Shown here: positions 1-64,000 of the stretch, piece by piece | Position numbering within the stretch: the stretch's first letter is position 1 | Layout: each line of letters starts with the position of its first letter | Source of the DNA: Tabrizicola sp. | Lineage (GTDB): Bacteria > Pseudomonadota > Alphaproteobacteria > Rhodobacterales > Rhodobacteraceae | Length of the DNA stretch: 64,000 nt | Direction: 5' to 3' | Assembly: GCF_030373185.1 (NCBI RefSeq) | Contig: NZ_JAUCZH010000005.1 | Location: forward strand, 124,001-188,000 | Notes under the pieces: generated by a model | Seen by the model: the letters and a program-made list of their open reading frames with translations, nothing else | The model's database searches: none | What the model was told of the DNA's origin: nothing | Program-made: the position numbers and the translations under genes

Positions 1-541
1 TTGCATAGCCGATGGAGGCGGCATCGGCGGTGCCGTGGATGCGGAACATCGTGTCGCGACCGCCGCGGTAAAGATAGAGCGCCCGTGCGCCAAGCGGATT
101 CGTCAGGCCACCCGGAAGGCCTCCGGCATAGGCAGCGTATAGGTCGGGCCGGGTGCGGACCATGTTGGCGGTCGGCTGCCAGGCGGGCCATTCCGCCTTG
201 CGACCGATCACGCCCGTGCCACGAAACGACAGTCCTTCGCGCCCCACGGCGATGGGATAGCGCATGGCGCGGCCCCCTTCCATCACCAGATAGAGCTTGC
301 GCGAATAGGTGTCGACAACGATCGTCCCCGGCTGATCGTCGCCGGCATAGGCCACTTCTTCCCTGCGGTTGCCTTCGTAAAGATATTGGGCGGGGACGGG
401 TTCGATGAAGAACTCTCCATCCTGAATACCCTCATATCCGGGGACCACGGGTGGCGCTTCGGGCGCTTTCGGGGTTCCGGCGCAGGCTGCAAGCAAAGGA
501 AGGGCAAGGATCGCGAAGATCCGGGCAAGGACAGGGGACAC
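1..541 (-). CDS. L,D-transpeptidase family lipoprotein (3' part outside window)
   Basis: Partial: the gene starts at GTG 541 and runs off the left edge after 180 codons. The first 17 residues form a lipoprotein signal with lipobox LLAAC. The body reads like the YkuD/ErfK/YbiS fold: TIVVDTYSRKLYLVMEGG, then a YPIAVGREG stretch, then FRIHGTADAASIGYA, the segment that normally precedes the catalytic SxGCxR motif. That cysteine would lie just beyond base 1 and cannot be seen. Family members form 3-3 peptidoglycan cross-links or attach lipoproteins to peptidoglycan in the periplasm. No ATG fits the start; GTG directly precedes the hydrophobic signal. The fold call is firm, the activity is inferred. 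Confidence 0.85.
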   Translation of the reverse strand, partial: MSPVLARIFAILALPLLAACAGTPKAPEAPPVVPGYEGIQDGEFFIEPVPAQYLYEGNRREEVAYAGDDQPGTIVVDTYSRKLYLVMEGGRAMRYPIAVGREGLSFRGTGVIGRKAEWPAWQPTANMVRTRPDLYAAYAGGLPGGLTNPLGARALYLYRGGRDTMFRIHGTADAASIGYA

Positions 542-641
542 TTGGACTACTCTGGTTTGTGGCAGTTGGCCGCAGCTTGCGCCACGCGGGTGGCCCTGCG
601 TCAACCCCCAAGTGGAAAAATTTGCTGAATCTTTCCGATAG

Positions 642-684
642 CTGCCGCCCCGGAGCAGGATTCCCGCTGAATCCGGGGCGGCAG
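642..684 (-). terminator. 13-bp perfect hairpin after the phytase-like gene
   Basis: Arms 642-654 (CTGCCGCCCCGGA) and 672-684 are perfect inverted repeats with a 17-nt loop, 11 nt past the stop of the minus-strand gene ending at 696. No T-run follows directly, so it may be a stabilising 3' structure rather than a classical rho-independent terminator. Confidence 0.6.
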
Positions 685-695
685 ATGGTGTGTGA

Positions 696-2861
696 TCAGT
701 TCAGCGCGCCGATCGACCAGAAGTAGGTTTCGCCGCTGCTGTCGTTGGTCCCGTCATTGTCGGTTACCAGCCAGCCGATGCCTGCGGCGTCCACGGCAAA
801 GCCTTCGACCTTCTCGGAGGTATAGCCGCCGTGCAGGTTCAGGTCGGGGATCAGGTCGCGGACCAGTTCCTTGGTGACCACCGGCAGCGGGCCACCCAAG
901 GGGGCGGGCGCCAGATCGGCCAGAGCCACGCGCGTCAGCTTTTTGGTTGCGGCCCGGTCGGCATTCTGGTTGTCCCGCTCGATCAGATAGAGATGATCGC
1001 CCGACAACGTGATCTCTGACAGCCCCATCCAGGCACCCTCGCCCGGCGCATCCAGCGGGTAATGCACCGCTGTCCAGCTGGCATTCGTGATGTCATAGGC
1101 CAGAAGCTTGACCATCCCCGCCGGATCGTCCTGCCATTCGCGCTGGACGGCCAGCCACAGGACATCGCCAACCTTGGTCACGCCTTCAAATCCAAAGCGG
1201 ATTTCCTGATCAAGCAGAACTTCGGGCAGCGGGATTTCCTTGGTGATCTTGCCGTCGGCATCCACATGCAGCAGCGCATGCGGGATCAGCCGGTCGCTGC
1301 GACCTTCCGAGGCCAGCCAGAACCCGCCTTCTCCATCCGAGGTGATCCCCTCCAGATCCAGCTTTTGTGCCGTTTCACCGCCGCGTGTTACCACGGTTGC
1401 CGCAGTGATCCTTGCCGGGGCCTGGCTTGCGTCGATGGTGTAGATTGTCGGCGCAGCGGACAGGGCGGAATCGCTGACCGCATATAGCTTGCCCGCCTCT
1501 GCCGGATCGGCTGCCAGCCCCGACAGGGCCGCCCAGCCGATCAGCGTGTCCGTCCCTGCGCTGGTGATCGTCGGATAGGCTGCAACGCCTTCGGCCCGCG
1601 CGTAGACCATGACATGCGCCGGGGCCAGACCGTCGGCCCGCAGGTCGACTTCGTTTGCCGTGGCAAACAGGTTTCGCGCCGGGATCGCCACCATGCCTTC
1701 GGGGCTGATGCCCGAGGGCAGGATCTGCTTCAGCACCGGCGCAGCCGGGTTCGTCAGGTCATAGACTGCGACAAGCGATGCGCGTTCGGATGCGACAAAC
1801 AGATGCGGGACACCATCAAACGTGGCGACCTCGACCGATTCCAGTTCCACGCCCTTTGAATTGCGGTGATCCGGGTAATGCCCCATCGCCACCATGGCAT
1901 GTTCGAGGCTTGAACCCGAGTCGTAGGCCACTGATCCATCGCGATTGAAGATGGTGAAGCCACGAGAGCCGCCCTTCCAGTCGCCCTCGTTTGCCGTCAC
2001 GAAATGATCCGCGTCCACCCATTTCACCGCGTCCGGTTCGCGTGGCACACCCATCTTTGCGCCCGAGAAATCCATTTTCCCGTCACGCCCGGTGTCAATT
2101 CCGGTCAGGTCCACCGCACCTGCACTGAAATGGCCAGAGACCACCCCATCCGCGCCGATGACAACGATGTGGTTGTTTTCCTGCAAGGTGACGACAATCT
2201 CGCCCGCCGGGTTCACGTCCACATATTCCGGTTCAGGGTCATCACCGGCCACGTCGGCCAGACCGGTCAGGTCGATCCTCTGCATGGCCGCGCAATCCGC
2301 AACGCCCCCGGTGATTGGCAGCTTGACCACAAACCCCGCCGGCATCTGCGGCAGAGCGCCATCATTCAGGTCTTCGTCGCGCTCGTTTTCTATGGCGATT
2401 GCAAGGAAGGATCCGTCCTTCGCCCGCGCTACCGCATCCGGCTGTCCGCCGATGTCACATTCAGCCACCACCGCTTTTGTCGCCGGGTCAACCGTCACCA
2501 GTTTGCCCGAAGGGTTCGCAAGGCTTTCCGAGGTGTTCACGCCGGCAAAGATCATGCTGCCTACGAAAACGGCCGTTGTCGGCTCGCCACCCACGTCGAT
2601 ATTCCCCATCGGCTTTGGTGCTTTCGGGTCGGTTATGTCGACCAGCCCGACCACGCCCAAGGGGCTGTCGGTGTATACCAGAACCATCCCGTCTTCGCTG
2701 GCGCTGATGATCTCGGCGCTGGTTTCGCGCGAACGGTCTTCGCCTTCGGCCATGTTTGCCGGGGTGGCAAGGGACGCCACCCGGTTGAACACCATTTCGG
2801 CGCTTGCGGGCAATGCGGTTGCAAGGGCAAGTGCAGAGGTCAGGCAGAGTCTGAATTGCAT
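696..2861 (-). CDS. secreted choice-of-anchor I / esterase-like-of-phytase protein
   Basis: 721 residues with a clear Sec signal peptide (about residues 1-21, ending PASAE). Residues about 25-420 look like a seven-bladed propeller of the 'choice-of-anchor I' type, with repeated GxxVVT, GEPTTAVFVG and PDAVKWVDADHFVTANEGDW segments. The C-terminal third (about 430-715; GFWLASEGRS, RFGFEGVTKVG, YLIERDNQN, EGFAVDAAGIGWLVTDNDG) matches the esterase-like domain of the phytase family (PF13449). Such proteins are periplasmic or exported and often linked to organophosphate scavenging. The substrate cannot be read from sequence. The gene is monocistronic with a strong hairpin after it. Confidence 0.8.
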   Translation of the reverse strand: MQFRLCLTSALALATALPASAEMVFNRVASLATPANMAEGEDRSRETSAEIISASEDGMVLVYTDSPLGVVGLVDITDPKAPKPMGNIDVGGEPTTAVFVGSMIFAGVNTSESLANPSGKLVTVDPATKAVVAECDIGGQPDAVARAKDGSFLAIAIENERDEDLNDGALPQMPAGFVVKLPITGGVADCAAMQRIDLTGLADVAGDDPEPEYVDVNPAGEIVVTLQENNHIVVIGADGVVSGHFSAGAVDLTGIDTGRDGKMDFSGAKMGVPREPDAVKWVDADHFVTANEGDWKGGSRGFTIFNRDGSVAYDSGSSLEHAMVAMGHYPDHRNSKGVELESVEVATFDGVPHLFVASERASLVAVYDLTNPAAPVLKQILPSGISPEGMVAIPARNLFATANEVDLRADGLAPAHVMVYARAEGVAAYPTITSAGTDTLIGWAALSGLAADPAEAGKLYAVSDSALSAAPTIYTIDASQAPARITAATVVTRGGETAQKLDLEGITSDGEGGFWLASEGRSDRLIPHALLHVDADGKITKEIPLPEVLLDQEIRFGFEGVTKVGDVLWLAVQREWQDDPAGMVKLLAYDITNASWTAVHYPLDAPGEGAWMGLSEITLSGDHLYLIERDNQNADRAATKKLTRVALADLAPAPLGGPLPVVTKELVRDLIPDLNLHGGYTSEKVEGFAVDAAGIGWLVTDNDGTNDSSGETYFWSIGALN

Positions 2862-2943
2862 CGGGGCGGTCCTTTCGCTGAAAAGTCCCGCCCCGAGTGG
2901 CCGCCTATCGCATCAGTTCCATGACAGGGTCATGATGTTTTGG

Positions 2944-4158
2944 TTAAGCCACCACGTTGAACGCAGGCCCGTAAGGGTAATGCGTGATGTCCTCGGGCTC
3001 GTCCTCGGTCACGACGAAGATGTCATGCTCGCGGTAGCCACCGGCCCCCGGCATGCCTTCGGGGATCGTCAGCATCGGCTCCATCGAGATGACCATTCCG
3101 GGCTCCAGCACCGTGTCGATATCCTCACGCAGTTCCAGCGCCGCCTCGCGGCCATAGTAGTGCGACAGGATCCCGAAGGAATGCCCATAGCCGAAGGTAC
3201 GGTATTGCAGCATCTGCCGTTCGGCCAGGAACTCGTTGATCTTCATGGTGATCTCGGCGCAGGACGCGCCGGGCTTCAGAAGCTTCATCCCGAATTCATG
3301 GCTGTCGATGTTGGTCTGCCAGACCTTCATTGACGCATCATCCACCTCGCCCACGAACAGCGTGCGTTCCAGCGCGGTGTAGTAGCCGCTGATCATCGGA
3401 AAGCAGTTGAGGCTGAGGATATCGCCATGCTGCAACTTGCGGTTCGTCACCGGGTTATGCGCGCCGTCGGTGTTGATGCCCGACTGGAACCAGACCCATG
3501 TGTCACGGTATTCCGCATCGGGGAAGCGCTTGGCAATCTCGCGCTCCATCGCGTCGCGTCCGGCGATGGAAACCTCCAGCTCGGTCGCGCCGACCTTGAT
3601 CGCCTCGCGGATCGCATAGCCGCCCACGTCAGCCACATTGGCGCCGTGCTTGATCATGGTGATCTCGGCCGGGGATTTCTTCATCCGCTGGAACATCGTC
3701 GCGGGCGCGATATCCATGCCCTTCTTCGGCTTCAGGAAGGTGTTCAGCTTCTCCATCCGCTCCACCGTCAGGTGGTCCGCCTCGCAGCCGATGTTCTTGC
3801 CCTCGCCGGTGACCGAAGCCACCGCACGCCACATGTTGTCGCGCGTCCAGTCGGTATAGGTGATGTTGTCGGCAATCGACCGGCGCCACGGCTGGCCCGC
3901 GTCGATCCCGGCGCTGATCGTCACACATTCGGTTTTCGTGACGACGCAGGCATAGGGCCGCCCGAACGAGCAATAGAGAAAGCCCGAGTAATAGGCGACG
4001 TTGTGCATCGAGGTCAGGACCACGGCGTCCAGCTCGTGCATCTCCATGATCTCGCGCAGGCCTTCAAGGCGGTCGTGGTATTCCTGATCGGCAAAGGGAA
4101 GCGTGTCCTTCGCCCCACCATTGTGGAAGCGGTACATTGCGGGTCGGTTCAGTGTCAT
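2944..4158 (-). CDS. creatinase (creatine amidinohydrolase)
   Basis: 404 residues, the same size as Pseudomonas creatinase, which hydrolyses creatine to sarcosine and urea (EC 3.5.3.3). It has the pita-bread (M24-like) fold without metal. N-terminal half: YYSGFLYCSFGR, ISAGIDAGQPWRRS, DNITYTDW. Catalytic half: WFQSGINTDGAHNPVTNR, whose His234 corresponds to active-site His232, then YYTALERTLF, GYGHSFGILSHYYGREA and SMEPMLTIPEGMPGAGGYREHD. A GGAGGT ribosome site lies 5 nt before ATG 4158. No sarcosine oxidase, creatininase or transporter is adjacent, so the product must be processed by genes elsewhere. M24 creatinase versus ectoine hydrolase was considered; the conserved segments favour creatinase. 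Confidence 0.88.
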   Translation of the reverse strand: MTLNRPAMYRFHNGGAKDTLPFADQEYHDRLEGLREIMEMHELDAVVLTSMHNVAYYSGFLYCSFGRPYACVVTKTECVTISAGIDAGQPWRRSIADNITYTDWTRDNMWRAVASVTGEGKNIGCEADHLTVERMEKLNTFLKPKKGMDIAPATMFQRMKKSPAEITMIKHGANVADVGGYAIREAIKVGATELEVSIAGRDAMEREIAKRFPDAEYRDTWVWFQSGINTDGAHNPVTNRKLQHGDILSLNCFPMISGYYTALERTLFVGEVDDASMKVWQTNIDSHEFGMKLLKPGASCAEITMKINEFLAERQMLQYRTFGYGHSFGILSHYYGREAALELREDIDTVLEPGMVISMEPMLTIPEGMPGAGGYREHDIFVVTEDEPEDITHYPYGPAFNVVA

Positions 4159-4404
4159 GTCAGACCTCCGTCACGGGGATACGCTGCTTGCGGAACCCCG
4201 AAAGGTCCCGGCGTACAGGACGGTGGCAGGATTGCCCTGCAAGCGGTGGGGCAAATGCCCCTGCGGCGACGCCATCGCCACGGCTCCGGCAAAGTCCTGC
4301 CGCAGGTCGCGGCAATTTGCAAGCTTTCGCTGATATTTCCGGCCTCGTCTTGCGGGATTTCCGGGCGCACCCATCTTTGTCAGGCCGCAATCAAGGAGAA
4401 TGGG

Positions 4405-4764
4405 ATGCGCTGCCCGGTGGATAACGAAACTCTGGTCATGGCCGACCGCAGGGGAATCGAAATCGACTACTGCCCGAAATGCCGAGGCGTATGGCTGGAC
4501 CGGGGAGAGTTGGACAAGATCATCGAACGTTCGTTTGGCGCGACCGCGACCGCGCCTGCCCCGGTCTTGGCCCCGACGCCCTCGCCGCCGTTCCGCCATA
4601 CAGCGCCGGTCTACCAGCCAGAGCCCCGCGCGCCGCAGACGTTGCGCGACGATGACCGCCGCGAGAAGCGCCGTCGCGATGACGACGACGATGATGATGA
4701 CCATCGCCGAGGTCACAAGAAGAAGCGGCGCGAAAGCTTTCTGTCGGATATCTTCGATTTCTGA
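4405..4764 (+). CDS. TFIIB-type zinc-ribbon protein with acidic/basic tail
   Basis: 119 residues. The N-terminal 45 match the zf-TFIIB domain: Cys3, then DYCPKCRGVWLDRGELDKII with Cys23 and Cys26. As in many bacterial members, the second position of the first knuckle is not Cys. A Pro/Ala linker (about 50-75) leads to a very charged tail: an eight-Asp run near residues 94-101 followed by HRR and KKKRR, ending in FLSDIFDF. An AAGGAGA site precedes ATG 4405. Function is unknown; members are usually called zf-TFIIB domain proteins. The gene is convergent with the cytochrome gene, with a hairpin between them. Confidence 0.8.
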   Translation: MRCPVDNETLVMADRRGIEIDYCPKCRGVWLDRGELDKIIERSFGATATAPAPVLAPTPSPPFRHTAPVYQPEPRAPQTLRDDDRREKRRRDDDDDDDDHRRGHKKKRRESFLSDIFDF

Positions 4765-4800
4765 CGGGCCGCCTCCGCCTGCCTCATCGCCGGTCCACCC

Positions 4801-4837
4801 GACGGATTGGCCGATTGTCCCTGGGCAATCGTCCGTC
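4801..4837. terminator. bidirectional hairpin between convergent genes
   Basis: GACGGA (4801-4806) plus CGATTG (4812-4817) pair with CAATCG (4826-4831) plus TCCGTC (4832-4837). There is an 8-nt loop and a 5-nt bulge on the left arm. It lies between the stops of the zinc-ribbon gene (+) and the cytochrome gene (-). Confidence 0.5.
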
Positions 4838-4842
4838 CAGCC

Positions 4843-5265
4843 TTATTCGACCTGCAGCGATTCCAGAAAGCTCACCACTGAAAGCACCCTGCCTTGGGTG
4901 ATCATCGCGGCGTCCTTCGGGTCGATCGTGGGGCTTTCAAGCGTTTGGCTCATGAAAAAGTCGCCCCAGATCGGCATCTCGGTCTGACCATGCGCCTGAA
5001 TGGACCGCCGCCCATAGATCGCCTCGATCACCTGCGCGGCTGGAAATACGCCGTTGTTGTTGCGGGCAAGCAGGCGCAAATCTGCCGGCGGCTGGGCGAA
5101 AAGCACCCCAACCATGCCATCCCCGGCCCCGGACTCGCCATGACAGACAACGCAGTAATCCTTGTAGATATTTGCGCCAAAGGATGCGTCCTGTGCCTGA
5201 ATGGCGGCACCGCCCGTCAACGTGAACAGGGCGCAAAGCCCCGCCAGTTCGAATGTCTTGACCAT
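4843..5265 (-). CDS. periplasmic class I cytochrome c
   Basis: 140 residues from ATG 5265, chosen because GGAGGG lies 6 nt upstream. A signal peptide ends near AIQAQD. A single haem-binding motif C38-V-V-C41-H42 follows, and the distal ligand is probably Met97 in QTEMPIWGDFF. That places it among small mono-haem class I cytochromes (cytochrome cbb3 subunit III / c551-c552-like), which carry electrons in the periplasm. The partner is not evident: no oxidase or dehydrogenase is adjacent. Upstream in-frame codons to 5328 lack a signal-peptide context and are probably not translated. Confidence 0.85.
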   Translation of the reverse strand: MVKTFELAGLCALFTLTGGAAIQAQDASFGANIYKDYCVVCHGESGAGDGMVGVLFAQPPADLRLLARNNNGVFPAAQVIEAIYGRRSIQAHGQTEMPIWGDFFMSQTLESPTIDPKDAAMITQGRVLSVVSFLESLQVE

Positions 5266-5459
5266 GACAGACCCTCCCGCCGATCCTTGCCTCTTGCGCA
5301 GGTCAGCATCGCTTGGGCCGGGGTTCATTGATTGCCGTCAACGCATGGCACTCTGTCGGGAAAAGTCCCGCGTGATACGCAGGTCTCCTTTTGCATCACG
5401 GCCGCTTGCCCTAAGGTCGATCCACGACCCGCCACGGGACAACGCGACAGAGGGTGCCG

Positions 5460-6464
5460 ATGCGACCCGGACCACACAATCTGATCACCGATGTTGCAGG
5501 CCTGCGCGTCGGCAATGCACAGGACAAAGGGCTGCGGTCCGGGGTGACGGTCCTGACCGCCGACCGCCCCTTCGTGGCGGGCGTTCACGTCATGGGGGGC
5601 GCCCCGGGAACGCGCGAGACGGATCTACTGGCGCCCGACCGGCTGGTCGATCAGGTGGATGCGCTGTTCCTGTCAGGTGGGTCCGCCTTTGGTCTTGATG
5701 CCGGAACCGGTATCATGGCGGGGTTGCGCGCCATTGGGCGGGGCTTTGTGGTTGGTCCGGTGCGGGTGCCTATCGTGCCGGGGGCGATCCTCTTTGATCT
5801 TCTGAACGGTGGGGCGAAGGATTGGCGGGACAGCCCATATCCTGTCCTGGGCCGCGCGGCGCTGGACGCTGCCGCCGCCGTCTTTGCGATTGGCTCTGCC
5901 GGGGGGGGATATGGGGCGATGACAGGCACCCTGAAGGGCGGGCTTGGGTCGGCCTCGGCGGTGCTGCCGTCTGGTATCACCGTGGGGGCGCTGGTTGCGG
6001 TAAACGCGCTTGGCGCGGCAACGGTGGGTGAGACCGGCCATTTCTGGGCCGCGCCTTGGGAACAGGGGGATGAATTCGGCGGTCTTGGCCCGGCCCCGAT
6101 GCAGCCAGACATGGCCCCCTTGCCGCAAAAGCGGCTGGGTGAGTCGACGACGATTGCCATTGTCGCAACCGATGCCGCGCTGACCAAGGCGCAGGCGCAG
6201 CGCATGGCCGTTGCCGCGCATGACGGAATGGCGCGGGCGCTGGTGCCATCGCATACAGCGCTGGACGGTGACCTTGTGTTCGCCGTTTCCACCGCCGGGC
6301 GCGTGATGACTGACCCGCTGGTTGACGGCTTCCAGATCGGCCATGCCGCCGCAAGCTGCCTTTCGCGGGCCATTGCCCGGGCGGTGTATTTGGCAAAGCC
6401 AGTGGACGGCGACCTGCAACCCAGTTGGCACGCGCGCTTCGGCAAGGAGCAAGGTGCGGGCTGA
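5460..6464 (+). CDS. P1 family (DmpA/NylC-type) N-terminal nucleophile hydrolase
   Basis: 334 residues, typical for this family of self-cleaving aminopeptidases/amidases. Signatures: PGPHNLITDVAGLRVGNA at the start, VHVMGGAPGTRETDLL, LSGGSAFGLDA, the VGALVAVNALGAATVG core, and GESTTIAIVATDAALTKAQAQ. The autocleavage site should lie before Thr230 in STTI; NylC has Asn-Thr at the matching place, this protein Ser229-Thr230. ATG 5460 follows AGAGGG by 5 nt; GTG 5454 is the alternative. No signal peptide, so cytoplasmic. The substrate (beta-peptide, D-amino-acid amide or nylon-oligomer-like) cannot be told. It stands alone and converges on moaE. Confidence 0.88.
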   Translation: MRPGPHNLITDVAGLRVGNAQDKGLRSGVTVLTADRPFVAGVHVMGGAPGTRETDLLAPDRLVDQVDALFLSGGSAFGLDAGTGIMAGLRAIGRGFVVGPVRVPIVPGAILFDLLNGGAKDWRDSPYPVLGRAALDAAAAVFAIGSAGGGYGAMTGTLKGGLGSASAVLPSGITVGALVAVNALGAATVGETGHFWAAPWEQGDEFGGLGPAPMQPDMAPLPQKRLGESTTIAIVATDAALTKAQAQRMAVAAHDGMARALVPSHTALDGDLVFAVSTAGRVMTDPLVDGFQIGHAAASCLSRAIARAVYLAKPVDGDLQPSWHARFGKEQGAG

Positions 6465-6486
6465 AGGCTGAAGGCGGAGGTGCGCG

Positions 6487-6936
6487 CTACCAGCGCTTCA
6501 ATGCAGCCTCATCGGCGTCCTTGGCGGCCACCCAGTCCGACCCATCGGCTCCGATCTCTTTCTTCCAGAACGGTGCGCGGGATTTCAGGTAGTCCATCAG
6601 GAACTCGGCCGCCGCAAACGCATCGGCGCGGTGCGGAGCCGCGGTGGCAACCATCATGATCGTCTCACCCGGGGCAAGCCTGCCGTGGCGGTGAATGACC
6701 AGCACATCGGCCAGCGACCAACGCCTGACGGCTTCGTCCGCGATGGCGGCAATCGCCTTTTCGGTCATGCCGGGATAATGCTCGATCTCCATCGCCGAAA
6801 GGGCGCCACCGTCGTTCCGCACGAGCCCGGTGAAGGTCACAATCGCCCCTGCGGCCCCTGCACCCGTTACAGCTGCGGAAAAGGCCGAGGTTTCGGCCCC
6901 AAGGTCGAAGGGTTCGGACTGGACCGCGATCTTCAT
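6487..6936 (-). CDS. moaE: molybdopterin synthase catalytic subunit MoaE
   Basis: 149 residues. MoaE takes the thiocarboxylated MoaD tail and inserts two sulfurs into precursor Z (cPMP) to make molybdopterin. Visible: VTFTGLVRN near residue 35, the MEIEHYPGMTEKAI helix, VIHRHGRLAPGE, and the catalytic-lysine region FWKKEIGADGSDWV near residues 120-135. It lies 1 nt after moaD in the pgsA-moaD-moaE order. The window also holds a molybdenum formate dehydrogenase (fdsA), a consumer of this cofactor, though not in the same operon. Confidence 0.96.
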   Translation of the reverse strand: MKIAVQSEPFDLGAETSAFSAAVTGAGAAGAIVTFTGLVRNDGGALSAMEIEHYPGMTEKAIAAIADEAVRRWSLADVLVIHRHGRLAPGETIMMVATAAPHRADAFAAAEFLMDYLKSRAPFWKKEIGADGSDWVAAKDADEAALKRW

Positions 6937-6937
6937 C

Positions 6938-7186
6938 CTAGCCCCCGGTCATCGGTGGAAAGAAGGCGACCTCCCGCACCCCGGAAAGCGGAGCATCAAA
7001 GGACGACAGTTCCTGATCCAGTGCAACGCGCAACGCCGAAAGGTCGGCAAAGGCGGCGGCGTAGCGGTCCTCCCGGGCGCGGAGCTGGTCGATAAGGTCG
7101 GCCACCGTCGCGGCCGAGGTTTCCACCTTTTCCCGCGGCAGGCCGATCCGTTCCCGAACCCAGGCGAAATACAGCACGTCGATCAT
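6938..7186 (-). CDS. moaD: molybdopterin synthase sulfur carrier MoaD
   Basis: 82 residues, ubiquitin-like. The essential C-terminal Gly-Gly is present (FFPPMTGG); the thiocarboxylate is formed there by MoeB and passed to MoaE. The N-terminal strand IDVLYFAWVRERIG is typical. Its ATG overlaps the pgsA stop by 4 nt, so translation is probably coupled, and it almost abuts moaE. Confidence 0.95.
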   Translation of the reverse strand: MIDVLYFAWVRERIGLPREKVETSAATVADLIDQLRAREDRYAAAFADLSALRVALDQELSSFDAPLSGVREVAFFPPMTGG

Positions 7187-7848
7187 GTGTCTTCCCGCAG
7201 GAATGGCAGCGATTTACGGAAATACTCCCACCCCGTCAAAAGGGTCAGCGCCGCGGCCAGCCACATCAGCCAGATGCCGACAAGGTTGGCATAGGAGGCA
7301 CAGTCGCGGTTGCCGCAGGCACGGACCGGATCGGCAAGCCCGGCCGAAACCGCTTCGGCGTATTGATCGGTTGTCATGCCCTGCATCGCAACGCCGTTCA
7401 GATATTCCAGCCCGGTGCCAAGAAACAGGACGGCAATGGCAATCATCTGCGCCGTGGTCTTCCACTTGGCCAATTGCGTGACCTTCAACAGCGCTGCCTT
7501 GGCGCCAAGAAATTCCCGCAGGCCGGATACGAAAACCTCGCGGAACAGGATCAGCGTCGCGGGCAGGATCAGCCAGGGGTTCATGCCGTTGTAGCCCGTG
7601 ATCACCATCAGGGCGATGACCACCATGGCCTTGTCGGCAATCGGGTCGAGCATCGCGCCGAACTTGGATTCCTGCTTCCAGAGCCGGGCGAGGTAGCCGT
7701 CGAACCAATCGGTGATCGCAGCGCCGACAAAAAGGGCAAGGGCGAACCAGTCAGCCCATGGACGATGGAAATAAAGGAACATCAGGGCCACGCCGGGCGC
7801 TGCGAGCAGGCGAAGAACGGTAAGGGTGTTCGGAATGTTCCAGCGCAT
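7183..7848 (-). CDS. pgsA: CDP-diacylglycerol-glycerol-3-phosphate 3-phosphatidyltransferase
   Basis: 221 residues from ATG 7848; TTG 7866 could add six residues, but neither start has a good ribosome site. The CDP-alcohol phosphotransferase signature D-x2-DG-x2-AR-x8-G-x3-D-x3-D is intact in DWFDGYLARLWKQESKFGAM and the following LDPIADK. The protein is an inner-membrane enzyme with several hydrophobic segments. It commits CDP-diacylglycerol to phosphatidylglycerol synthesis. An insert around residues 150-185 (GLEYLNGVAMQG through CASYAN) is longer than in E. coli PgsA, as often in Rhodobacterales. First gene of the pgsA-moaD-moaE operon. Confidence 0.95.
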   Translation of the reverse strand: MRWNIPNTLTVLRLLAAPGVALMFLYFHRPWADWFALALFVGAAITDWFDGYLARLWKQESKFGAMLDPIADKAMVVIALMVITGYNGMNPWLILPATLILFREVFVSGLREFLGAKAALLKVTQLAKWKTTAQMIAIAVLFLGTGLEYLNGVAMQGMTTDQYAEAVSAGLADPVRACGNRDCASYANLVGIWLMWLAAALTLLTGWEYFRKSLPFLREDT

Positions 7849-7933
7849 GTGGAATTCGTAGACCAAGGTGTTGCGGGACGAAAGGGTATTCGTGGCTCAG
7901 TCAGGCGCAGCGGAGCAAGTGGCGGATCGCCCC

Positions 7934-9802
7934 CTATCCCTTGGCCGAGAAGAAATCGGCAATCGTGCGGGCCATCGCTTCGGAAATCCCGTCCACCGCC
8001 TGAAGATCTGTCAGCCCGGCGCGGGCGACGGCCTTCGCTGACCCGAAGTGCTGGAGAAGCGCGCGTTTGCGGGCGGCACCGATGCCGGGAATGTCGTCGA
8101 GGGGGGTCAGGCTGACCGCCTTTGCCCGCTTGGCGCGGTGGGCGCCGATGGCCCAGCGGTGCGCCTCATCGCGCAGGCGCTGGATGAAGTAGAGGACGGG
8201 ATCATTGCGTTGGAGCGCGAAGGGGCGTTCGCCGGGGCGGTGGAATTCTTCCTTGCCTGCATCGCGGTCGATGCCTTTGGCGACGCCGATCATCGGGATA
8301 TCCTCGACGCTGAGTTCGGACATGATCCCGGCCACCGCCGACACCTGCCCCGCGCCGCCGTCAATCAGAAGGAGGTCGGGCCACCTGTCCGACTTCCGCT
8401 CGGGATCTTCTTTCAGCAGGCGCTCGAATCGGCGGGTCAGGACTTCCTTCATCATGCCGAAGTCGTCGGAATTGGCCCCGGCATCCGACTTGATGTTGAA
8501 CTTGCGGTATTGCGATTTCAAGAAGCCTTCCGGCCCGGCGACGATCATGCCGCCCACGGCATTGGTGCCCTGGATGTGGGAGTTGTCGTAAACCTCGATC
8601 CGCTGCGGCGGGGAATCCAGGTCGAAGGCCTCGGCCAGACCGTGCAGCAGCTTGTTCTGAGTGGTGCTTTCCGCCATCCGCCGGGCAAGGCTTTCGCGGG
8701 CGTTCCTTGCGGCGTTTTCCACCAGTTCCGCCTTTTCACCACGCTGGGGAACGGCAAGTTCCACCTTGCGCCCGGCGCGGGTGGCCAGCGCCTCGGCCAC
8801 CAGATCGGGGTTTTCCACCGGATGTGACAGCAAGATCAGGCGGGGCGGATCCTTGTCGTCGTAGAACTGGGCAAGGAATGCCTCCATGATCTCGGGTTCT
8901 TCCGCCCCCGCCCCGGTCTTGGGGTAGAAGTCGCGGTTGCCCCAGCTTTGGTTGGCGCGGATGAAGAAGACCTGAACGCAGGCCTGCCCGTGTTCGAGGT
9001 GGAGCGCCACCACATCCGCCTCGGCCACGTTTGCCGGGTTGATGCCCTGGGTCTGCTGGACCTGGGTGAGCGCCTTGATCCGGTCCCGCAGGGCGGCAGC
9101 GCGTTCAAACTCCATCGCTTCGCTGGCCTCGGCCATGGATCTGGCAAGGTCCGCCTGCACGGATGTGGTCTTCCCCTCCAGAAAGCGGGTCGCATCAGCG
9201 ACGAGGGTCGCATAGCCGTCTTGGCTGATCTTGCCCACACAGGGTGCCGAACAACGCTTGATCTGGTATTGCAGGCAGGGTCGGGTGCGGCTTTCGAACA
9301 TCGCATCCGAGCAGTTGCGCAAGAGGAACACCTTCTGCAACTGGTTCAGCGTCCGGTTCACCGCGCCCGCGCTGGCGAAGGGGCCGAAATAGGCGCCCTT
9401 TTCCGATTTCTTGCCGCGATGCTTCTTGATCTGGGGAAAGGGGTGTTCCGACGAGATCAGGATGTTCGGGAACGATTTGTCGTCGCGCAGAAGCACGTTG
9501 TAGCGCGGCTTCAACTGCTTGATCAGGTTTTGCTCAAGCAAAAGCGCCTCAAGTTCCGTGCGCGTGGTCAGGAACATCATCGAGGCGGTTTCATGGATCA
9601 TCCGCGCGATCCGCCCCGAATGGCCGGATGGGCGAGCGTAATTTGACACCCGCGCCTTAAGGTTGCGCGCCTTGCCGACGTACAGCACCTCGGACGCCGC
9701 GTTCAGCATCCGGTAGACGCCGGGCGAGCCGTCGAGCGTCCGGAGGTAATCCTGGATCACCTCATGCCCGGTGCGGGGTGCGGTTGTCGGGGTTTCATCC
9801 AT
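7934..9802 (-). CDS. uvrC: excinuclease ABC subunit C
   Basis: 622 residues (E. coli UvrC 610). It makes the two incisions of nucleotide excision repair with UvrAB. The N-terminal GIY-YIG nuclease is visible as [20 protein letters not shown]. Cys-rich [13 protein letters not shown] follows near residue 170, then the UVR/coiled-coil segment, the C-terminal RNase H-like nuclease ([28 protein letters not shown]), and helix-hairpin-helix motifs ([20 protein letters not shown]). Start taken at ATG 9802; a GTG at 9874 would add 24 atypical residues. No LexA-type GTTC-N7-GTTC box was recognised upstream. Confidence 0.96.
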
Positions 9803-10101
9803 GGTGTTCAGGCTGTCGATTCTTGGTCGGGGCTGCAATGAACCACGGGCAGGGGCAAGAGGAAAGCTGTCCACGGTTTATGTGGATAACTCTGCGGAGA
9901 AGATTTCGGGAGCGTCGATTTTCCGTTGTTTTCAGCCCGGTTCACTGGCTTGCCTATTTTTTGTGCAGTTTGTCAAGCCATTGATTGTGAAGGAAAGATT
10001 TTAAACCACTTGGCAAATCCCTGAAAACTCACGGTAATTGTGACGGCGATGTGAACCGGGCATGAAAAGTGGACAACTCAGTTCAGGGCCACCGGATCGC
10101 G
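9803..10101. other. 299-nt gene-free, relatively AT-rich region upstream of uvrC
   Basis: No credible gene. It holds a perfect DnaA-box sequence TTATCCACA on the minus strand (9889..9881), a weaker one TTGTCCACT (10076..10068), a TTGACA hexamer on the minus strand (9976..9971), and a long inverted repeat listed separately. Much of 9900-10030 is AT-rich against GC-rich neighbours. The simplest reading is the uvrC promoter/leader; other DnaA-related roles are speculative. Confidence 0.5.
9929..10068. repeat. 17-bp inverted repeat spanning an AT-rich core
   Basis: Left arm 9929-9945 (TTTTCAGCCCGGTTCAC) and right arm 10051-10068 (GTGAACCGGGCATGAAAA) are complementary over 17 positions with a single bulged A at 10062. 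They are separated by about 105 nt. The right arm abuts the weaker DnaA-box-like site. Confidence 0.65.
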
Positions 10102-10875
10102 CTATTCGACCCCAAGCACATCGGGGGTTTGCCAGGCAAGATGCTGCCCGCCGTCGATGGCCAGAAACTGGCCGGTAACAGCCGGGCTGTCGAGGAAAAA
10201 TCCAAGCGCTGCGGTGATATCTGATGGGTTCGCGCCGCGCCCGAGGATTGTCGAGGCGCGCTGTCGGGCAAAGTGATCGGCCGATTGCCGCGCCCCTTGC
10301 AGGGTCGGGCCGGGACCGATGGCGTTGACGCGGACATGGGGCGCCAGCCCTTGCGCTGCGGTGCGGGTCAGCGCCCAAAGGCCCATCTTGGCGATGGTAT
10401 AGCTGGAAAATTCGGGCGTCAGCTTCAGGATGCGCTGGTCGATCATGTTGACGATCAGGCCCTGTGCCAGCGGCTCGCCATTTTCATCCTTCTTCGCAGG
10501 GGGGCATTGCCGGGCGAAGGCTTGGGTGAGGACATAAGGCGCGCGCAGGTTCGATTCGATGTGCCGGTCCCAACTGGTGCGGGTCGCGGTGTCGATCCGG
10601 TCATATTCGAAGATCGAGGCATTGTTGACCAGCACGGTCAGCGGCCCAAGGGCGGCGGTTGCGGCGGGAATCAGGGCTTCGGTCTCGGCCTCGACCAGAA
10701 GGTCGGCCTGAAAGGTTGCGGCCCGGCGGCCCATGGCGCGGATTTCGGTGGCCACAGCCTCTGCCTCATCGCGCGACGCGGCATAATGCAGCGCCAGATC
10801 ATGCCCGCGCCGCGCCAGATACAGCGCCATCGCGCGGCCAAGCCGCCTGCCCGCGCCAGTCACCAGTGCCGTCAT
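10102..10875 (-). CDS. SDR oxidoreductase, FolM/pteridine-reductase-like
   Basis: 257 residues, classical short-chain dehydrogenase fold. The cofactor motif is TGAGRRLGRAMA; an RRxG pattern in this glycine loop is typical of NADPH-linked pteridine reductases and FolM. NNASIFEYD follows near residue 90, then catalytic SYTIAKMG (Tyr and Lys near 165-169) and VNAIGPGPTL. Members reduce dihydromonapterin/dihydrofolate-type substrates, but this one could act on another carbonyl. Its ATG overlaps the stop of the upstream 66-residue gene by 4 nt, so it is the last gene of an S49 peptidase/small protein/SDR operon. Confidence 0.85.
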   Translation of the reverse strand: MTALVTGAGRRLGRAMALYLARRGHDLALHYAASRDEAEAVATEIRAMGRRAATFQADLLVEAETEALIPAATAALGPLTVLVNNASIFEYDRIDTATRTSWDRHIESNLRAPYVLTQAFARQCPPAKKDENGEPLAQGLIVNMIDQRILKLTPEFSSYTIAKMGLWALTRTAAQGLAPHVRVNAIGPGPTLQGARQSADHFARQRASTILGRGANPSDITAALGFFLDSPAVTGQFLAIDGGQHLAWQTPDVLGVE

Positions 10876-11072
10876 TTCGCCTTGTCCCCGCAGTCACAGC
10901 TTTTCTGGCCGATCAGATAGCGCCCGCATTTGGCGCAGACATGGGGCTTGCCGGCTTTTCGTGACCGGTCCTTCCGCAGGATGCGGGGCAGGGCAGACGG
11001 AAACAGCGCCCGGCCGATCAGGGCGACCAGCACCATGAGACCAAGGAAGATGATGATGATCTTGAGCAGCAT
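10872..11072 (-). CDS. small membrane-anchored zinc-knuckle protein
   Basis: 66 residues. One N-terminal transmembrane helix (about 3-25), a basic stretch (RILRKDRSRKAGK), then a probable zinc site: HVCAKCGRY followed by QKSCDCGD. The two cysteine pairs could bind one zinc on the cytoplasmic side. No family function recognised. It begins right after the S49 peptidase gene and overlaps the SDR start by 4 nt, so the three are probably co-translated. Confidence 0.7.
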   Translation of the reverse strand: MLLKIIIIFLGLMVLVALIGRALFPSALPRILRKDRSRKAGKPHVCAKCGRYLIGQKSCDCGDKAK

Positions 11073-11864
11073 CTAAAGACCGTAACGCGCCCAAAGCGCG
11101 CGGTCATCCAGCGCGCCGATGGTCTGATCGACAAGCGACAGGCCAAGCCGCTGAAACAGGCTGCGCTTGCGGCCATAGGGGACAAGTTTGACCTTCTCGC
11201 CGTAAAGCGCCTTCAGTTTTGGCACCATATGGGCGACGCCATCCACCAGCCCAAGGTCAACGGCCTGCTGGCCAACCCAGACATCGGCATTGAACACGTC
11301 AGCGGTCTGGTCAAGCCTTGCGCCGCGTGCCTGCTTTACATGGTCGATGAAGGATTGATGGATCGGGGCCTGCAGGGCTTTCAGACGTTCCACATCTTCG
11401 GGCTTTTGCGGCAGAAACGGGTCGGCAAGGCTTTTGGACTTGCCCGCCGTCACCACGCGCCGTTCAACCCCTTGCCGTGCCATCAGATCGGGAAAACCGA
11501 AAGACGCGAAGATCACCCCAATCGACCCGACGATGGAGCTGCCATCCACCCAGATGTCATCCGCTGCACAGGCCAACCAATACCCGCCCGAGGCCGCCAC
11601 ATCCTCGACAAAGGCATGGACAGGCACCTTCTTTTCATCGGCCAGCCGCCGTATCCGTGCGGCGATCAGCGAGGACTGCACCGCCGACCCGCCGGGCGAG
11701 TTGATCAGCAGCGCCACCGCCGCAGGCTTGCCGCGGGAAAAGGCACGGTCGATCAGGGGGGCAAGCCCTTCGTCATTCAACCCGCGCGCGCCGCTGCCGA
11801 TGGTGCCGCCAAGGCGGATCACGGGAACGAAGGCGGGTCTGGGCAGGAAGGGAATGAAACGCAT
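11073..11864 (-). CDS. S49 family serine peptidase (short SppA-like)
   Basis: 263 residues from ATG 11864 (ATG 11867 is equally possible). This is a single-domain signal-peptide-peptidase-like enzyme. INSPGGSAVQSSLIA and EDVAASGGYWLACAADDIWVD contain the oxyanion region and nucleophile Ser92. Lys144 in GKSKSLADPF, 52 residues later, is the expected general base; the spacing equals that of B. subtilis SppA. No signal peptide or obvious membrane helix, so it acts at the cytoplasmic face or in the cytosol. It is divergent from the LysR gene with only 64 nt between starts. Confidence 0.9.
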   Translation of the reverse strand: MRFIPFLPRPAFVPVIRLGGTIGSGARGLNDEGLAPLIDRAFSRGKPAAVALLINSPGGSAVQSSLIAARIRRLADEKKVPVHAFVEDVAASGGYWLACAADDIWVDGSSIVGSIGVIFASFGFPDLMARQGVERRVVTAGKSKSLADPFLPQKPEDVERLKALQAPIHQSFIDHVKQARGARLDQTADVFNADVWVGQQAVDLGLVDGVAHMVPKLKALYGEKVKLVPYGRKRSLFQRLGLSLVDQTIGALDDRALWARYGL

Positions 11865-11928
11865 CATGGGCCAGAGGTAAGCCTTCGGGGGCTTGCGGGC
11901 AAGTGCGGCGCGGGGCAGGCTTTGCGGC

Positions 11929-12810
11929 ATGATCGACAAGCTGGAAATGTTCATCGCCTTGGCCAAGGAACGCCATTTCGGCCGCGCGGCCGAGGCGTGC
12001 GGTGTGACCCAGCCTTCCCTGTCCGGGGCGATCCGGCAACTGGAGGATCAGCTTGGCGTGCAATTGGTCTTTCGCGGCAGCCGGTTTCAGGGCCTGACGC
12101 CCGAGGGCCAGCGGGTGCTGGACCGGGCGCTTGGCATCGTGGGCGATGTCCGGGCGTTGAAGGATGAAATGCGCGTCGTGCGGTCCGGCCTGTCGGGAAA
12201 CCTGCGGATCGGGGTCATTCCCACCGCATTGCCGATGGTGGCCGATCTGACCGGCCCCTTCACCGCCCGGCATCCGAATGTGCGGGTCTCGATCCTGTCA
12301 CGCACCAGCATCGAGATCCTGACCGGGATCGAAGCGCTCGATCTGGAAGCCGGGATCACCTATCTGGACAACGAGCCCTTGGGCCGTGTCGCCCAGGTGC
12401 CGCTTTATACCGAATTCTACCGCCTTCTGATCTCGCCGGGGTCAGAGCTCGCCGGTCGGCGGCAGGTAAGCTGGGGCGAACTTGCCGCTGTGCCATTGTG
12501 CCTTCTGACCGCTGACATGCAGAACCGACGGATCGTCAATCAGCACCTGGGCGAAGCCGGGGTCGAGGTGGCCCCGATGATCGAGTCGAACTCGACCGTG
12601 GCGCTGGTGACGCATGTGCTGACCGGGCGCTGGGCGTCGATTGTGCCAAAGCGGCTGGCTGACCTGTTCGTGATGGATGGCCGTCTGGTTTCCGTTCCGA
12701 TCGTGGACCCCGAGGCGGAACATACCGTCGGCCTGATCGCGGCGCGGCGTGACCCGCAAACACCGGTGCTTCAGGCCTTGGTGGATGAGGCGGTGCGGCA
12801 GTTTCGATAG
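11929..12810 (+). CDS. LysR-type regulator, probable FdsR of the formate dehydrogenase operon
   Basis: 293 residues. N-terminal winged helix-turn-helix: MFIALAKERHFGRAAEACGV, then TQPSLSGAIRQLEDQLG, then LTPEGQRVLDRA. The effector-binding domain follows from about residue 90 (LRIGVIPTALPMVADL). It lies immediately upstream of fdsG in the same direction, the position of the known LysR regulator FdsR in fds operons such as Cupriavidus necator. A 19-nt dyad of LysR type overlaps its stop codon. By analogy it would respond to formate, but the ligand is inferred. Confidence 0.9.
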   Translation: MIDKLEMFIALAKERHFGRAAEACGVTQPSLSGAIRQLEDQLGVQLVFRGSRFQGLTPEGQRVLDRALGIVGDVRALKDEMRVVRSGLSGNLRIGVIPTALPMVADLTGPFTARHPNVRVSILSRTSIEILTGIEALDLEAGITYLDNEPLGRVAQVPLYTEFYRLLISPGSELAGRRQVSWGELAAVPLCLLTADMQNRRIVNQHLGEAGVEVAPMIESNSTVALVTHVLTGRWASIVPKRLADLFVMDGRLVSVPIVDPEAEHTVGLIAARRDPQTPVLQALVDEAVRQFR

Positions 12811-12823
12811 GTTTTGACTATCG
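12805..12823. promoter_or_regulatory. LysR-type operator (T-N11-A dyad) before fdsG
   Basis: CGATAG (12805-12810), a 7-nt spacer, and CTATCG (12818-12823) form a perfect inverted repeat. It contains T12808-N11-A12820, the usual LysR-box geometry. It overlaps the TAG stop of the regulator and lies 76 nt before the fdsG ATG. A second, weaker dyad TTGA/TCAA sits at 12842-12857. Confidence 0.65.
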
Positions 12824-12898
12824 TTCGACGGCATATCTGTATTGAAATTCCTATCAAGCGGCGTAAAACGGCAGCACGCTAGCCAAAGGTCTGCCCGC

Positions 12899-13357
12899 AT
12901 GCTTGATTCCGCCGACACCACTGACCGGATTTCCGAAATACTTGAGGCCCATAGCGGGCTTGAGGGGCCGCTTTTGCCGATCCTTCACGCCGTGCAGGAG
13001 GCCTTTGGCCATGTGCCGCAAGCCGCCGTGCCGCAGATTGCCAAGGCGCTGAATCTGTCCAAGGCCGAGGTTCACGGCGTTGTGACGTTCTATCATGACT
13101 TCCGCGAAGCCCCTGCCGGGCGGCATGTGCTGAAACTGTGCCGGGCCGAGGCGTGTCAGGCCATGGGCGCGGACAGGGTGGCCGGTGCGGTCAAGGCGGC
13201 GCTGGGGATCGACTGGCACGAAACCACGCCAGATGGCCGCGTGACGCTGGAACCCGTGTTCTGCCTTGGCCTTTGCGCCTGCGGTCCGGCGGCAATGGTG
13301 GACGGGCGGCTTGTCGGCCGCTGCGATGAAGGGATTGTCGCAGAGGTGGCGAAATGA
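12899..13357 (+). CDS. fdsG: NAD-dependent formate dehydrogenase gamma subunit
   Basis: 152 residues, NuoE-like thioredoxin-fold [2Fe-2S] protein. Ligands Cys81 and Cys86 (CRAEAC) and Cys122 and Cys126 (CLGLC) show the expected spacing. It pairs with FdsB to form the diaphorase part that passes electrons to NAD+. First gene of fdsGBACD; its stop overlaps the fdsB start by 4 nt. ATG 12899 is the first sensible start after the regulatory dyad. Confidence 0.95.
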   Translation: MLDSADTTDRISEILEAHSGLEGPLLPILHAVQEAFGHVPQAAVPQIAKALNLSKAEVHGVVTFYHDFREAPAGRHVLKLCRAEACQAMGADRVAGAVKAALGIDWHETTPDGRVTLEPVFCLGLCACGPAAMVDGRLVGRCDEGIVAEVAK

Positions 13358-14859
13358 AGATCTATGTCCCGCTTGATTCTGCCGCTGTCGCGCTGGGTGC
13401 CGATGATGTTGCCGCCGCAATCACCGCCGAGGCCGCGCGCCGCGGCCTGACGGTCGAGGTGGTGCGCAACGGCTCTCGTGGCATGGTCTGGCTGGAGCCG
13501 CTGGTTGAGGTCGTCACCGATGCAGGCCGCACCGGTTTCGGCCCGCTGACCCTGACCGATGTGCCGGGGCTGTTCGGTGATCTTGCCAGCCACCCCAAGG
13601 CGCTTGGGCCAGTCGAAGACCTGCCGTGGATGAAGGGCCAGACCCGTCTGACCTTTGCCCGCGTCGGCGTGATCGACCCGCTCTCCCTGGCCGAATACGA
13701 GGCGCAGGGCGGTCTGGTCGGCCTGCGCCGGGCGCAAGCCATGGACAAGGCCGCCATCGTGGCCGAAGTCACCGAAAGCGGCCTTCGCGGTCGTGGCGGG
13801 GCAGGGTTCCCCACCGGCATCAAGTGGAAGACCGTTTCCGAAGCGCCGGGCGCGCAGAAATACATCGTCTGCAACGCCGACGAAGGCGACTCTGCCACCT
13901 TCGCTGACCGCATGCTGATGGAAGGTGACCCCTTCACCCTGATCGAGGGTATGGCGATTGCGGGTCTTGCCTGCGGCGCGAACAAGGGGTTTGTGTACAT
14001 CCGTTCGGAATACCCCGTCGCGATCCGCGTGATGGAAGCCGCCGTCGAGCTTGCGCGCGAAGCCGGGCTGCTTGGCCCGACCTTTGACATGGAAATCCGC
14101 GTCGGCGCCGGGGCCTATGTCTGTGGCGAGGAAACCAGCCTTCTGAACAGCCTTGAAGGCAAGCGCGGCGTCGTTCGCGCCAAGCCGCCGCTGCCCGCGC
14201 TGGAAGGCTTCATGGGCAAGCCTACCGTTGTGAACAACGTGATCTCGCTGGCCTCGGTGCCGGTGATCATGGCCAAGGGCGCCGCGCATTACAAAGACTT
14301 CGGCCTTGGTCGCAGCCGTGGCACCATCCCCCTGCAAATCGCTGGAAACGTGCGCTTTGGCGGGCTTTATGAATGTGCGTTCGGTTTGACCCTTGGCCAG
14401 ATCGTCGATGACATCGCCGGCGGCACCGCAACCGGCCGTCCGGTCAAGGCTGTGCAGGTCGGTGGCCCCCTGGGCGCCTATCACCCCCGGTCAGAGTTCA
14501 ACACCCCCTTCGGGTATGAGGAATTCGCCGGCCAAGGCGGTCTGATCGGCCACGCGGGCCTGACGGTATTCGACGACACCGCCGACATGCTGAAGCAGGC
14601 CCGCTTCGCGATGGAATTCTGCGCCATCGAATCCTGCGGGAAATGCACACCTTGCCGCATCGGTGCGGTGCGCGGCACCGAAACCATCGACCGAATCGCC
14701 AAAGGCGACGCTGACGCCATCCCGCTTCTGACTGACCTCTGCAACACCATGAAATCGGGCTCGCTTTGCGCGCTGGGGGGCTTCACGCCCTATCCGGTAA
14801 TGTCCGCGCTGACCCATTTCCCCGATGACTTTGCCCCGATGAAGGAGGCCGCCGAATGA
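13354..14859 (+). CDS. fdsB: NAD-dependent formate dehydrogenase beta subunit
   Basis: 501 residues. As in R. capsulatus FdsB, an N-terminal thioredoxin-like domain (about 1-110) precedes the NuoF-like diaphorase. Visible: GRGGAGFPTGIKWK near residue 146 (NADH/FMN-binding loop), NADEGDSATFADRMLME, GAGAYVCGEETSLLNSLEG, and ESCGKCTPCRIG near residue 425 for a [4Fe-4S] cluster. It carries FMN and reduces NAD+ with electrons from FdsA via FdsG. 4-nt overlaps with both fdsG and fdsA indicate translational coupling. Confidence 0.96.
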   Translation: MKIYVPLDSAAVALGADDVAAAITAEAARRGLTVEVVRNGSRGMVWLEPLVEVVTDAGRTGFGPLTLTDVPGLFGDLASHPKALGPVEDLPWMKGQTRLTFARVGVIDPLSLAEYEAQGGLVGLRRAQAMDKAAIVAEVTESGLRGRGGAGFPTGIKWKTVSEAPGAQKYIVCNADEGDSATFADRMLMEGDPFTLIEGMAIAGLACGANKGFVYIRSEYPVAIRVMEAAVELAREAGLLGPTFDMEIRVGAGAYVCGEETSLLNSLEGKRGVVRAKPPLPALEGFMGKPTVVNNVISLASVPVIMAKGAAHYKDFGLGRSRGTIPLQIAGNVRFGGLYECAFGLTLGQIVDDIAGGTATGRPVKAVQVGGPLGAYHPRSEFNTPFGYEEFAGQGGLIGHAGLTVFDDTADMLKQARFAMEFCAIESCGKCTPCRIGAVRGTETIDRIAKGDADAIPLLTDLCNTMKSGSLCALGGFTPYPVMSALTHFPDDFAPMKEAAE

Positions 14860-17732
14860 AAGACTTCATCATCCCCGACCGCGATTTCGGTACCCCGGCC
14901 GCGAAAAGCAAACAGATGGTCACATTGACCATCGACGGCTTTGACGTGACCGTGCCGGAAGGCACCAGCATCATGCGCGCGGCGGCCGAGGCGGGCATTC
15001 AGGTGCCCAAGCTTTGCGCGACCGACAGTCTTGAGGCTTTCGGGTCCTGCCGTCTGTGCCTTGTGGAAATCGAAGGCCGCAACGGCACCCCGGCATCCTG
15101 CACCACTCCGGTTGCACCCGGCCTGAAGGTCCACACTCAGAACGCCAAGCTGAAGCAACTCCGCCGCGGCGTGATGGAGCTTTACATCTCGGACCACCCG
15201 CTGGACTGCCTGACCTGCGCCGCCAACGGCGATTGCGAGTTGCAGGACATGGCCGGCGCCGTCGGCCTGCGTGACGTCCGTTACGAAGCCGTGGAAACCC
15301 ACTTCCGCGCCAAGAACACCAGCGGCGAGGCGAACCCGCAGTGGTTGCCGAAAGACGACAGCAACCCCTATTTCGCCTATGACCCGGCCAAATGCATCGT
15401 CTGCTCGCGCTGCGTCCGCGCCTGTGAGGAAGTGCAGGGCACCTTCGCCCTGACCATCGAGGGCCGTGGCTTCGACAGCCGCGTGTCGTTTGGTGCCAAG
15501 ACCGATGACGCGCTGGCCTCGGATTGCGTCAGCTGCGGCGCCTGCGTGCAGGCCTGCCCGACAGCAACCCTTACCGAAAAGTCGATCATCGAGATCGGAA
15601 CCCCGTCCCATTCCGTCATCACCACCTGCGCCTATTGCGGCGTCGGTTGCAGCTTCAAGGCCGAAATGCGCGGCGATGAACTGGTGCGGATGACGCCCTA
15701 CAAGCACGGCAAGGCCAACCGGGGCCATTCCTGCGTCAAGGGCCGCTTCGCCTACGGCTATGCGTCGCACAAGGACCGCATCCTGAACCCGATGATCCGC
15801 GACAGCATCAACGACCCCTGGCAGGAAGTGTCCTGGCCCGAGGCGATGGAGTTTGCCGCGACCAAGATGAAGGGCATCCAGGCCAAGTACGGGCGGCAGT
15901 CGGTCGGTGTCATTACCTCCTCGCGCTGCACGAATGAAGAGGCCTATCTGGTCCAGAAACTGACCCGCGCCGTGTTCATGAACAACAATACGGATACCTG
16001 CGCGCGCGTCTGCCATTCGCCCACCGGTTACGGGCTTGGCCAGACCTTCGGCACTTCTGCCGGCACGCAAGACTTCGATTCTGTCGAACAGACCGACGTG
16101 GTTGTGGTGATCGGCGCGAACCCGACCGACGGCCACCCGGTCTTTGCCAGCCGGCTGAAAAAGCGCCTGCGCAAGGGTGCCAAGCTGATCGTGATCGACC
16201 CGCGCCGGATTGATCTTGTCGATGGCCCGCATGTGAAGGCAGCGCATCACCTGCCGCTCCGCCCCGGCACCAACGTCGCCGTGGTCACCGCGCTGGCCCA
16301 TGTGATTGTGACCGAAGGCCTGATGAACGAAGCCTTCATCCGCGAACGCTGCGACTGGGACGAGTTCCAGGACTACGCCGAGTTTGTCAGCCAGCCGCAG
16401 AACTCGCCCGAGGCGACGGAGCTTTTGACCGGCGTCAAGGCAGATGAATTGCGCGCCGCTGCCCGGCTGTTCGCCACCGGCGGCAACGGAGCCATCTACT
16501 ATGGGCTGGGCGTGACCGAACATTCCCAAGGCTCCACCACCGTCATCGGCATAGCCAACCTTGCCATGCTGACCGGCAACATCGGCCGCCCCGGCGTGGG
16601 CGTGAACCCGCTGCGCGGCCAGAACAACGTGCAGGGTTCTTGCGACATGGGGTCGTTCCCGCATGAACTGCCAGGCTACCGGCATGTGAAGAATGACGCG
16701 GTGCGGTCCGTGTTCGAGGGCATGTGGGGCGTGACCATAGACAACGAACCGGGCCTGCGCATCCCGAACATGCTGGACGCTGCGGTCGAAGGCACGTTCA
16801 AGGGGCTTTATTGCCAGGGTGAGGACATCCTGCAATCGGACCCCGACACCAAGCACGTCGCCGCCGGCCTTGCCGCGATGGAATGTGTGATTGTCCACGA
16901 TCTTTTCCTGAACGAGACCGCGAATTACGCGCATGTGTTCTTCCCCGGCTCCAGCTTCCTGGAAAAGGACGGCACCTTCACCAACGCCGAACGCCGGATC
17001 AACCGCGTCCGCAAGGTGATGGCGCCGCGCAACGGCTATGCCGACTGGGAGGTGACGCAACTGTTCGCCCAAGCCATGGGTGCCAACTGGACCTACACCC
17101 ACCCCAGCCAGATCATGGATGAAATCGCGATCCTGACCCCCAGCTTTGCCGGCGTCAGCTATGAAAAGCTGGAAGAGATGGGGTCCGTCCAGTGGCCTTG
17201 CAACGAAAAGGCACCGGAAGGCACGCCGTTGATGCACATTGACGGGTTCGTGCGCGGCAAGGGCAAGTTCATCCGAACCGAATATGTCGCGACGGACGAA
17301 AAGACCGGCCCGCGCTTCCCGCTGCTTCTGACCACCGGGCGCATCCTGTCGCAATACAACGTCGGCGCGCAGACCCGCCGCACCGCGAACGTCGTCTGGC
17401 ATGATGAAGACGTGCTGGAGATCCACCCCCACGATGCCGAAGTGCGCGGCGTCAAGGATGGTGACTGGGTGCGTCTGGCCAGCCGGTCGGGCGATACCAG
17501 CCTGCGGGCCAAGATCACCGACCGGGTCAGCCCCGGCGTGGTCTATACAACCTTCCACCACCCAGACACGCAGGCCAACGTCATCACCACCGACTTCAGC
17601 GACTGGGCCACGAACTGCCCGGAATACAAGGTGACGGCGGTGCAGGTATCGCCGTCCAACGGCCCGACCGAGTGGCAAGAGGACTACAACGCCCAAGCCG
17701 CCCACTCGCGCCGGATTCTGGCGGCGGAGTGA
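14856..17732 (+). CDS. fdsA: NAD-dependent formate dehydrogenase alpha (molybdenum) subunit
   Basis: 958 residues, cytoplasmic catalytic subunit oxidising formate to CO2. Cluster ligands in order: [2Fe-2S] Cys54/65/68/82; His114-Cys118-Cys121-Cys127; ferredoxin-type Cys180/183/186/190 and Cys224/227/230/234; Cys258/261/265/293 near the active site. Molybdenum ligand Cys386 and neighbouring His387 lie in CARVCHSPT, the same numbering as R. capsulatus FdsA. The bis-MGD-binding C-terminal domain follows. Cys rather than Sec is encoded. The fdsC start overlaps or closely follows its stop. Enzymes of this type are oxygen-tolerant and can also reduce CO2. Confidence 0.97.
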   Translation: MKDFIIPDRDFGTPAAKSKQMVTLTIDGFDVTVPEGTSIMRAAAEAGIQVPKLCATDSLEAFGSCRLCLVEIEGRNGTPASCTTPVAPGLKVHTQNAKLKQLRRGVMELYISDHPLDCLTCAANGDCELQDMAGAVGLRDVRYEAVETHFRAKNTSGEANPQWLPKDDSNPYFAYDPAKCIVCSRCVRACEEVQGTFALTIEGRGFDSRVSFGAKTDDALASDCVSCGACVQACPTATLTEKSIIEIGTPSHSVITTCAYCGVGCSFKAEMRGDELVRMTPYKHGKANRGHSCVKGRFAYGYASHKDRILNPMIRDSINDPWQEVSWPEAMEFAATKMKGIQAKYGRQSVGVITSSRCTNEEAYLVQKLTRAVFMNNNTDTCARVCHSPTGYGLGQTFGTSAGTQDFDSVEQTDVVVVIGANPTDGHPVFASRLKKRLRKGAKLIVIDPRRIDLVDGPHVKAAHHLPLRPGTNVAVVTALAHVIVTEGLMNEAFIRERCDWDEFQDYAEFVSQPQNSPEATELLTGVKADELRAAARLFATGGNGAIYYGLGVTEHSQGSTTVIGIANLAMLTGNIGRPGVGVNPLRGQNNVQGSCDMGSFPHELPGYRHVKNDAVRSVFEGMWGVTIDNEPGLRIPNMLDAAVEGTFKGLYCQGEDILQSDPDTKHVAAGLAAMECVIVHDLFLNETANYAHVFFPGSSFLEKDGTFTNAERRINRVRKVMAPRNGYADWEVTQLFAQAMGANWTYTHPSQIMDEIAILTPSFAGVSYEKLEEMGSVQWPCNEKAPEGTPLMHIDGFVRGKGKFIRTEYVATDEKTGPRFPLLLTTGRILSQYNVGAQTRRTANVVWHDEDVLEIHPHDAEVRGVKDGDWVRLASRSGDTSLRAKITDRVSPGVVYTTFHHPDTQANVITTDFSDWATNCPEYKVTAVQVSPSNGPTEWQEDYNAQAAHSRRILAAE

Positions 17733-17740
17733 GCGTTGCA

Positions 17741-18553
17741 ATGAACGGCGCGCGGCCCATCCCCAGGCTGGCATTCGGTTCCTCGGTTATCCCGGGGGCG
17801 CATCCCGGCAAGCGCATGCTGCCCGAAGAGGTGGCCGTCGCGCTGTCGTTCAACGGCACGACGCAGGCGGTGATGATGGCCACGCCGGAGGATCTGGTCG
17901 ATTTCGGCTATGGCTTTGCCCTGACCGAAGGCATTGCCACGCCGGATGAGATCTTGTCGGTCGAGGTGGAAACCCTGCCAAAGGGCCGCGACGTGCAGCT
18001 TTGGCTGGCCCCGAAAGCCGAGGTGCGGCTGGCCGCACGGCGTCGCACGATGACCGGGCCGGTTGGCTGTGGTCTGTGCGGGATCGACAGTCTGGATCAG
18101 GCGTTGCGCGATGTTCCGACGGTTGCGCCATCGGCGTTTCGCATGTCTCCGGCGCAGGTGATGGCGGCGGTTGCAGCGCTTCCGGGTGAACAGCGGTTGC
18201 ATGACATGACCCGCGCGGTCCATTGCGCGGGCTTCTGGAATGGCCGGATCGCACTGGCGCGTGAAGATGTCGGGCGGCACAACGCGCTGGACAAGCTGGT
18301 CGGCGGGATGCTGCGGGGCGGTATCCAGCCTGAAGGCGCGGTGGTGTTGACCAGCCGCGTGTCCATCGACATGGTGCAGAAGGTCGCCATGCTGGGCGCG
18401 CCGATGATCATCGCGGTATCGGCCCCGACGGCGGATGCCGTCAGCCTTGCCGAAACCGCAGGGATCACCCTTGTCGCCCTCGCCCGGCCTGACCGGTTCG
18501 AGGTGTTCACCCATTCAGATCGCTTGACGACGGAGGAAAGCCATGTCGGCTGA
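17741..18553 (+). CDS. fdsC: formate dehydrogenase accessory sulfurtransferase (FdhD family)
   Basis: 270 residues from ATG 17741. GTG 17729 would overlap the fdsA stop by 4 nt like the other genes in this operon and is a real alternative. FdhD/FdsC proteins bind bis-MGD and deliver the sulfido ligand needed for formate dehydrogenase activity. The reactive CxxC is in GPVGCGLCGIDSL near residues 109-113; EDVGRHNALDKLVGG and SRVSIDMVQKVA are conserved family blocks. It overlaps fdsD by 11 nt. Confidence 0.94.
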   Translation: MNGARPIPRLAFGSSVIPGAHPGKRMLPEEVAVALSFNGTTQAVMMATPEDLVDFGYGFALTEGIATPDEILSVEVETLPKGRDVQLWLAPKAEVRLAARRRTMTGPVGCGLCGIDSLDQALRDVPTVAPSAFRMSPAQVMAAVAALPGEQRLHDMTRAVHCAGFWNGRIALAREDVGRHNALDKLVGGMLRGGIQPEGAVVLTSRVSIDMVQKVAMLGAPMIIAVSAPTADAVSLAETAGITLVALARPDRFEVFTHSDRLTTEESHVG

Positions 18554-18773
18554 CAAACTTGTGCGCATGGCCAACCAGATTGCGCAGTTCATGGAATCAA
18601 AGCCCCATGCCGAAGGGGTGGCCGGGCTCGCGTCCCATATCAACGACTTCTGGGAACCACGGATGCGGCGTCAGTTGTTCGAGGTGATAGACGCGGGCGG
18701 CGCAGGTCTGCGGCCCTTGGTGATGGAAGCTGCCACCGCCATCCGCCGCCCTTCCCCGGAAGCGGCGCATTAG
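18543..18773 (+). CDS. fdsD: formate dehydrogenase delta subunit
   Basis: 76 residues, mostly helical (KLVRMANQIAQFMESKPHAEGVAG.. pattern, then HINDFWEPRMRRQLFEVI). This small protein is conserved at the end of fds operons and is needed for assembly or stability of the FdsABG complex. It starts 11 nt inside fdsC, and its stop overlaps the convergent rmlA stop, leaving no room for a separate terminator between the two operons. Confidence 0.93.
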   Translation: MSADKLVRMANQIAQFMESKPHAEGVAGLASHINDFWEPRMRRQLFEVIDAGGAGLRPLVMEAATAIRRPSPEAAH

Positions 18774-19642
18774 TCGCGCAGCACCGCCTCCAGATAGGTG
18801 CCATAGCTGCTTTTGCCGAACAGCGCGGCCCGTTCGGCAAGCGCCTCGTGGCTGATCCAGCCTTGCCGAAACGCAATTTCTTCGGGCGAGCCGACCTGCA
18901 TCCCCTGCCGGTCCTGAAGCGTGCGGACAAAGTTTCCGGCGTCCAGAAGGCTGCCCGGTGTGCCGGTGTCGAGCCAGGCAAATCCGCGCCCCATCCGCTC
19001 CACTTCCAGGCTGCCTTCTGACCGGTAGCGTTCCAGAAGTTCGACCATTTCAAGCTCACCACGCGCCGAAGGGCGGATCATGGCCGCAAGGTCGGGCGCG
19101 CGACCGTCCAGGAAATAAAGCCCGGTGATTGCGAAGTTTGACGGCGGGCGGGCCGGTTTTTCGACCAGGGCCGTTACTTGACCGGTTTCGTCAAAGATGG
19201 CGACGCCATAGCGTTCGGGGTCCGCCACCCGATAGCCGAACACGGTTGCGCCAGTGGCACGGGCATTGGCGCGGGCAAGGGTTTCCGGCAGTCCGTGGCC
19301 AAAGAAGATGTTGTCGCCCAGAACCATCGCCGATGGCGCTCCGGCCAGAAAGTCACGCGCCAGCAGATAGGCCTGCGCCAGCCCTTCGGGCCGGTCCTGC
19401 ACGATCCATGTCAGCGATAGCCCCCACTGCCCGCCATCGCCCAGAAGCCGCTGAAACTGCAGTTGGTCATCCGGCGTGGTGATCACCGCAATCTCGCGGA
19501 TGCCAGCAAGCATCAGCACTGACAGCGGGTAAAAGATCATCGGTTTGTCATAGACCGGCAGCAGTTGCTTTGAGGTGCCAAGCGTGATCGGCCACAACCG
19601 CGAACCGGTGCCACCGGCAAGAATAATGCCTTTGCGGTTCAT
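18770..19642 (-). CDS. rmlA: glucose-1-phosphate thymidylyltransferase
   Basis: 290 residues. The first step to dTDP-L-rhamnose joins dTTP and glucose-1-phosphate. The nucleotide-binding start IILAGGTGSRLWPITLGTSK is followed by LLPVYDKPMIFYPLSVLM; later VLGDNIFFGHGL and FAWLDTGTPGSLLDA. Last gene of rmlC-rmlB-rmlD-rmlA; its ATG overlaps the rmlD stop by 4 nt. Its 3' end overlaps the fdsD stop on the other strand. Confidence 0.95.
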   Translation of the reverse strand: MNRKGIILAGGTGSRLWPITLGTSKQLLPVYDKPMIFYPLSVLMLAGIREIAVITTPDDQLQFQRLLGDGGQWGLSLTWIVQDRPEGLAQAYLLARDFLAGAPSAMVLGDNIFFGHGLPETLARANARATGATVFGYRVADPERYGVAIFDETGQVTALVEKPARPPSNFAITGLYFLDGRAPDLAAMIRPSARGELEMVELLERYRSEGSLEVERMGRGFAWLDTGTPGSLLDAGNFVRTLQDRQGMQVGSPEEIAFRQGWISHEALAERAALFGKSSYGTYLEAVLRD

Positions 19643-20493
19643 TGGCTTAACTCCTTCAGGATGTCGGACAGGCCCGCCTGCCAGTCAAGGCGCGGAATGC
19701 CGAATACGGTTGCAAGACCCGTGCAGTCCAGACGGGAGTTCAGCGGCCTGCGGGCCGGGGTCGGGTAGTCGGCGGTCAAGACGTCCTCAACCCGGCAGGA
19801 AAGCCCGGCCCCGGCCATGACCGCACGCGCAAGCCCGGCCCAACTGGTATCGGGCGCGCCGGCAAGGTGATGGGTGCCACCCGCAGCGCCCGCCATCATT
19901 GCGCGGGACGCGGTGAACAGCGCATCCGCTATCGCCGCAGCAGGCGTCGGGCCGCCGATCTGGTCGGCCACAACGCGCAGCACGTCCCGTTCCCGGCCAA
20001 GCCGCAGCATCGTCTTGACGAAATTCGCGCCATGGGCCGACACGACCCATGAGGTCCGCAAGATCAGATGCGGCCCGCGAGCTGCGCGGATGCCTGCCTC
20101 ACCCGCGAGCTTGGACCGGCCGTAGGCGTTCAGCGGGGCGGTCGGATAGTCCGGTGTGAACGGGGTGTGGCCCGCACCGTCAAAGACATAATCGGTGGAC
20201 AGGTGCAGAAACGGCAGGCCCCGTGCGGCGGCGGCCCGCGCCATGGCGGCAGGGGCATCGCCATTCACCACGGTTGCAGCCGCCTCTTCTGCCTCGGCGC
20301 GGTCAACGGCGGTCCATGCGGCGGCGTTGATGATGGCATCGGCCTTTGCCCCCGCAACTGCGGCGGCGCAGGATTCGAGATCAGACAGGTTCGCCACGTC
20401 GCGGCCAAGGGCCGTAACCGTTACATCCGCAGGCGCCCGACGGACAAGTTCGCGCGCGACTTGCCCGGTCTGTCCAAAGACAAGCAGCCTCAT
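19639..20493 (-). CDS. rmlD: dTDP-4-dehydrorhamnose reductase
   Basis: 284 residues from ATG 20493. It reduces dTDP-4-keto-L-rhamnose to dTDP-L-rhamnose. Rossmann motif [36 protein letters not shown] and catalytic YGRSKLAGE (Tyr and Lys) are present. Translation is coupled by 4-nt overlaps with both rmlB and rmlA. Confidence 0.94.
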
Positions 20494-21530
20494 CCGCCCA
20501 TCCCCAGCCGCTGCCCGACCCCCTGCCGAGACAAAAGGGGCCGCCACCATGCCTCGTTGTCCAGATACCAGCGCACCGTGCGCCGCAACCCTTCGTCCAG
20601 CGTGACCGATGGCCGCCAGCCCAGGTCTTGCCGGATATGGCTGGGGTCAATCGCATAGCGCGCGTCATGGCCGGGCCGGTCTGCGACGAATGAGATCAGT
20701 CGGGCATGCGGAGCCCCCGCAGGGTGCATCTCGTCCATCAGCGCACAGATGCGGGTCACGATGTCGATGTTGCGCGCCTCGGCCTCGCCGCCGATGCAGT
20801 AGGTTGAGCCCGGATTGCCACGCTGGACCACGCAAAGCAAAGCTTCGGCGTGGTCTTCGACGTAAAGCCAGTCGCGCACATTCGCGCCGCTGCCATAGAC
20901 CGGGATCGGCTGGCCGTGCAGCGCGTTCAGGATCACCACGGGGATCAGCTTTTCGGGGAAATGATAGGGGCCATAGTTGTTTGAACAATTCGTCAGCAGG
21001 ACAGGCAGGCCATGGGTTTCGCCCCAGGCGCGGACCAGATGGTCTGACGCCGCCTTTGTTGCCGAATAGGGGCTGTTCGGCGCATAGGGTGAGGTTTCGG
21101 AGAAATGCCCCGTTGGCCCAAGCGAGCCAAACACCTCATCCGTGGAGATGTGGTGAAAGCGGAAATCCGCAGGTTTACCGCCTGCCTGCCAATAGGCCCG
21201 GGTGGCCTCCAACAGGTTGAAGGTGCCGGTGACATTGGTCTCGACAAAAGCGGCGGGGCCGTCGATCGACCGGTCCACATGGCTTTCGGCGGCCAGATGC
21301 ATCACCGCGTCGGGGGCGTGGGCGGCAAAGATCCGGTCAAGCGCTGCACGGTCGCGGATATCGGCATGTTCGAACGTATAGCCGGGCGAACCGGCGACCG
21401 GGGCAAGGCTTTCCAGACAGGCGGCATAGGTCAGCGCGTCAAGGTTAACCACCTGATGCCCCTTGGCCACCGCCAGCCGGACGACCGCGCTGCCAATGAA
21501 CCCGGCCCCCCCGGTGATCAGCAGTCTCAT
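20490..21530 (-). CDS. rmlB: dTDP-glucose 4,6-dehydratase
   Basis: 346 residues from ATG 21530. An NAD-containing enzyme forming dTDP-4-keto-6-deoxyglucose. [17 protein letters not shown] at the N-terminus, [27 protein letters not shown], and catalytic [15 protein letters not shown] are all typical. [14 protein letters not shown] and [10 protein letters not shown] follow. It overlaps rmlC (upstream) and rmlD (downstream) by 4 nt each. Confidence 0.96.
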
Positions 21531-22087
21531 GCCGCGCTCCAACGGAATGGCGTGCCGATCTGGGCGAGACGCGGGGCGTTTGCGTCCTTGTCCGACAGGA
21601 TTGGCGCGGGGATACCCCAATCTATTCCGATCTCGGGGTCATCCCAACGCACCGCGCCGTCATGATCGGGGGCATAGAGGTCCGTGCATTTGTATTGCAC
21701 CTCGGCCTCGTCGGTCAGCGTCTGGAACCCGTGCAGAAACCCTTTCGGCACAAGAAGCTGGCGGCCGTTTTCGGAAGACAGCTCCACCGCCACCCATTTC
21801 GCATATGTGGGAGATCCGGTGCGGATATCCACCGCCACATCAAGGATCGCCCCCCGCGTGCAGCGCACCAGCTTGTCCTGCGCGCGCGGCGGGGACTGGT
21901 AGTGCAACCCGCGCAAGGTTCCCTTCGTCGCGGAAAAGGAATGGTTGTCCTGCACGAAAGCAAGATCCAGCCCCGCCTCGGCCATGCGGGCGACGTTCCA
22001 TGTTTCGCTGAACCAGCCACGCGCATCGCCAAAGCGGCGGGGCGTCAGGATCAGCACGTCGGCAAGGTCAGTCTGGTCGATCTGCAT
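21527..22087 (-). CDS. rmlC: dTDP-4-dehydrorhamnose 3,5-epimerase
   Basis: 186 residues from ATG 22087. Cupin-fold epimerase of the third rhamnose step. [21 protein letters not shown] contains the conserved His region, and [12 protein letters not shown] and [18 protein letters not shown] are family blocks. First gene of rmlCBDA. The operon promoter should lie in the 180-nt divergent gap to the lysine-pathway gene, where I recognise no clear -35/-10 pair. Confidence 0.95.
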
Positions 22088-22267
22088 GGGGCCACGGGAC
22101 AAGGGGGGCAAAGCCAACTTCGCCCGTTCGATGCGCCTTTGCAATGATCCGCGACTGATTGCCCTGCGAGGCCAAAGGACAGCTTGCCTGCCTGGAATGC
22201 TGGCCCCTTTTCCCGACCTGTGGTTCTGTTATCAGGAGAAAGGGATTTGCGTGGAAGGACCAGGGGG

Positions 22268-23317
22268 ATGACCCATCTTTGGGTGCGGGCCGAACAGAGG
22301 CCGAACGAGGAGCGCGTGGGGATCACGCCCGAAGGGGCGGCGGCTTTGGTAAAGGCCGGGATCCGCGTCACGGTCGAAGACTCCTCTGTCCGCGCGATTG
22401 CGATTGAAGGCTACCGCGCCGCCGGGTGCGAGATTGCCGCCGAGAACAGCTGGCCGGAAGCGCCCATCGAAGCCATCATCTTCGGCCTGAAAGAGCTGCC
22501 CGAAGATGGCACGCCGCTGACCCACCGCCACATCATGTTCGGCCACGCCTTCAAGGGCCAGCCCGCCGGGCGGGTGCTGCTTCAGCGGTTCAAGACCGGG
22601 GGTGGCGCGCTGTACGATCTGGAATATCTGGTTAACGACGAAGGCCGCCGCGTTGCCGCCTTTGGCTATTGGGCGGGCTATGCCGGGGCGGCGCTGGCGC
22701 TGAAATGCTGGGCGGCGCAGCAGCGCGGCGGGATTGCCGGACCGGTGCGCAAGGTGGCGTCGCAGGCAGCGCTGCTGGACCAGCTTGCCGCCGATCTGGC
22801 CGGTCCTGGCCGTCCCCGCGCGCTGATCATCGGTGCGCTGGGCCGTGTCGGCACCGGTGCTGCCGATCTTTGCACCGCGATGGGCGTGGCCGTGACCCGC
22901 TGGGACATGGCCGAGACCGCCAGTGGCGGCCCTTTCCCCGAAGTGCTGGAGCATGAGATCTTCCTCAACTGCATTCTCGCGCGTCCCGGCTGCCCGGTCT
23001 TTGTGCCTGCCAGCGCCAAGACAGCCCCCCGCAAGCTGAGGGTGATTGGCGATATCGCCTGCGACCCGACCTCGGATTTCTCGCCGATCAAGGTCTATGA
23101 CCGCGCGACCGACTGGGATGCCCCGGCGCTGCGGGTCCATGACGATCCGCCGCTGGATGTCACCGCGATCGACAACCTGCCCTCGCTGATGCCGGTGGAA
23201 TCGTCACAGGACTACGCGGCCCAGCTTCTGCCCTCGCTTCTGACGCTTGATCGGCTGGATCAAGGGGTCTGGGGTCGGGCCAAAGCCGAATTCGACACCC
23301 ATGTCGCCAACGTCTGA
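22268..23317 (+). CDS. saccharopine dehydrogenase, lysine-forming type (LYS1-like)
   Basis: 349 residues. N-terminal alanine-dehydrogenase/PNT-like domain (WVRAEQRPNEERVGITPEGAAALVKAGI), YDLEYLVNDEGRRVAAFGYWAGYAGAA, then a Rossmann segment ALIIGALGRVGTGAADL and CDPTSDFSPIKVYD. This resembles NAD-dependent L-lysine-forming saccharopine dehydrogenase, interconverting lysine + 2-oxoglutarate and saccharopine. With the next gene it would convert lysine to glutamate and aminoadipate semialdehyde, a bacterial saccharopine pathway as described in marine Rhodobacterales. Direction is inferred; these bacteria make lysine by the DAP route (dapB is in this window), so catabolism is likelier. Confidence 0.88.
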   Translation: MTHLWVRAEQRPNEERVGITPEGAAALVKAGIRVTVEDSSVRAIAIEGYRAAGCEIAAENSWPEAPIEAIIFGLKELPEDGTPLTHRHIMFGHAFKGQPAGRVLLQRFKTGGGALYDLEYLVNDEGRRVAAFGYWAGYAGAALALKCWAAQQRGGIAGPVRKVASQAALLDQLAADLAGPGRPRALIIGALGRVGTGAADLCTAMGVAVTRWDMAETASGGPFPEVLEHEIFLNCILARPGCPVFVPASAKTAPRKLRVIGDIACDPTSDFSPIKVYDRATDWDAPALRVHDDPPLDVTAIDNLPSLMPVESSQDYAAQLLPSLLTLDRLDQGVWGRAKAEFDTHVANV

Positions 23318-23322
23318 GCCCG

Positions 23323-23385
23323 TGCAAATCTTTTCGAAAAGATTTGCAGGAATTTTCGAAAATTCTTGCCGCCCCGACCGGCAAG
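23323..23385. repeat. three tandem hairpins between the two saccharopine genes
   Basis: 23323-23348 is a 26-nt perfect palindrome with core TTTTCGAAAA, beginning 6 nt after the stop. 23350-23365 (GAATTTTCGAAAATTC) is a second perfect palindrome with the same core. 23365-23371 and 23379-23385 (CTTGCCG/CGGCAAG) form a third stem. They fill nearly the whole 84-nt gap before the ATG at 23402 and could act as terminator/attenuator, RNase barrier or protein-binding palindromes. Confidence 0.8.
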
Positions 23386-23401
23386 CACAGGGAGAAAGCA
23401 A

Positions 23402-24553
23402 ATGACCATCCACTGGTGCGGTACCGGCCTGTCATCCATCCCCGGCCTGCGCCGCCTGATCGAGGCTGGCCACCCGGTCACCGTCTGGAACCGCACCGTC
23501 GCCAAGGCAAAGGCCGAGGTCGGTGACATTGCCAAGGATATCCGCCCCTACAGTCTGGAGGCGCTGACGGCAGCCCTTCAGCCCGGGGATGTGGCCATCT
23601 CCATGCTACCCGCCGACCAGCATGTCAGCATTGCCAAGGCCTGTCTGGCAAAGGGGGCGCATTTCGTTTCCTCGTCCTATATCGCGCCAGAGATGCGCGA
23701 ACTGGATCAGGCTTTCCGCGAAGCGGGGCTGGTGTCGATCAACGAAGTCGGGCTTGATCCCGGCATTGATCACCTGATGGCGCATGATCTGGTGGCCCGC
23801 TACCGCGCGTCCAAGGCGTTTTCGCCGGACAACACGCTCAGCTTCACGTCCTATTGTGGGGGGGTGCCGAAGATCCCCAATGCGTTTCGCTACAAGTTCA
23901 GTTGGGCGCCCGCGGGGGTTTTGAAGGCGCTTCGGTCGCCGTCACGCAGCTTGCGCCATTTCACCGAACTGCGGGTCGCGCGTCCGTGGGACGCGATCAC
24001 CCGCTATGACGCGCCCCTGCCGCAGCCGGAAAGCTTTGAGGTCTATCCCAACCGCGACAGCTATCCATTCATGCAGGACTACCGGTTCGAGCCGCATTGG
24101 AAAGTGCGCGACTTCGTGCGCGGGACGATCCGGCTGAACGGCTGGGCCGATGCATGGGCGCCGATCTTCGAGGAAATCGAGGCGCTGGAGGGGAAGCCTG
24201 CCGCCGAGGTTGACGCCGCGCTGAACGCCCGGGCGGCAGCGCTGTTGGAAGACAATGCCTATGCCGAGGGCGAGCCGGACCGTGTCGTGCTGTTCGTGTC
24301 GCTCAAGGCGGAAAAGGACGGCAAGCCGGTCTATCACGAAACATGGGCGATGGACGCATGGGGCGATGCGCGCGGCACGGCGATGGGGCGGCTGGTATCG
24401 GTTCCCGTGTCGCTGGCGGTCGAGGCGGTGCTGACCCGCGAGATTCCGGCCGGGGTCTATGCGGCGCCGCATGACCCGCGTCTTGTGACGCGCTGGTTGG
24501 CGGAGGTTGGCAATCTGGCGCAACACATGGACCGGATCGACCACTTGGCCTGA
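23402..24553 (+). CDS. saccharopine dehydrogenase, glutamate-forming type / saccharopine reductase-like
   Basis: 383 residues from ATG 23402, with AGGGAGA upstream. N-terminal Rossmann WCGTGLSSIPGLRRLIEAGHPVTVWNR, ISMLPADQHVSIAKACLAKGAHFVSSSYI, NEVGLDPGIDHLMA, and YCGGVPKIPNAFRYKFSWAPAGVL. These are hallmarks of the saccharopine dehydrogenase C-domain (LYS9-like), which splits saccharopine to glutamate and 2-aminoadipate-6-semialdehyde. It follows the LYS1-like gene after a structured 84-nt gap, so expression of the two may differ. The aminoadipate semialdehyde dehydrogenase is not in the window. Confidence 0.87.
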   Translation: MTIHWCGTGLSSIPGLRRLIEAGHPVTVWNRTVAKAKAEVGDIAKDIRPYSLEALTAALQPGDVAISMLPADQHVSIAKACLAKGAHFVSSSYIAPEMRELDQAFREAGLVSINEVGLDPGIDHLMAHDLVARYRASKAFSPDNTLSFTSYCGGVPKIPNAFRYKFSWAPAGVLKALRSPSRSLRHFTELRVARPWDAITRYDAPLPQPESFEVYPNRDSYPFMQDYRFEPHWKVRDFVRGTIRLNGWADAWAPIFEEIEALEGKPAAEVDAALNARAAALLEDNAYAEGEPDRVVLFVSLKAEKDGKPVYHETWAMDAWGDARGTAMGRLVSVPVSLAVEAVLTREIPAGVYAAPHDPRLVTRWLAEVGNLAQHMDRIDHLA

Positions 24554-24671
24554 ACCTTGGCGGCAGGGGTCCGGCGACCGTCCATCTGCGATTGAGGTGA
24601 CAGGGGGCGTCACTTAGGGCTATGCTGACATCTGACGATCCGGGCAAACCGGACATCTGGGGCAAGCGGGC

Positions 24672-26399
24672 GTGGGCGGCAATTCGAAGGCGAAAGATCG
24701 GTTCGGTCGTCTGGCTGACAGGCTGGCAGCGTTCGCGGCAAGGCGGGCGCGTCCTGCGGGTGGCTTTGTGTCGCAGCCCGAACCACGCTCCATCGGCGTC
24801 TATGCCCGAGGCAAGCAACTGGTGGCGGGGAACATCCTGCTGGCTGGCCATCTTGCCGAAGCGCCGGAAAGATCACTTTGGGAGATTGGACCGACCAGCG
24901 CGGACTTTCGGACAGAAGCCCATGGCTTTGCCTGGCTGGACGATCTGGCTGCCTTCGGGACCGCCGCCGCGCGCCGGCAGGCGCAGGCCTGGACCTGGGA
25001 CTGGATCTATCGCTATGGGGCCGGGCGTGGCCCGGGCTGGACGCCAGACCTGACCGGGCGGCGGATCATCCGCTGGATCCACCATGCAACCCTGCTTCTC
25101 TCGGGCCGGGACCGGGCCGAAACCGAGGCCTACTATCGCGCGCTTGCCTGTCAGTCTGCCTTTCTGGCGCGGCGCTGGAAGGCCGCAGCCCCCGGCCTGC
25201 CGCGGTTCGAGGCGTTGACGGGGCTTGTCTATGCCGGTTTGTCCCTGATCGGCATGGAACGGCTGATCGCCCCCGCGATCGCAGAACTCGCCCGGGCCTG
25301 TGACCTTGAGATCGACAAGGAGGGCGGCATTCCGACCCGCAACCCGGAAGAGCTTCTGGAGGTCTTGACCCTGCTGACCTGGGCTGCAAGCGCCATGACC
25401 GAGGCGGCCCATCCCGTTCCGCCTGCGATTTCGGCGGCAATCACCAGGATTGCGCCCGCGCTTCGCACTCTGCGCCATGCCGACGGAGACCTTGCACGGT
25501 TCCATGGCGGCGGGAAGGGTGCGGAAGGCCGGCTTGATCAGGCCCTTGCCGCAGCCGGCGCCCGCCCCGGCATCACGCCGACCATCGCAATGGGCTTTGT
25601 CCGCCTGTCGGGGCGGCGGACGTCGGTCATCGTCGATGCATCCTCGCCACCAGGAGGGCGGGCGGCGGTGACGGCACATGCCTCGACCGCGGCCTTCGAG
25701 CTTACGTCTGGCCGGCGGGCCTTGATCGTCAGTTGCGGTTCGGGTGCCGGTTTCGGCCCGGCATGGCGGCGAGCCGCCCGTGCCACCCAATCACATTCGG
25801 TCCTTTCCATTGATGGAGCCTCATCGTCACGCTTTGGTATTTCGGGCGAAGCGATGGAGCAGCGCGCCACAATCACCGCTTCGCGCTTTACGGCGGGCAG
25901 CGAAGGGGCTGACCTTTTCCTTGCTCACGACGGCTGGGCGGTCAGTCATGGTCTTACGGCCAGCCGAAGCCTGACCCTTTCTGCGGACGGACGCAGGCTT
26001 TCCGGCGTTGAGGCGCTGACCGCCCTGACGGCTGAAGCGCGGCGGCGCTTTGAAGACATGATGACGATGACCGCAATGGAAGGCGCACAATTTTCGATCC
26101 GCTTTCATCTGCATCCCGAAGTGGATGCCGCATTGGACATGGCCGATACTGCTGTCTCCATGGCTCTGCGCAGCGGAGAAATCTGGGTCTTCCGCTTTTC
26201 CGGTGCTGCGAGTCTGACGTTGGAACCGTCGGCATTTCTTGAAAAAGGCCGCCTTAAGCCACGTCCTTGCACACAAATCGTGCTAAGAGGGCAGGCGCGC
26301 GGCTTTGAAACCCGGATAGGCTGGACCTTGGCGAAGGCAAAGGATACTCCGCTGGCGATCCGTGATCTGGAAAGCAACGACCTCGAAGGGTTCGGCTGA
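24672..26399 (+). CDS. heparinase II/III family protein
   Basis: 575 residues from GTG 24672; no convincing ribosome site. N-terminal alpha/alpha toroid ([19 protein letters not shown].., [16 protein letters not shown]), then a C-terminal beta-sandwich ([19 protein letters not shown]..). This matches the heparinase II/III-like family that in Rhodobacterales sits next to purH. No signal peptide is evident, odd for a polysaccharide lyase; a cytoplasmic or cell-envelope-associated role is unknown. The purH ATG is 64 nt downstream, so the two may be co-transcribed. Confidence 0.82.
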
Positions 26400-26463
26400 C
26401 AGGCCCGGGTCAACAGGTTCAGCCACAAGGTTGGGCCTCAGGGCAAAGCGACAGGGTTTCCGT

Positions 26464-28050
26464 ATGACCAACCTCGTTCCCATCGGCCGCGCGCTGATTT
26501 CTGTTTCCGACAAGTCGGGTCTACTGGAACTTGCCCGCGCGCTTGCCAGCCAGGGTGTCGAACTCATCTCGACCAGTGGCACCCTGCTGATGCTGCGCAC
26601 GGCAGGGCTGAAGGTTCGTGACGTGGCCGAGGTGACGGGCTTCCCCGAGATGATGGATGGGCGCGTCAAGACGTTGCACCCCAATGTCCACGGCGGCCTT
26701 CTTGCCCTGCGTGACGATGACGAACACCTTGTCGCCATGGCCGCCCACGGGATCGAGCCGATCGACCTTCTGATCGTCAACCTCTACCCGTTCGAGGAAA
26801 CCGTGGCCAAGGGTGCAGACCACGCCACCTGTATCGAGAACATCGACATCGGCGGCCCCGCGATGATCCGCGCCGCATCAAAGAACCACCGCTTCGTGAC
26901 TGTCATCACTGACCCGGCCGATTATGATGCGCTGATTGATCAGATGCGCGCAAATGACGGTGCCACGACGCTGGCCTTTCGTCAGAAGCAGGCCTTGACG
27001 GCCTATTCCCGCACTGCGGCCTATGACACCGCCGTGTCCACCTGGCTGGCGGGTGAAACCAACGAAGCGACGCCGCGCTACCGCAGCTTTGCCGGCAAAC
27101 TGGCGCAGCCCCTGCGCTACGGCGAAAACCCGCACCAGTCCGCCGCCTTCTACACCGACGGCAGCCGCCGCCCCGGCGTTGCCACCGCCCGCCAGTGGCA
27201 GGGCAAGGAGCTGTCCTACAACAACATCAACGACACCGACGCTGCCTTCGAACTGGTGGCGGAATTTTTCGGCGGCGATCCCGCCTGCGCCATCATCAAG
27301 CACGCCAACCCCTGCGGCGTGGCCCGCGCCTCGACCTTGGTGGAAGCCTATCGCCGCGCCTATGTCTGCGACCAGACCTCGGCTTTCGGGGGCATTGTCG
27401 CGCTGAACCAGCCGCTTGACGCCGAAACCGCCGAAGAGATCGTCAAGATATTCACCGAAGTCGTCATCGCCCCCGGGGCCAGCGATGAGGCAAAGGCGAT
27501 CTTTGCCGCCAAGAAGAACCTGCGCCTTCTGACCACCGCTGCCCTGCCTGATCCCAGCGTAAAGGCGCTTGCCTTCAAGCAGGTCGCAGGCGGCTTTCTT
27601 GTGCAAGACCGTGACTCGGGCCATATCACGGCGGCCGACCTCAAGGTCGTCACCAGGCGCCCCCCCACCGACAAGGAACTTGCCGACCTCATGTTTGCAT
27701 GGACCGTCGCCAAACACGTCAAGTCCAACGCCATCATCTATGTCCGGGACGGCGCGACCGTCGGCGTGGGTGCCGGCCAGATGAGCCGCGTTGACAGCAC
27801 CCGCATTGCCGCCCGCAAGGCCGAAGACATGGCCGAAACCCTCGGCCTGCCCGCGCCCCTGACCCAAGGCGCGGTTGTCGCCTCGGACGCCTTCTTCCCC
27901 TTCGCCGACGGTCTGATCACCGCAGCCGAAGCAGGTGCCACCGCCATCATCCAGCCCGGCGGGTCGATGCGCGATGATGAGGTGATTGCGGCGGCTGACG
28001 CGCGTGGCCTTGCCATGGTCTTCACCGGCATGCGCCATTTCCGGCACTGA
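26464..28050 (+). CDS. purH: bifunctional AICAR transformylase / IMP cyclohydrolase
   Basis: 528 residues from ATG 26464. N-terminal IMP cyclohydrolase (MGS-like) domain: [51 protein letters not shown]-terminal AICAR formyltransferase: [36 protein letters not shown], and the terminal [18 protein letters not shown] and [12 protein letters not shown]. Final two steps of de novo purine synthesis. The lspA ATG begins 1 nt after its stop, so the two form an operon. Confidence 0.97.
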
Positions 28051-28051
28051 C

Positions 28052-28546
28052 ATGCGCCGTTTCTGGATCACCGCAGCTGCCGTTTTCGGGCTGGATCAGT
28101 TGACGAAACTGGCCGTCGTCCACGGCCTGAACCTGATCGAGCGGGGCGAGATTGACGTGCTGCCCCCCTTCCTTGTGTTCCGCATGGCGTGGAACTACGG
28201 GGTGAACTTCGGCCTTTTCGCCGGTGGCTCGGACGCGACGCGCTGGGTGCTGATCACGATTGCGTTGGCGATCTCGGCCTGGGTCATCTGGTGGATGCGC
28301 AGTGAACAGGGCAGTTGGAAGGCGCAGGTGTCGGGTGGCCTTCTGGTCGGCGGCGCGCTGGGCAATGTGATCGACCGTATCGCCTATGGCGCGGTGGCCG
28401 ATTTTCTGAACATGTCGTGCTGCGGGATCGAGAACCCCTATGCCTTCAATGTGGCTGATATCGCGATCTTTGCGGGGGCCTTGGGGCTGGTGATCTTTGC
28501 CGGGGGTGACCCCAAGGGTGGAAAACCCGAGCGGACAAAGCGCTAA
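28052..28546 (+). CDS. lspA: prolipoprotein signal peptidase (signal peptidase II)
   Basis: 164 residues, four membrane helices. The catalytic aspartates lie in [15 protein letters not shown] and [11 protein letters not shown]; the [12 protein letters not shown] start and [13 protein letters not shown] loop are typical. It cleaves lipoprotein signal peptides at the inner membrane. The next gene, bamF, encodes one of its predicted substrates. Confidence 0.95.
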
Positions 28547-28610
28547 AGACCCCGTGACGACCGCTGCGCTTTAGGCTAAGACAGAAAAAAGACGGGTGCG
28601 GAGGCAAGGA

Positions 28611-29141
28611 ATGCGGGCAGCGACAGGCAAGGCGATCTTCGCGGTTGCGATGATGCTGGCGCTTGCGGCCTGCGGTGGCGGTGACGCACCGCAGCTGATG
28701 AACCTTCGCAGCGGCCCAGGCCCCGATGAATTCGGGATCGTGCCGCCAAAGCCATTGCAGATGCCCGAAACCCTTGCGGAACTTCCCGAACCTTCACCGG
28801 GAGGACCGAACCTGACCGATGCGCAGCCTTTTGACGATGCGATCATCGCCTTGGGTGGCAAGCCGTCGGGTGCCGGGGGAATCCCCGCAGGTGACGGCGC
28901 GCTTTATTCCCATGCGGCACGGTTCGGCGTGGATGGCGGGATTCGCAATGTTCTTGCCTCGGAAGACCTTCAGTGGCGGCGTGACAACAACGGGCGCATT
29001 CTGGAACGGCTGTTCAACGTGAATGTCTATTACAAGGCCTACCGCGCGCAGCGGCTGGACCAGCAGGCAGAGCTCGCGCGCTGGCGGAAACTGGGGATCA
29101 AGACCCCATCCGCCCCGCCGCGCAAACCTGGCGAAGAGTAA
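28611..29141 (+). CDS. BamF-like lipoprotein (DUF3035)
   Basis: 176 residues from ATG 28611, set by GGAGG 6 nt upstream. Lipoprotein signal with lipobox LALAAC. The body is short and helical, with the family's PPKPLQMPETLAELPEP block and the C-terminal YYKAYRAQRLDQQAELARWR. PF11233 (DUF3035) was identified in Caulobacter as BamF, an alphaproteobacterial subunit of the beta-barrel assembly machine in the outer membrane. The link to two M16 genes downstream is conserved in Rhodobacterales. Confidence 0.85.
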   Translation: MRAATGKAIFAVAMMLALAACGGGDAPQLMNLRSGPGPDEFGIVPPKPLQMPETLAELPEPSPGGPNLTDAQPFDDAIIALGGKPSGAGGIPAGDGALYSHAARFGVDGGIRNVLASEDLQWRRDNNGRILERLFNVNVYYKAYRAQRLDQQAELARWRKLGIKTPSAPPRKPGEE

Positions 29142-29212
29142 CAAGCTCGTTGGTGGCCCTTGATTGTGGCCGCCACGCCAGCAGTTATAGCCAAACGTTC
29201 CCGGAGGTGCTG

Positions 29213-30631
29213 ATGCCCCTGATCAATGGTCGCAAGACCGGCCTTGGATTTGGCCGAAGATCTGGTCTTTGTGCCGCGCTGGCCTTTGCCTGCGTTCTGG
29301 CTCTTGCCGAAAAGGTCACGGCCGAGACGGTCACAACCTTCACCTTGGACAACGGCCTTGATGTCGTGGTGATCGAGGATCATCGCGCCCCGGTGGCCGT
29401 TCAGATGATCTGGTATCGCGTCGGGGCTGCGGATGAGCCCGCAGGCCAGTCGGGCATCGCGCATTTTCTGGAACACCTGATGTTCAAGGGGACCGAAAAG
29501 ATCGCGCCCAACCAGTTCTCGGCCACAGTGGAGGCACAGGGCGGCGATGACAACGCCTTCACCTCATGGGACTACACCGCCTATTTCCAGCGGATTGCAG
29601 CCGATCGGCTGGATCTGGTCATGGAGATGGAGGCCGATCGGATGCGCAATCTGGTTCTTACCGAAGATGATGTTCTGACCGAACGGCAAGTCATTCTGGA
29701 AGAGCGCGCACAGCGCACCGAAACCAGCCCTGGCGCGCTGTTGTCAGAACAGATGCGCGCGGCGCAGTATCTGAACCATCCCTATGCCATCCCGATCATC
29801 GGCTGGCGGCACGAGATGGAAGACCTCAGCCGCGAAGACGCGCTGGCCTATTACCAACGATTTTACGCCCCGAACAACGCGATCCTTGTCGTCGCCGGTG
29901 ACGTGACCCCGGATGAGGTACGGGCGCTGGCCGAAAAGCACTATGGCCCGCTGGAACCCAGCACTGGCATTGCCCAGCGCGACCGTCCACAAGAGCCGCC
30001 GCAACTGGCCGAACGACGGATCACGCTTGCTGATGAACGTGTGTCCGAACCCTATGTGATCCGCACCCATCTTGCCCCGGAACGCGATCCGGGCAACCAG
30101 TCCGAGGCCGCCGCCCTGACCGTTCTGGCCGAGCTTCTGGGGGGCAATGGTCAGACCTCTGTCCTTGCCCGCGCACTGCAATTTGACAGCCAGACGGCGG
30201 TCTATGCCTCGGCCTTCTACAGCGGCGCATCGATTGATGACGCGACTTTCGGGCTGATCGTGGTGCCAAGCCCCGGAGTATCGCTGGAAACGGCGGAGGC
30301 CGAACTTGACCGCGTTATTGCCGATTTCCTGCGCGACGGCCCGGATCCGGCCGCGTTGGAACGTATCCGCACGCAGGTCCGCGCGGGAGACATCTATGCG
30401 CGCGACAATGTGCAATCGCTTGCCCGCCGCTATGGCGAGGCGCTGAGCATCGGCCTGACCATCGACGACATCGAAAGCTGGGACGACGCGCTTTTCGCGG
30501 TGACCGAGGCGGATATCCTGGCCGCCGCCGAAAAGGTGTTTGACCGTCGCAATGCCGTGACCGGCTGGTTGACCCGTCCCGAAGCGGCACCCGACACCTT
30601 TGCCGCGCCAGAAGGAGAGACCAGCGAATGA
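29213..30631 (+). CDS. M16 family zinc metallopeptidase (catalytic partner)
   Basis: 472 residues from ATG 29213, set by GGAGGT 4 nt upstream; it removes a weak 21-residue extension. Signal peptide about 1-37 (LAEKVTAETV), so periplasmic. The inverted zinc motif HXXEH is intact in IAHFLEHLMFKGT, with distal glutamate in the following helix (YFQRIAADRLDLVMEMEADRM region). Mitochondrial-processing-peptidase-like clam-shell protease. It overlaps the next M16 gene by 4 nt; the pair probably forms a heterodimer. Confidence 0.92.
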   Translation: MPLINGRKTGLGFGRRSGLCAALAFACVLALAEKVTAETVTTFTLDNGLDVVVIEDHRAPVAVQMIWYRVGAADEPAGQSGIAHFLEHLMFKGTEKIAPNQFSATVEAQGGDDNAFTSWDYTAYFQRIAADRLDLVMEMEADRMRNLVLTEDDVLTERQVILEERAQRTETSPGALLSEQMRAAQYLNHPYAIPIIGWRHEMEDLSREDALAYYQRFYAPNNAILVVAGDVTPDEVRALAEKHYGPLEPSTGIAQRDRPQEPPQLAERRITLADERVSEPYVIRTHLAPERDPGNQSEAAALTVLAELLGGNGQTSVLARALQFDSQTAVYASAFYSGASIDDATFGLIVVPSPGVSLETAEAELDRVIADFLRDGPDPAALERIRTQVRAGDIYARDNVQSLARRYGEALSIGLTIDDIESWDDALFAVTEADILAAAEKVFDRRNAVTGWLTRPEAAPDTFAAPEGETSE

Positions 30632-31923
30632 TCCGCATCCTGGCAGCGTTTTTCATTGCCCTTGCGCTGCCTGCGCAAGCGGAATTGAACATCAAGGAAG
30701 TCACCTCGCCCGGCGGGATCACCGCATGGCTTGTTGAAGATCACAACATCCCCTTCACCGCGCTGGAAATCCGGTTTCGCGGCGGCACTTCGCTTGATGC
30801 ACCCGATCAGCGCGGGGCCGTCAACCTGATGACCGCGCTGATCGAGGAAGGTGCCGACGACATGGACAGCCGCGCCTTTGCCGAAGCGCGCGACAGTCTC
30901 GCGGCAGAGTTCAGCTTTGATTCCGGTGGCGATTCCATCAGTGTCTCGGCCCGCTTTCTGACCGAAAACCGTGATCAGGCCATTGCGCTTCTGCGCGAGG
31001 CGCTGGTCAATCCGCGCTTTGATCAGGACGCAGTTGATCGGGTGCGCGAACAGGTTCTGTCGATCTTGCGGTCGAATGCGAAGGACCCTGATACCATCAC
31101 CGGGACCACCTTTGACCAACTGGCCTTTGGCGACCACCCCTATGGCTTCCCAGGCGAAGGCACGGTTGAAACCGTAACGACGCTGACCCGCGCTGACATC
31201 CTTGCCGCCCACAAGGGCGCGCTGGCGCGGGACCGGATCTATTTCTCTGCCGCTGGTGACATCACTGAAGCAGAGCTGGGGCCGCTTCTGGACCGGTTGC
31301 TGGGCGATTTGCCCGCCACGGGTGCGCCCTTGCCGCCCCGCGCCGACTGGCTTTTGCCACCCGGCCAGACGGTTGTCGATTTTCCGACCCCGCAAGCCAC
31401 CGTGCGCTTTGGCCATGTCGGCATCCCGCGCGATGATGATGATTTCTTCGCCGCCTTCATCCTGAACGAGGTGATGGGCGGCGGCCGCTTCACCGCGCGC
31501 CTGATGAGCGAGGTGCGCGAAAAGCGCGGGCTGACCTATGGCATCGGCAGCTATCTGGTCAGCATGGACCAGTCGGAAATGCTGCTGGGCCAGTTTGCCG
31601 CCTCGAATGACAAGGTGGCCGAGGCGATTGACGTGCTGCGCGCCGAATGGACCCGGATCGCCACCCAAGGCATCACGGCCGAAGAACTGGAGACAACCAA
31701 GACCTACCTGACCGGCTCATACCCGCTGCGGTTTGACGGGAATGGCCCTATCGCCCGAATCCTTGTGGGGATGCAGATGCAGGGCCTGCCGATCGACTAT
31801 GCGGTCACCCGGAATGACAAGATCGAGGCCGTGACGCTGGAAGATGCCAAGCGCGTCGCCGCCCGCATCTTCCTGCCCGAAGCGCTTCATTTCGTGGTTG
31901 TAGGTCAGCCAACCGGTCTTTGA
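30628..31923 (+). CDS. M16 family peptidase-like protein lacking the zinc motif
   Basis: 431 residues with a short signal peptide (about 1-17, LPAQA). Same fold as the preceding protein, but where HXXEH should be the sequence reads VNLMTALIEEGADD, so the zinc site is gone. The substrate-binding EKRGLTYGIGSYL (Arg/Tyr) is kept. Such pairs of an active and an inactive M16 protein form periplasmic heterodimers in other alphaproteobacteria. Start overlaps the catalytic partner's stop by 4 nt. Confidence 0.9.
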   Translation: MIRILAAFFIALALPAQAELNIKEVTSPGGITAWLVEDHNIPFTALEIRFRGGTSLDAPDQRGAVNLMTALIEEGADDMDSRAFAEARDSLAAEFSFDSGGDSISVSARFLTENRDQAIALLREALVNPRFDQDAVDRVREQVLSILRSNAKDPDTITGTTFDQLAFGDHPYGFPGEGTVETVTTLTRADILAAHKGALARDRIYFSAAGDITEAELGPLLDRLLGDLPATGAPLPPRADWLLPPGQTVVDFPTPQATVRFGHVGIPRDDDDFFAAFILNEVMGGGRFTARLMSEVREKRGLTYGIGSYLVSMDQSEMLLGQFAASNDKVAEAIDVLRAEWTRIATQGITAEELETTKTYLTGSYPLRFDGNGPIARILVGMQMQGLPIDYAVTRNDKIEAVTLEDAKRVAARIFLPEALHFVVVGQPTGL

Positions 31924-31969
31924 TGCCAATGGAGCGCTCGCCAGTCCAGAGCAGGGTTCCCGATGACCT

Positions 31970-32956
31970 TCAGAACACGGCATGCGCGCCGCGGTCGTCC
32001 GTCACGTCGCCGCGCAACAAGGCGGCGTAGTGATCTTCCAGACGGTCGTTGCCAAATTCCGGCGTGGCGTCGGCGTCATAGCCTGCGCCGTCCCAGACCA
32101 GCATCGATTCCGTCGCGTAGTAGCGCCCGATCCGCGCCAGACCGGCCTTTGCGGCCAGCTTTGGTGACAGACGCCCGGCCAGCGACAAGCCGGCAATGAT
32201 TGCATCCATCATCGCCACCGGCACGCGCTTTATCCGCACCGGTTTGCCCGTCAGCCGCGTCAGCATCGCCGCTTGATCCAGCGGGGTGATCGCAGGCCCC
32301 GGCCCGCCGACCGGCAACACCCGGTTGCGCAGCGCCGGGTCGGTCAGGCACAGCGCCAGATAGCGCCCCAGATCGGCGTCCGAGATCGGCTTGCAGGCGG
32401 TCAGCCGACCGTCGCCGAAGACCAGAAAGGCCCGCCCGTCCCGCACCCGGGCCACCTGACCGGACAAGGATTTGAAATAGGCCGTTGGCCGGACGATCGA
32501 CCAGGCAATCGGGGAGGCCTGCAATTCGGCCTCGAAGGCCAGTTTCGCCCGCTGAAACTCCAGCAGCGGTTTTTGCACGCAGATCGCGGACAGGAGCACG
32601 AATTGCCCCACCCCTGCCGTTACCGCTGCCTGCAACGCGGCGGAATGGGCGGCGTGATCCACCGCCCAGGCATCCTTGCCGTCGCCCGTCCGGCTGGCAA
32701 GGCAGGACAGGACAGTCGACGGTCCGGACTTCTGCATGGCGGTGGCAAGGTCGGCGTGGCTGGTCGCAAGCCCTTCGATGATGGTGCAGCCGGGCAGGTG
32801 GGCGGCATACGATCCCGGTCGGACCAGCACCGTCACCTTATGGCCCGCCGCCTGCAAGGCCCGCGCCGTGGCCCGGCCAATCGTGCCGGTTGCCCCCAAA
32901 AGCAGAACCCGCTGCGGGGCGTCCGTCACAGTCTTGCCGTCCCTGCCATGGCGCAC
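31970..32956 (-). CDS. bciA: divinyl (proto)chlorophyllide 8-vinyl reductase, BciA type
   Basis: 328 residues from GTG 32956 (AAGGG 8 nt upstream; GTG 32929 is an alternative). NAD(P)-binding LLLGATGTIGRATARAL, VLSCLASRTGDGKDAWAVDH, FVLLSAICVQKPLLEFQRAK, and RPTAYFKSLSGQVARV closely fit BciA. BciA reduces the C8 vinyl group with NADPH in bacteriochlorophyll synthesis. No other photosynthesis gene is in the window; BciA usually lies outside the photosynthesis cluster. Same strand as, and 75 nt after, sbtB. Confidence 0.9.
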   Translation of the reverse strand: MRHGRDGKTVTDAPQRVLLLGATGTIGRATARALQAAGHKVTVLVRPGSYAAHLPGCTIIEGLATSHADLATAMQKSGPSTVLSCLASRTGDGKDAWAVDHAAHSAALQAAVTAGVGQFVLLSAICVQKPLLEFQRAKLAFEAELQASPIAWSIVRPTAYFKSLSGQVARVRDGRAFLVFGDGRLTACKPISDADLGRYLALCLTDPALRNRVLPVGGPGPAITPLDQAAMLTRLTGKPVRIKRVPVAMMDAIIAGLSLAGRLSPKLAAKAGLARIGRYYATESMLVWDGAGYDADATPEFGNDRLEDHYAALLRGDVTDDRGAHAVF

Positions 32957-33031
32957 CTCTCTGGCCCTTTGGGTCAGTCTAGCAGGACGGGTGCCGCCCG
33001 CCAGTCATTGCCAGACGGCACGGTCGTCGGT

Positions 33032-33340
33032 TCAGAACCGTTCGGCCCGCAGCACCTCGGCGTCGGTGACCCCGATCACGCCGATATGCCGCTCTACGAC
33101 GGCATAGGCCGCTTCCAGCAGACCCTCCAGCCGTTCGGGGCGGATCAGGCAGACCACGGCGACCATGCCGCTACGGCCGACCTGACCGTCACGGCTCCAT
33201 TCCCCGGACCGGCCGTTGCCACCCAGAACCGGCAACACCGTGAACCCGGTCACGCCCGCCTTTTCCAGTGCGGCGGTCAAGCGCCCCTCCATCGGGGCTT
33301 CGATGATGATCTCGACCCGCTTTGCCTTGTGCATCTGCAT
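33032..33340 (-). CDS. sbtB: PII-like protein SbtB
   Basis: 102 residues, ferredoxin-like PII fold (KRVEIIIEAPMEGRLTAALEKAG, VTGFTVLPVLGG). The T-loop-like segment is GNGRSGEWSRDGQVGRSG. Encoded 3 nt after sbtA, which identifies it as the regulatory partner that binds and inhibits the SbtA bicarbonate transporter in response to adenylate nucleotides in cyanobacteria. It ends RAERF without the C-terminal Cys-containing R-loop of cyanobacterial SbtB. GGGGG lies 7 nt before its ATG. Confidence 0.87.
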   Translation of the reverse strand: MQMHKAKRVEIIIEAPMEGRLTAALEKAGVTGFTVLPVLGGNGRSGEWSRDGQVGRSGMVAVVCLIRPERLEGLLEAAYAVVERHIGVIGVTDAEVLRAERF

Positions 33341-33343
33341 CTG

Positions 33344-34321
33344 TCAGCCCCCAAAAGCCTGCGCCACGGCCACCCATGCCGGAATACCGATCACCAGATT
33401 GAACGGAAAGGTCACGCCCAGCGCCAGCGTCAGATAGATGCTGGGGTTTGCGTCCGGCAGTGCCACCCGCATCGCTGCCGGAACCGCGATGTAGCTGGCT
33501 GACCCGGACAACACCATCATCAGCGCCACGCCGCCGGTGGACAGCCCCAGCGCCAGCCCCACCGCCAGCCCCATGGCTGCACCCACAACCGGCATTACCA
33601 GACCAAATGCCAGAACCCCCGGCGTCAGCACGCCCTTGGCGTTGCGCATCCCGCGCCCGGCGACAAGGCCCATGTCCAGCAGGAACAGGCACAACACACC
33701 TTGAAACGGCGCCACGATGAACGCCTCGATCCGCGCCATCCCGGGCTGGCCGGTCAAAAGCCCGATCAGGAATGACCCGACCAGCAGGACAATCGATCCG
33801 TTCAGCAGGATCTCGCGCCAGAGATCGGCATCCATCTTTTCGGCCCGCCCACCCGCCCGCGAGGCAAGGTAAAGCGCCGAGATGATCGCAGGAGCCTCCA
33901 TCGCCGCAGCAACCGCAACCATGTAACCTTCGGCCGCAATCCCCGCAGCCTGAAGGACAGAGGTTCCGGTGACGAACGTCACGATGCTGATCGACCCGTA
34001 ATGTGCCGCGACAGCCGCAGCATCCGTGGGGTTCAGCCGGGTCATGACCTTCAAGAGCGGGAATGCCACGAAGGGAATTGCAAAGGACAACACCACCCCG
34101 GCGACAAGTGCCGATACCAGCGTTGCGTCAAGCCCGTGGTCAGCCACCGCGACCCCGCCCTTGAAGCCGATGGCGAACAGAAGATAGATCGACATGCCCT
34201 TTGCGACCGCCTCGGGGATGGTCAGTTCGCTGCGGGCAAGGGCTGCAAACAGGCCAAGGGCAAAGCAAAGGATCATCGGGGTCAAGAGGTTGGCCCCGGC
34301 CAGCGACAGCATATCTTGCAT
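33344..34321 (-). CDS. sbtA: sodium-dependent bicarbonate transporter SbtA
   Basis: 325 residues, about ten membrane helices in two inverted halves. Family blocks: NLLTPMILCFALGLFAALARSEL, FKGGVAVADHG, AAAVAAHYGSISIVTFVTG, MEAPAIISALYLASR, and GSASYIAVPAAMRVALPDANPSIYLTLALG. SbtA-type carriers import HCO3- with Na+. AGGGGG lies about 6 nt before ATG 34321. First gene of sbtA-sbtB(-bciA); divergent from mutL across 114 nt. Confidence 0.92.
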   Translation of the reverse strand: MQDMLSLAGANLLTPMILCFALGLFAALARSELTIPEAVAKGMSIYLLFAIGFKGGVAVADHGLDATLVSALVAGVVLSFAIPFVAFPLLKVMTRLNPTDAAAVAAHYGSISIVTFVTGTSVLQAAGIAAEGYMVAVAAAMEAPAIISALYLASRAGGRAEKMDADLWREILLNGSIVLLVGSFLIGLLTGQPGMARIEAFIVAPFQGVLCLFLLDMGLVAGRGMRNAKGVLTPGVLAFGLVMPVVGAAMGLAVGLALGLSTGGVALMMVLSGSASYIAVPAAMRVALPDANPSIYLTLALGVTFPFNLVIGIPAWVAVAQAFGG

Positions 34322-34435
34322 TCTCAGCCCCCTGTTTGCGCCGATATGGCGTCTCGGTCGGAAAGCGCAACCCCTGCGCACAGCAATCCTGTTTCGTTCT
34401 TTCCCGACTCGGGGCTGCCTGCTACAGATAGCGCC

Positions 34436-36280
34436 ATGACGCTTCACACACCCAAGATAGCGGGCAATGATGGCCGCCCGGAGATCCGCCAACTGGATGA
34501 GGCGGCGATCAACCGCATCGCGGCGGGCGAGGTGGTGGAACGTCCCGCCTCGGCGGTGAAGGAACTGGTGGAAAACGCGCTGGACGCAGGGGCCGGGCGC
34601 ATCCAGATCGACATTGCCGATGGCGGCCAGACCCTGATCCGGGTCACCGACGATGGCTGCGGGATGACGCCGGAGGATCTGCCGCTGGCCCTGTCGCGCC
34701 ATGCCACATCAAAGATCGACGGGTCGGACCTGCTGGATATCCGCAGCTTCGGCTTTCGGGGCGAGGCGCTGCCCTCGCTTGGCGCGGTCGGCCGGCTGAC
34801 GATCACTTCGCGCAGCTTGGGCCATGATGCGGCGCAGATCGCCTGCGAAGGGGGCCGTCTGTCGCCCGTCCGACCCGCCGCGCTGACCCGTGGGACGGTG
34901 GTGGAATTGCGCGACCTTTTCTACGCCACCCCCGCGCGGCTGAAGTTCCTGCGGTCCGACCGGGCCGAAGTGCAGGCGATTGTCGATGTTGTCCGCCGTC
35001 TGGCCATGGCCGAGCCGCAGGTGGGCTTTACCCTGCGCGATGTGTCGGGGGCCGACAGCCGGCAACTGTTCCGCGCCGATCCGCAGCAGGGCGATCTGTT
35101 CGCGTCGCTGGAGGGCCGCCTGACCGGCATCCTTGGCCGCGATTTCACCGAGAATGCGCTAAGGATCGACGCGGAACGCGACGGGCTGCGGCTTCAGGGC
35201 CTTGCCGCGCTGCCCACCTATTCGCGCGGATCCTCGGCGCAGCAATACATATTCGTCAATGGCCGCCCGGTGCAGGACCGCATGCTGTATGGCGCGCTGC
35301 GGGTGGCTTATTTCGACGTCCTCAGCCGGGATCGGCACCCGGCAGCGGTGCTGAACCTGATCGCTGATCCGCAGCGGGTTGATGTGAACGTCCACCCCGC
35401 CAAGGCCGAGGTGCGGTTCCGCGAACCCGACGCGGCCCGCAGCCTGATCATCACCGCGCTGAAATCTGCGCTGACCGGGGCAGGGCATCGGGCCTCCTCC
35501 ACCGTCGGGGCCGCGACGTTGCAGGCCTTCCGCCCGGTTTACCAGATGGACCGGCCCAGCCAGCCCAGCCTGTCGCGCGCCTTTGCCTTCCAGGCGCCCG
35601 ACCCGATGGCGCCCAACACCTTGGGCTTTGCCGAGGCACCGCAGGCCGCCGCCTTCACCGCCGAAGACCCGGCGCAGCCCTTTGACGCGGGGGCGGCCCA
35701 GCACCCCCTCGGGGCCGCACGGGCGCAGCTGCATGAAAACTACATCGTCGCCCAGACGGCCAACGGCATTGTTATCGTCGATCAGCACGCCGCGCATGAA
35801 CGCCTTGTCTATGAACGCCTGAAACGGCAAATGGCCGAGACGGGCATCCGCGCGCAGGCGCTGCTCATTCCCGAGATCGTCGAACTGTCACCCACCGATG
35901 CCGCCCGTCTGCTGGACCACGCGCCCGCGCTCGCGGCGGTGGGGCTGGGGATCGAAGCCTTTGGCGGCTCTGCCATCGCCATCCGCGAAACCCCGGCAAT
36001 CCTTGGCCCGGTCAACGCCGAGGCGCTGGTGCGTGACATTCTGGATGAGCTTTCGGACGCCGGGGACAGCAACCTTGTGCAAGCGAAGATCGACGCCATC
36101 CTGTCGCGCATGTCATGCCATGGCTCGGTCCGGTCAGGCCGCCAGATGCGCCCCGAAGAAATGAACGCCCTCTTGCGCGAGATGGAGGCAACGCCCCTGT
36201 CCGGCCAGTGCAACCACGGCCGGCCGACCTATGTGGAACTGTCGCTGGCCGACATTGAACGACTGTTCGGCCGCCGATGA
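34436..36280 (+). CDS. mutL: DNA mismatch repair protein MutL
   Basis: 614 residues from ATG 34436. GHKL ATPase: INRIAAGEVVERPASAVKEL, VTDDGCGM, SFGFRGEALPSLG. Transducer domain with VDVNVHPAKAEVRF. C-terminal dimerisation domain from about residue 430 with VDQHAAHERLVYERL and CHGSVRSGRQM. The linker (about 345-420) is Pro/Ala-rich. It overlaps rmuC by 4 nt. Confidence 0.96.
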   Translation: MTLHTPKIAGNDGRPEIRQLDEAAINRIAAGEVVERPASAVKELVENALDAGAGRIQIDIADGGQTLIRVTDDGCGMTPEDLPLALSRHATSKIDGSDLLDIRSFGFRGEALPSLGAVGRLTITSRSLGHDAAQIACEGGRLSPVRPAALTRGTVVELRDLFYATPARLKFLRSDRAEVQAIVDVVRRLAMAEPQVGFTLRDVSGADSRQLFRADPQQGDLFASLEGRLTGILGRDFTENALRIDAERDGLRLQGLAALPTYSRGSSAQQYIFVNGRPVQDRMLYGALRVAYFDVLSRDRHPAAVLNLIADPQRVDVNVHPAKAEVRFREPDAARSLIITALKSALTGAGHRASSTVGAATLQAFRPVYQMDRPSQPSLSRAFAFQAPDPMAPNTLGFAEAPQAAAFTAEDPAQPFDAGAAQHPLGAARAQLHENYIVAQTANGIVIVDQHAAHERLVYERLKRQMAETGIRAQALLIPEIVELSPTDAARLLDHAPALAAVGLGIEAFGGSAIAIRETPAILGPVNAEALVRDILDELSDAGDSNLVQAKIDAILSRMSCHGSVRSGRQMRPEEMNALLREMEATPLSGQCNHGRPTYVELSLADIERLFGRR

Positions 36281-37437
36281 TCACGCTTTTCGGTCAGACC
36301 TATGCGTGGAACGACCCCGAGGTGCTGATCCTCGGCGCGGTCGGGCTGATCCTGCTGGCGCTGCTCCTGCTGATCCTGCGCAGTGTCAGCCGGTCGGCCA
36401 CGGCCGCCGAGCCCCTGATGCGGGAAATCGGCTGGCTGTCCAACCGGATCCAGCAGCTTGGCGACGGGCAGGAAAGGCTGGCCGGGGGCCTGCATCATGT
36501 GTCGGAAACCCAGGCCGTCAGCCAGACCGCGATGCTTCAGGTGATGGAAAACCGCCTGACCGAGGTGCAGCGCCAGATGACCGAGGCGCTGCACGGCACC
36601 TCCACCCGCACCGCGCGCAGTCTGGGTGAATTGCAGCAGCGCCTCGAAACCATCGACAAGGCGCAGGCGAATATCGAAAAGCTGTCGGGCAACGTGCTGT
36701 CCTTGCAAGACATCCTGTCGAACAAGCAGACGCGCGGCGCGTTTGGTGAAATTCAGCTCCATGACATCGTTCAAAAGGCGCTGCCCAAGGACGCCTACAC
36801 GATGCAGGCTACGCTATCGAACGGCAAGCGCGCCGATTGCCTGATCCACCTGCCCAATCCGCCCGGCCCCATCGTCATCGACGCCAAGTTCCCGTTGGAG
36901 GCCTATGAGGCGATCCGCCGCGCCGACACCCCGCGCGGGGTGACCGAGGCCGCGCAAGCCATGCGCACCGCCGTCCGCGCCCATATCCGCGCCATTTCCG
37001 ACCGCTACATCGTTGAAGGCGAAACGGCGGATGGGGCGCTGATGTTCCTGCCGTCCGAAGCCGTCTACGCCGAACTGCACGCCAATTTCCCCGAAATCGT
37101 CCGCGAAGGTTTTGCCGTAAAGGTCTGGATCGTGTCACCAACCACCTGCATGGCCACGCTGAACACCATGCGTGCGGTGTTGAAAGACGCCCGCATGCGC
37201 GAACAGGCGGGGGCGATCCGCAAGGAACTGGCGCTGCTTTATGCAGATGTGGACCGGCTGGGGACACGGGTTGAAAGCCTTGACCGGCACTTCGGGCAAG
37301 CCGCGAAGGATATCGAGGATATCAAGATATCCTCGGAAAAGGCGGGCAAACGCGCGCGGCGGCTGGACAACTTCGACTTCGAGGAAATTTCCCCAACTGA
37401 TCCGACCCCGGTCATAGGGCCAAGGGCAGCAGAATGA
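36277..37437 (+). CDS. rmuC: DNA recombination protein RmuC
   Basis: 386 residues. One N-terminal membrane helix (about 13-33, LGAVGLILLALLLLIL), a long coiled coil (about 40-140), then the RmuC nuclease-like domain (RGAFGEIQLHDIVQKALP, VIDAKFPLEAYEA, YVVEGET-like block, FLPSEAVYAEL). RmuC limits DNA inversions at short inverted repeats. Coupled to mutL and to the downstream HutD gene by 4-nt overlaps. Confidence 0.93.
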   Translation: MITLFGQTYAWNDPEVLILGAVGLILLALLLLILRSVSRSATAAEPLMREIGWLSNRIQQLGDGQERLAGGLHHVSETQAVSQTAMLQVMENRLTEVQRQMTEALHGTSTRTARSLGELQQRLETIDKAQANIEKLSGNVLSLQDILSNKQTRGAFGEIQLHDIVQKALPKDAYTMQATLSNGKRADCLIHLPNPPGPIVIDAKFPLEAYEAIRRADTPRGVTEAAQAMRTAVRAHIRAISDRYIVEGETADGALMFLPSEAVYAELHANFPEIVREGFAVKVWIVSPTTCMATLNTMRAVLKDARMREQAGAIRKELALLYADVDRLGTRVESLDRHFGQAAKDIEDIKISSEKAGKRARRLDNFDFEEISPTDPTPVIGPRAAE

Positions 37438-37967
37438 TCCACCTGACCCCTGCCGACTATACCCGCCAGCCGTGGAAGAATGGCCGGGGTGTAACGGTGG
37501 AACTGTGGCGGCTGGAGGAGGGCGGCCAACTTCTTGCCCGCCTTTCCCGCGCCTCTGTGGTGGAAGACGGCCCGTTTTCACTGTTCCCGGGGATTGAGCG
37601 CAGCCTGACCGTGCTGTCTGGCCCCGGTTTCCGCTTGATCGGGGCCGGCCTTGATTTTCGCTGTGAGCGGCTGGTCCCGGTGGCGTTTCCCGGTGATATC
37701 GCTCTGACGGCCACGGAAACCAACGGGCAGCAGTCCGACGACTACAACGTGATGACAGCGGGGCATCTGCCGAAACCCGATGTGCGACTGGCCCGTAGCG
37801 AAAGCCTGCCGGGTGGCGGACTGCTGGCGCTCTATGCGCTTGGTCCGGTCATGGTGAACGGGCAGGGCGTTGCGGTGGGTGATCTGGTCCTGACCGAGCG
37901 GCCAGTCACCCTTACCGGCGACTGGCCCGTGCTTGCGACAAGGTTTTTCGGTTTGCCTGAATCGTAG
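37434..37967 (+). CDS. HutD/Ves family protein
   Basis: 177 residues, cupin-like beta barrel. Start IHLTPADYTRQPWKNGRGVTVELWRL, middle SRASVVEDGPFSLFPGIERSLTVLSGPG and AFPGDIALTATE are diagnostic of HutD/Ves (DUF886). HutD is often near histidine-utilisation genes and may buffer urocanate or related metabolites. Here it is the third gene of mutL-rmuC-hutD and no hut enzyme is adjacent. Confidence 0.88.
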   Translation: MIHLTPADYTRQPWKNGRGVTVELWRLEEGGQLLARLSRASVVEDGPFSLFPGIERSLTVLSGPGFRLIGAGLDFRCERLVPVAFPGDIALTATETNGQQSDDYNVMTAGHLPKPDVRLARSESLPGGGLLALYALGPVMVNGQGVAVGDLVLTERPVTLTGDWPVLATRFFGLPES

Positions 37968-37981
37968 GCCGAGCTTCGGCC
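37967..37981. terminator. short hairpin at hutD/chrR convergent ends
   Basis: GGCCGA (37967-37972) and TCGGCC (37976-37981) pair around a 3-nt loop, immediately at the hutD stop and 11 nt from the chrR stop. No T-run; weak. Confidence 0.4.
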
Positions 37982-37991
37982 CTGCATTCAG

Positions 37992-38636
37992 TCAGATCCT
38001 GAACAATGGCTGTGCCAGACGCGGCAGCATCCCGCGGAACCGCAGGGGCGCATCGGTGGCGGCAAGGCAGATGCAATCCTCACCGGCCAAAGCCACCGGG
38101 GTATGCTCCAGATTCTCGTCGGCAATCTCGATGTCGCCACGGTTGAAGCGGTCGTTGTCATCCGCAAAGGCGCCTTGCAGCACCAGCGTCAGTTCCATCC
38201 CGCGGTGGCCATGATCGGGGACGGCCGTTCCTGCCGGAATATACAACAGCCGGGCCGAGGCATCGCGCCCGGTCGGCAGGATCGCCTGCTTCACCCCGCC
38301 ACCGATCCGCCGCCAGCGCACCGCGTTCAGGTCTCCGCCCACATAATCCGCCAAGGGCGCAGGCAAGATGCCCGCCGGTTTCAGCGGTTCGGCGCGTGTG
38401 GCCTGCGGCAACCCCTCGATCCGGGACAGGGCCGCCTCAAGCGCGGCTTCGCCCATCGAAATCTCTTCGATCTCCTCGATCAGGGCGCCGCCAACCGCGT
38501 CAAAGGCCCCCAGCCGCGCGCGACATTCGTCGCAGAGCGACACATGGGTCGCCACAACCAGATTGAACGCCTCGGGCAACTGACCAGCCGCGTAGGCCAT
38601 CAGAAGCGGGTCCGAAAGATGGTGGCGTATCGTCAT
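37992..38636 (-). CDS. chrR: zinc-binding anti-sigma factor ChrR
   Basis: 214 residues from ATG 38636. The N-terminal anti-sigma domain begins TIRHHLSDP and carries the zinc ligands His6, His31, Cys35, Cys38, numbered exactly as in R. sphaeroides ChrR. The C-terminal cupin domain has a second metal site: His142, His144, Glu148 (DHGHRGMELTL) and His178, plus Cys188/Cys190. ChrR holds sigma-E inactive until singlet oxygen triggers its proteolysis. A GTG at 38654 overlapping the rpoE stop is an alternative start. Second gene of rpoE-chrR. Confidence 0.95.
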   Translation of the reverse strand: MTIRHHLSDPLLMAYAAGQLPEAFNLVVATHVSLCDECRARLGAFDAVGGALIEEIEEISMGEAALEAALSRIEGLPQATRAEPLKPAGILPAPLADYVGGDLNAVRWRRIGGGVKQAILPTGRDASARLLYIPAGTAVPDHGHRGMELTLVLQGAFADDNDRFNRGDIEIADENLEHTPVALAGEDCICLAATDAPLRFRGMLPRLAQPLFRI

Positions 38637-38650
38637 TTCCGTTTCGTCCT

Positions 38651-39274
38651 TCACGTCATGTGGTGGCGCAGCTTTTCCAGCGCCAGCCGGATGCGAGATT
38701 TGATCGTTCCCAAAGGTAGGCCGGTTTCGGCAGCAATCTCGCTGTGCGACAAATCGCCGTAGAAAGCCCTTTCGATCAAGGCACGCTGTTTTTCAGGCAG
38801 TTGGGCCAAGGCCTGGCCCAGTCGTTCCGTATCTTGCTGGGCTTCCATGGCCTCGGCCTGATCAGGTTCAGGCTCTGGCCCCCAGTCCAGTTCTTCCGGC
38901 TCGGCGCGGCGGTCTTTCCGCAGCGCGTCGATCCGCTTGTTCCGCGCGATGGTGTAGACCCATGTCGACACCGATGCCCGCGCGGGGTCAAAAAGATGCG
39001 CCTTCTGCCACAGCGTCGCCATGACATCCTGCGCGCATTCCTCGGCCAAGGCCGCCCCCGCGCCCGACTTCATCAGGAACGCCTTCACCCTTGGGGCGAA
39101 ATGGCGAAAGAGCTGGGCAAACGCCGCTCTGTCCTGACGGTCGCGCACCTGAATCAGCAGGCCCGCCCAATCCGTTCCGTCTTCCGCCTTCGCCACCAAT
39201 CGATCCTTCCTGCGGGGCATCCCATTTGCAGCCACCACCACACCAGGGTGAGGGGGGCCGGATTGCTCCGTCAT
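38651..39274 (-). CDS. rpoE: RNA polymerase sigma factor RpoE (singlet-oxygen ECF)
   Basis: 207 residues from ATG 39274. Region 2: AFAQLFRHFAPRVKAFLMKSG and VSTWVYTIARNKRIDALR. Region 4: LPEKQRALIERAFYGDLSHS then EIAAETGLPLGTIKSRIRLAL. Upstream in-frame ATGs at 39298/39301 fall at the predicted transcription start, so they are unlikely. It is preceded by a promoter of its own recognition type, implying autoregulation, and followed by its anti-sigma chrR. Confidence 0.95.
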   Translation of the reverse strand: MTEQSGPPHPGVVVAANGMPRRKDRLVAKAEDGTDWAGLLIQVRDRQDRAAFAQLFRHFAPRVKAFLMKSGAGAALAEECAQDVMATLWQKAHLFDPARASVSTWVYTIARNKRIDALRKDRRAEPEELDWGPEPEPDQAEAMEAQQDTERLGQALAQLPEKQRALIERAFYGDLSHSEIAAETGLPLGTIKSRIRLALEKLRHHMT

Positions 39275-39306
39275 ATCCGATCTTGTGGCGTCAAGCATCA
39301 TGTCAC

Positions 39307-39335
39307 ATTTACGCGGCACGCGACTTGTTGGATCA
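39307..39335 (-). promoter_or_regulatory. sigma-E promoter of rpoE-chrR
   Basis: On the minus strand TGATCC (39335..39330), an 18-nt spacer, then TAAAT (39311..39307), 33 nt before the rpoE ATG. This fits the R. sphaeroides sigma-E pattern (TGATC, 18-nt spacer, TAA-rich -10). Confidence 0.8.
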
Positions 39336-39422
39336 TTCTTTGGTGGGATTTGGTTCAACTGGAAAATCTGTCAAGGCATCTGTGTCAACTTCGTTTGACA
39401 GCACCTTTCTGCGTTGCCACTG

Positions 39423-39451
39423 TGATCTAACCGGGTGTCCGCCGCGTAAGG
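39423..39451 (+). promoter_or_regulatory. sigma-E promoter of the ufaD operon
   Basis: TGATCT (39423-39428), an 18-nt spacer, then TAAGG (39447-39451), 29 nt before the ufaD ATG. Same architecture and spacing as the rpoE promoter on the opposite strand. Confidence 0.8.
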
Positions 39452-39480
39452 CAATAAAGCCCATGAAGGAAATTGCCTGA

Positions 39481-40776
39481 ATGCCGTTCGAGACCTTGGG
39501 CTCTGCCCGCCGCCGCGTTGCCGTTATCGGAGGGGGGATTTCCGGCATGGCCGCCGCGAATTTGCTTGCCGACACTCATGCCGTCGTGCTGTTCGAGGCC
39601 GAACCCCGCCTTGGCGGCCATGCCCGCACCGTGATTGCCGGCAAGCGCAAGGATCAGCCGGTGGATACGGGGTTCATCGTCTACAACAACGTCAACTACC
39701 CGCATCTGGTGAAGCTGTTCGAAAAGCTGGCCGTCCCGACCGTGGAAAGCAGCATGAGCTTCGGGGCCTCCATCAAGGGCGGGCGGCTGGAATATGGGCT
39801 GGCTTCGGTTGACGCGATTTTTGCGCAGCGCAGGAACGCGCTTGACCCGCGCTTCCTGCGGATGCTGGGCGACATCATGCACTTCAACCGCAACGCCGAA
39901 GCCGTGGCCAATGACCCCGCCATGACGATACGCGATCTTCTGGCCCGGCTTGGCACCGGCGCGTGGTTCCGTGACCATTACATCACCCCTTTTTCCGGCG
40001 CGATCTGGTCCACCCCCACCTCCGGCATCCTTGACTTTCCGGCTCAGGCGCTGGTGCGGTTCTTCCGCAACCACGCGCTTCTGGACTTCGACGGGCAGCA
40101 TCAATGGTATACCGTCAAGGGTGGGTCCATCGAATACGTGCGCCGCCTGCAAGCCGCCATGGTTGCCCAGGGCGTGGACATCCGCACCGCCACCCCGATC
40201 GCCGCTGTCCGGCGTGAGGCGGGCTCGGTCCTTGTGCGTGCGACGGGTGACGACTGGGAACTGTTCGACGATGTGATCTTTGCCACCCATTCCGACCAGA
40301 GCCTGCGCCTTCTGGCCGACGCCACCCCAGCCGAGTCCGCCAACCTTGCCGCCATCCGCTTTCAGCCAAACGAGGCGGTGCTGCATTCCGACACCAGCCT
40401 GATGCCGAAGTCACGCAAGGTCTGGTCGTCCTGGTCCTATGTTGAACCAAAGGCTGGCGCGGGCAACAAGATTGACCTGACCTACTGGATGAACTCGCTG
40501 CAACCGATCCCGCAGGATGACCCGTTGTTCGTTACCCTGAACACCTCCCGCCCGATCCGCGATGAACTGATCCATGATGTGAACACCTTCCACCATCCGG
40601 TGTTCGACGTGGCCGCCCTGGCCGCGCAGGAAACCATCCGCGCAACCAACGGCCGCCATAACACCTGGTTCGGCGGGGCATGGATGCGCAACGGGTTCCA
40701 CGAAGACGGCTTCGCCTCGGCGGTCGATGTGGTCACGGCCATGGCCGAACGCCGGGTCGCACGGATCGCGGCGTGA
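39481..40776 (+). CDS. ufaD: FAD-dependent fatty acid desaturase-like amine oxidoreductase (UfaD, RSP1091 homologue)
   Basis: 431 residues. FAD-binding VAVIGGGISGMAAANLLA and EAEPRLGGHARTV, then VDTGFIVYNNVNYPHL, GAIWSTPTSGILDFPAQALV, and the C-terminal HNTWFGGAWMRNGFHEDG. In R. sphaeroides the homologue UfaD converts 11-methyl octadecenoyl lipids toward the diene precursor of methylated furan fatty acids. Gene order and divergent rpoE-chrR match that cluster. ATG 39481 follows an AAGGA 11 nt upstream. Its TGA shares one base with the ufaO ATG. Confidence 0.88.
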   Translation: MPFETLGSARRRVAVIGGGISGMAAANLLADTHAVVLFEAEPRLGGHARTVIAGKRKDQPVDTGFIVYNNVNYPHLVKLFEKLAVPTVESSMSFGASIKGGRLEYGLASVDAIFAQRRNALDPRFLRMLGDIMHFNRNAEAVANDPAMTIRDLLARLGTGAWFRDHYITPFSGAIWSTPTSGILDFPAQALVRFFRNHALLDFDGQHQWYTVKGGSIEYVRRLQAAMVAQGVDIRTATPIAAVRREAGSVLVRATGDDWELFDDVIFATHSDQSLRLLADATPAESANLAAIRFQPNEAVLHSDTSLMPKSRKVWSSWSYVEPKAGAGNKIDLTYWMNSLQPIPQDDPLFVTLNTSRPIRDELIHDVNTFHHPVFDVAALAAQETIRATNGRHNTWFGGAWMRNGFHEDGFASAVDVVTAMAERRVARIAA

Positions 40777-41522
40777 TGCAGGTCCAGCGGATCAGGTCTG
40801 AAACGTTCCATGGTCGCAAAGGCCCGGTTCGCAATGCCTTTCGCTACACGGTCGATTACATCCTGCTCGACCCCGAAAAGATGCAGGCGCCGCGCCTGTT
40901 TTCTCGCAACCGTGGCAATCTGATGTCGCTGCACGACGCTGACCATGGCGGCGCGCCGGGGCAGGGCAAGGGGGCTTCCTGGGCGCGTGAGGTGCTTGCG
41001 GCGCATGACCTTGCCGCCGACCGGCTGCTGCTTCTGGCCCAGCCCCGCCTTCTGGGCCATGTCTTCAACCCGGTCAGCTTCTGGCTCGCCTATGACCACC
41101 GCGGCCATCTCCGCGCCGTCATTGCCGAGGTGTCGAACACCTATGGCGACCGGCATTCCTACCTTTGCCACCGCGAAGACCGCGCGCCGATTACCCGCGA
41201 AGATACCATCACCGCGCAGAAGATCTTCCACGTTTCGCCGTTTCAGCCGGTCGATGGAACCTATGCCTTCCGCTTCGATATCCGGCCTGACCGGATCGGC
41301 ATCTGGATCGACTATACCACTGCCACTGGCGGCCTTTTCACCAACCTGATCGGCCCGCGCGAAGCCCTGACCAGCCGGGGCATCCTCGCCTCTGCGCTGC
41401 GCCGCCCTTTCGGCTCGCGCCGGGTGCTGGCGCTGATCCACTGGCAGGCGCTGAAACTTGCGCTGAAGCGGGTTAAATTCAACACGCGGCCCACGCCGCC
41501 GGGCGAAGATGTGTCACGATGA
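40776..41522 (+). CDS. ufaO: DUF1365 protein, furan fatty acid synthesis (UfaO, RSP1090 homologue)
   Basis: 248 residues, DUF1365: HGRKGPVRNAFRYTVDYILL, LLAQPRLLGHVFNPVSFWLAYD, EVSNTYGDRHSYL, KIFHVSPFQPVDGTYAFRFDI. In R. sphaeroides UfaO (RSP1090) is needed for the oxygen insertion that forms the furan ring. Start ATG 40776 shares one base with the ufaD stop; its stop overlaps the MFS gene by 4 nt. The methyltransferase UfaM acting before UfaD is not in this window. Confidence 0.88.
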   Translation: MQVQRIRSETFHGRKGPVRNAFRYTVDYILLDPEKMQAPRLFSRNRGNLMSLHDADHGGAPGQGKGASWAREVLAAHDLAADRLLLLAQPRLLGHVFNPVSFWLAYDHRGHLRAVIAEVSNTYGDRHSYLCHREDRAPITREDTITAQKIFHVSPFQPVDGTYAFRFDIRPDRIGIWIDYTTATGGLFTNLIGPREALTSRGILASALRRPFGSRRVLALIHWQALKLALKRVKFNTRPTPPGEDVSR

Positions 41523-42790
41523 CTGCCGGGGCCAAAGGCCTGCCTGCATGGTCGCTCTTCGCGGCGCTTATTGCTACGGCGGGCCTGCCGATCTACATCC
41601 ATGCGCCCAAGTTCTACGTTGACACCTACGGCGTCACCCTCGCCTCGCTCGGCTTCGTCCTTGCCGCCTTGCGCCTGATCGATGTCGTGCAAGACCCCGC
41701 GCTTGGCTGGCTGGCCGAGGCGACACGCCCCCGCCGCCGCCTCGGCGTCGCCCTCGCGGTCGCCCTTCTCACCGCCGCGATGGCCGGCCTCTTCGCCGTC
41801 ACCCCGCCGATTGCGCCCCTGTGGTGGTTCGCGCTCTGCCTCACCGGCCTGTTCAGCGCGTTCTCCTTCCTGACCATATGCTTTTACGCCGAAGGGGTGG
41901 CCAAGGCCGAAACCCTCGGCCCCGGCGGCCACATCCGCCTTGCCGGATGGCGCGAAGGCGGCTCCCTCATTGGCGTCTGCCTTGCCGCCGTCGCCCCGGT
42001 GGCCCTTGCCGCAGCGACCGCCAGCCCTTTCACCGCCTTCGCAGGCATCTTCGCCGTTCTCGGCATCGCAGCCACCCTCGCCATGCGCCGCCAATGGCAG
42101 GGCCATGCGGCCGAACCCACGCCCAGCCTCATCGCCCTTTTCCGCCCCGTGCTTGGTGATCGCCTTGCCCGCCGCCTCCTTCTCATCGCGCTTTTGAACG
42201 CCACCCCCGTTGCCGTCACCTCAACCCTGTTTCTGTTCTTCGTCGAAAGCCGCCTTGGCGTGCCCGGCTGGGAAGGCCCGCTTTTGCTGCTCTTCTTCCT
42301 TTCCGCCGCCCTTTCCACCCCGGTCTGGGCCGCCCTTGCCCGCCGCCACGGCCCCCGCCCGGTGCTTTTGTCAGCGATGGTCCTTGCGATCCTTGCGTTT
42401 CTCTGGACCCTGAACCTTGGCGCGGGCGACGGCATTGCCTTCGCGGTCATCTGTGCCGCCTCCGGCGCGGCACTTGGCGCGGATCTTACGCTTTTGCCCG
42501 CAATCTTCGCCCAACGCCTTGCCCGTCTTGGCACCCGCGAGGCGGCGGCCTTCGGGCTTTGGTCCTTCGTGTCGAAGCTGTCCCTTGCCCTCGCCGCAGC
42601 CACTTTGTTGCCAACGCTTGACCTTGCGGGCTTCAAACCCGGCCCGGACAACAGCGAATCCGCCCTTTGGACCCTTACATTGATCTACGCGGCCCTGCCT
42701 TGCGTATTGAAAGTCACAGCAATCCTGCTGCTCGCCGCGACTCCGTTGCCAGACCACTCTGTTGTTCATTCCAAGGAAGCCATATCGTGA
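41519..42790 (+). CDS. MFS transporter of the ufa cluster (RSP1089 homologue)
   Basis: 423 residues, twelve predicted membrane helices. The N-terminal half (LPIYIHAPKFYVDTYGVTLASLG, RLIDVVQDPALGWLAEATRPRRR) is of the glycoside-pentoside-hexuronide/MFS_2 type. It lies between ufaO and the DUF3833 gene with 4-nt overlaps on both sides. Substrate unknown; a lipid-related or signalling role is suggested only by position. Confidence 0.88.
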   Translation: MTAGAKGLPAWSLFAALIATAGLPIYIHAPKFYVDTYGVTLASLGFVLAALRLIDVVQDPALGWLAEATRPRRRLGVALAVALLTAAMAGLFAVTPPIAPLWWFALCLTGLFSAFSFLTICFYAEGVAKAETLGPGGHIRLAGWREGGSLIGVCLAAVAPVALAAATASPFTAFAGIFAVLGIAATLAMRRQWQGHAAEPTPSLIALFRPVLGDRLARRLLLIALLNATPVAVTSTLFLFFVESRLGVPGWEGPLLLLFFLSAALSTPVWAALARRHGPRPVLLSAMVLAILAFLWTLNLGAGDGIAFAVICAASGAALGADLTLLPAIFAQRLARLGTREAAAFGLWSFVSKLSLALAAATLLPTLDLAGFKPGPDNSESALWTLTLIYAALPCVLKVTAILLLAATPLPDHSVVHSKEAIS

Positions 42791-43368
42791 CACCGATCCT
42801 TTCAGCCCTCCTCGGCGGCGTGATCATCATCATGCTTATGGCGCTTCGCAGCCGCTATGCGTCTTTTCAGGCGCAAACCCCGGCCGACTATGCTGGTCTC
42901 GGGCCGCAGTTCGACCTGCGCCAGCACCTGTCCGGGCCGATCCAGTGCGAAGGCATGATCTATGGCCCGACCGGGCGTGTCGCCTCGCGCTTCGTGGCCG
43001 ACATGGAGGGGACATGGAACGGCAACATCGGCACCCTGTCCGAGGTGTTCCGTTATGACAGCGGCACCGTCCAGCACCGCGCCTGGACATTGGCACTGGG
43101 AAATTCCGGCGACATCACCGCCACCGCAGCTGATGTGGTGGGCCTTGGATCGGGCCGGGTCGAAGGCCCCGGCGTCATGCTGCGCTACCGCATCCGCCTT
43201 ACGCCCGAGGCGGGGGGGCATGTGCTGGACGTGACCGACTGGATGTATCTGATGGACAACGGCACCATCATGAACCGGTCGCAGTTCCGCAAGTTCGGCA
43301 TCAAGGTGGCTGAACTTGTGGCTACCATGCGCCGCGTCCCTTCTCTGGAAATGACCCCCGCCGAATGA
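42787..43368 (+). CDS. DUF3833 protein of the ufa cluster (RSP1088 homologue)
   Basis: 193 residues from GTG 42787, overlapping the MFS stop by 4 nt. One hydrophobic N-terminal segment (about 4-18) suggests membrane anchoring. The rest is a lipocalin-like beta-rich body (DLRQHLSGPIQCEGMIYGPTG, SRFVADMEGTWNG, DVTDWMYLMDNGTIMNRS). DUF3833 has no established biochemistry. Coupled to the following SDR by a 4-nt overlap. Confidence 0.85.
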   Translation: MTPILSALLGGVIIIMLMALRSRYASFQAQTPADYAGLGPQFDLRQHLSGPIQCEGMIYGPTGRVASRFVADMEGTWNGNIGTLSEVFRYDSGTVQHRAWTLALGNSGDITATAADVVGLGSGRVEGPGVMLRYRIRLTPEAGGHVLDVTDWMYLMDNGTIMNRSQFRKFGIKVAELVATMRRVPSLEMTPAE

Positions 43369-44105
43369 GGGATTTCACCGGTAAACGCTATTGGCTGGTC
43401 GGCGCGTCCGAAGGCCTTGGCCTTGCACTTGCGCACAAGCTCAGCGCGGCAGGGGCCGAGGTTATCCTGTCTGCGCGCAGCGAAGACGCGCTGCAACAGG
43501 CGGTCGCCAGCCTGCCCGGCAAGGCCAGCGCCCTTTCCGTAGATGTCGGCTCCAGCGCAAGCGTTGATGCCGCCGCCGCCCGGTTGGGCGATCTTGACGG
43601 GATGGTGTTTCTGGCTGGCGTCTACTGGCCGATGCGCGCGCAGGACTGGGACGCCAAGGCCGCCGAGGCGATGGCCAATGTCAACTTCACCGGCTGCATC
43701 CGCGCGGTTGGTGCCGCCCTGCCCGGCATGGTCGCCAAGGGCCGGGGCCATGTCGTGATCACCGGTTCCTTGTCCGGCTTCCGGGGTCTGCCCGGCGCCA
43801 TCGGCTACGCCGCGTCAAAGGCCGGCACCATGGTGCTGGCGGAATCGCTTTACGCTGACCTGCGCCAGACCGGGATCGCCGTGCAACTTGCCAACCCGGG
43901 CTTCATTCGCACACGGCTGACCGCGAAGAATGATTTCACCATGCCGTTCATCATGGAACCCGAGGCCGCCGCCGACATCATGTTCCGCCACATGCAATCG
44001 GGCCGTTTCAAGATCAGCTTTCCTACCGCATTCAGCTGGCTTTTCCGCGGCGGTCAGTTCTTGCCCGACTGGCTATACTACCGGATCTTCCCTCCAAAGC
44101 CCTGA
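43365..44105 (+). CDS. SDR oxidoreductase of the ufa cluster (RSP1087 homologue)
   Basis: 246 residues. Glycine motif VGASEGLGLALAHKLSAAG, active site GYAASKAGTMVLAESLYADL, NPGFIRTRLT. The substrate is unknown; R. sphaeroides RSP1087 belongs to the sigma-E-dependent set with RSP1090/1091. Last gene of the five-gene operon, followed by a TGTGAAA-loop hairpin element. Confidence 0.88.
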   Translation: MRDFTGKRYWLVGASEGLGLALAHKLSAAGAEVILSARSEDALQQAVASLPGKASALSVDVGSSASVDAAAARLGDLDGMVFLAGVYWPMRAQDWDAKAAEAMANVNFTGCIRAVGAALPGMVAKGRGHVVITGSLSGFRGLPGAIGYAASKAGTMVLAESLYADLRQTGIAVQLANPGFIRTRLTAKNDFTMPFIMEPEAAADIMFRHMQSGRFKISFPTAFSWLFRGGQFLPDWLYYRIFPPKP

Positions 44106-44110
44106 AACTT

Positions 44111-44176
44111 TGATTAAAATTCGGCTTCCTCTCTGCGCAAATATCCCACAGGGGTCCGGGGGTGTGAAACCCCCGG
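44111..44176 (+). repeat. TGTGAAA-loop hairpin element, copy 1
   Basis: A conserved upstream box (TAAAATT .. CTTCCTCTCTGC, then CAAATATCCCAC) leads to stem CCGGGGG (44156-44162), loop TGTGAAA, stem CCCCCGG (44170-44176). It follows the SDR stop and is convergent with rsmB. Probable terminator or mRNA 3' end. Confidence 0.75.
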
Positions 44177-44193
44177 CGGCCAGCAAAGGGCGG

Positions 44194-45429
44194 TCACGCC
44201 GACCGCAACCGCGCCATGAAGAACCCGTCCATCCCGCCACGCTCAGCCCAGTAATCCGGCCGCAACCGCAGCCCGCCCATATCGGTCCACCACGCAGGCG
44301 CCACCCCGGCAAGGTCCATCCGCTCAACACCCAGCCCCGGATGCCGCGCCAAAGCCGCTGCCAGTTGCTCCTCGCCCTCCTCGGGCAAAAGTGAGCAGGT
44401 GGCAAACACCAGCCGCCCGCCGGGACGCAGCCACCCCAAGGCGCGATCCAGAAGCTGCGTTTGCAACGCGACCAGCCCCTCTACCTCGGAGCCGTCCTTT
44501 ACAAACGGCAGGTCCGGATGGCGACGCACCGTCCCGGTTGCCGAACAGGGCGCGTCCAGCAGGATCGCGTCGAAGGATGCATCCGGCTCCCAGACCAGCG
44601 CATCGGCCACCACCAGATGCGCGGCCAGCTCTGTCCGCGCCAGATTTGCAGCCACCCGCGCCATTCGTGGGCCGGAGATATCCAGCGCCGTCACCTCGGC
44701 CCCGGCGGCGGCCATCTGCAAGGTCTTGCCCCCGGGGGCCGCGCACAGGTCCAGCACCTTTTCGCCGGGCTGCGCGTCCAAAAGCCGCGCGGGCAGGGCG
44801 GCGGCGGCGTCCTGCACCCACCAGCCCCCTGCCGCATAGCCCGGCAGGGTCGAGACCTGCCCGGGCGCGGTCAACCGCAGGCTGCCGGTTGGCAAAAGCT
44901 CACCCGCGGGCGTCTCAAACCCGGCGCGCAGCGTCAGGTCAAGGGGCGGTTCGGTAGCCTGCACCGCCTCGATCGCGGTCACCACGTCACGGCCATAGGC
45001 ATGCACCAGAGGTTGCCGCAGCCAGCGCGGCAGCTTTTGCGGTCCCAGCCCGTCGAAAACGGTGCCTTCCGGCACGGCGCGCAAGATGGCGTTGACCAGC
45101 CCCGACAGATGCCCGGTGCGCTTGCCCTGCCGCACCATTTCAACCGCCGCATTGACCACCCCATGCGCTGGAGCCCCTTGCGCCAGTTCCACCAAGGCCA
45201 GCCGCAAGACGTTACGCGCCGTCAGGGGCGGAGATTTCCGCAGATGTCGGTCCAGAATCCGGTCCGCCGACTCAAGATGCCGCAGCACCGCCCCTGCCAA
45301 CCGCAAGGCCCGCGCGCGGTCTGCCGGTGCCAGATCAGGGCCGGCAAAGTCTGACAACATGCGGCCTTCGCCCAGCACGCCGTCCAGTATCGCCACCGCT
45401 GCTGCCCGCGCCGCCAAACCTTCGGCCAT
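44194..45429 (-). CDS. rsmB: 16S rRNA m5C methyltransferase RsmB-like
   Basis: 411 residues from ATG 45429, set by AAGGGG 6 nt upstream. N-terminal NusB-like RNA-binding domain (about 1-130; RNVLRLALVELAQGAPAHGVVNAAVE). SAM domain with VLDLCAAPGGKTLQMAA and ILLDAPCSATGTVRRHPD carrying one conserved Cys; FATCSLLPEEGEEQ carries the other. Family members methylate C967 of 16S rRNA. Divergent from the small SDHAF4-like gene. Confidence 0.92.
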   Translation of the reverse strand: MAEGLAARAAAVAILDGVLGEGRMLSDFAGPDLAPADRARALRLAGAVLRHLESADRILDRHLRKSPPLTARNVLRLALVELAQGAPAHGVVNAAVEMVRQGKRTGHLSGLVNAILRAVPEGTVFDGLGPQKLPRWLRQPLVHAYGRDVVTAIEAVQATEPPLDLTLRAGFETPAGELLPTGSLRLTAPGQVSTLPGYAAGGWWVQDAAAALPARLLDAQPGEKVLDLCAAPGGKTLQMAAAGAEVTALDISGPRMARVAANLARTELAAHLVVADALVWEPDASFDAILLDAPCSATGTVRRHPDLPFVKDGSEVEGLVALQTQLLDRALGWLRPGGRLVFATCSLLPEEGEEQLAAALARHPGLGVERMDLAGVAPAWWTDMGGLRLRPDYWAERGGMDGFFMARLRSA

Positions 45430-45496
45430 TGTCATCCCCTTGCTGCCTGCCCCGCGCGGCGTATATCACGGGAAAGCCCCTTACAAGGAAGCAGAC

Positions 45497-45670
45497 ATGG
45501 ACTCTGACAATCTGCCACCTGCCGCCAAACGCGCCCTTGCCGAGGCTGAGGAACGTCGCAAGGCCGCCGAGGCCAAGGCCCCCCTGCCGCCTGAGCTTGG
45601 CGGCCGCGCCGGGCTGGAACCGGTCCGTTACGGGGATTGGGAAAAGAAAGGGCTTGCGGTCGATTTCTGA
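45497..45670 (+). CDS. DUF1674 (SDHAF4-like) protein
   Basis: 57 residues. The C-terminal block ELGGRAGLEPVRYGDWEKKGLAVDF is diagnostic of DUF1674, the family of eukaryotic succinate dehydrogenase assembly factor 4. The N-terminal half is a charged helix. AAGGA lies upstream of ATG 45497. A role in flavinylated SdhA assembly is inferred from the family. Confidence 0.9.
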   Translation: MDSDNLPPAAKRALAEAEERRKAAEAKAPLPPELGGRAGLEPVRYGDWEKKGLAVDF

Positions 45671-45671
45671 C

Positions 45672-45714
45672 GGCACTGGTCCCGTGGGCCGGGCTTCAAC
45701 CCGGCACCCGTGCC
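45672..45714. terminator. hairpin between convergent small genes
   Basis: GCCGGG (45688-45693) and CCCGGC (45700-45705) enclose a CTTCAA loop. Outer GGCAC/GTGCC (45672-45676, 45710-45714) can extend it. Lies between the stops of the SDHAF4-like gene (+) and the 120-residue secreted protein (-). Confidence 0.5.
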
Positions 45715-45715
45715 C

Positions 45716-46078
45716 TCAGCGCAGTCGGAAAGTCGCGGAATCGCCCGCGCCCTGATCGACAGTGAAGCGCAGCTTTTCGGCGCCCTGCGCCTCGACCAGC
45801 TGGCAGTTATAGTCGATCTCCATGCCGCTCCAGTCCATCTGGCGGCAGAAATAACCGTCCTGCCAGTTCCATGACCCGGTAATGGACCAGCCAAGGGCGC
45901 TGCCCTTGATCTGCCCATCCGGCAGGACGTTCAGGGAAAGGTTGTAAAGCCCGATCCGCAACTCCCGGTCCTGCACCAGCGACAGGAACGCGCCCTTGTC
46001 GCGCACAGCCTGAAAGTCGTTCGCAGCCGCTGCGACAGGTGCGGCAAGCATCACAATGCCTGCAATCATGCGCTTCAT
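45716..46078 (-). CDS. small secreted protein of unknown function
   Basis: 120 residues from ATG 46078. Signal peptide about 1-18 (APVAAAAND). The mature part is beta-rich with aromatic-rich WSITGSWNWQDGYFCRQMDW and one Cys pair (FCRQ .. YNCQ) that could form a disulfide in the periplasm. No family recognised, though the pattern looks conserved rather than random. It stands alone downstream of dapB on the same strand. Confidence 0.72.
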   Translation of the reverse strand: MKRMIAGIVMLAAPVAAAANDFQAVRDKGAFLSLVQDRELRIGLYNLSLNVLPDGQIKGSALGWSITGSWNWQDGYFCRQMDWSGMEIDYNCQLVEAQGAEKLRFTVDQGAGDSATFRLR

Positions 46079-46139
46079 CACAAGCCCCCCGGAGGTCGTT
46101 TGCAGCTTATACGCTGCTGCCCGACGATTGGATGACTCG

Positions 46140-46949
46140 TCAGATGCCCAAGACGTCCATCATGTCATATTGCCCCGGTTTCTGCCCCTGACCCCAAAGC
46201 GCCGCCCGCAACGCGCCGCGCGCAAAGATCGCCCGGTCCGTCGCCAGATGTCGCAGCACGATCCGCTCACCCATCCCGGCAAAGATCACATCATGCTCGC
46301 CGACGATATCGCCGCCCCGGATGGCAGAAAACCCGATCGTTCCGCGTTCCCGTGCGCCGGTGATGCCGTCACGCCCCGAAGCCTTTGCCGCGTCCAGCGC
46401 CACGCCCCGGCCCGCCGCCGCCGCCTCGCCCAGCATGAGCGCTGTTCCGGAAGGCGCATCGACCTTCATCCTGTGGTGTGCCTCGACGATTTCCACATCC
46501 CAATCTGCATCCAGCGCCGCCGCGACCTTCTGCGTCAGCCGCACCAAGAGGTTCAGCCCAAGGGACATATTGCCCGCCCGCACGATCACCGCATGCCGGC
46601 TGGCCGCTTCGATCCTTGCCAGATGCTCCGCCTCCAGCCCCGTGGTGCCGATCACATGCACCGCCCGCGCCTGTGCCGCCAAAGCCGCAAATTCCACCGT
46701 GGCGGCCGGAGAGGTGAAATCCACCACCGCCTGCGCCTTGGCAAAGGCCTCCAGCGGGTCATCGGTCACGGACACCCCAATCGGTGCGCCGCCCATCGCC
46801 TCACCCACATCGCGGCCGATCCAGCCATGGCCGGCACGTTCCACGCAGCCCACCAGCCGAAGCTTGTCCGATTCTGCCGCCAGCCGGATCAGGGTCTGCC
46901 CCATCCGCCCGGATGCACCCGTCACCACGATCCCTGGAATATCGCCCAT
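46140..46949 (-). CDS. dapB: 4-hydroxy-tetrahydrodipicolinate reductase
   Basis: 269 residues. NAD(P)-binding [18 protein letters not shown]. Catalytic region [23 protein letters not shown] (His-His and Lys) and [20 protein letters not shown]. Second dedicated step of lysine/meso-diaminopimelate synthesis. Divergent from rbfA across 93 nt. Confidence 0.96.
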
Positions 46950-47042
46950 CGCGCACCTCCGTTTTGCCCCGTCCTAGCGCCTATCCGCAGCGGGCAAAAG
47001 CCCGCCGTTGCGGGCCGGGCAGAAACGGCCTACATGGGCGCC

Positions 47043-47462
47043 ATGTCGAACAATCGCCCCTCCTCCGGCCAAGGCCCCACGCAACGCCAGCTTCGCGTCG
47101 GCGAACTTATCCGTCGCACGCTGTCGGACGTGCTGAACCGTGCCGAGATTCATGACCCCGAACTCAACGCCATGTCCATCACCGTGGGCGAGGTGTCGAT
47201 GTCGAACGACCTGAAGGTCGCCACCGTCTATGTCATGCCGCTGATGGGGTCGGTCCCGGTGCAGGATGCCATCGCCGCCCTTGCCCGCAACAAGGCCGAA
47301 CTGCGTCACCGGGTGGTGAAGGGCATGACGCTGAAATATGCCCCCGATCTGCGCTTTCGGCCCGACGAAACCTTCGACCGCCTTGATGAGACCCGCCGCC
47401 TCTTTGCCGACCCGGCCGTCCAGCGCGACCTCGACCCCGAAACCCCCGACGGCGACGATTGA
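47043..47462 (+). CDS. rbfA: ribosome-binding factor A
   Basis: 139 residues from ATG 47043 (ATG 47034 would add three). KH-like fold: QLRVGELIRRTLSDVLNRAEI, ITVGEVSMSNDLKVATVYVMPL, MTLKYAPDLRFRPDETFDRL. It assists 30S maturation and cold-shock growth. Its stop shares one base with the next ATG, and truB follows, so rbfA-(glycosidase)-truB form one operon. Confidence 0.94.
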   Translation: MSNNRPSSGQGPTQRQLRVGELIRRTLSDVLNRAEIHDPELNAMSITVGEVSMSNDLKVATVYVMPLMGSVPVQDAIAALARNKAELRHRVVKGMTLKYAPDLRFRPDETFDRLDETRRLFADPAVQRDLDPETPDGDD

Positions 47463-48184
47463 TGCTCCGCCTCGCCATCGCCCTGACGCTGGCCCCCCTC
47501 GCGACCGAGGCCGCCACCTGCCGCGATACCAGCTTCGACGGCGCCGCCTACACCCTGTGTGAGGTGTCGCTCGGCGAAGACCTGCGCCTCTTCCACTCCG
47601 GCCCCGAAGGCGCCTATGGCAGCTTCGCCCGCGTCAACGCAGCGCTTGAGGCTGAAGGCCAGACCCTCGGCTTCGCGATGAACGCCGGCATGTATCACCG
47701 CGACCTTGATCCCGTCGGCCTCTACATCGAGAACGGCACCGAAACCGCCCGCCTCATCACCAGCGACGGCCCCGGCAACTTCGGCCTCCTCCCGAACGGC
47801 GTCTTCTGCATCGGCGAGACGTTCCGCGTCATCGAAAGCCGCAGCTTCAAGGCCGAACAACCCGCCTGCCGCTTCGCCACCCAGTCCGGCCCCATGCTGG
47901 TCCTGAACGGCGAGTTGCACCCCAAGCTCCTGCCGGGCAGCGACAGCACCTATGTCCGCAATGGCGTCGGCGTGTCGGCTGACGGCACCCGCGCCGTCTT
48001 CGCGATCTCGGATGACCGGGTGAACTTCCACGCCTTCGCCCGACTCTTCCGCGACGAACTTGGCCTGTCGGATGCGCTTTATTTTGATGGCAACATCTCG
48101 CGCCTCTACGCCCCCGACCTCAACCGCCACGACGCGGGCTTTCCCATGGGGCCGATCGTCGGCACCGTCATCCCGAAAGGCTGA
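47462..48184 (+). CDS. phosphodiester glycosidase family protein (NAGPA/DUF2233)
   Basis: 240 residues. Signal peptide about 1-18 (TEAATC), so periplasmic. [67 protein letters not shown], and [15 protein letters not shown] are the conserved blocks of the phosphodiester-glycosidase domain related to the mammalian uncovering enzyme. Cys residues near 21 and 32 may form a disulfide. Its insertion between rbfA and truB is functionally unexplained. Confidence 0.86.
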
Positions 48185-48189
48185 TCCCC

Positions 48190-49092
48190 ATGGGTCGCAT
48201 CAAGAAGGGCCGCGCCGTCACTGGCTGGCTGATCGTGGACAAACCCGCCGGGGTGACCTCCACCGCTATCGTCAACAAGGTCAAATGGGCGCTTTCGGCG
48301 CAAAAGGCCGGCCATGCCGGCACGCTTGACCCCGATGCGACGGGCGTCCTCGCCGTTGCCTTGGGCGAAGCGACCAAGACCATCCCCTACATCACCGACG
48401 CGCTGAAATGCTACCGCTTCCGCGTGACACTTGGCGCGCAGACGGACACTGATGATGCCTCGGGAAAGGTCATCGCCACCAGTAACCAGCGCCCCAGCGA
48501 CGCGCAGATCGAAGCTGCCCTTGGCGCCTTCCGAGGCGACATCATGCAGGTTCCGCCCCAGTATTCCGCCGTCAAGGTTGATGGCGACCGCGCCTATGAT
48601 CTTGCCCGCGAAGGCGAGCAGATGGACCTCGCCGCTCGCCCACTCTGGGTCGAAAGCCTTCAGATGCTGGGTCGCCCCGATCCAGACCATGTCGATCTGG
48701 AGATGGTCTGCGGCAAGGGCGGCTACGTCCGATCCATCGCGCGCGACCTTGGCCTTGCCCTTGGCTGCCTTGGCCACGTCCAGTGGCTCCGCCGTACATG
48801 GTCTGGCCCCTTCAAGGCGGAACAGGGCGTCACGCTTGACCAGATCGACGCCGAGGCAAAGACCGAGGCGCTTGATGGCCGCCTTCTGCCCCTGGAACTC
48901 GGGCTGCAAGACCTGCCGGAATTTCCGGCTACGCCAGAAGGGGCCGCCCGACTGCGGAACGGCAATCCCGGCATGGTGATCGCCAATGCCGAATGGGGCA
49001 GCGAAGGCTGGGCCAGCCTGAACGGTCAGGCCATCGCCGTCGGCCACTATCAGGGCGGAGAACTGCACCCCTCCCGAGTGTTCAATCGCTGA
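48190..49092 (+). CDS. truB: tRNA pseudouridine-55 synthase
   Basis: 300 residues. Catalytic Asp47 in [20 protein letters not shown]-terminal [55 protein letters not shown]. Makes pseudouridine 55 in the tRNA T-loop. Followed by a TGTGAAA-loop hairpin element. Confidence 0.96.
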
Positions 49093-49105
49093 ACCCGAAC
49101 AATTC

Positions 49106-49173
49106 GACTAAAATTGTGCTTCCTCTCTGCACAAATATCCCACGGGGAGCGCGAGGGGTGTGAAACCCCTCGC
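49106..49173 (+). repeat. TGTGAAA-loop hairpin element, copy 2
   Basis: TAAAATT .. CTTCCTCTCTGC, CAAATATCCCAC, then stem GCGAGGGG (49151-49158), loop TGTGAAA, stem CCCCTCGC (49166-49173). Follows truB and is convergent with rplT. Upstream box matches copy 1 nearly base for base, while the stem sequence differs but pairs. Confidence 0.78.
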
Positions 49174-49200
49174 TTCCACGCCGGGGCAGGGCGCAGCCCC

Positions 49201-49234
49201 AAAAGAAAAGGCCCCGCGTCACCGCAGGGCCTTT
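49201..49234 (-). terminator. rho-independent terminator of rpmI-rplT
   Basis: On the minus strand AAAGGCCC (49234..49227), a 12-nt loop, GGGCCTTT (49214..49207), then a T-rich tail TTCTTTT (49207..49201). 23 nt past the rplT stop. Confidence 0.85.
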
Positions 49235-49256
49235 CCGAGCTCGAAAACCTGAACCC

Positions 49257-49619
49257 TCAGGCCAGTGCGGCTTTCGCCTGACCGGCAATGGCGTTGAACG
49301 CATCCGGTTCATGCACGGCCAGATCGGCCAAAACCTTGCGGTCCACTTCGATCCCGGCTTTTGCCAGGCCGTTGATGAAGCGCGAATAGGTCATCTCGGC
49401 GTCGAACAGCCGGACGGCGGCGTTGATCCGCTGGATCCAGAGCGCCCGGAACGAACGCTTGCGGGCCTTGCGGTCGCGGGTCGCGTACTGGTTGGCCTTG
49501 TCGACAGCCTGAGTGGCGGTGCGGAAGTTCGTGCTGCGCGCGGCGTAATAGCCCTTGGCAGCCTTGATCACCTTGCGGTGACGGGCGTGGGTGACCACAC
49601 CGGATTTGACGCGGGACAT
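49257..49619 (-). CDS. rplT: 50S ribosomal protein L20
   Basis: 120 residues, universal L20: [23 protein letters not shown] at the start, [24 protein letters not shown] in the middle. Early 23S rRNA assembly protein. 12 nt after rpmI and ended by a clear terminator. infC is not adjacent, unlike in enterobacteria. Confidence 0.98.
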
Positions 49620-49631
49620 CTGGTGCTCTCC

Positions 49632-49832
49632 TTACCGGTCGTAGGGCATGTACTTCTTGACGATCTTGGTGTCCGCAGCGGACAGCAGCATCGTGCCGGA
49701 AGCATCGCGAATGAACTTCGTCGTGCGCTTGATCATGCCGTGCCGCTTGCCGGCAACGCCGGCCTTGGCCCGACCGGAGGCCGTGAAGCTGAAACGCTTC
49801 TTCGCCGCCGACTTGGTCTTCATCTTGGGCAT
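49632..49832 (-). CDS. rpmI: 50S ribosomal protein L35
   Basis: 66 residues, [14 protein letters not shown] start, [17 protein letters not shown] and KKYMPYDR end are diagnostic. The start at 49832 follows GGAGATGGAA. First gene of rpmI-rplT. A hairpin CGCCCC/GGGGCG (49899-49904, 49912-49917) lies in its leader or at the end of the upstream gene. Confidence 0.97.
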
Positions 49833-49941
49833 TTCCATCTCCGTGGTTTCAGGCACGACTCGGCATGCCACGTAGGCCGGCCGTGCGGGTATTGAAGCCG
49901 CCCCTATAGGCGGGGCGACGGCGGGGTGCAAGGGGCTGCGT

Positions 49942-50166
49942 TCAGTTCAACCCACGGGAAATGACGCCAAGCATCACATCCGGCACTTCATTCAGGCTAT
50001 AGCCCCCGGGCCGGGTAATCACGGCCGTGGCGATCATGCCGATGGCCACGATGACCAGGACCGCCCCGATCCGGGGTGCCGTGCTTTCAGCCCATGCAGC
50101 AAGAAGTACTGGGACCGACAGGACCGCAAGCACGATTCCGATCGTCAAAACCAGATCCGTATCCAT
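49942..50166 (-). CDS. small two-helix membrane protein
   Basis: 74 residues with two hydrophobic helices (about 5-25 and 33-52) and a short polar tail ([22 protein letters not shown]). No known family recognised. It lies 33 nt after pyk on the same strand and may be co-transcribed. Unknown function. Confidence 0.65.
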
Positions 50167-50199
50167 GATACTCCCCGGCCGAATACTGCTGGCTGAAGT

Positions 50200-51645
50200 T
50201 TATTCCGGGTCGACCCGCGAAATCAACCGCTCGTCACAGGGTGCCACCCGCAGGATGTTGGTCGTGCCCTTTACGTTGAACGGCACACCTGCGGTGACTA
50301 CAATCTGATCTTCATCGGTGGCAAAGCCGCCATCCCGGGCAGCACGAACCGCCGCGAGGACCGCGCCCTTGAACCGTTCCTGTGGCTCGGTGATCACGCA
50401 ATGCGCGCCCCATGTCAGCGCCATGCGCCGCGCGGTGGACATCAGCGGCGTCAGCGCCAGAATCGGCACATGCGGCCGTTCGCGAGCAACGAGGCTTGCG
50501 GTATTGCCCGACTGGCTGAAACAGCAGATCGCCTTGATGTTGGTCGCTTCGGCAATCTCGCGCGCGGCGGCCACGATACCATCGGCAATCGATTCGCGGC
50601 GCACGACGCGGCTGGCTTCGATCACGGAACGGTAGGTCGGATCTTTCTCGACGCTCATCGCCACGTTGTTCATCGTGGTGACGGCTTCGATCGGGTATTT
50701 GCCCGCCGCCGATTCCGCCGAAAGCATCACGGCATCCGCGCCTTCATAGATGGCCGTGGCCACGTCGCTGACCTCGGCCCGGGTAGGGACCGGGGCTTCG
50801 ATCATCGATTCCAGCATCTGTGTTGCCACGATCACCGGCTTGGCCGCCGCCCGCGCGCCCCGCACCAGCCGCTTCTGGATCGGTGGCACCGAATAGACCG
50901 GCAGTTCCACACCCAGATCGCCGCGCGCGACCATGATGCCGTCGGACACTTGCAGGATGGCGTCATAGGCCTTCACCGCCGCCGGTTTTTCGATCTTCGA
51001 CAGGATCGCCGCGCGGCCCTTGGCAAGAACGCGCGCCTCGATCACGTCTTCGGGGCGCTGCACGAAGGACAGCGCCAACCAGTCCACGCCCAGTTCGCAG
51101 GCAAATTCCAGATCGTCCTTGTCCTTTTCCGACAGTGCCGCCACCGGCAGCACCACGTCCGGCACGTTCACGCCCTTGCGGTTGGAGATCGTGCCACCCA
51201 CTGTCACAGTGCAACTGGCAAAATCCTTGCCGCAGTCTTCGACCTTCAGCCGGATCTTCCCGTCATTGATCAACAGCGAGGTGCCGGGTTCGAGCGCTGC
51301 AAAAATCTCGGGGTGCGGCAGGTTCACGCGGTTCGCGTCACCCGGGGCGGCCGACAGATCAAGCCGGAAAGCCGCGCCTTCAACCAGTTCTTCCGACGGG
51401 TTGGCAAACACGCCCACGCGCAGTTTCGGACCCTGAAGGTCGGCGAGAATGGCGATCGGGCGGCCGGTATCGGCCTCGACTTGCCGGATGATGCTGTGAC
51501 GCGCACGCTGTTCGTCATGGGTGCCGTGGCTCATGTTCAGGCGGAACACGTCGGCCCCGGCCTCGAACAAGGCGCGGATCATTTCGTAGGTGCTGGACGC
51601 TGGGCCAAGCGTGGCCACAATCTTCACGTTGCGGTGACGGCGCAT
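50200..51645 (-). CDS. pyk: pyruvate kinase
   Basis: 481 residues from ATG 51645, chosen because AGGAGG lies 6 nt upstream. RNVKIVATLGPASS, DVFRLNMSHGTHDEQ, ILSKIEKPAA, IMVARGDLGVELP, VIVATQMLESMIEAPVPTRAEVSD, and GADAVMLSAESAAGKYP are all family blocks. Final ATP-yielding step of glycolysis. Divergent from the N-formylglutamate amidohydrolase gene. Confidence 0.97.
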   Translation of the reverse strand: MRRHRNVKIVATLGPASSTYEMIRALFEAGADVFRLNMSHGTHDEQRARHSIIRQVEADTGRPIAILADLQGPKLRVGVFANPSEELVEGAAFRLDLSAAPGDANRVNLPHPEIFAALEPGTSLLINDGKIRLKVEDCGKDFASCTVTVGGTISNRKGVNVPDVVLPVAALSEKDKDDLEFACELGVDWLALSFVQRPEDVIEARVLAKGRAAILSKIEKPAAVKAYDAILQVSDGIMVARGDLGVELPVYSVPPIQKRLVRGARAAAKPVIVATQMLESMIEAPVPTRAEVSDVATAIYEGADAVMLSAESAAGKYPIEAVTTMNNVAMSVEKDPTYRSVIEASRVVRRESIADGIVAAAREIAEATNIKAICCFSQSGNTASLVARERPHVPILALTPLMSTARRMALTWGAHCVITEPQERFKGAVLAAVRAARDGGFATDEDQIVVTAGVPFNVKGTTNILRVAPCDERLISRVDPE

Positions 51646-51830
51646 TGCCATCCTCCTGCTTCAAATTTCGGTTCATGTGGGCCGCGTGCCTTATGGCGCA
51701 ATCCGCAGGCTGCCGCAACGCTTTCCCACCGCTCTTTGCGCCCTTGCGTGCGCACATTGCTGGCAAGCCGCAAAGATCGATCGTATGGAAGACAGGAGCG
51801 CCACCGCAGACCATGTGAAAAGGACCGGAC

Positions 51831-52559
51831 TTGGCATTCATCATCGAAGGGCAAGATCGCCCGGGCCGCTGGCTTGTAACCTGTGACCACGCCTCGAACC
51901 GCGTGCCGGACTGGCTGAACGGCGGTGATCTTGGGATTCCTGAGGCTGACATGGCCCGCCACATCGCGTGGGATGTCGGCGCGGCGGGCGTCGCTTCGGC
52001 GCTTGGTCAGCACCTGAACAGCCCGGTGATTCTGTCGGATTTCTCGCGGCTGGTGATCGACCCGAACCGGGGTGAGGATGACCCCACCCTTGTCATGCGG
52101 CTTTATGACGGGACGATCATTCCCGCCAACCGCCATGCCGGGCCTGAAGACATCGAACGCCGTCTGGACGAGCTTTATCGCCCCTATCATTCGGCCTATG
52201 CCCGTCTTGCCGCGCTGCGCCCTGACCGGGTGATCGTGGCCATCCATTCCTTTACCCCGTCCTTGCGGGGCCGCGCGCCCCGGCCATGGCATGTGGGCGT
52301 GCTGTATTCCCATCTGGATGACCGGTTTTCGCGCCCGCTGATTGCCCGGCTGATGGCTGAGCCCGACCTTTGCATCGGTGACAACGAGCCCTATTCCGGC
52401 CACCTGCCCGGCGACGCAATCGACCGCCACGCCTTGCGCAACGGTCGTCACAACACACTTGTAGAACTCAGGAATGACCTGATCGAAACGCAGGCGCAGC
52501 AGGCCCATTGGGCGGCCCGGCTTGCCCCGATCCTGACCGAAGTGCTGGGGGGACTGTAG
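51831..52559 (+). CDS. N-formylglutamate amidohydrolase family protein
   Basis: 242 residues starting with TTG 51831; an in-frame TGA at 51816 and absence of ATG/GTG upstream leave no better start, and AAGGA sits 6-10 nt before it. LVTCDHASNRVPDWLN, WDVGAAGVASALGQHL, VIVAIHSFTPSLRGRAPRPWHVGVLY, and DNEPYSGHLPGDAIDRHALRNGRHNTLVELRND match PF05013. It hydrolyses N-formyl-L-glutamate or related formyl/acyl amino acids. Next to DUF1244 with 1 nt spacing. Confidence 0.9.
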   Translation: MAFIIEGQDRPGRWLVTCDHASNRVPDWLNGGDLGIPEADMARHIAWDVGAAGVASALGQHLNSPVILSDFSRLVIDPNRGEDDPTLVMRLYDGTIIPANRHAGPEDIERRLDELYRPYHSAYARLAALRPDRVIVAIHSFTPSLRGRAPRPWHVGVLYSHLDDRFSRPLIARLMAEPDLCIGDNEPYSGHLPGDAIDRHALRNGRHNTLVELRNDLIETQAQQAHWAARLAPILTEVLGGL

Positions 52560-52560
52560 A

Positions 52561-52875
52561 ATGGACGACCAAACCCGCATTGAACTGGAAGCCGCCACCT
52601 TCCGCGCCTTGGTCCATCATCTGATGGAAAAGCGCCCCGATGTGCAGAATATCGACCTGATGAACCTTGGCGGCTTTTGCCGCAACTGCCTGTCGCGCTG
52701 GTATCAGGAAGCGGCGGCGGAAAAGGGGATCGCGCTTTCCAAGGATGCGGCCCGCGAAGTGGTTTACGGCATGCCCTATGCCGACTGGGTGGCGCAGAAC
52801 CAGACCGAAGCGGACGCCGCAAAGAAAGCCTCCTTCGACAAGGCTTTCGCTGAAAACGTCGGCAAGCAGGACTGA
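52561..52875 (+). CDS. DUF1244 domain protein
   Basis: 104 residues, helical. RALVHHLMEKRPDVQNIDLMNLGGFCRNCLSRWY and REVVYGMPYADWV define DUF1244, a small conserved proteobacterial family of unknown function. A CRNC pair could bind metal. It begins 1 nt after the N-formylglutamate amidohydrolase stop. Confidence 0.9.
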   Translation: MDDQTRIELEAATFRALVHHLMEKRPDVQNIDLMNLGGFCRNCLSRWYQEAAAEKGIALSKDAAREVVYGMPYADWVAQNQTEADAAKKASFDKAFAENVGKQD

Positions 52876-52894
52876 CCGGGGTCGCCCCATAGGT

Positions 52895-52908
52895 CGGGGC
52901 CTGCCCCG
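52895..52908. terminator. short GC hairpin between convergent genes
   Basis: CGGGGC (52895-52900) and GCCCCG (52903-52908), between DUF1244 (+) and azlD (-) stops. No T-run. Confidence 0.35.
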
Positions 52909-52917
52909 GCTCTCGCC

Positions 52918-53217
52918 CTACACCCCGACCCAGCGCAACACGGCCACCACCGCCACGCCCAGCAGGGCGGCGGCCACGTCGCTGCCCAGAAGCAACGTCA
53001 GCCCCACCACCGCACCCAGCGCCAGCGCCTCGGCCAGACCGCCTTGCGCCAGTGACAGCGCGGTAATCCCCGCCATCACCGAAAGCGGCGTCGCCCGTAG
53101 CGCCGCCTCGATCCGGGGCGAGGCGGGCATGAACCGCATCAGCACAAATCCCAGCATCCGGCAGATCAGCGCCGCCGCCGCCATGACCAGAAGGAGTGTC
53201 GGAAAGCCATCGCTCAT
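52918..53217 (-). CDS. azlD: AzlD branched-chain amino acid exporter subunit
   Basis: 99 residues from ATG 53217, three to four membrane helices (LLLVMAAAALICRMLGFVLMRF, then AALRATPLSVMAGITAL). AzlD is the small partner of AzlC in branched-chain amino acid (or methionine) export. Its start overlaps the azlC stop by 4 nt. Confidence 0.9.
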   Translation of the reverse strand: MSDGFPTLLLVMAAAALICRMLGFVLMRFMPASPRIEAALRATPLSVMAGITALSLAQGGLAEALALGAVVGLTLLLGSDVAAALLGVAVVAVLRWVGV

Positions 53218-53912
53218 GCCCGGTCCCGCCACGTTGCTGCGGCAACCGCGCCGCCTGCCAGCCCCGCGCCGATCACCGCCCAGCTTGGCCCGGCCACGCT
53301 GGCAATCAGCAAGGCCGCCGCAGCGCCCACCGCAACCGGCACCAGATCGGCGCGCGCTTTGGTCATGGCCGTCGTCATCGCGGCGGCAAAGGCGGGCAGC
53401 ATCAGGTCAAACCCCAGCGCCTCGGGCGCGGGCAGGATCGTCACGGCACCGGCCCCGATTGCGGTGCCCGCCAGCCAGCCCACGAACATCGGCGTGCCGG
53501 TTCCCGCCAGATAGGCCCGGTCCGCCTCACCCGCCCGGATCGCGCGCATGGTCAGCATCCAGTTGGCATCGCCCAGAAGCAGAAGGCTGCCATAGGCCTT
53601 TGGCGCGCTGACCTGCCCCAGCCACGGCTGCAAGGCTGCGCCGAACAGGAAATAGCGGGCGTTGATCACCAGGATCGTCGCAAAAAGCGCCGTCAGGGTC
53701 GCCGCCCCGGATTGCAGCAGGTTTACGGCCGCCAATTGCGCCGAGCCCGAATAGATCGCCGCACTTGTCACCACCGCGCGGCCAATGCCGAACCCCGCCT
53801 GCGCCGCAACAAGGCCAAAGCCCAGGCCATAGGCAAAGATGCTCAGGCCCAGGGGCAGCCCGTCGCGCAGACCACGGCGAAAGCCGTCAAGGGTAAACGG
53901 CGCGGCGGACAT
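53214..53912 (-). CDS. azlC: AzlC branched-chain amino acid exporter subunit
   Basis: 232 residues, multi-spanning. FRRGLRDGLPLGLSIFAYGLGFGL, SAAIYSGSAQLAAVNLLQSGA, and FLFGAALQPWLGQVSAPKAYGSLLLLGDANWMLTM are AzlC hallmarks. Efflux of branched-chain amino acids with AzlD. 3 nt after the D-amino-acid transaminase gene, so probably transcribed with it. Confidence 0.92.
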   Translation of the reverse strand: MSAAPFTLDGFRRGLRDGLPLGLSIFAYGLGFGLVAAQAGFGIGRAVVTSAAIYSGSAQLAAVNLLQSGAATLTALFATILVINARYFLFGAALQPWLGQVSAPKAYGSLLLLGDANWMLTMRAIRAGEADRAYLAGTGTPMFVGWLAGTAIGAGAVTILPAPEALGFDLMLPAFAAAMTTAMTKARADLVPVAVGAAAALLIASVAGPSWAVIGAGLAGGAVAAATWRDRA

Positions 53913-53915
53913 GGG

Positions 53916-54779
53916 TCAGATCGCGGCTTTACGCATTTCTTCCAGATAGATCTCGCGCAGGCGCACGGCCACCGGACCCGGCTTGCCAGAGCCGACGGGT
54001 TTGCCGTCCACCTCGACCACCGGCATCACGAAAATCGACGCTGCGGTCGAGAACGCCTCATCCGCCGCCTGGGCTTCGGCGGGGGTAAAGGCCCGCTCCT
54101 CGACTTCAAACTGCGCTTCGGCGGCAAAGCGCAGCACGGCGGCGCGGGTGATCCCGTGCAGGATGTCATTGCCCAACTGGCGGGTGATCATCTTGTTGCC
54201 CTTGACGATATAGGCGTTGTTCGAGGTGCCTTCGGTCACGGCCCCGGCTTCATCGGTGAACCAGCTGTCATCGACCCCTGCCTTCTTGGCCGCCATCTTG
54301 CCCATCGAGGGGTAAAGCAGTTGCACCGTCTTGATGTCCACCCGGCTCCACCGAAGATCGGGGATGGTGATGACCTTGAACCCGGTCTTCGCCGCTGGCG
54401 CGTCGGCAAGGTTGGGGATGTCTTGCGTGAAGGCCACGATGGTGCCGGGCAAGGACGGATCGGGAAACACAAAGCTGCGGTCGCCGGGATTGCCGCGCGT
54501 CACCTGCAAATAGATCATCCCCTGATCAATGCCGTTTTGCGCCACCAGTTCCCGGTGCATCGCCAGAAGCTCGGCTTCGCTGATCGGGCAAGACATCTCC
54601 AGTTCGGCCAGCGACCGGGCCAGCCGTTTCACATGGCCGTCAAAGTCGATCAGCTTGCCGTCCAGCACCGAGGTTACCTCGTAGACCCCGTCGGCCATCA
54701 GGAACCCGCGGTCGAAGATCGAGATCTTCGCCTCGGACTCTGGCAGGTAGTCGCCGTTCACATAGACGGTGCGGGTCAT
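53916..54779 (-). CDS. dat: D-amino-acid transaminase (class IV PLP)
   Basis: 287 residues from ATG 54779. FDRGFLMADGVYEVTSVLDGKL, IYLQVTRGNPGDR, PLP-lysine Lys150 in VDIKTVQLLYPSMGKMAAKK, and EGTSNNAYIVKGNKMITRQLG define the D-alanine transaminase subgroup. It exchanges amino groups between D-alanine/D-glutamate and 2-oxo acids. It lies 4 nt after the racemase gene, making a D-amino-acid pair, and 3 nt before azlC. Confidence 0.9.
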   Translation of the reverse strand: MTRTVYVNGDYLPESEAKISIFDRGFLMADGVYEVTSVLDGKLIDFDGHVKRLARSLAELEMSCPISEAELLAMHRELVAQNGIDQGMIYLQVTRGNPGDRSFVFPDPSLPGTIVAFTQDIPNLADAPAAKTGFKVITIPDLRWSRVDIKTVQLLYPSMGKMAAKKAGVDDSWFTDEAGAVTEGTSNNAYIVKGNKMITRQLGNDILHGITRAAVLRFAAEAQFEVEERAFTPAEAQAADEAFSTAASIFVMPVVEVDGKPVGSGKPGPVAVRLREIYLEEMRKAAI

Positions 54780-54783
54780 GGAT

Positions 54784-55758
54784 TTATCCCCATAGGTTGG
54801 CATCGGACGGGTGAACCCCGGCGGCGTCGTAGTGCAGGGGGTGATCGCGGTCTTCGGCCAGAAGCAGAGGGCCGTCAAGGTCTGTCCAATCTGCGCCCAT
54901 GGCCGCGCCTTGCGCCAGAAGCACCGCCGGGGCCATGGCAAGCGATGATCCGACCATGCAGCCGACCATCACCCGAAACCCCATTTGACGCGCAAGATCA
55001 CGGGTCGCAAGCGCCTCGGTCAGCCCGCCGGTCTTGTCCAGCTTCAGGTTCACCACGTCATACTTTCCCCAAAGCGCGGAAAGGCTGGTGCGGTCATGGC
55101 AGCTTTCGTCGGCGCAGACCGGCACCGGGCGGGGCATTTCGGCCAGCATCCCGTCTTGCCCGGCGGGCAGGGGCTGTTCCACCAGTTCCACGCCAAGGCG
55201 CAGAAGGTAGGGCGCAAGATCGGTGTAGACCTCGGGCGTCCAGCCTTCGTTGGCGTCAACGATGATCCGGCTGGCAGGCGCCCCGGCGCGGACGGCCTCC
55301 AGGCGTGGCATATCGTCGGGGGTGCCAAGTTTTATCTTGAGGATTGGCCGGTGGGCATGGGTGGCGGCCGCCGCGCGCATCGCGTCGGGCGGGGCAAGCG
55401 ACAGGGTGAAAGCCGTCACCACGGGTCCGGGCGGGGGCAGCCCGGCAAGTGACCAGACCCTTTGACCGGAACGTTTCGCCTCAAGATCCCAAAGCGCGCA
55501 GTCCACCGCGTTGCGCGCGGCACCGGGTGGAAGCGCGGTTTGCAGATCGGCGCGGGTGATGCCGTCAGGCAGGGATTCGATCTGGCCGCGCACGCTGTCT
55601 TGCGTTTCGCCGTAGCGGGCATAAGGCACACATTCGCCGCGGCCTGTCATCCCGCCACGGGTGATGCTTGTCGTCAGAACGCGCGCCTCGGTCTTGGACC
55701 CGCGCGAGATCGTGAAGGTCTGGGCAAGACGGAAGCGGTCTTCGGTGACGGTGATCAT
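54784..55758 (-). CDS. enolase-superfamily dipeptide epimerase / N-acetyl-D-glutamate racemase (DgcA-like)
   Basis: 324 residues. Enolase-superfamily muconate-cycloisomerase subgroup: RGGMTGRGECVPYARYG, capping-domain substrate loop, ILKIKLG (KxK base), metal ligands in IVDANEGW, VEQPLP and CADESCH, and the second Lys in VNLKLDKTGG. L-Ala-D/L-Glu epimerases and DgcA (N-acetyl-D-Glu racemase) share this pattern and cannot be separated here. Its neighbour D-amino-acid transaminase suggests recycling of D-Glu or muropeptides. ATG 55758 chosen; the longer reading has no support. Confidence 0.87.
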   Translation of the reverse strand: MITVTEDRFRLAQTFTISRGSKTEARVLTTSITRGGMTGRGECVPYARYGETQDSVRGQIESLPDGITRADLQTALPPGAARNAVDCALWDLEAKRSGQRVWSLAGLPPPGPVVTAFTLSLAPPDAMRAAAATHAHRPILKIKLGTPDDMPRLEAVRAGAPASRIIVDANEGWTPEVYTDLAPYLLRLGVELVEQPLPAGQDGMLAEMPRPVPVCADESCHDRTSLSALWGKYDVVNLKLDKTGGLTEALATRDLARQMGFRVMVGCMVGSSLAMAPAVLLAQGAAMGADWTDLDGPLLLAEDRDHPLHYDAAGVHPSDANLWG

Positions 55759-55864
55759 GGCATGTCTTCGCGCGGTCCGCGCAAAGCCGCAAGGGTGGAC
55801 TGCTTGAGGTGATCGCCGGATGGTCGCAATGCTGCGGATGCGAAATCGCCCTTGCGGTCGGATG

Positions 55865-55898
55865 CGCAAGATTATATCGCAAAGTTGACGATCTGCGA
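55865..55898. promoter_or_regulatory. candidate regulatory direct repeats before mcl1
   Basis: In the 165-nt divergent gap, CGCAA occurs at 55865-55869 and 55878-55882, 13 nt apart, flanking ATTATATCG. A TGCGAAA follows at 55894-55900, and a TTGACG hexamer at 55885-55890. The -10 spacing is not convincing, so this is only a candidate. Confidence 0.3.
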
Positions 55899-55923
55899 AA
55901 CTAGATTACCAAAGGCCTAACCG

Positions 55924-56886
55924 ATGAGCTTTCGCTTGCAACCCCCCGCCCCCGCCCGCCCGAACCGCTGCCAGTTGTTCGGTCCCGGCTCGCGGCCTGA
56001 ACTCTTTGCCAAGATGGCGGCCTCTGCGGCGGATGTGATCAACCTTGACCTTGAAGACTCGGTCGCCCCCGCTGACAAGGCTCAGGCACGGGCCAGTATC
56101 ATCAAGGCGATTTCCGAGGTGGATTGGGGCCGCAAGACGCTTTCTGTGCGGATAAACGGTCTGGACACGCCATTTTGGTATCGTGACGTGGTGGACCTGC
56201 TGGAACAGGCGGGCGATCGGCTGGACCAGATCATGATCCCGAAAGTGGGATGTGCGGCGGATGTCTATGCGGTCGATGCGCTGGTCACCGCCTGCGAGGC
56301 GGCGGCGGGGAGGACAAAGCGGATCAGCCTTGAGGTCATCATCGAAACCGCAGCGGGCATTGCCCATGTCGAGGAAATTGCGGCGTCCAGTCCACGCTTG
56401 CAGGCGATGAGCCTTGGTGCGGCGGATTTCGCGGCCTCGATGGGGATGCAGACCACGGGCATCGGCGGGACGCAGGAATATTACTACATGCACCGTGACG
56501 GGGCAAAGTACTGGTCTGATCCATGGCACTGGGCGCAAGCGGCTATCGTTGCGGCCTGCCGGACGCATGGCGTCTTGCCCGTGGATGGCCCCTTCGGCGA
56601 TTTCAGCGACGAGGAAGGGTTCCGCGCGCAGGCGCGGCGGTCGGCCACGCTGGGGATGGTGGGCAAATGGGCGATCCACCCCAAGCAGGTGGCGCTGGCC
56701 AACGAGGTCTTCACCCCCTCTGACGCCGCAGTGACCGAAGCACGCGAGATTCTGGCGGCGATGGAGGCCGCGAAGGCCGCCGGTCAGGGTGCGGCGGTCT
56801 ACAAGGGCCGTCTGGTCGATATCGCCAGCATGCGACAGGCCGAAGTGATCGTCCGGCAGGCGGAAATCATCGCCTCAGCGTCATGA
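55924..56886 (+). CDS. mcl1: L-malyl-CoA / beta-methylmalyl-CoA lyase
   Basis: 320 residues, near R. capsulatus Mcl1 (318). HpcH/HpaI-CitE fold: QLFGPGSRPELFAKMAASAADVINLDLEDSVAP (metal Glu/Asp), SVRINGLDTPFWYRD, MIPKVGCAADVYAVDAL, EVIIETAAGIAHVEEI, GAADFAASMGMQTTGIGG. It cleaves L-malyl-CoA to acetyl-CoA and glyoxylate and beta-methylmalyl-CoA to propionyl-CoA and glyoxylate in the ethylmalonyl-CoA pathway. Monocistronic, followed by several hairpins. Confidence 0.95.
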   Translation: MSFRLQPPAPARPNRCQLFGPGSRPELFAKMAASAADVINLDLEDSVAPADKAQARASIIKAISEVDWGRKTLSVRINGLDTPFWYRDVVDLLEQAGDRLDQIMIPKVGCAADVYAVDALVTACEAAAGRTKRISLEVIIETAAGIAHVEEIAASSPRLQAMSLGAADFAASMGMQTTGIGGTQEYYYMHRDGAKYWSDPWHWAQAAIVAACRTHGVLPVDGPFGDFSDEEGFRAQARRSATLGMVGKWAIHPKQVALANEVFTPSDAAVTEAREILAAMEAAKAAGQGAAVYKGRLVDIASMRQAEVIVRQAEIIASAS

Positions 56887-56890
56887 ATCG

Positions 56891-57042
56891 TTGACAAACT
56901 GCCCGTGAAAAGGGCAGCGTCACCCGGCGTCTGGTTCCAATACGGGCAGACAGCAAAGAATACCTGCGCCGCGCATCAGGGGAGGGGAGGCCCCGCGCGG
57001 CAAATGGGAGGATGCACGCCCCGTGGCCCGGCCACGGGGCGC
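56891..57042 (+). other. multi-hairpin region after mcl1
   Basis: Starts with TTGACA (56891). Three stems follow: CTGCCC/GGGCAG (56899-56904/56912-56917); GCCGCGC/GCGCGGC (56968-56974/56995-57001) with an inner GGGG/CCCC; and a 12-nt arm pair 57017-57028/57030-57041. A GTTT-containing stretch follows the last. Could be a structured 3' UTR or a small RNA with terminator; no good -10 matches the TTGACA. Confidence 0.45.
57017..57041 (+). terminator. strong GC hairpin, probable mcl1 terminator
   Basis: CGCCCCGTGGCC (57017-57028) and GGCCACGGGGCG (57030-57041) are perfect inverted repeats; in RNA the top pairs open to make a loop. Followed by CTGCTGTTTG, a weak U-tract. Confidence 0.55.
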
Positions 57043-57079
57043 TGCTGTTTGTGGTGCGTTTGCGACAGCGTTGCCCGGG

Positions 57080-57931
57080 TCAGAGCGCTGCCGCCAGCAT
57101 CGCCGGGGTCAGCACCGATTGCGCGCGGAGAAAATCCTGCAATTCAGCATACATCGCACGGTTCTTCAGGGCAAAGGACATGGCTGGCTTGATCTCGTCC
57201 AGCCGCATGCAAACGGGGATCGGCAGGCCGGTCCAATCGATGAAGGCCTCGATCTTGTGGCTGTTTGAGGGCGTGGTCACGAAGGGACATCCGGCCAGAG
57301 CGGCGGCATAAACGCCGTGATGCTGGGCGGTCAGGTAGATCTCGGCGCCGCGGAGGGTGGCGACGATGTCCTCATACGCCGTGCCGCGCATGGTCAGCCG
57401 GTCGCCCTCCCATTCGGCAAAGGGGGCGGGGATCAGGCCGTGGTGATGTGCGCCACCGATCACGCGGCCATGCGTCAGCTTGCGGGGCTTACCCTTGGAC
57501 AAGAAAGCGGGATCGGCCGCAGAGTCGAGAAGGGTAACAGGCGCGCCACCGAAACGGCGGGCAAAGGCGGCGGAGCGCGGCTCGCGCACGGTAAGGAGGG
57601 CGAGGCCTGCAAGGATGTCGTCGGCGGGGGCGTCGTATTGCTGGAACAGGGCGTTCACCACGGCGACGCGCTTGCCCTGCCGCTTGCCGCGCTGGATCAG
57701 CGACAGCAGAAACCGGGCGCGCGGGCCGGAGTGGTGGATCGTCCCTTCACCGTTGATCATAAGGATGTCGGCAGCATCGAATGCGGCGGCGTCGATGTCG
57801 CGCGTGCCGTTGGCGTGGCGGCCGGTGACCACAAGGCCCGCCCCCGCGATGGCGGCGGTCAGCGAGCGCATCACCGCCTTGCAGCCGGCATGCGGCACGT
57901 CCGAAGTATCGTTGGCAAGAAAGACGTTCAC
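57080..57931 (-). CDS. polysaccharide pyruvyl transferase family protein
   Basis: 283 residues, GT-B-like fold of PF04230: [104 protein letters not shown]. Members add pyruvate ketals to surface sugars or serve other GT roles. No exopolysaccharide operon is adjacent, so the acceptor is unknown. Divergent from accA. Confidence 0.83.
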
Positions 57932-58060
57932 GGACGGACCTGCGTTCAGGGTTGCGCGCAGGCTAGACGAAGGCTGGCAGGCTGCGCAAGGCCGGGGCTG
58001 GCAGTTGCACTTTCACAGAGCTTTGGCCATATAGGATCTCGCGGGAAGATGGAGCGCGCG

Positions 58061-59020
58061 ATGAATTACCTTGAGTTCGAAAAGCCGCTTGCCGAGATCG
58101 AGGGCAAGGCTGAAGAACTGCGCGCCATGGCCAAGACCGGCGGCGGCATGGACCTGACAAAAGAGGCCGAGGCGCTGGATCGCCGGGCCGAAGTCGCCTT
58201 GCGCGACCTTTATAAAAGCCTGACCCCTTGGCAGAAATGTCAGGTGGCGCGCCATCCTGACCGGCCGCATTGCAGGGACTATGTCGAGGCCCTGTTCACC
58301 GAATACACCAGTCTTGCCGGGGATCGGGCCTTTGCCGACGATCACGCCGTGATGGGCGGCATTGCGCGGTTCAACGATCAGCCGGTGGTGGTGATCGGCC
58401 ATGAAAAGGGCAACGACACCAAGACCCGTATCGAACGCAACTTCGGCATGGCGCGGCCCGAGGGCTATCGCAAGGCCATCCGCCTGATGGATCTGGCCGA
58501 CCGGTTCCGTCTGCCGGTGATCACGCTGGTGGATACTCCCGGCGCCTATCCCGGCAAGGGCGCCGAAGAACGTGGTCAGGCCGAAGCGATTGCCCGAAGC
58601 ACCGAAAAATGCCTGACCGTCGGGGTTCCGCTGATTTCGGTGGTGATCGGCGAAGGCGGATCCGGCGGCGCGGTGGCCTTTGCCACGGCAAACCGGGTGG
58701 CGATGCTGGAACATTCGGTCTACTCGGTGATCTCGCCAGAAGGCTGCGCCTCGATCCTTTGGAAGGACGCCGAAAAGATGCGCGAAGCGGCCGAGGCCTT
58801 GCGGCTGACCGCGCAGGATCTGCAAAAGCTGGGGATCATCGACCGGATCGTGAAAGAGCCGATGGGGGGCGCGCAACGTGCGCCGAAAGAGGCGATTGAT
58901 GCGGTCGGCAAGGCCATCGAGGCGATGCTGAAGGAATTGTCCGGCAAGAAGCCCGAAGCCCTGATCCGCGACCGGCGGCAGAAGTTTCTGGAGATGGGGT
59001 CGAAGGGTCTGGCGGCGTGA
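58061..59020 (+). CDS. accA: acetyl-CoA carboxylase carboxyltransferase subunit alpha
   Basis: 319 residues from ATG 58061 with GGAG 8 nt upstream (in-frame ATG 58049 is less likely). [95 protein letters not shown], and [17 protein letters not shown] are universal AccA blocks. Transfers the carboxyl group from biotin to acetyl-CoA for fatty acid synthesis. Overlaps the SMR gene by 4 nt. Confidence 0.97.
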
Positions 59021-59331
59021 ACCCGTGGATTGTTCTGGCCGTCGCCGGGCTGTTGGAAATGGGCTGGGCGCTGGGCCTGAAGTATTCGGACGGCTTCACC
59101 CGGCTGATCCCTTCGGTCCTTACAATTGTGCTGGCGCTGGGGTCGTTCTGGCTACTGAGCCATGCGATGAAGTCGCTGCCGGTAGGCACGGCCTATGCGG
59201 TCTGGGTCGGCATCGGCGCGGTCGGCACCGCGATCGCGGCCGTGTTTCTGTTCGGTGAACAGGTCAATGTCATGCGTGTGTCGGGTATCATGCTGATCCT
59301 TGCCGGGATCGTTGCGCTGAAATTCGCTTGA
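59017..59331 (+). CDS. SMR family exporter, SugE/Gdx (guanidinium) type
   Basis: 104 residues, four membrane helices. The signature [19 protein letters not shown] with the conserved Glu and Trp in helix 1 places it with SugE/Gdx guanidinium/quaternary-ammonium exporters rather than Emr[17 protein letters not shown] and the C-terminal [14 protein letters not shown] agree. No ykkC-type guanidine riboswitch is visible: it is simply coupled to accA by a 4-nt overlap. Confidence 0.92.
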
Positions 59332-59365
59332 TCCGCGTCGCCGCATGTTCTGACCTTGCCTGACC

Positions 59366-59440
59366 CCGGAGGGTTTCACACCCTCCGGACCTCCCGTGGA
59401 GTATTTGGGAAAAGAGCAGGGAGATTTTGGGAAAATTTTA
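59366..59440 (-). repeat. TGTGAAA-loop hairpin element, copy 3
   Basis: Read on the minus strand: TAAAATT (59440..59434), a box with CTCCCTGCTC, CAAATACTCCAC, then stem CCGGAGGG (59388..59381), loop TGTGAAA, stem CCCTCCGG (59373..59366). It follows plsC on its own strand and is convergent with the SMR gene. Confidence 0.75.
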
Positions 59441-59486
59441 GGGATGCCGTGGGCGGCGGGGTCTGGTCCTTGCGGCTTTGGGGCCG

Positions 59487-60212
59487 TCAGGCCTTGAACC
59501 CGGCTTCGGCCATCAGTTGGTTCGACCGGGTTTCGACATCGGATTCCAGCCGCGCCATGAATTCCGGGATCGGCAGGCCCGGTTCGATGGGGGGCAGGAA
59601 TTCGACCACGGCCAGCCCGGGTTTGCGCAGGATGCCGCGCTTGGGCCAGAAGACCCCGACATTCGTGGCCACCGGATGGCAGGGCTGGGCGAGTTGTTCG
59701 TAAAGCAGGCCCGTGCCAACCTTGTAGGGCTTTCGGACGCCCGGTGCGACGCGGGTGCCTTGGGGGTAGATGATCAGTTGCCCCGGTTCAGCCGTGCCGC
59801 GCGCCACATCGGCCTTCATCTTGGCAATCGCCGCCCCGCGTTTGCCCCGGTTCACCGGCACGCAGCCCAGCATCAGCGCGTATTGGCCAAGGAAGGGTGC
59901 GTATAGCAGCTCGCGTTTCATCACGAATTTGCCTGCTGGCACGGCATTGAAGATCAGGATGATGTCAAGAAAACTCTGGTGTTTGGCGGCGATCACGGCT
60001 TCTGACGTCGGGGGGGTGCCGCGCACCTCGCACTTGAGGCCGCAGAGGATGCGCAGGGTGAAGATTACCCAGACGCAATAGGTCTTGCAGGCGGTTCGGG
60101 CGCCATGGCGTGAGAACAGCGCCCATGGCGCGAAGGCCAGCGCGATCACGGCCATGGCCAGATACATCTGGACCACGAAGATCAGCGACAGAACCCAGCG
60201 GATTGCGGTCAT
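59487..60212 (-). CDS. plsC: 1-acyl-sn-glycerol-3-phosphate acyltransferase
   Basis: 241 residues from ATG 60212. N-terminal membrane helix, HX4D motif as AAKHQSFLDIILIF, GCVPVNRGKRGAAIAKM, and IIYPQGTRVAPG. It acylates lysophosphatidate to phosphatidate. Its ATG overlaps the ftsX stop by 4 nt, so the order is ftsE-ftsX-plsC. Confidence 0.93.
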   Translation of the reverse strand: MTAIRWVLSLIFVVQMYLAMAVIALAFAPWALFSRHGARTACKTYCVWVIFTLRILCGLKCEVRGTPPTSEAVIAAKHQSFLDIILIFNAVPAGKFVMKRELLYAPFLGQYALMLGCVPVNRGKRGAAIAKMKADVARGTAEPGQLIIYPQGTRVAPGVRKPYKVGTGLLYEQLAQPCHPVATNVGVFWPKRGILRKPGLAVVEFLPPIEPGLPIPEFMARLESDVETRSNQLMAEAGFKA

Positions 60213-61105
60213 GTCAGTTCCTTCAGTTTGGCAAATGCGGCGCGGCGGGTGGCAAGGAAGGCAACCAGCGCGGCGATGGGTGGCAGGACCAGCGGCCAAA
60301 GCCAGCCGGTCCCGGTAAAGCCAAGCCCGGTCAGGAACCCGCCCGCAGCATCGGCGGCAGGCAGGGCGGCAACACCGGCAACACCCGCAGCCGCGCCCAG
60401 CGTGGCCCCGACAAGGGTGCGCAGCGTGAAGCGGCGGACAAAGGCGCGGGCAATGTAGCTGTCTTTCGCCCCGACAAGGCGCAGCACGCGGATCACCTCG
60501 GCATTGGCGGCCAGCGCCGCGCGGGCGGCCAGCGTGATCATCGCGGCCATTGCCGCGCCGATCAATGCAATGGACAGGACGCCAAGAAGCCGGATCCGGC
60601 CCGCTGCCTCGGCCAGGGGGCGGCGCCAGCGGGTGTGATCGTCCAGAAGTGCGCCGGGGGCTTCTGCGGCAAGGCGCTGGCGCAGGCCCTCGGCGTCATA
60701 GCCCGGATCGGCCTCGACCACTTCGAACAGGCGCGGGATCGGCAGCGCCTCGATCGGCAGACCGGGGCCGAACCAGGGCTCCAACAGGGCGCGGGTTTCG
60801 GCGTCGTCGATGGCGCGGAAGCTGGCAATGCCGGGGGTGGTGGCCAAGAGCGCAAGGATAGCGTCGGTCTGAAGCTGCACCTGTTCAGGTGGGGCGGACA
60901 GCCGGATCGTGGCGGTGCGGGCCAAGGCTTCGGACCAGCGGTCGGCCAGACGGCCCGAGGCAAGCGACAGCGCCAGCGCAAAGACGCACAGGAAAGCCAT
61001 CGCCCCCGCCGTGAAGCTGGTCAGCCAGACTGTCGGGCCAGAGGGCGGCACCACCTGAAGCGCGCGGGTCGCGGGGCTGGCAGGTTTCGCGGCGGGCGGC
61101 CTCAC
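60209..61105 (-). CDS. ftsX: cell division protein FtsX (ABC permease)
   Basis: 298 residues, four membrane helices (about 28-50, 175-200, 222-245, 265-285). The periplasmic loop (about 52-170) contains ATIRLSAPPEQVQLQTDAILALL; VIRVLRLVGAKDSYIARAFVRRF is the typical cytoplasmic coupling loop. With FtsE it activates peptidoglycan amidases or endopeptidases at the septum. Overlaps ftsE and plsC by 4 nt. Confidence 0.88.
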   Translation of the reverse strand: MRPPAAKPASPATRALQVVPPSGPTVWLTSFTAGAMAFLCVFALALSLASGRLADRWSEALARTATIRLSAPPEQVQLQTDAILALLATTPGIASFRAIDDAETRALLEPWFGPGLPIEALPIPRLFEVVEADPGYDAEGLRQRLAAEAPGALLDDHTRWRRPLAEAAGRIRLLGVLSIALIGAAMAAMITLAARAALAANAEVIRVLRLVGAKDSYIARAFVRRFTLRTLVGATLGAAAGVAGVAALPAADAAGGFLTGLGFTGTGWLWPLVLPPIAALVAFLATRRAAFAKLKELT

Positions 61106-61773
61106 AGATCGGCCCCCGCAAGCTGGATGCGGTGATTGGAAATCCGCAAGACCCGGGCCTGAAGCTGCGCCTTGGCCTGACGGATCAGGTTCAGGTCATG
61201 CGTGGCCATAAGGATCGTCTTGCCCATGCGGTTCAACTCGACCAGCAAGGTCAGGATGCGCAACGACATTTCCCAATCGACATTGCCGGTGGGTTCGTCG
61301 GCAAGGATCACGTCAGGGTCCACGATCACCGCCCGTGCCAGCGCCGCCCGCTGACGCTCCCCACCCGAAAGCTGGGGCGGCAGGGCGCTGGACAGATGGC
61401 TTAGCCCGACCCAATCCAGCAGATCGTCCAGATCCTGAGGGGCGCTTTCCCGTTCTGATACGGTGAAAGGCAGGGCCATGTTGGCGGCCAGCGACAAGTG
61501 ATCAAGGAACTTGCAGTCCTGATGCACGATCCCGATCCGCCGCCGGGTGCGGGCCACGTCATCGCGCGACAGGCTGGTGACATCGCGGTCAAACAAGGTG
61601 ACGCGGCCCGTGGTGGGCAATAGCTCGGCATAGGCCAGCTTGAGGAATGTCGATTTGCCAGACCCGGAAGGCCCGGTCAGAAAGTGGAACGACCCCGGTG
61701 CCAGCCGCAACGAAACGTCGGACAGAAGTTCCCCCCCGCTGTAGCTGTAGGCCGCATTCTCGAAGGCGATCAC
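61102..61773 (-). CDS. ftsE: cell division ATP-binding protein FtsE
   Basis: 223 residues from GTG 61773, set by GGAGG 7 nt upstream; the longer reading has no support. Walker A GPSGSGKSTFLKLAYAE, Q-loop GIVHQDCKFLDHLSLAANMALP, signature LSGGERQRAALARA, Walker B VILADEPTGNVD, H-loop MATHD. These match FtsE (with its KFLDHLS block) rather than a general importer ATPase. Confidence 0.94.
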   Translation of the reverse strand: MIAFENAAYSYSGGELLSDVSLRLAPGSFHFLTGPSGSGKSTFLKLAYAELLPTTGRVTLFDRDVTSLSRDDVARTRRRIGIVHQDCKFLDHLSLAANMALPFTVSERESAPQDLDDLLDWVGLSHLSSALPPQLSGGERQRAALARAVIVDPDVILADEPTGNVDWEMSLRILTLLVELNRMGKTILMATHDLNLIRQAKAQLQARVLRISNHRIQLAGADL

Positions 61774-61960
61774 GACAGGCCCTCCACCCGGGTTCCGGTT
61801 CAATTGATGCTTCACGCCGTGCAGAGACGCCACCCGACTGCGCTTTCCATCGCACAGGGGGAAACGATTGCACAAGAGTGCGCGACAAACCCTTGGAACA
61901 ACAGGAATTAGGGTTTACAAAGCGACGAGGGGAGCCGGAAACAGGCTTTGAGGGACAAGA

Positions 61961-62884
61961 ATGCGGTTGGTTTGCCCGAAATGTGAGGCCAAGTACGAAG
62001 TGCCTGACGACGCGATCCCGGATACTGGCCGGGACGTTCAATGCGCGAATTGCGGACATGCGTGGTTCCAGATGCGCGCAAGGCCTGCTGCGGCTGCGGA
62101 GGCGGTTGCCGCTGTCACCCAACCAACGCCAGACCCGGTTGCAGACCCGTTGCCGCAAGCCGTCGCGTCCTTGGACGCCAAGCCTGAGGGCGACGCACCA
62201 AAGACCGAACCAGCGCAGCCGGAAGCGGTTTCGACGGAAGAATCGTCCGAGGATGAGGATCTGCCCCGGACATCACCTGTCGAAGCGGAAATCCGGTCAG
62301 AGCCAGAGCCTGAAACCGCGCCTGCCGCCAATGCTGGCGCGCCCGCCGAAGATGAAGCCGGGGCAAGGAAGCCTGCCGCCTATGCGGTCGATGATGGCGT
62401 TCTTGCAATCCTGCGCGAAGAGGCAGAGCGCGAGGCGATCGCGCGGAGGGTCGAGGCGATCCCGCTGGAAACCCAACCCGGGCTCGGGATTGATTCAGCC
62501 ATGCCGGGCGCGCCGCCGATTGCAGGTGCCATGTCTGGCACCGATACAGATGTCGGCGCAAAGCCGGCCGCCCGGCGCGATCTGTTGCCGGATGTCGAAG
62601 AGATCAACTCGACCTTGCGCCCGTCAGAGGTTGCCACGGACGAAGCGGCAAGCGCAGCTCTGGCTGCGGAACAGGACGGGCGCAGCGGCTTTCGCAGCGG
62701 CTTTCTGCTGGTCATGGCTCTCGCGATCCTTGGTGCGGCTGTCTATATCGGGGCGCCTCGGCTTTCTGCCGCAGTCCCCTCGCTTGCCAAGCCCTTGGCG
62801 GCCTATGTTGGTGCGGTTGATGGTCTGCGGCTGAACCTGGACGGATTGATGCGGTCCGCCACCATCGCAATCAACGGCGAGTAG
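61961..62884 (+). CDS. MJ0042-type zinc-ribbon membrane protein
   Basis: 307 residues. N-terminal zinc ribbon with Cys5/Cys8 (LVCPKCEAKYEVPDD) and Cys28/Cys31 (DVQCANCGHAWFQ), matching TIGR02098/MJ0042. A long acidic, Ala/Pro-rich, probably disordered region runs about 40-235. One membrane helix is at about 246-266 (SGFLLVMALAILGAAVYIGA), followed by a short C-terminal domain. Unknown role; its divergent position next to ftsEX is common in Rhodobacterales and hints at an envelope or division link. Confidence 0.85.
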   Translation: MRLVCPKCEAKYEVPDDAIPDTGRDVQCANCGHAWFQMRARPAAAAEAVAAVTQPTPDPVADPLPQAVASLDAKPEGDAPKTEPAQPEAVSTEESSEDEDLPRTSPVEAEIRSEPEPETAPAANAGAPAEDEAGARKPAAYAVDDGVLAILREEAEREAIARRVEAIPLETQPGLGIDSAMPGAPPIAGAMSGTDTDVGAKPAARRDLLPDVEEINSTLRPSEVATDEAASAALAAEQDGRSGFRSGFLLVMALAILGAAVYIGAPRLSAAVPSLAKPLAAYVGAVDGLRLNLDGLMRSATIAINGE

Positions 62885-62968
62885 GCTCTGGACTGACCAA
62901 ATCGGCTTGCTCCTCGGCTGGCAGGCCTTTATCCCTGCTGGCCAAGCCATCGCCCGCGAGGAGCCGCC

Positions 62969-64000
62969 ATGACCAACCAGCGTTTCGACAAGTCCAAGCT
63001 TCCCAGCCGTCACGTGACCGAAGGGCCGGCGCGCGCGCCGCACCGCAGCTATTTCTACGCGATGGGGATCACGGAAGAAGAGATCCACCAGCCCTGGGTT
63101 GGCGTCGCGACCTGCTGGAACGAAGCAGCGCCTTGCAACATCGCGCTGAACCGTCAGGCGCAGATCGTCAAGCACGGCGTCAAGAAGGGTGGCGGCACCC
63201 CGCGTGAGTTCACCACCATCACCGTGACCGATGGCATCGCAATGGGACATGAAGGCATGCGGTCGTCGCTGGCCTCGCGCGATGCGATTGCCGATACGGT
63301 GGAACTGACGATGCGCGGCCACTGCTATGACGCGCTGGTCGGTCTGGCGGGCTGCGACAAATCCCTTCCGGGGATGATGATGGCGATGGTTCGCCTCAAC
63401 GTGCCTTCGGTCTTCATCTATGGCGGATCAATCCTGCCGGGCCGCTACAAGGGGCAGGACATCACCGTTCAGGACATGTTCGAAGCCGTCGGCAAGGTTC
63501 AGGCCGGCAACATGTCGGAAGCGGAACTTGACATCATGGAACGGGTTGCCTGTCCGTCCTCGGGTGCCTGCGGGGCGCAGTATACCGCCAACACCATGGC
63601 CTGCGTGTCCGAAGCCATCGGCCTTGCGCTGCTGAATTCCTCTGGCGCCCCCGCGCCCTATGAAAGCCGCGACCAGTATGGCGAGGCGTCGGGCGTGTCG
63701 GTCATGACCCTGATCGAAAAGAATATCCGCGCGCGTGATGTCGTGACCCGCAAGTCGCTGGAAAACGCCGCCCGCGTGGTGGGTTGCACCGGTGGCAGCA
63801 CCAACGCCGCGCTGCATCTGCCCGCCATCGCGCATGAGGCGGGCATCGATTTCGACCTTTTTGACGTGGCCGCGATCATGAAGGACACGCCCTATTTCGT
63901 CGACCTTCGCCCGGGCGGGAAATATGTGGCCAAAGACCTTTACGAGGTTGGCGGTGTGGCCGTGGTGATGAAGGAACTGGCGAAAGAGGGGCTTTTGCAC
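62969..64000 (+). CDS. ilvD: dihydroxy-acid dehydratase (3' part outside window)
   Basis: Partial: 344 codons, open at the right edge; full length is about 575-610. GAGGAG precedes ATG 62969. Cluster and metal ligands: VATCWNEAAPCNIALN (Cys), LVGLAGCDKSLPGMMMAMVRL, PSSGACGAQYTANTMACVSEAIGLAL, VVGCTGGSTNAALHLPAIA. It dehydrates dihydroxy-isovalerate and dihydroxy-methylvalerate in branched-chain amino acid synthesis with an Fe-S cluster. Confidence 0.97.
   Translation, partial: MTNQRFDKSKLPSRHVTEGPARAPHRSYFYAMGITEEEIHQPWVGVATCWNEAAPCNIALNRQAQIVKHGVKKGGGTPREFTTITVTDGIAMGHEGMRSSLASRDAIADTVELTMRGHCYDALVGLAGCDKSLPGMMMAMVRLNVPSVFIYGGSILPGRYKGQDITVQDMFEAVGKVQAGNMSEAELDIMERVACPSSGACGAQYTANTMACVSEAIGLALLNSSGAPAPYESRDQYGEASGVSVMTLIEKNIRARDVVTRKSLENAARVVGCTGGSTNAALHLPAIAHEAGIDFDLFDVAAIMKDTPYFVDLRPGGKYVAKDLYEVGGVAVVMKELAKEGLLH

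Follow-up and report, generated by a model that had tools for sequence, protein, structure and literature searches.

A probable class I intrastrand triplex motif behind a conserved head in a widespread intergenic repeat of the Rhodobacteraceae

Why would three hairpins in one stretch of DNA keep the same loop, change both arms of their stems together and carry a conserved sequence in front that a plain terminator does not need? This question is raised by three elements in the window, by which we mean the whole stretch of 64,000 nucleotides that was analysed. The initial annotation placed them at 44111-44176, 49106-49173 and 59366-59440, each with a paired stem around a TGTGAAA loop, 3' of a predicted stop codon on its own strand and inside a convergent predicted gene pair. 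Coordinates, stems, loop and setting were all confirmed for the three. In all three, a pyrimidine box is followed by AAATAYYCC, then by a purine run (R1) and a short linker, and last by a hairpin of a purine arm (R2), a loop and a 3' arm (Y); the pyrimidine box and AAATAYYCC form the conserved head of the family. The parts listed below were assigned from sequence, R1 of each copy also by the mirror rule described in the next section, and TAAAATT of copy 1 also by its count in the family.

44115..44121, + strand: copy 1, TAAAATT, an optional extension and minor feature of the family
44125..44136, + strand: copy 1, pyrimidine box CTTCCTCTCTGC
44139..44147, + strand: copy 1, head AAATATCCC
44150..44154, + strand: copy 1, R1 AGGGG, presumed third strand
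44155..44157, + strand: copy 1, linker TCC
44158..44162, + strand: copy 1, R2 GGGGG, 5' arm of the hairpin
44163..44169, + strand: copy 1, loop TGTGAAA
44170..44174, + strand: copy 1, Y CCCCC, 3' arm
49109..49115, + strand: copy 2, TAAAATT extension
49119..49130, + strand: copy 2, pyrimidine box CTTCCTCTCTGC
49133..49141, + strand: copy 2, head AAATATCCC
49144..49149, + strand: copy 2, R1 GGGGAG, mirror of R2
49150..49152, + strand: copy 2, linker CGC
49153..49158, + strand: copy 2, R2 GAGGGG
49159..49165, + strand: copy 2, loop TGTGAAA
49166..49171, + strand: copy 2, Y CCCCTC
59434..59440, - strand: copy 3, TAAAATT extension
59409..59420, - strand: copy 3, pyrimidine box CCTGCTCTTTTC
59398..59406, - strand: copy 3, head AAATACTCC
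59390..59395, - strand: copy 3, R1 GGGAGG, mirror of R2
59387..59389, - strand: copy 3, linker TCC
59381..59386, - strand: copy 3, R2 GGAGGG
59374..59380, - strand: copy 3, loop TGTGAAA
59368..59373, - strand: copy 3, Y CCCTCC

The first base of R1 in copy 1 departs from the code given below, leaving four of five triads that fit, and GG at 44175-44176 can also pair with the CC of the linker. Copy 2 adjoins an ordinary intrinsic terminator of rplT (minus strand, window 49201-49234); a similar terminator lies 3' of rplT in all 15 same-genus loci examined.

The purine run mirrors the 5' arm of the hairpin

The compensatory changes in the stem that the initial annotation had described are real. 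Twenty diverse copies aligned gave 23 double-change cells against 8.5 in shuffles, a value that none of 500 shuffles reached and that also lay above slid controls, and 92.5% of the stem cells were paired, a percentage that leans toward structure since the 20 copies were chosen with a stem rule. In this alignment R2 and Y covary as the two sides of a Watson-Crick stem would. What the first reading missed is the purine run before the hairpin. At the level of sequence R1 is the mirror image of R2: in mirror register, G stands opposite G (G-C in the stem), and A or T stands opposite A (A-T in the stem). The available text of PMC4666352 gives this antiparallel code as that of the purine-motif triplex. 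When R2 is other than poly-G, R1 usually mirrors it, as in GGGGAG/GAGGGG of copy 2, GGGAGG/GGAGGG of copy 3 and GGGAGGGG/GGGGAGGG at C3:128113. Among the 91 copies of the source genome with a measurable R2, which is only 5 nt long in 51, the mirror is perfect with a 3-nt linker in 58, shows one departure in 15 and fits neither description in 18. Twenty-three of these have an A in R2: 14 are perfect, 2 show one departure and 7 misfit at a 3-nt linker, most of the last having, by reading, a linker that is longer or itself a hairpin.

Searches in which R1 was left free gave the same picture. With R2 fixed as GGAGGG (35 places counted in 7 of 295 genomes, 28 of them among those listed), the base opposite A was A in 24 and T in 4 of the 28 listed places, and G or C in none. 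With R2 fixed as GAGGGG (10 places, 5 of 295 genomes), R1 was GGGGAG in nine and GGGGAA in one, that is, A opposite A in all ten and, in one, a second A opposite G. A broader search, for R2 containing GGGARG, covered 395 genomes, of which 46 had matches; of the types among the 114 places listed, two were known beforehand from the source genome and most others were new. Opposite A, in mirror register, these listed matches have A 87, T 20, G 9 and C 4 times (120 positions, a few of the 13 cases with G or C being rows split wrongly in parsing); opposite G they have G 712, A 17, C 11 and T 3 times. A or T therefore faces A at 107 of 120 positions in mirror register versus 36 of 120 in direct register among the 114 places listed, and at 78 of 89 versus 7 of 89 when only asymmetric R2 are taken (83 places listed, 38 genomes). 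Altogether 819 of 863 positions in the 114 listed places obey the triad rule in antiparallel orientation, including cases of several simultaneous changes, such as R2 GGGAGGA with R1 AGGAGGG and R2 GGGGGAAG with R1 GATGGGGG.

A third set was anchored on the loop, with both R1 and R2 free, and comprises 150 places among those listed, from 7 of the 19 genomes searched. Here the A's are matched at 40 of 42 positions in mirror and at 3 of 42 in direct register; permutation gave a mean of 21.1 and a maximum of 30, and none of 10,000 permutations reached 40. Of these listed places, 128 fit everywhere with a 3-nt linker, 19 depart somewhere and 3 have another spacing, and 769 of 789 positions obey the triads in 147 of the 150. 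Loci from named species add, among those listed, 12 more A-containing pairs that match and 2 in which T faces A, with mismatches too (e.g. L170, L236, L244); all these R1/R2 counts come from related copies and are not independent events. With third strand, R and Y following one another along a single strand at short spacing, the element has the layout of a class I motif. Taken together, the mirror and the stem make it very probable that a triplex architecture is under selection.

Distribution, gene context and history of the repeat

A BLAST search with copy 1 found 41 places in the source genome, copy 1 included (best other E=7.4e-26). The genome-wide covariance-model search proposed by the initial annotation, with a model built from the 20 diverse copies, revealed a dispersed repeat: at least 123 places at E<=0.01 and at least 139 at E<=0.1 in the 3.6-Mb source genome, both lower bounds since the best 150 candidates per genome were scored. 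Twelve other genomes of the genus have from at least 35 to at least 127 copies each at E<=0.01, and eight genomes from other families of the class have none at that threshold. In 61 of 80 genomes of the family, each from another genus, the model finds matches at E<=1e-5, and in 19 it finds none, under stricter filters and with the best 69 candidates at most scored. The pattern AAATAYYC-N12..22-GTGTGAAAC occurs 33 times in the source genome, and its reversed control not once across all 19 genomes searched. Named carriers of the hairpin include Tabrizicola, Xinfangfangia, Gemmobacter and Rhodobacter, and plasmids of Paracoccus, Gemmobacter and Thalassococcus carry it as well; from these named matches we infer that the carrier family is the Rhodobacteraceae in the broad sense. 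In 4 of 80 loci among the named-species matches listed, the bacterium is unrelated and the box is present with the hairpin absent, so that the box pattern alone gives chance matches. Rfam returned no match at the gathering score in the whole window. On balance the element is probably a widespread intergenic repeat of the family, consisting of a conserved head and a class I intrastrand triplex motif.

Variation and context were read from 101 elements of the source genome (111 rule matches minus 10 that failed a pyrimidine filter), a set that probably includes at least one spurious row (C1:848909, which falls in a gene) and includes a few elements of another hairpin class. AAATA is nearly fixed in the 101; the box has four main variants, CTTCCTCTCTGC, CTTGCTCTTTTC, CTTTCTCTTCTC and TTCATCTGTCC, with 6 copies fitting none. 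Two features common to the three window copies do not extend to the family: the TGTGAAA loop is found in 29 of the 101 and an exact TAAAATT in 7. Box type is coupled to the two bases after AAATA in these elements, box CTTGCTCTTTTC going with ACTC in 42 of 44 copies and with ATTC in the other 2, and the three other main boxes with ATCC in 51 of 51; box type also changes at sites shared with relatives. An alternative downstream part, CCCGCCGGAGGC, can follow the same box and AAATAYTCC with no G-run hairpin, often with a second repeat, CCGAGCCGGTTGGCGC-loop-GCGCCAGAGGCGAG, behind it (L119:1656-, L132:2571-, L388 in the relative G007, and many of L164-L268). Elsewhere the 3-nt linker is swapped for an extra hairpin between G runs of apparently equal length, at L028 (C2:183410-), L041:2937-, L115 (C8:247251+), L128 (C2:221277+) and L310, and a few inserts contain TTCAAG.

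Our own gene finder puts 97 of the 101 copies in gaps flanked by predicted genes on both sides; of the other 4, 3 fall within a predicted gene and 1 has no gene downstream. Of the 97, 31 sit in convergent gaps, 27 in tandem gaps on the strand of the genes, 32 in tandem gaps on the opposite strand and 7 in divergent gaps. The convergent setting of the window copies is thus shared by 31 of 97 and is not general, nor is their position after a gene of the same strand, given 27 same-strand versus 32 opposite-strand tandem copies. The proposed bias to gene 3' ends survives in part: strand ignored, 90 of the 97 (31 convergent, 59 tandem) adjoin a 3' end in the source genome, and the bias is not strand-specific. 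Divergent gaps are under-used by the element when set against gaps of at least 70 bases in hand-picked control stretches and the window (8 convergent, 45 tandem, 23 divergent; Fisher p=9e-5, source genome). Same-strand tandem copies lie close to the preceding gene, with a median of 11 nt from stop codon to box. Copies in G007 number 57 on the plus and 60 on the minus strand, and both intergenic placement and lack of strand bias, as told for TM_ECO, are found here. Read forward, 0 of the 101 copies have a T run after the hairpin, and read backward 2 do. Interruptions of the G.U versus A.C kind, examined as a clue to the strand read as RNA, came to 27 wobbles among 228 elements and were scattered across the contexts. 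Seven contexts could be read on annotated plasmids: 2 tandem on the strand of the genes, 2 tandem on the opposite strand, 1 convergent and 2 divergent; three further records are unannotated there, and PLSDB annotation is incomplete. Contexts in named species were left unused, as the gene finder placed 17 of 75 hairpin elements inside genes, and still 14 of 54 when the filters were stricter; at threshold 20 this unreliable finder counted 12 in tandem gaps on the strand of the genes, 9 in tandem gaps on the other strand, 4 convergent and 8 divergent, 14 inside genes and 7 with a gene missing on one side. Some copies stand in back-to-back pairs, boxes inside and hairpins outside (L043:3010-/3042+, L125, L140, L015; in G007 C1:565425/565475, 1289814/1289867 and 3547556/3547619), and in some of these the boxes form an inverted repeat.

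How old are the individual sites? Among 59 loci of relatives that align to element stretches of the source genome, and that were best-scoring or pattern-chosen matches, 28 have a source-genome element at the same site (within 130 nt) and 31 have none listed there. Of the 30 site pairs listed, 28 keep the same orientation, the two flipped ones being the back-to-back partner of another copy. An even sample of 20 copies spaced along the G007 chromosome gave 10 that share site and orientation with the source genome, including one of the other hairpin class; a further 3 align to a source stretch without an element and 7 do not align, 3 of these being unrecognised by the element rule. We put chance sharing at about 10%, extrapolating from the 76 gaps of at least 70 bases in 223.5 kb of control to the whole genome, which has 123 copies. 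The element is thus often inherited in place. At single sites R1, R2 and Y switch jointly (L386/L027, L080/L108, L294/L011, L286/L030), for instance from GGGGG/GGGGG to GGGGAG/GAGGGG between L027 and L386 and to GGGAGG/GGAGGG between L011 and L294. L032 and L273 differ by a single change, A to T in R1, and the source copy at L039 has G in R2 while A in R1 and T in Y are kept, L295 matching fully. Beside rplT, the site of copy 2, an element is present in 6 of 15 same-genus loci (one altered), and the 260 nt read at each of the other 9 contain none, several of these having a neighbour other than truB. Across the aligned loci, then, species and genera have many sites and orientations in common, with joint changes in R1, R2 and Y.

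Proposed fold and competing explanations

Single-strandedness during replication, in a transcription bubble or under torsional stress would allow R2 and Y to form a hairpin, in whose groove R1 could lie antiparallel as a purine-motif DNA triplex. From the mirror code we infer such a triplex fold of R1 on R2-Y. Placed between genes, the fold might serve as an orientation-independent barrier or boundary that slows or insulates passing polymerases; the head is perhaps a protein site, and as RNA the hairpin may contribute as well, whichever way it faces. The initial annotation read the covarying stems as selection on RNA structure, which is no longer the best reading, given that R1 follows a DNA triplex code, tandem copies face either way (27 versus 32) and T runs are nearly absent. 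Its remark that the part upstream of the stem is not explained by a plain terminator was sound, and R1 with its purine-motif code offers an account of it. Purine-motif triplexes are stated, in the available text of PMC4666352, to be unable to form in RNA; together with the either-way facing in tandem gaps this makes selection on DNA a better fit than selection on RNA, and the element acts, in our estimate, somewhat more probably as DNA than as RNA. A barrier or boundary role between genes is put forward tentatively and is rather unlikely: the E. coli triplex motifs had, in the same text, neither terminator nor promoter activity and were not protected from DMS in vivo (PMC4666352), a result that speaks against a strong barrier. 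The fuller picture, in which the base triples that covary across dozens of genera reflect selection on the third strand and an intrastrand DNA triplex is a working part of bacterial chromosomes, serving the whole family at gene boundaries with a head sequence of its own and probably a reader protein of its own, is possible, if somewhat doubtful.

The strongest competitor, in itself unlikely, is a hairpin at transcript 3' ends under RNA selection, acting as a Rho-assisted end, an exonuclease block or a processing site, with the box as an RNA loading or binding site. Covarying stem pairs, a pyrimidine-rich box and the closeness of same-strand tandem copies to the stop codon (median 11 nt to the box) would all suit it, but it leaves the tandem copies facing both ways (27 same, 32 opposite strand) and the T-run counts (0 of 101 forward, 2 of 101 backward) unaccounted for, has no need for R1 to mirror R2, and meets the statement that purine-motif triplexes do not form in RNA (PMC4666352, in its available text). 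Spread by a transposase as a mobile palindromic repeat, of REP/BIME or MITE-like kind and intergenic through tolerance only, would explain the many copies, the back-to-back pairs and both orientations, the under-used divergent gaps of the source genome and the roughly half of the sites that relatives do not share. We nevertheless regard it as very unlikely: the other half is shared in the same orientation, a Y1 transposase (PF01797, the one type searched for) occurs in 0 of 9 same-genus genomes, the source genome included, and we know of no simple copying mechanism that would match R1 to R2 in mirror. The same transposase is present in 2 of 5 other genomes of the class and in 5 of 14 control genomes.

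The same mirror also permits the geometry of a class III motif, in which the reverse, C-rich strand would be the functional one and form a pyrimidine-motif RNA or DNA triplex, a type that can form in RNA according to the available text of PMC4666352. What weighs against this reading, and makes it highly improbable, is the T found opposite A in R1 among the matches listed (20 of 120 in the GGGARG set, 5 of 42 in the loop-anchored set): on the C-rich strand it would place A against A-U, outside the T.A-T and C.G-C code, whereas it fits the purine motif. Least of all do we expect a G-quadruplex with the C arm as competitor, for although some types have four GGG runs (GGGTGGG-TCC-GGGAGGG) and related archaeal repeats can switch to a quadruplex (PMC8044849, in its available text), only 1 of 101 source copies has four GGG runs before the loop, and GGGGAG/GAGGGG types lose G runs and keep the mirror. 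Pairing of R1 with the 3' arm by Watson-Crick rules was rejected, as it predicts the direct register, seen at only 7 of 89 A positions in asymmetric types, and an intrinsic terminator was rejected on the T runs (0 of 101 forward, 2 of 101 backward). Terminator-like sites in general numbered 7 against 14.5 expected by chance, one of them (49155-49139, minus) overlapping R1 and R2 of copy 2. Promoter-like sites numbered 5 among those listed against 2.2 expected (sd 1.3); the one in copy 1, TTCACA-17-GATATT on the minus strand at 44168-44140, is built from the loop and the AAATATC head and was dropped, as loop and spacing differ between types. Nor did the 117 copies on the G007 chromosome point to a replication polarity of Chi- or KOPS-like kind, the maximum two-arm imbalance being 29 against a shuffle mean of 25.1, with 91 of 300 shuffles as high.

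Comparison with known repeats

To our knowledge, it is still an open matter whether triplex DNA has any role in living cells. REP and BIME elements with their RAYT transposases are short extragenic hairpins in many copies and back-to-back pairs, as here, but the present element has a purine third strand, and no Y1 transposase was found in the source genome and 8 others of the genus. Intrinsic terminators likewise have a G+C-rich hairpin, often near stop codons; they differ from the present element, which is without a T run, stands in either orientation and has a third strand. Within the open-access full text of PMC, no paper on the element was recognised; a study of Paracoccus sRNA has the words motif and repeat absent from its main text as far as available (PMC5107571).

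The closest likeness in bacteria is to PIT/BoxC/TM_ECO, which have three blocks in one strand with G.G-C and A(T).A-T triads and which, like the present element, are short, intergenic, present in many copies, without strand bias and sometimes in inverted back-to-back pairs (PMC4666352, available text). TM_ECO is a class II motif (Y, R, third strand) with 9-nt stems and one consensus in that text (PMC4666352), whereas the present element is class I (third strand, R, Y), has mostly 5-9 triads and a conserved head, and varies in sequence with the triads kept. The TM_ECO/BoxC pattern CCCTCNCCC-N3-6-GGGNGAGGG-N3-GGGNGAGGG does not describe the listed copies, which run G-rich, G-rich, C-rich with other stems. 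About half of the present sites are shared with a relative, whereas TM_ECO has been linked to instability (PMC4666352, available text); the words Rhodobacter, Paracoccus, Roseobacter and alphaproteobacteria are absent from the main text of that paper. Repeats of Methanomicrobiaceae come close in another way: their order is G-rich third strand, G-rich arm and C arm around a central loop of 3-5 nt, with one base other than G in the first half and one A in the second, they are intergenic, about half tail-to-tail and 11% head-to-head, without orientation bias, and a triplex was indicated in vitro (PMC8044849, available text). They differ in being archaeal, in having copies identical within genomes and in their four G runs, and covariation of the third strand and an AAATAYYCC head are absent from the available description (PMC8044849).

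What the present family adds to the known triplex repeats is the conserved head, a variety of sequence in which the triads are kept, and sites shared between relatives. As TM_ECO is described as near-identical from copy to copy, selection on its triplex is hard to separate from copying. In the present family the third strand keeps step with a changing sequence, and therefore the comparison itself becomes evidence. With tens to more than 100 natural variants per genome in the genus, and relatives in Paracoccus and Rhodobacter, the question can be put to the test.
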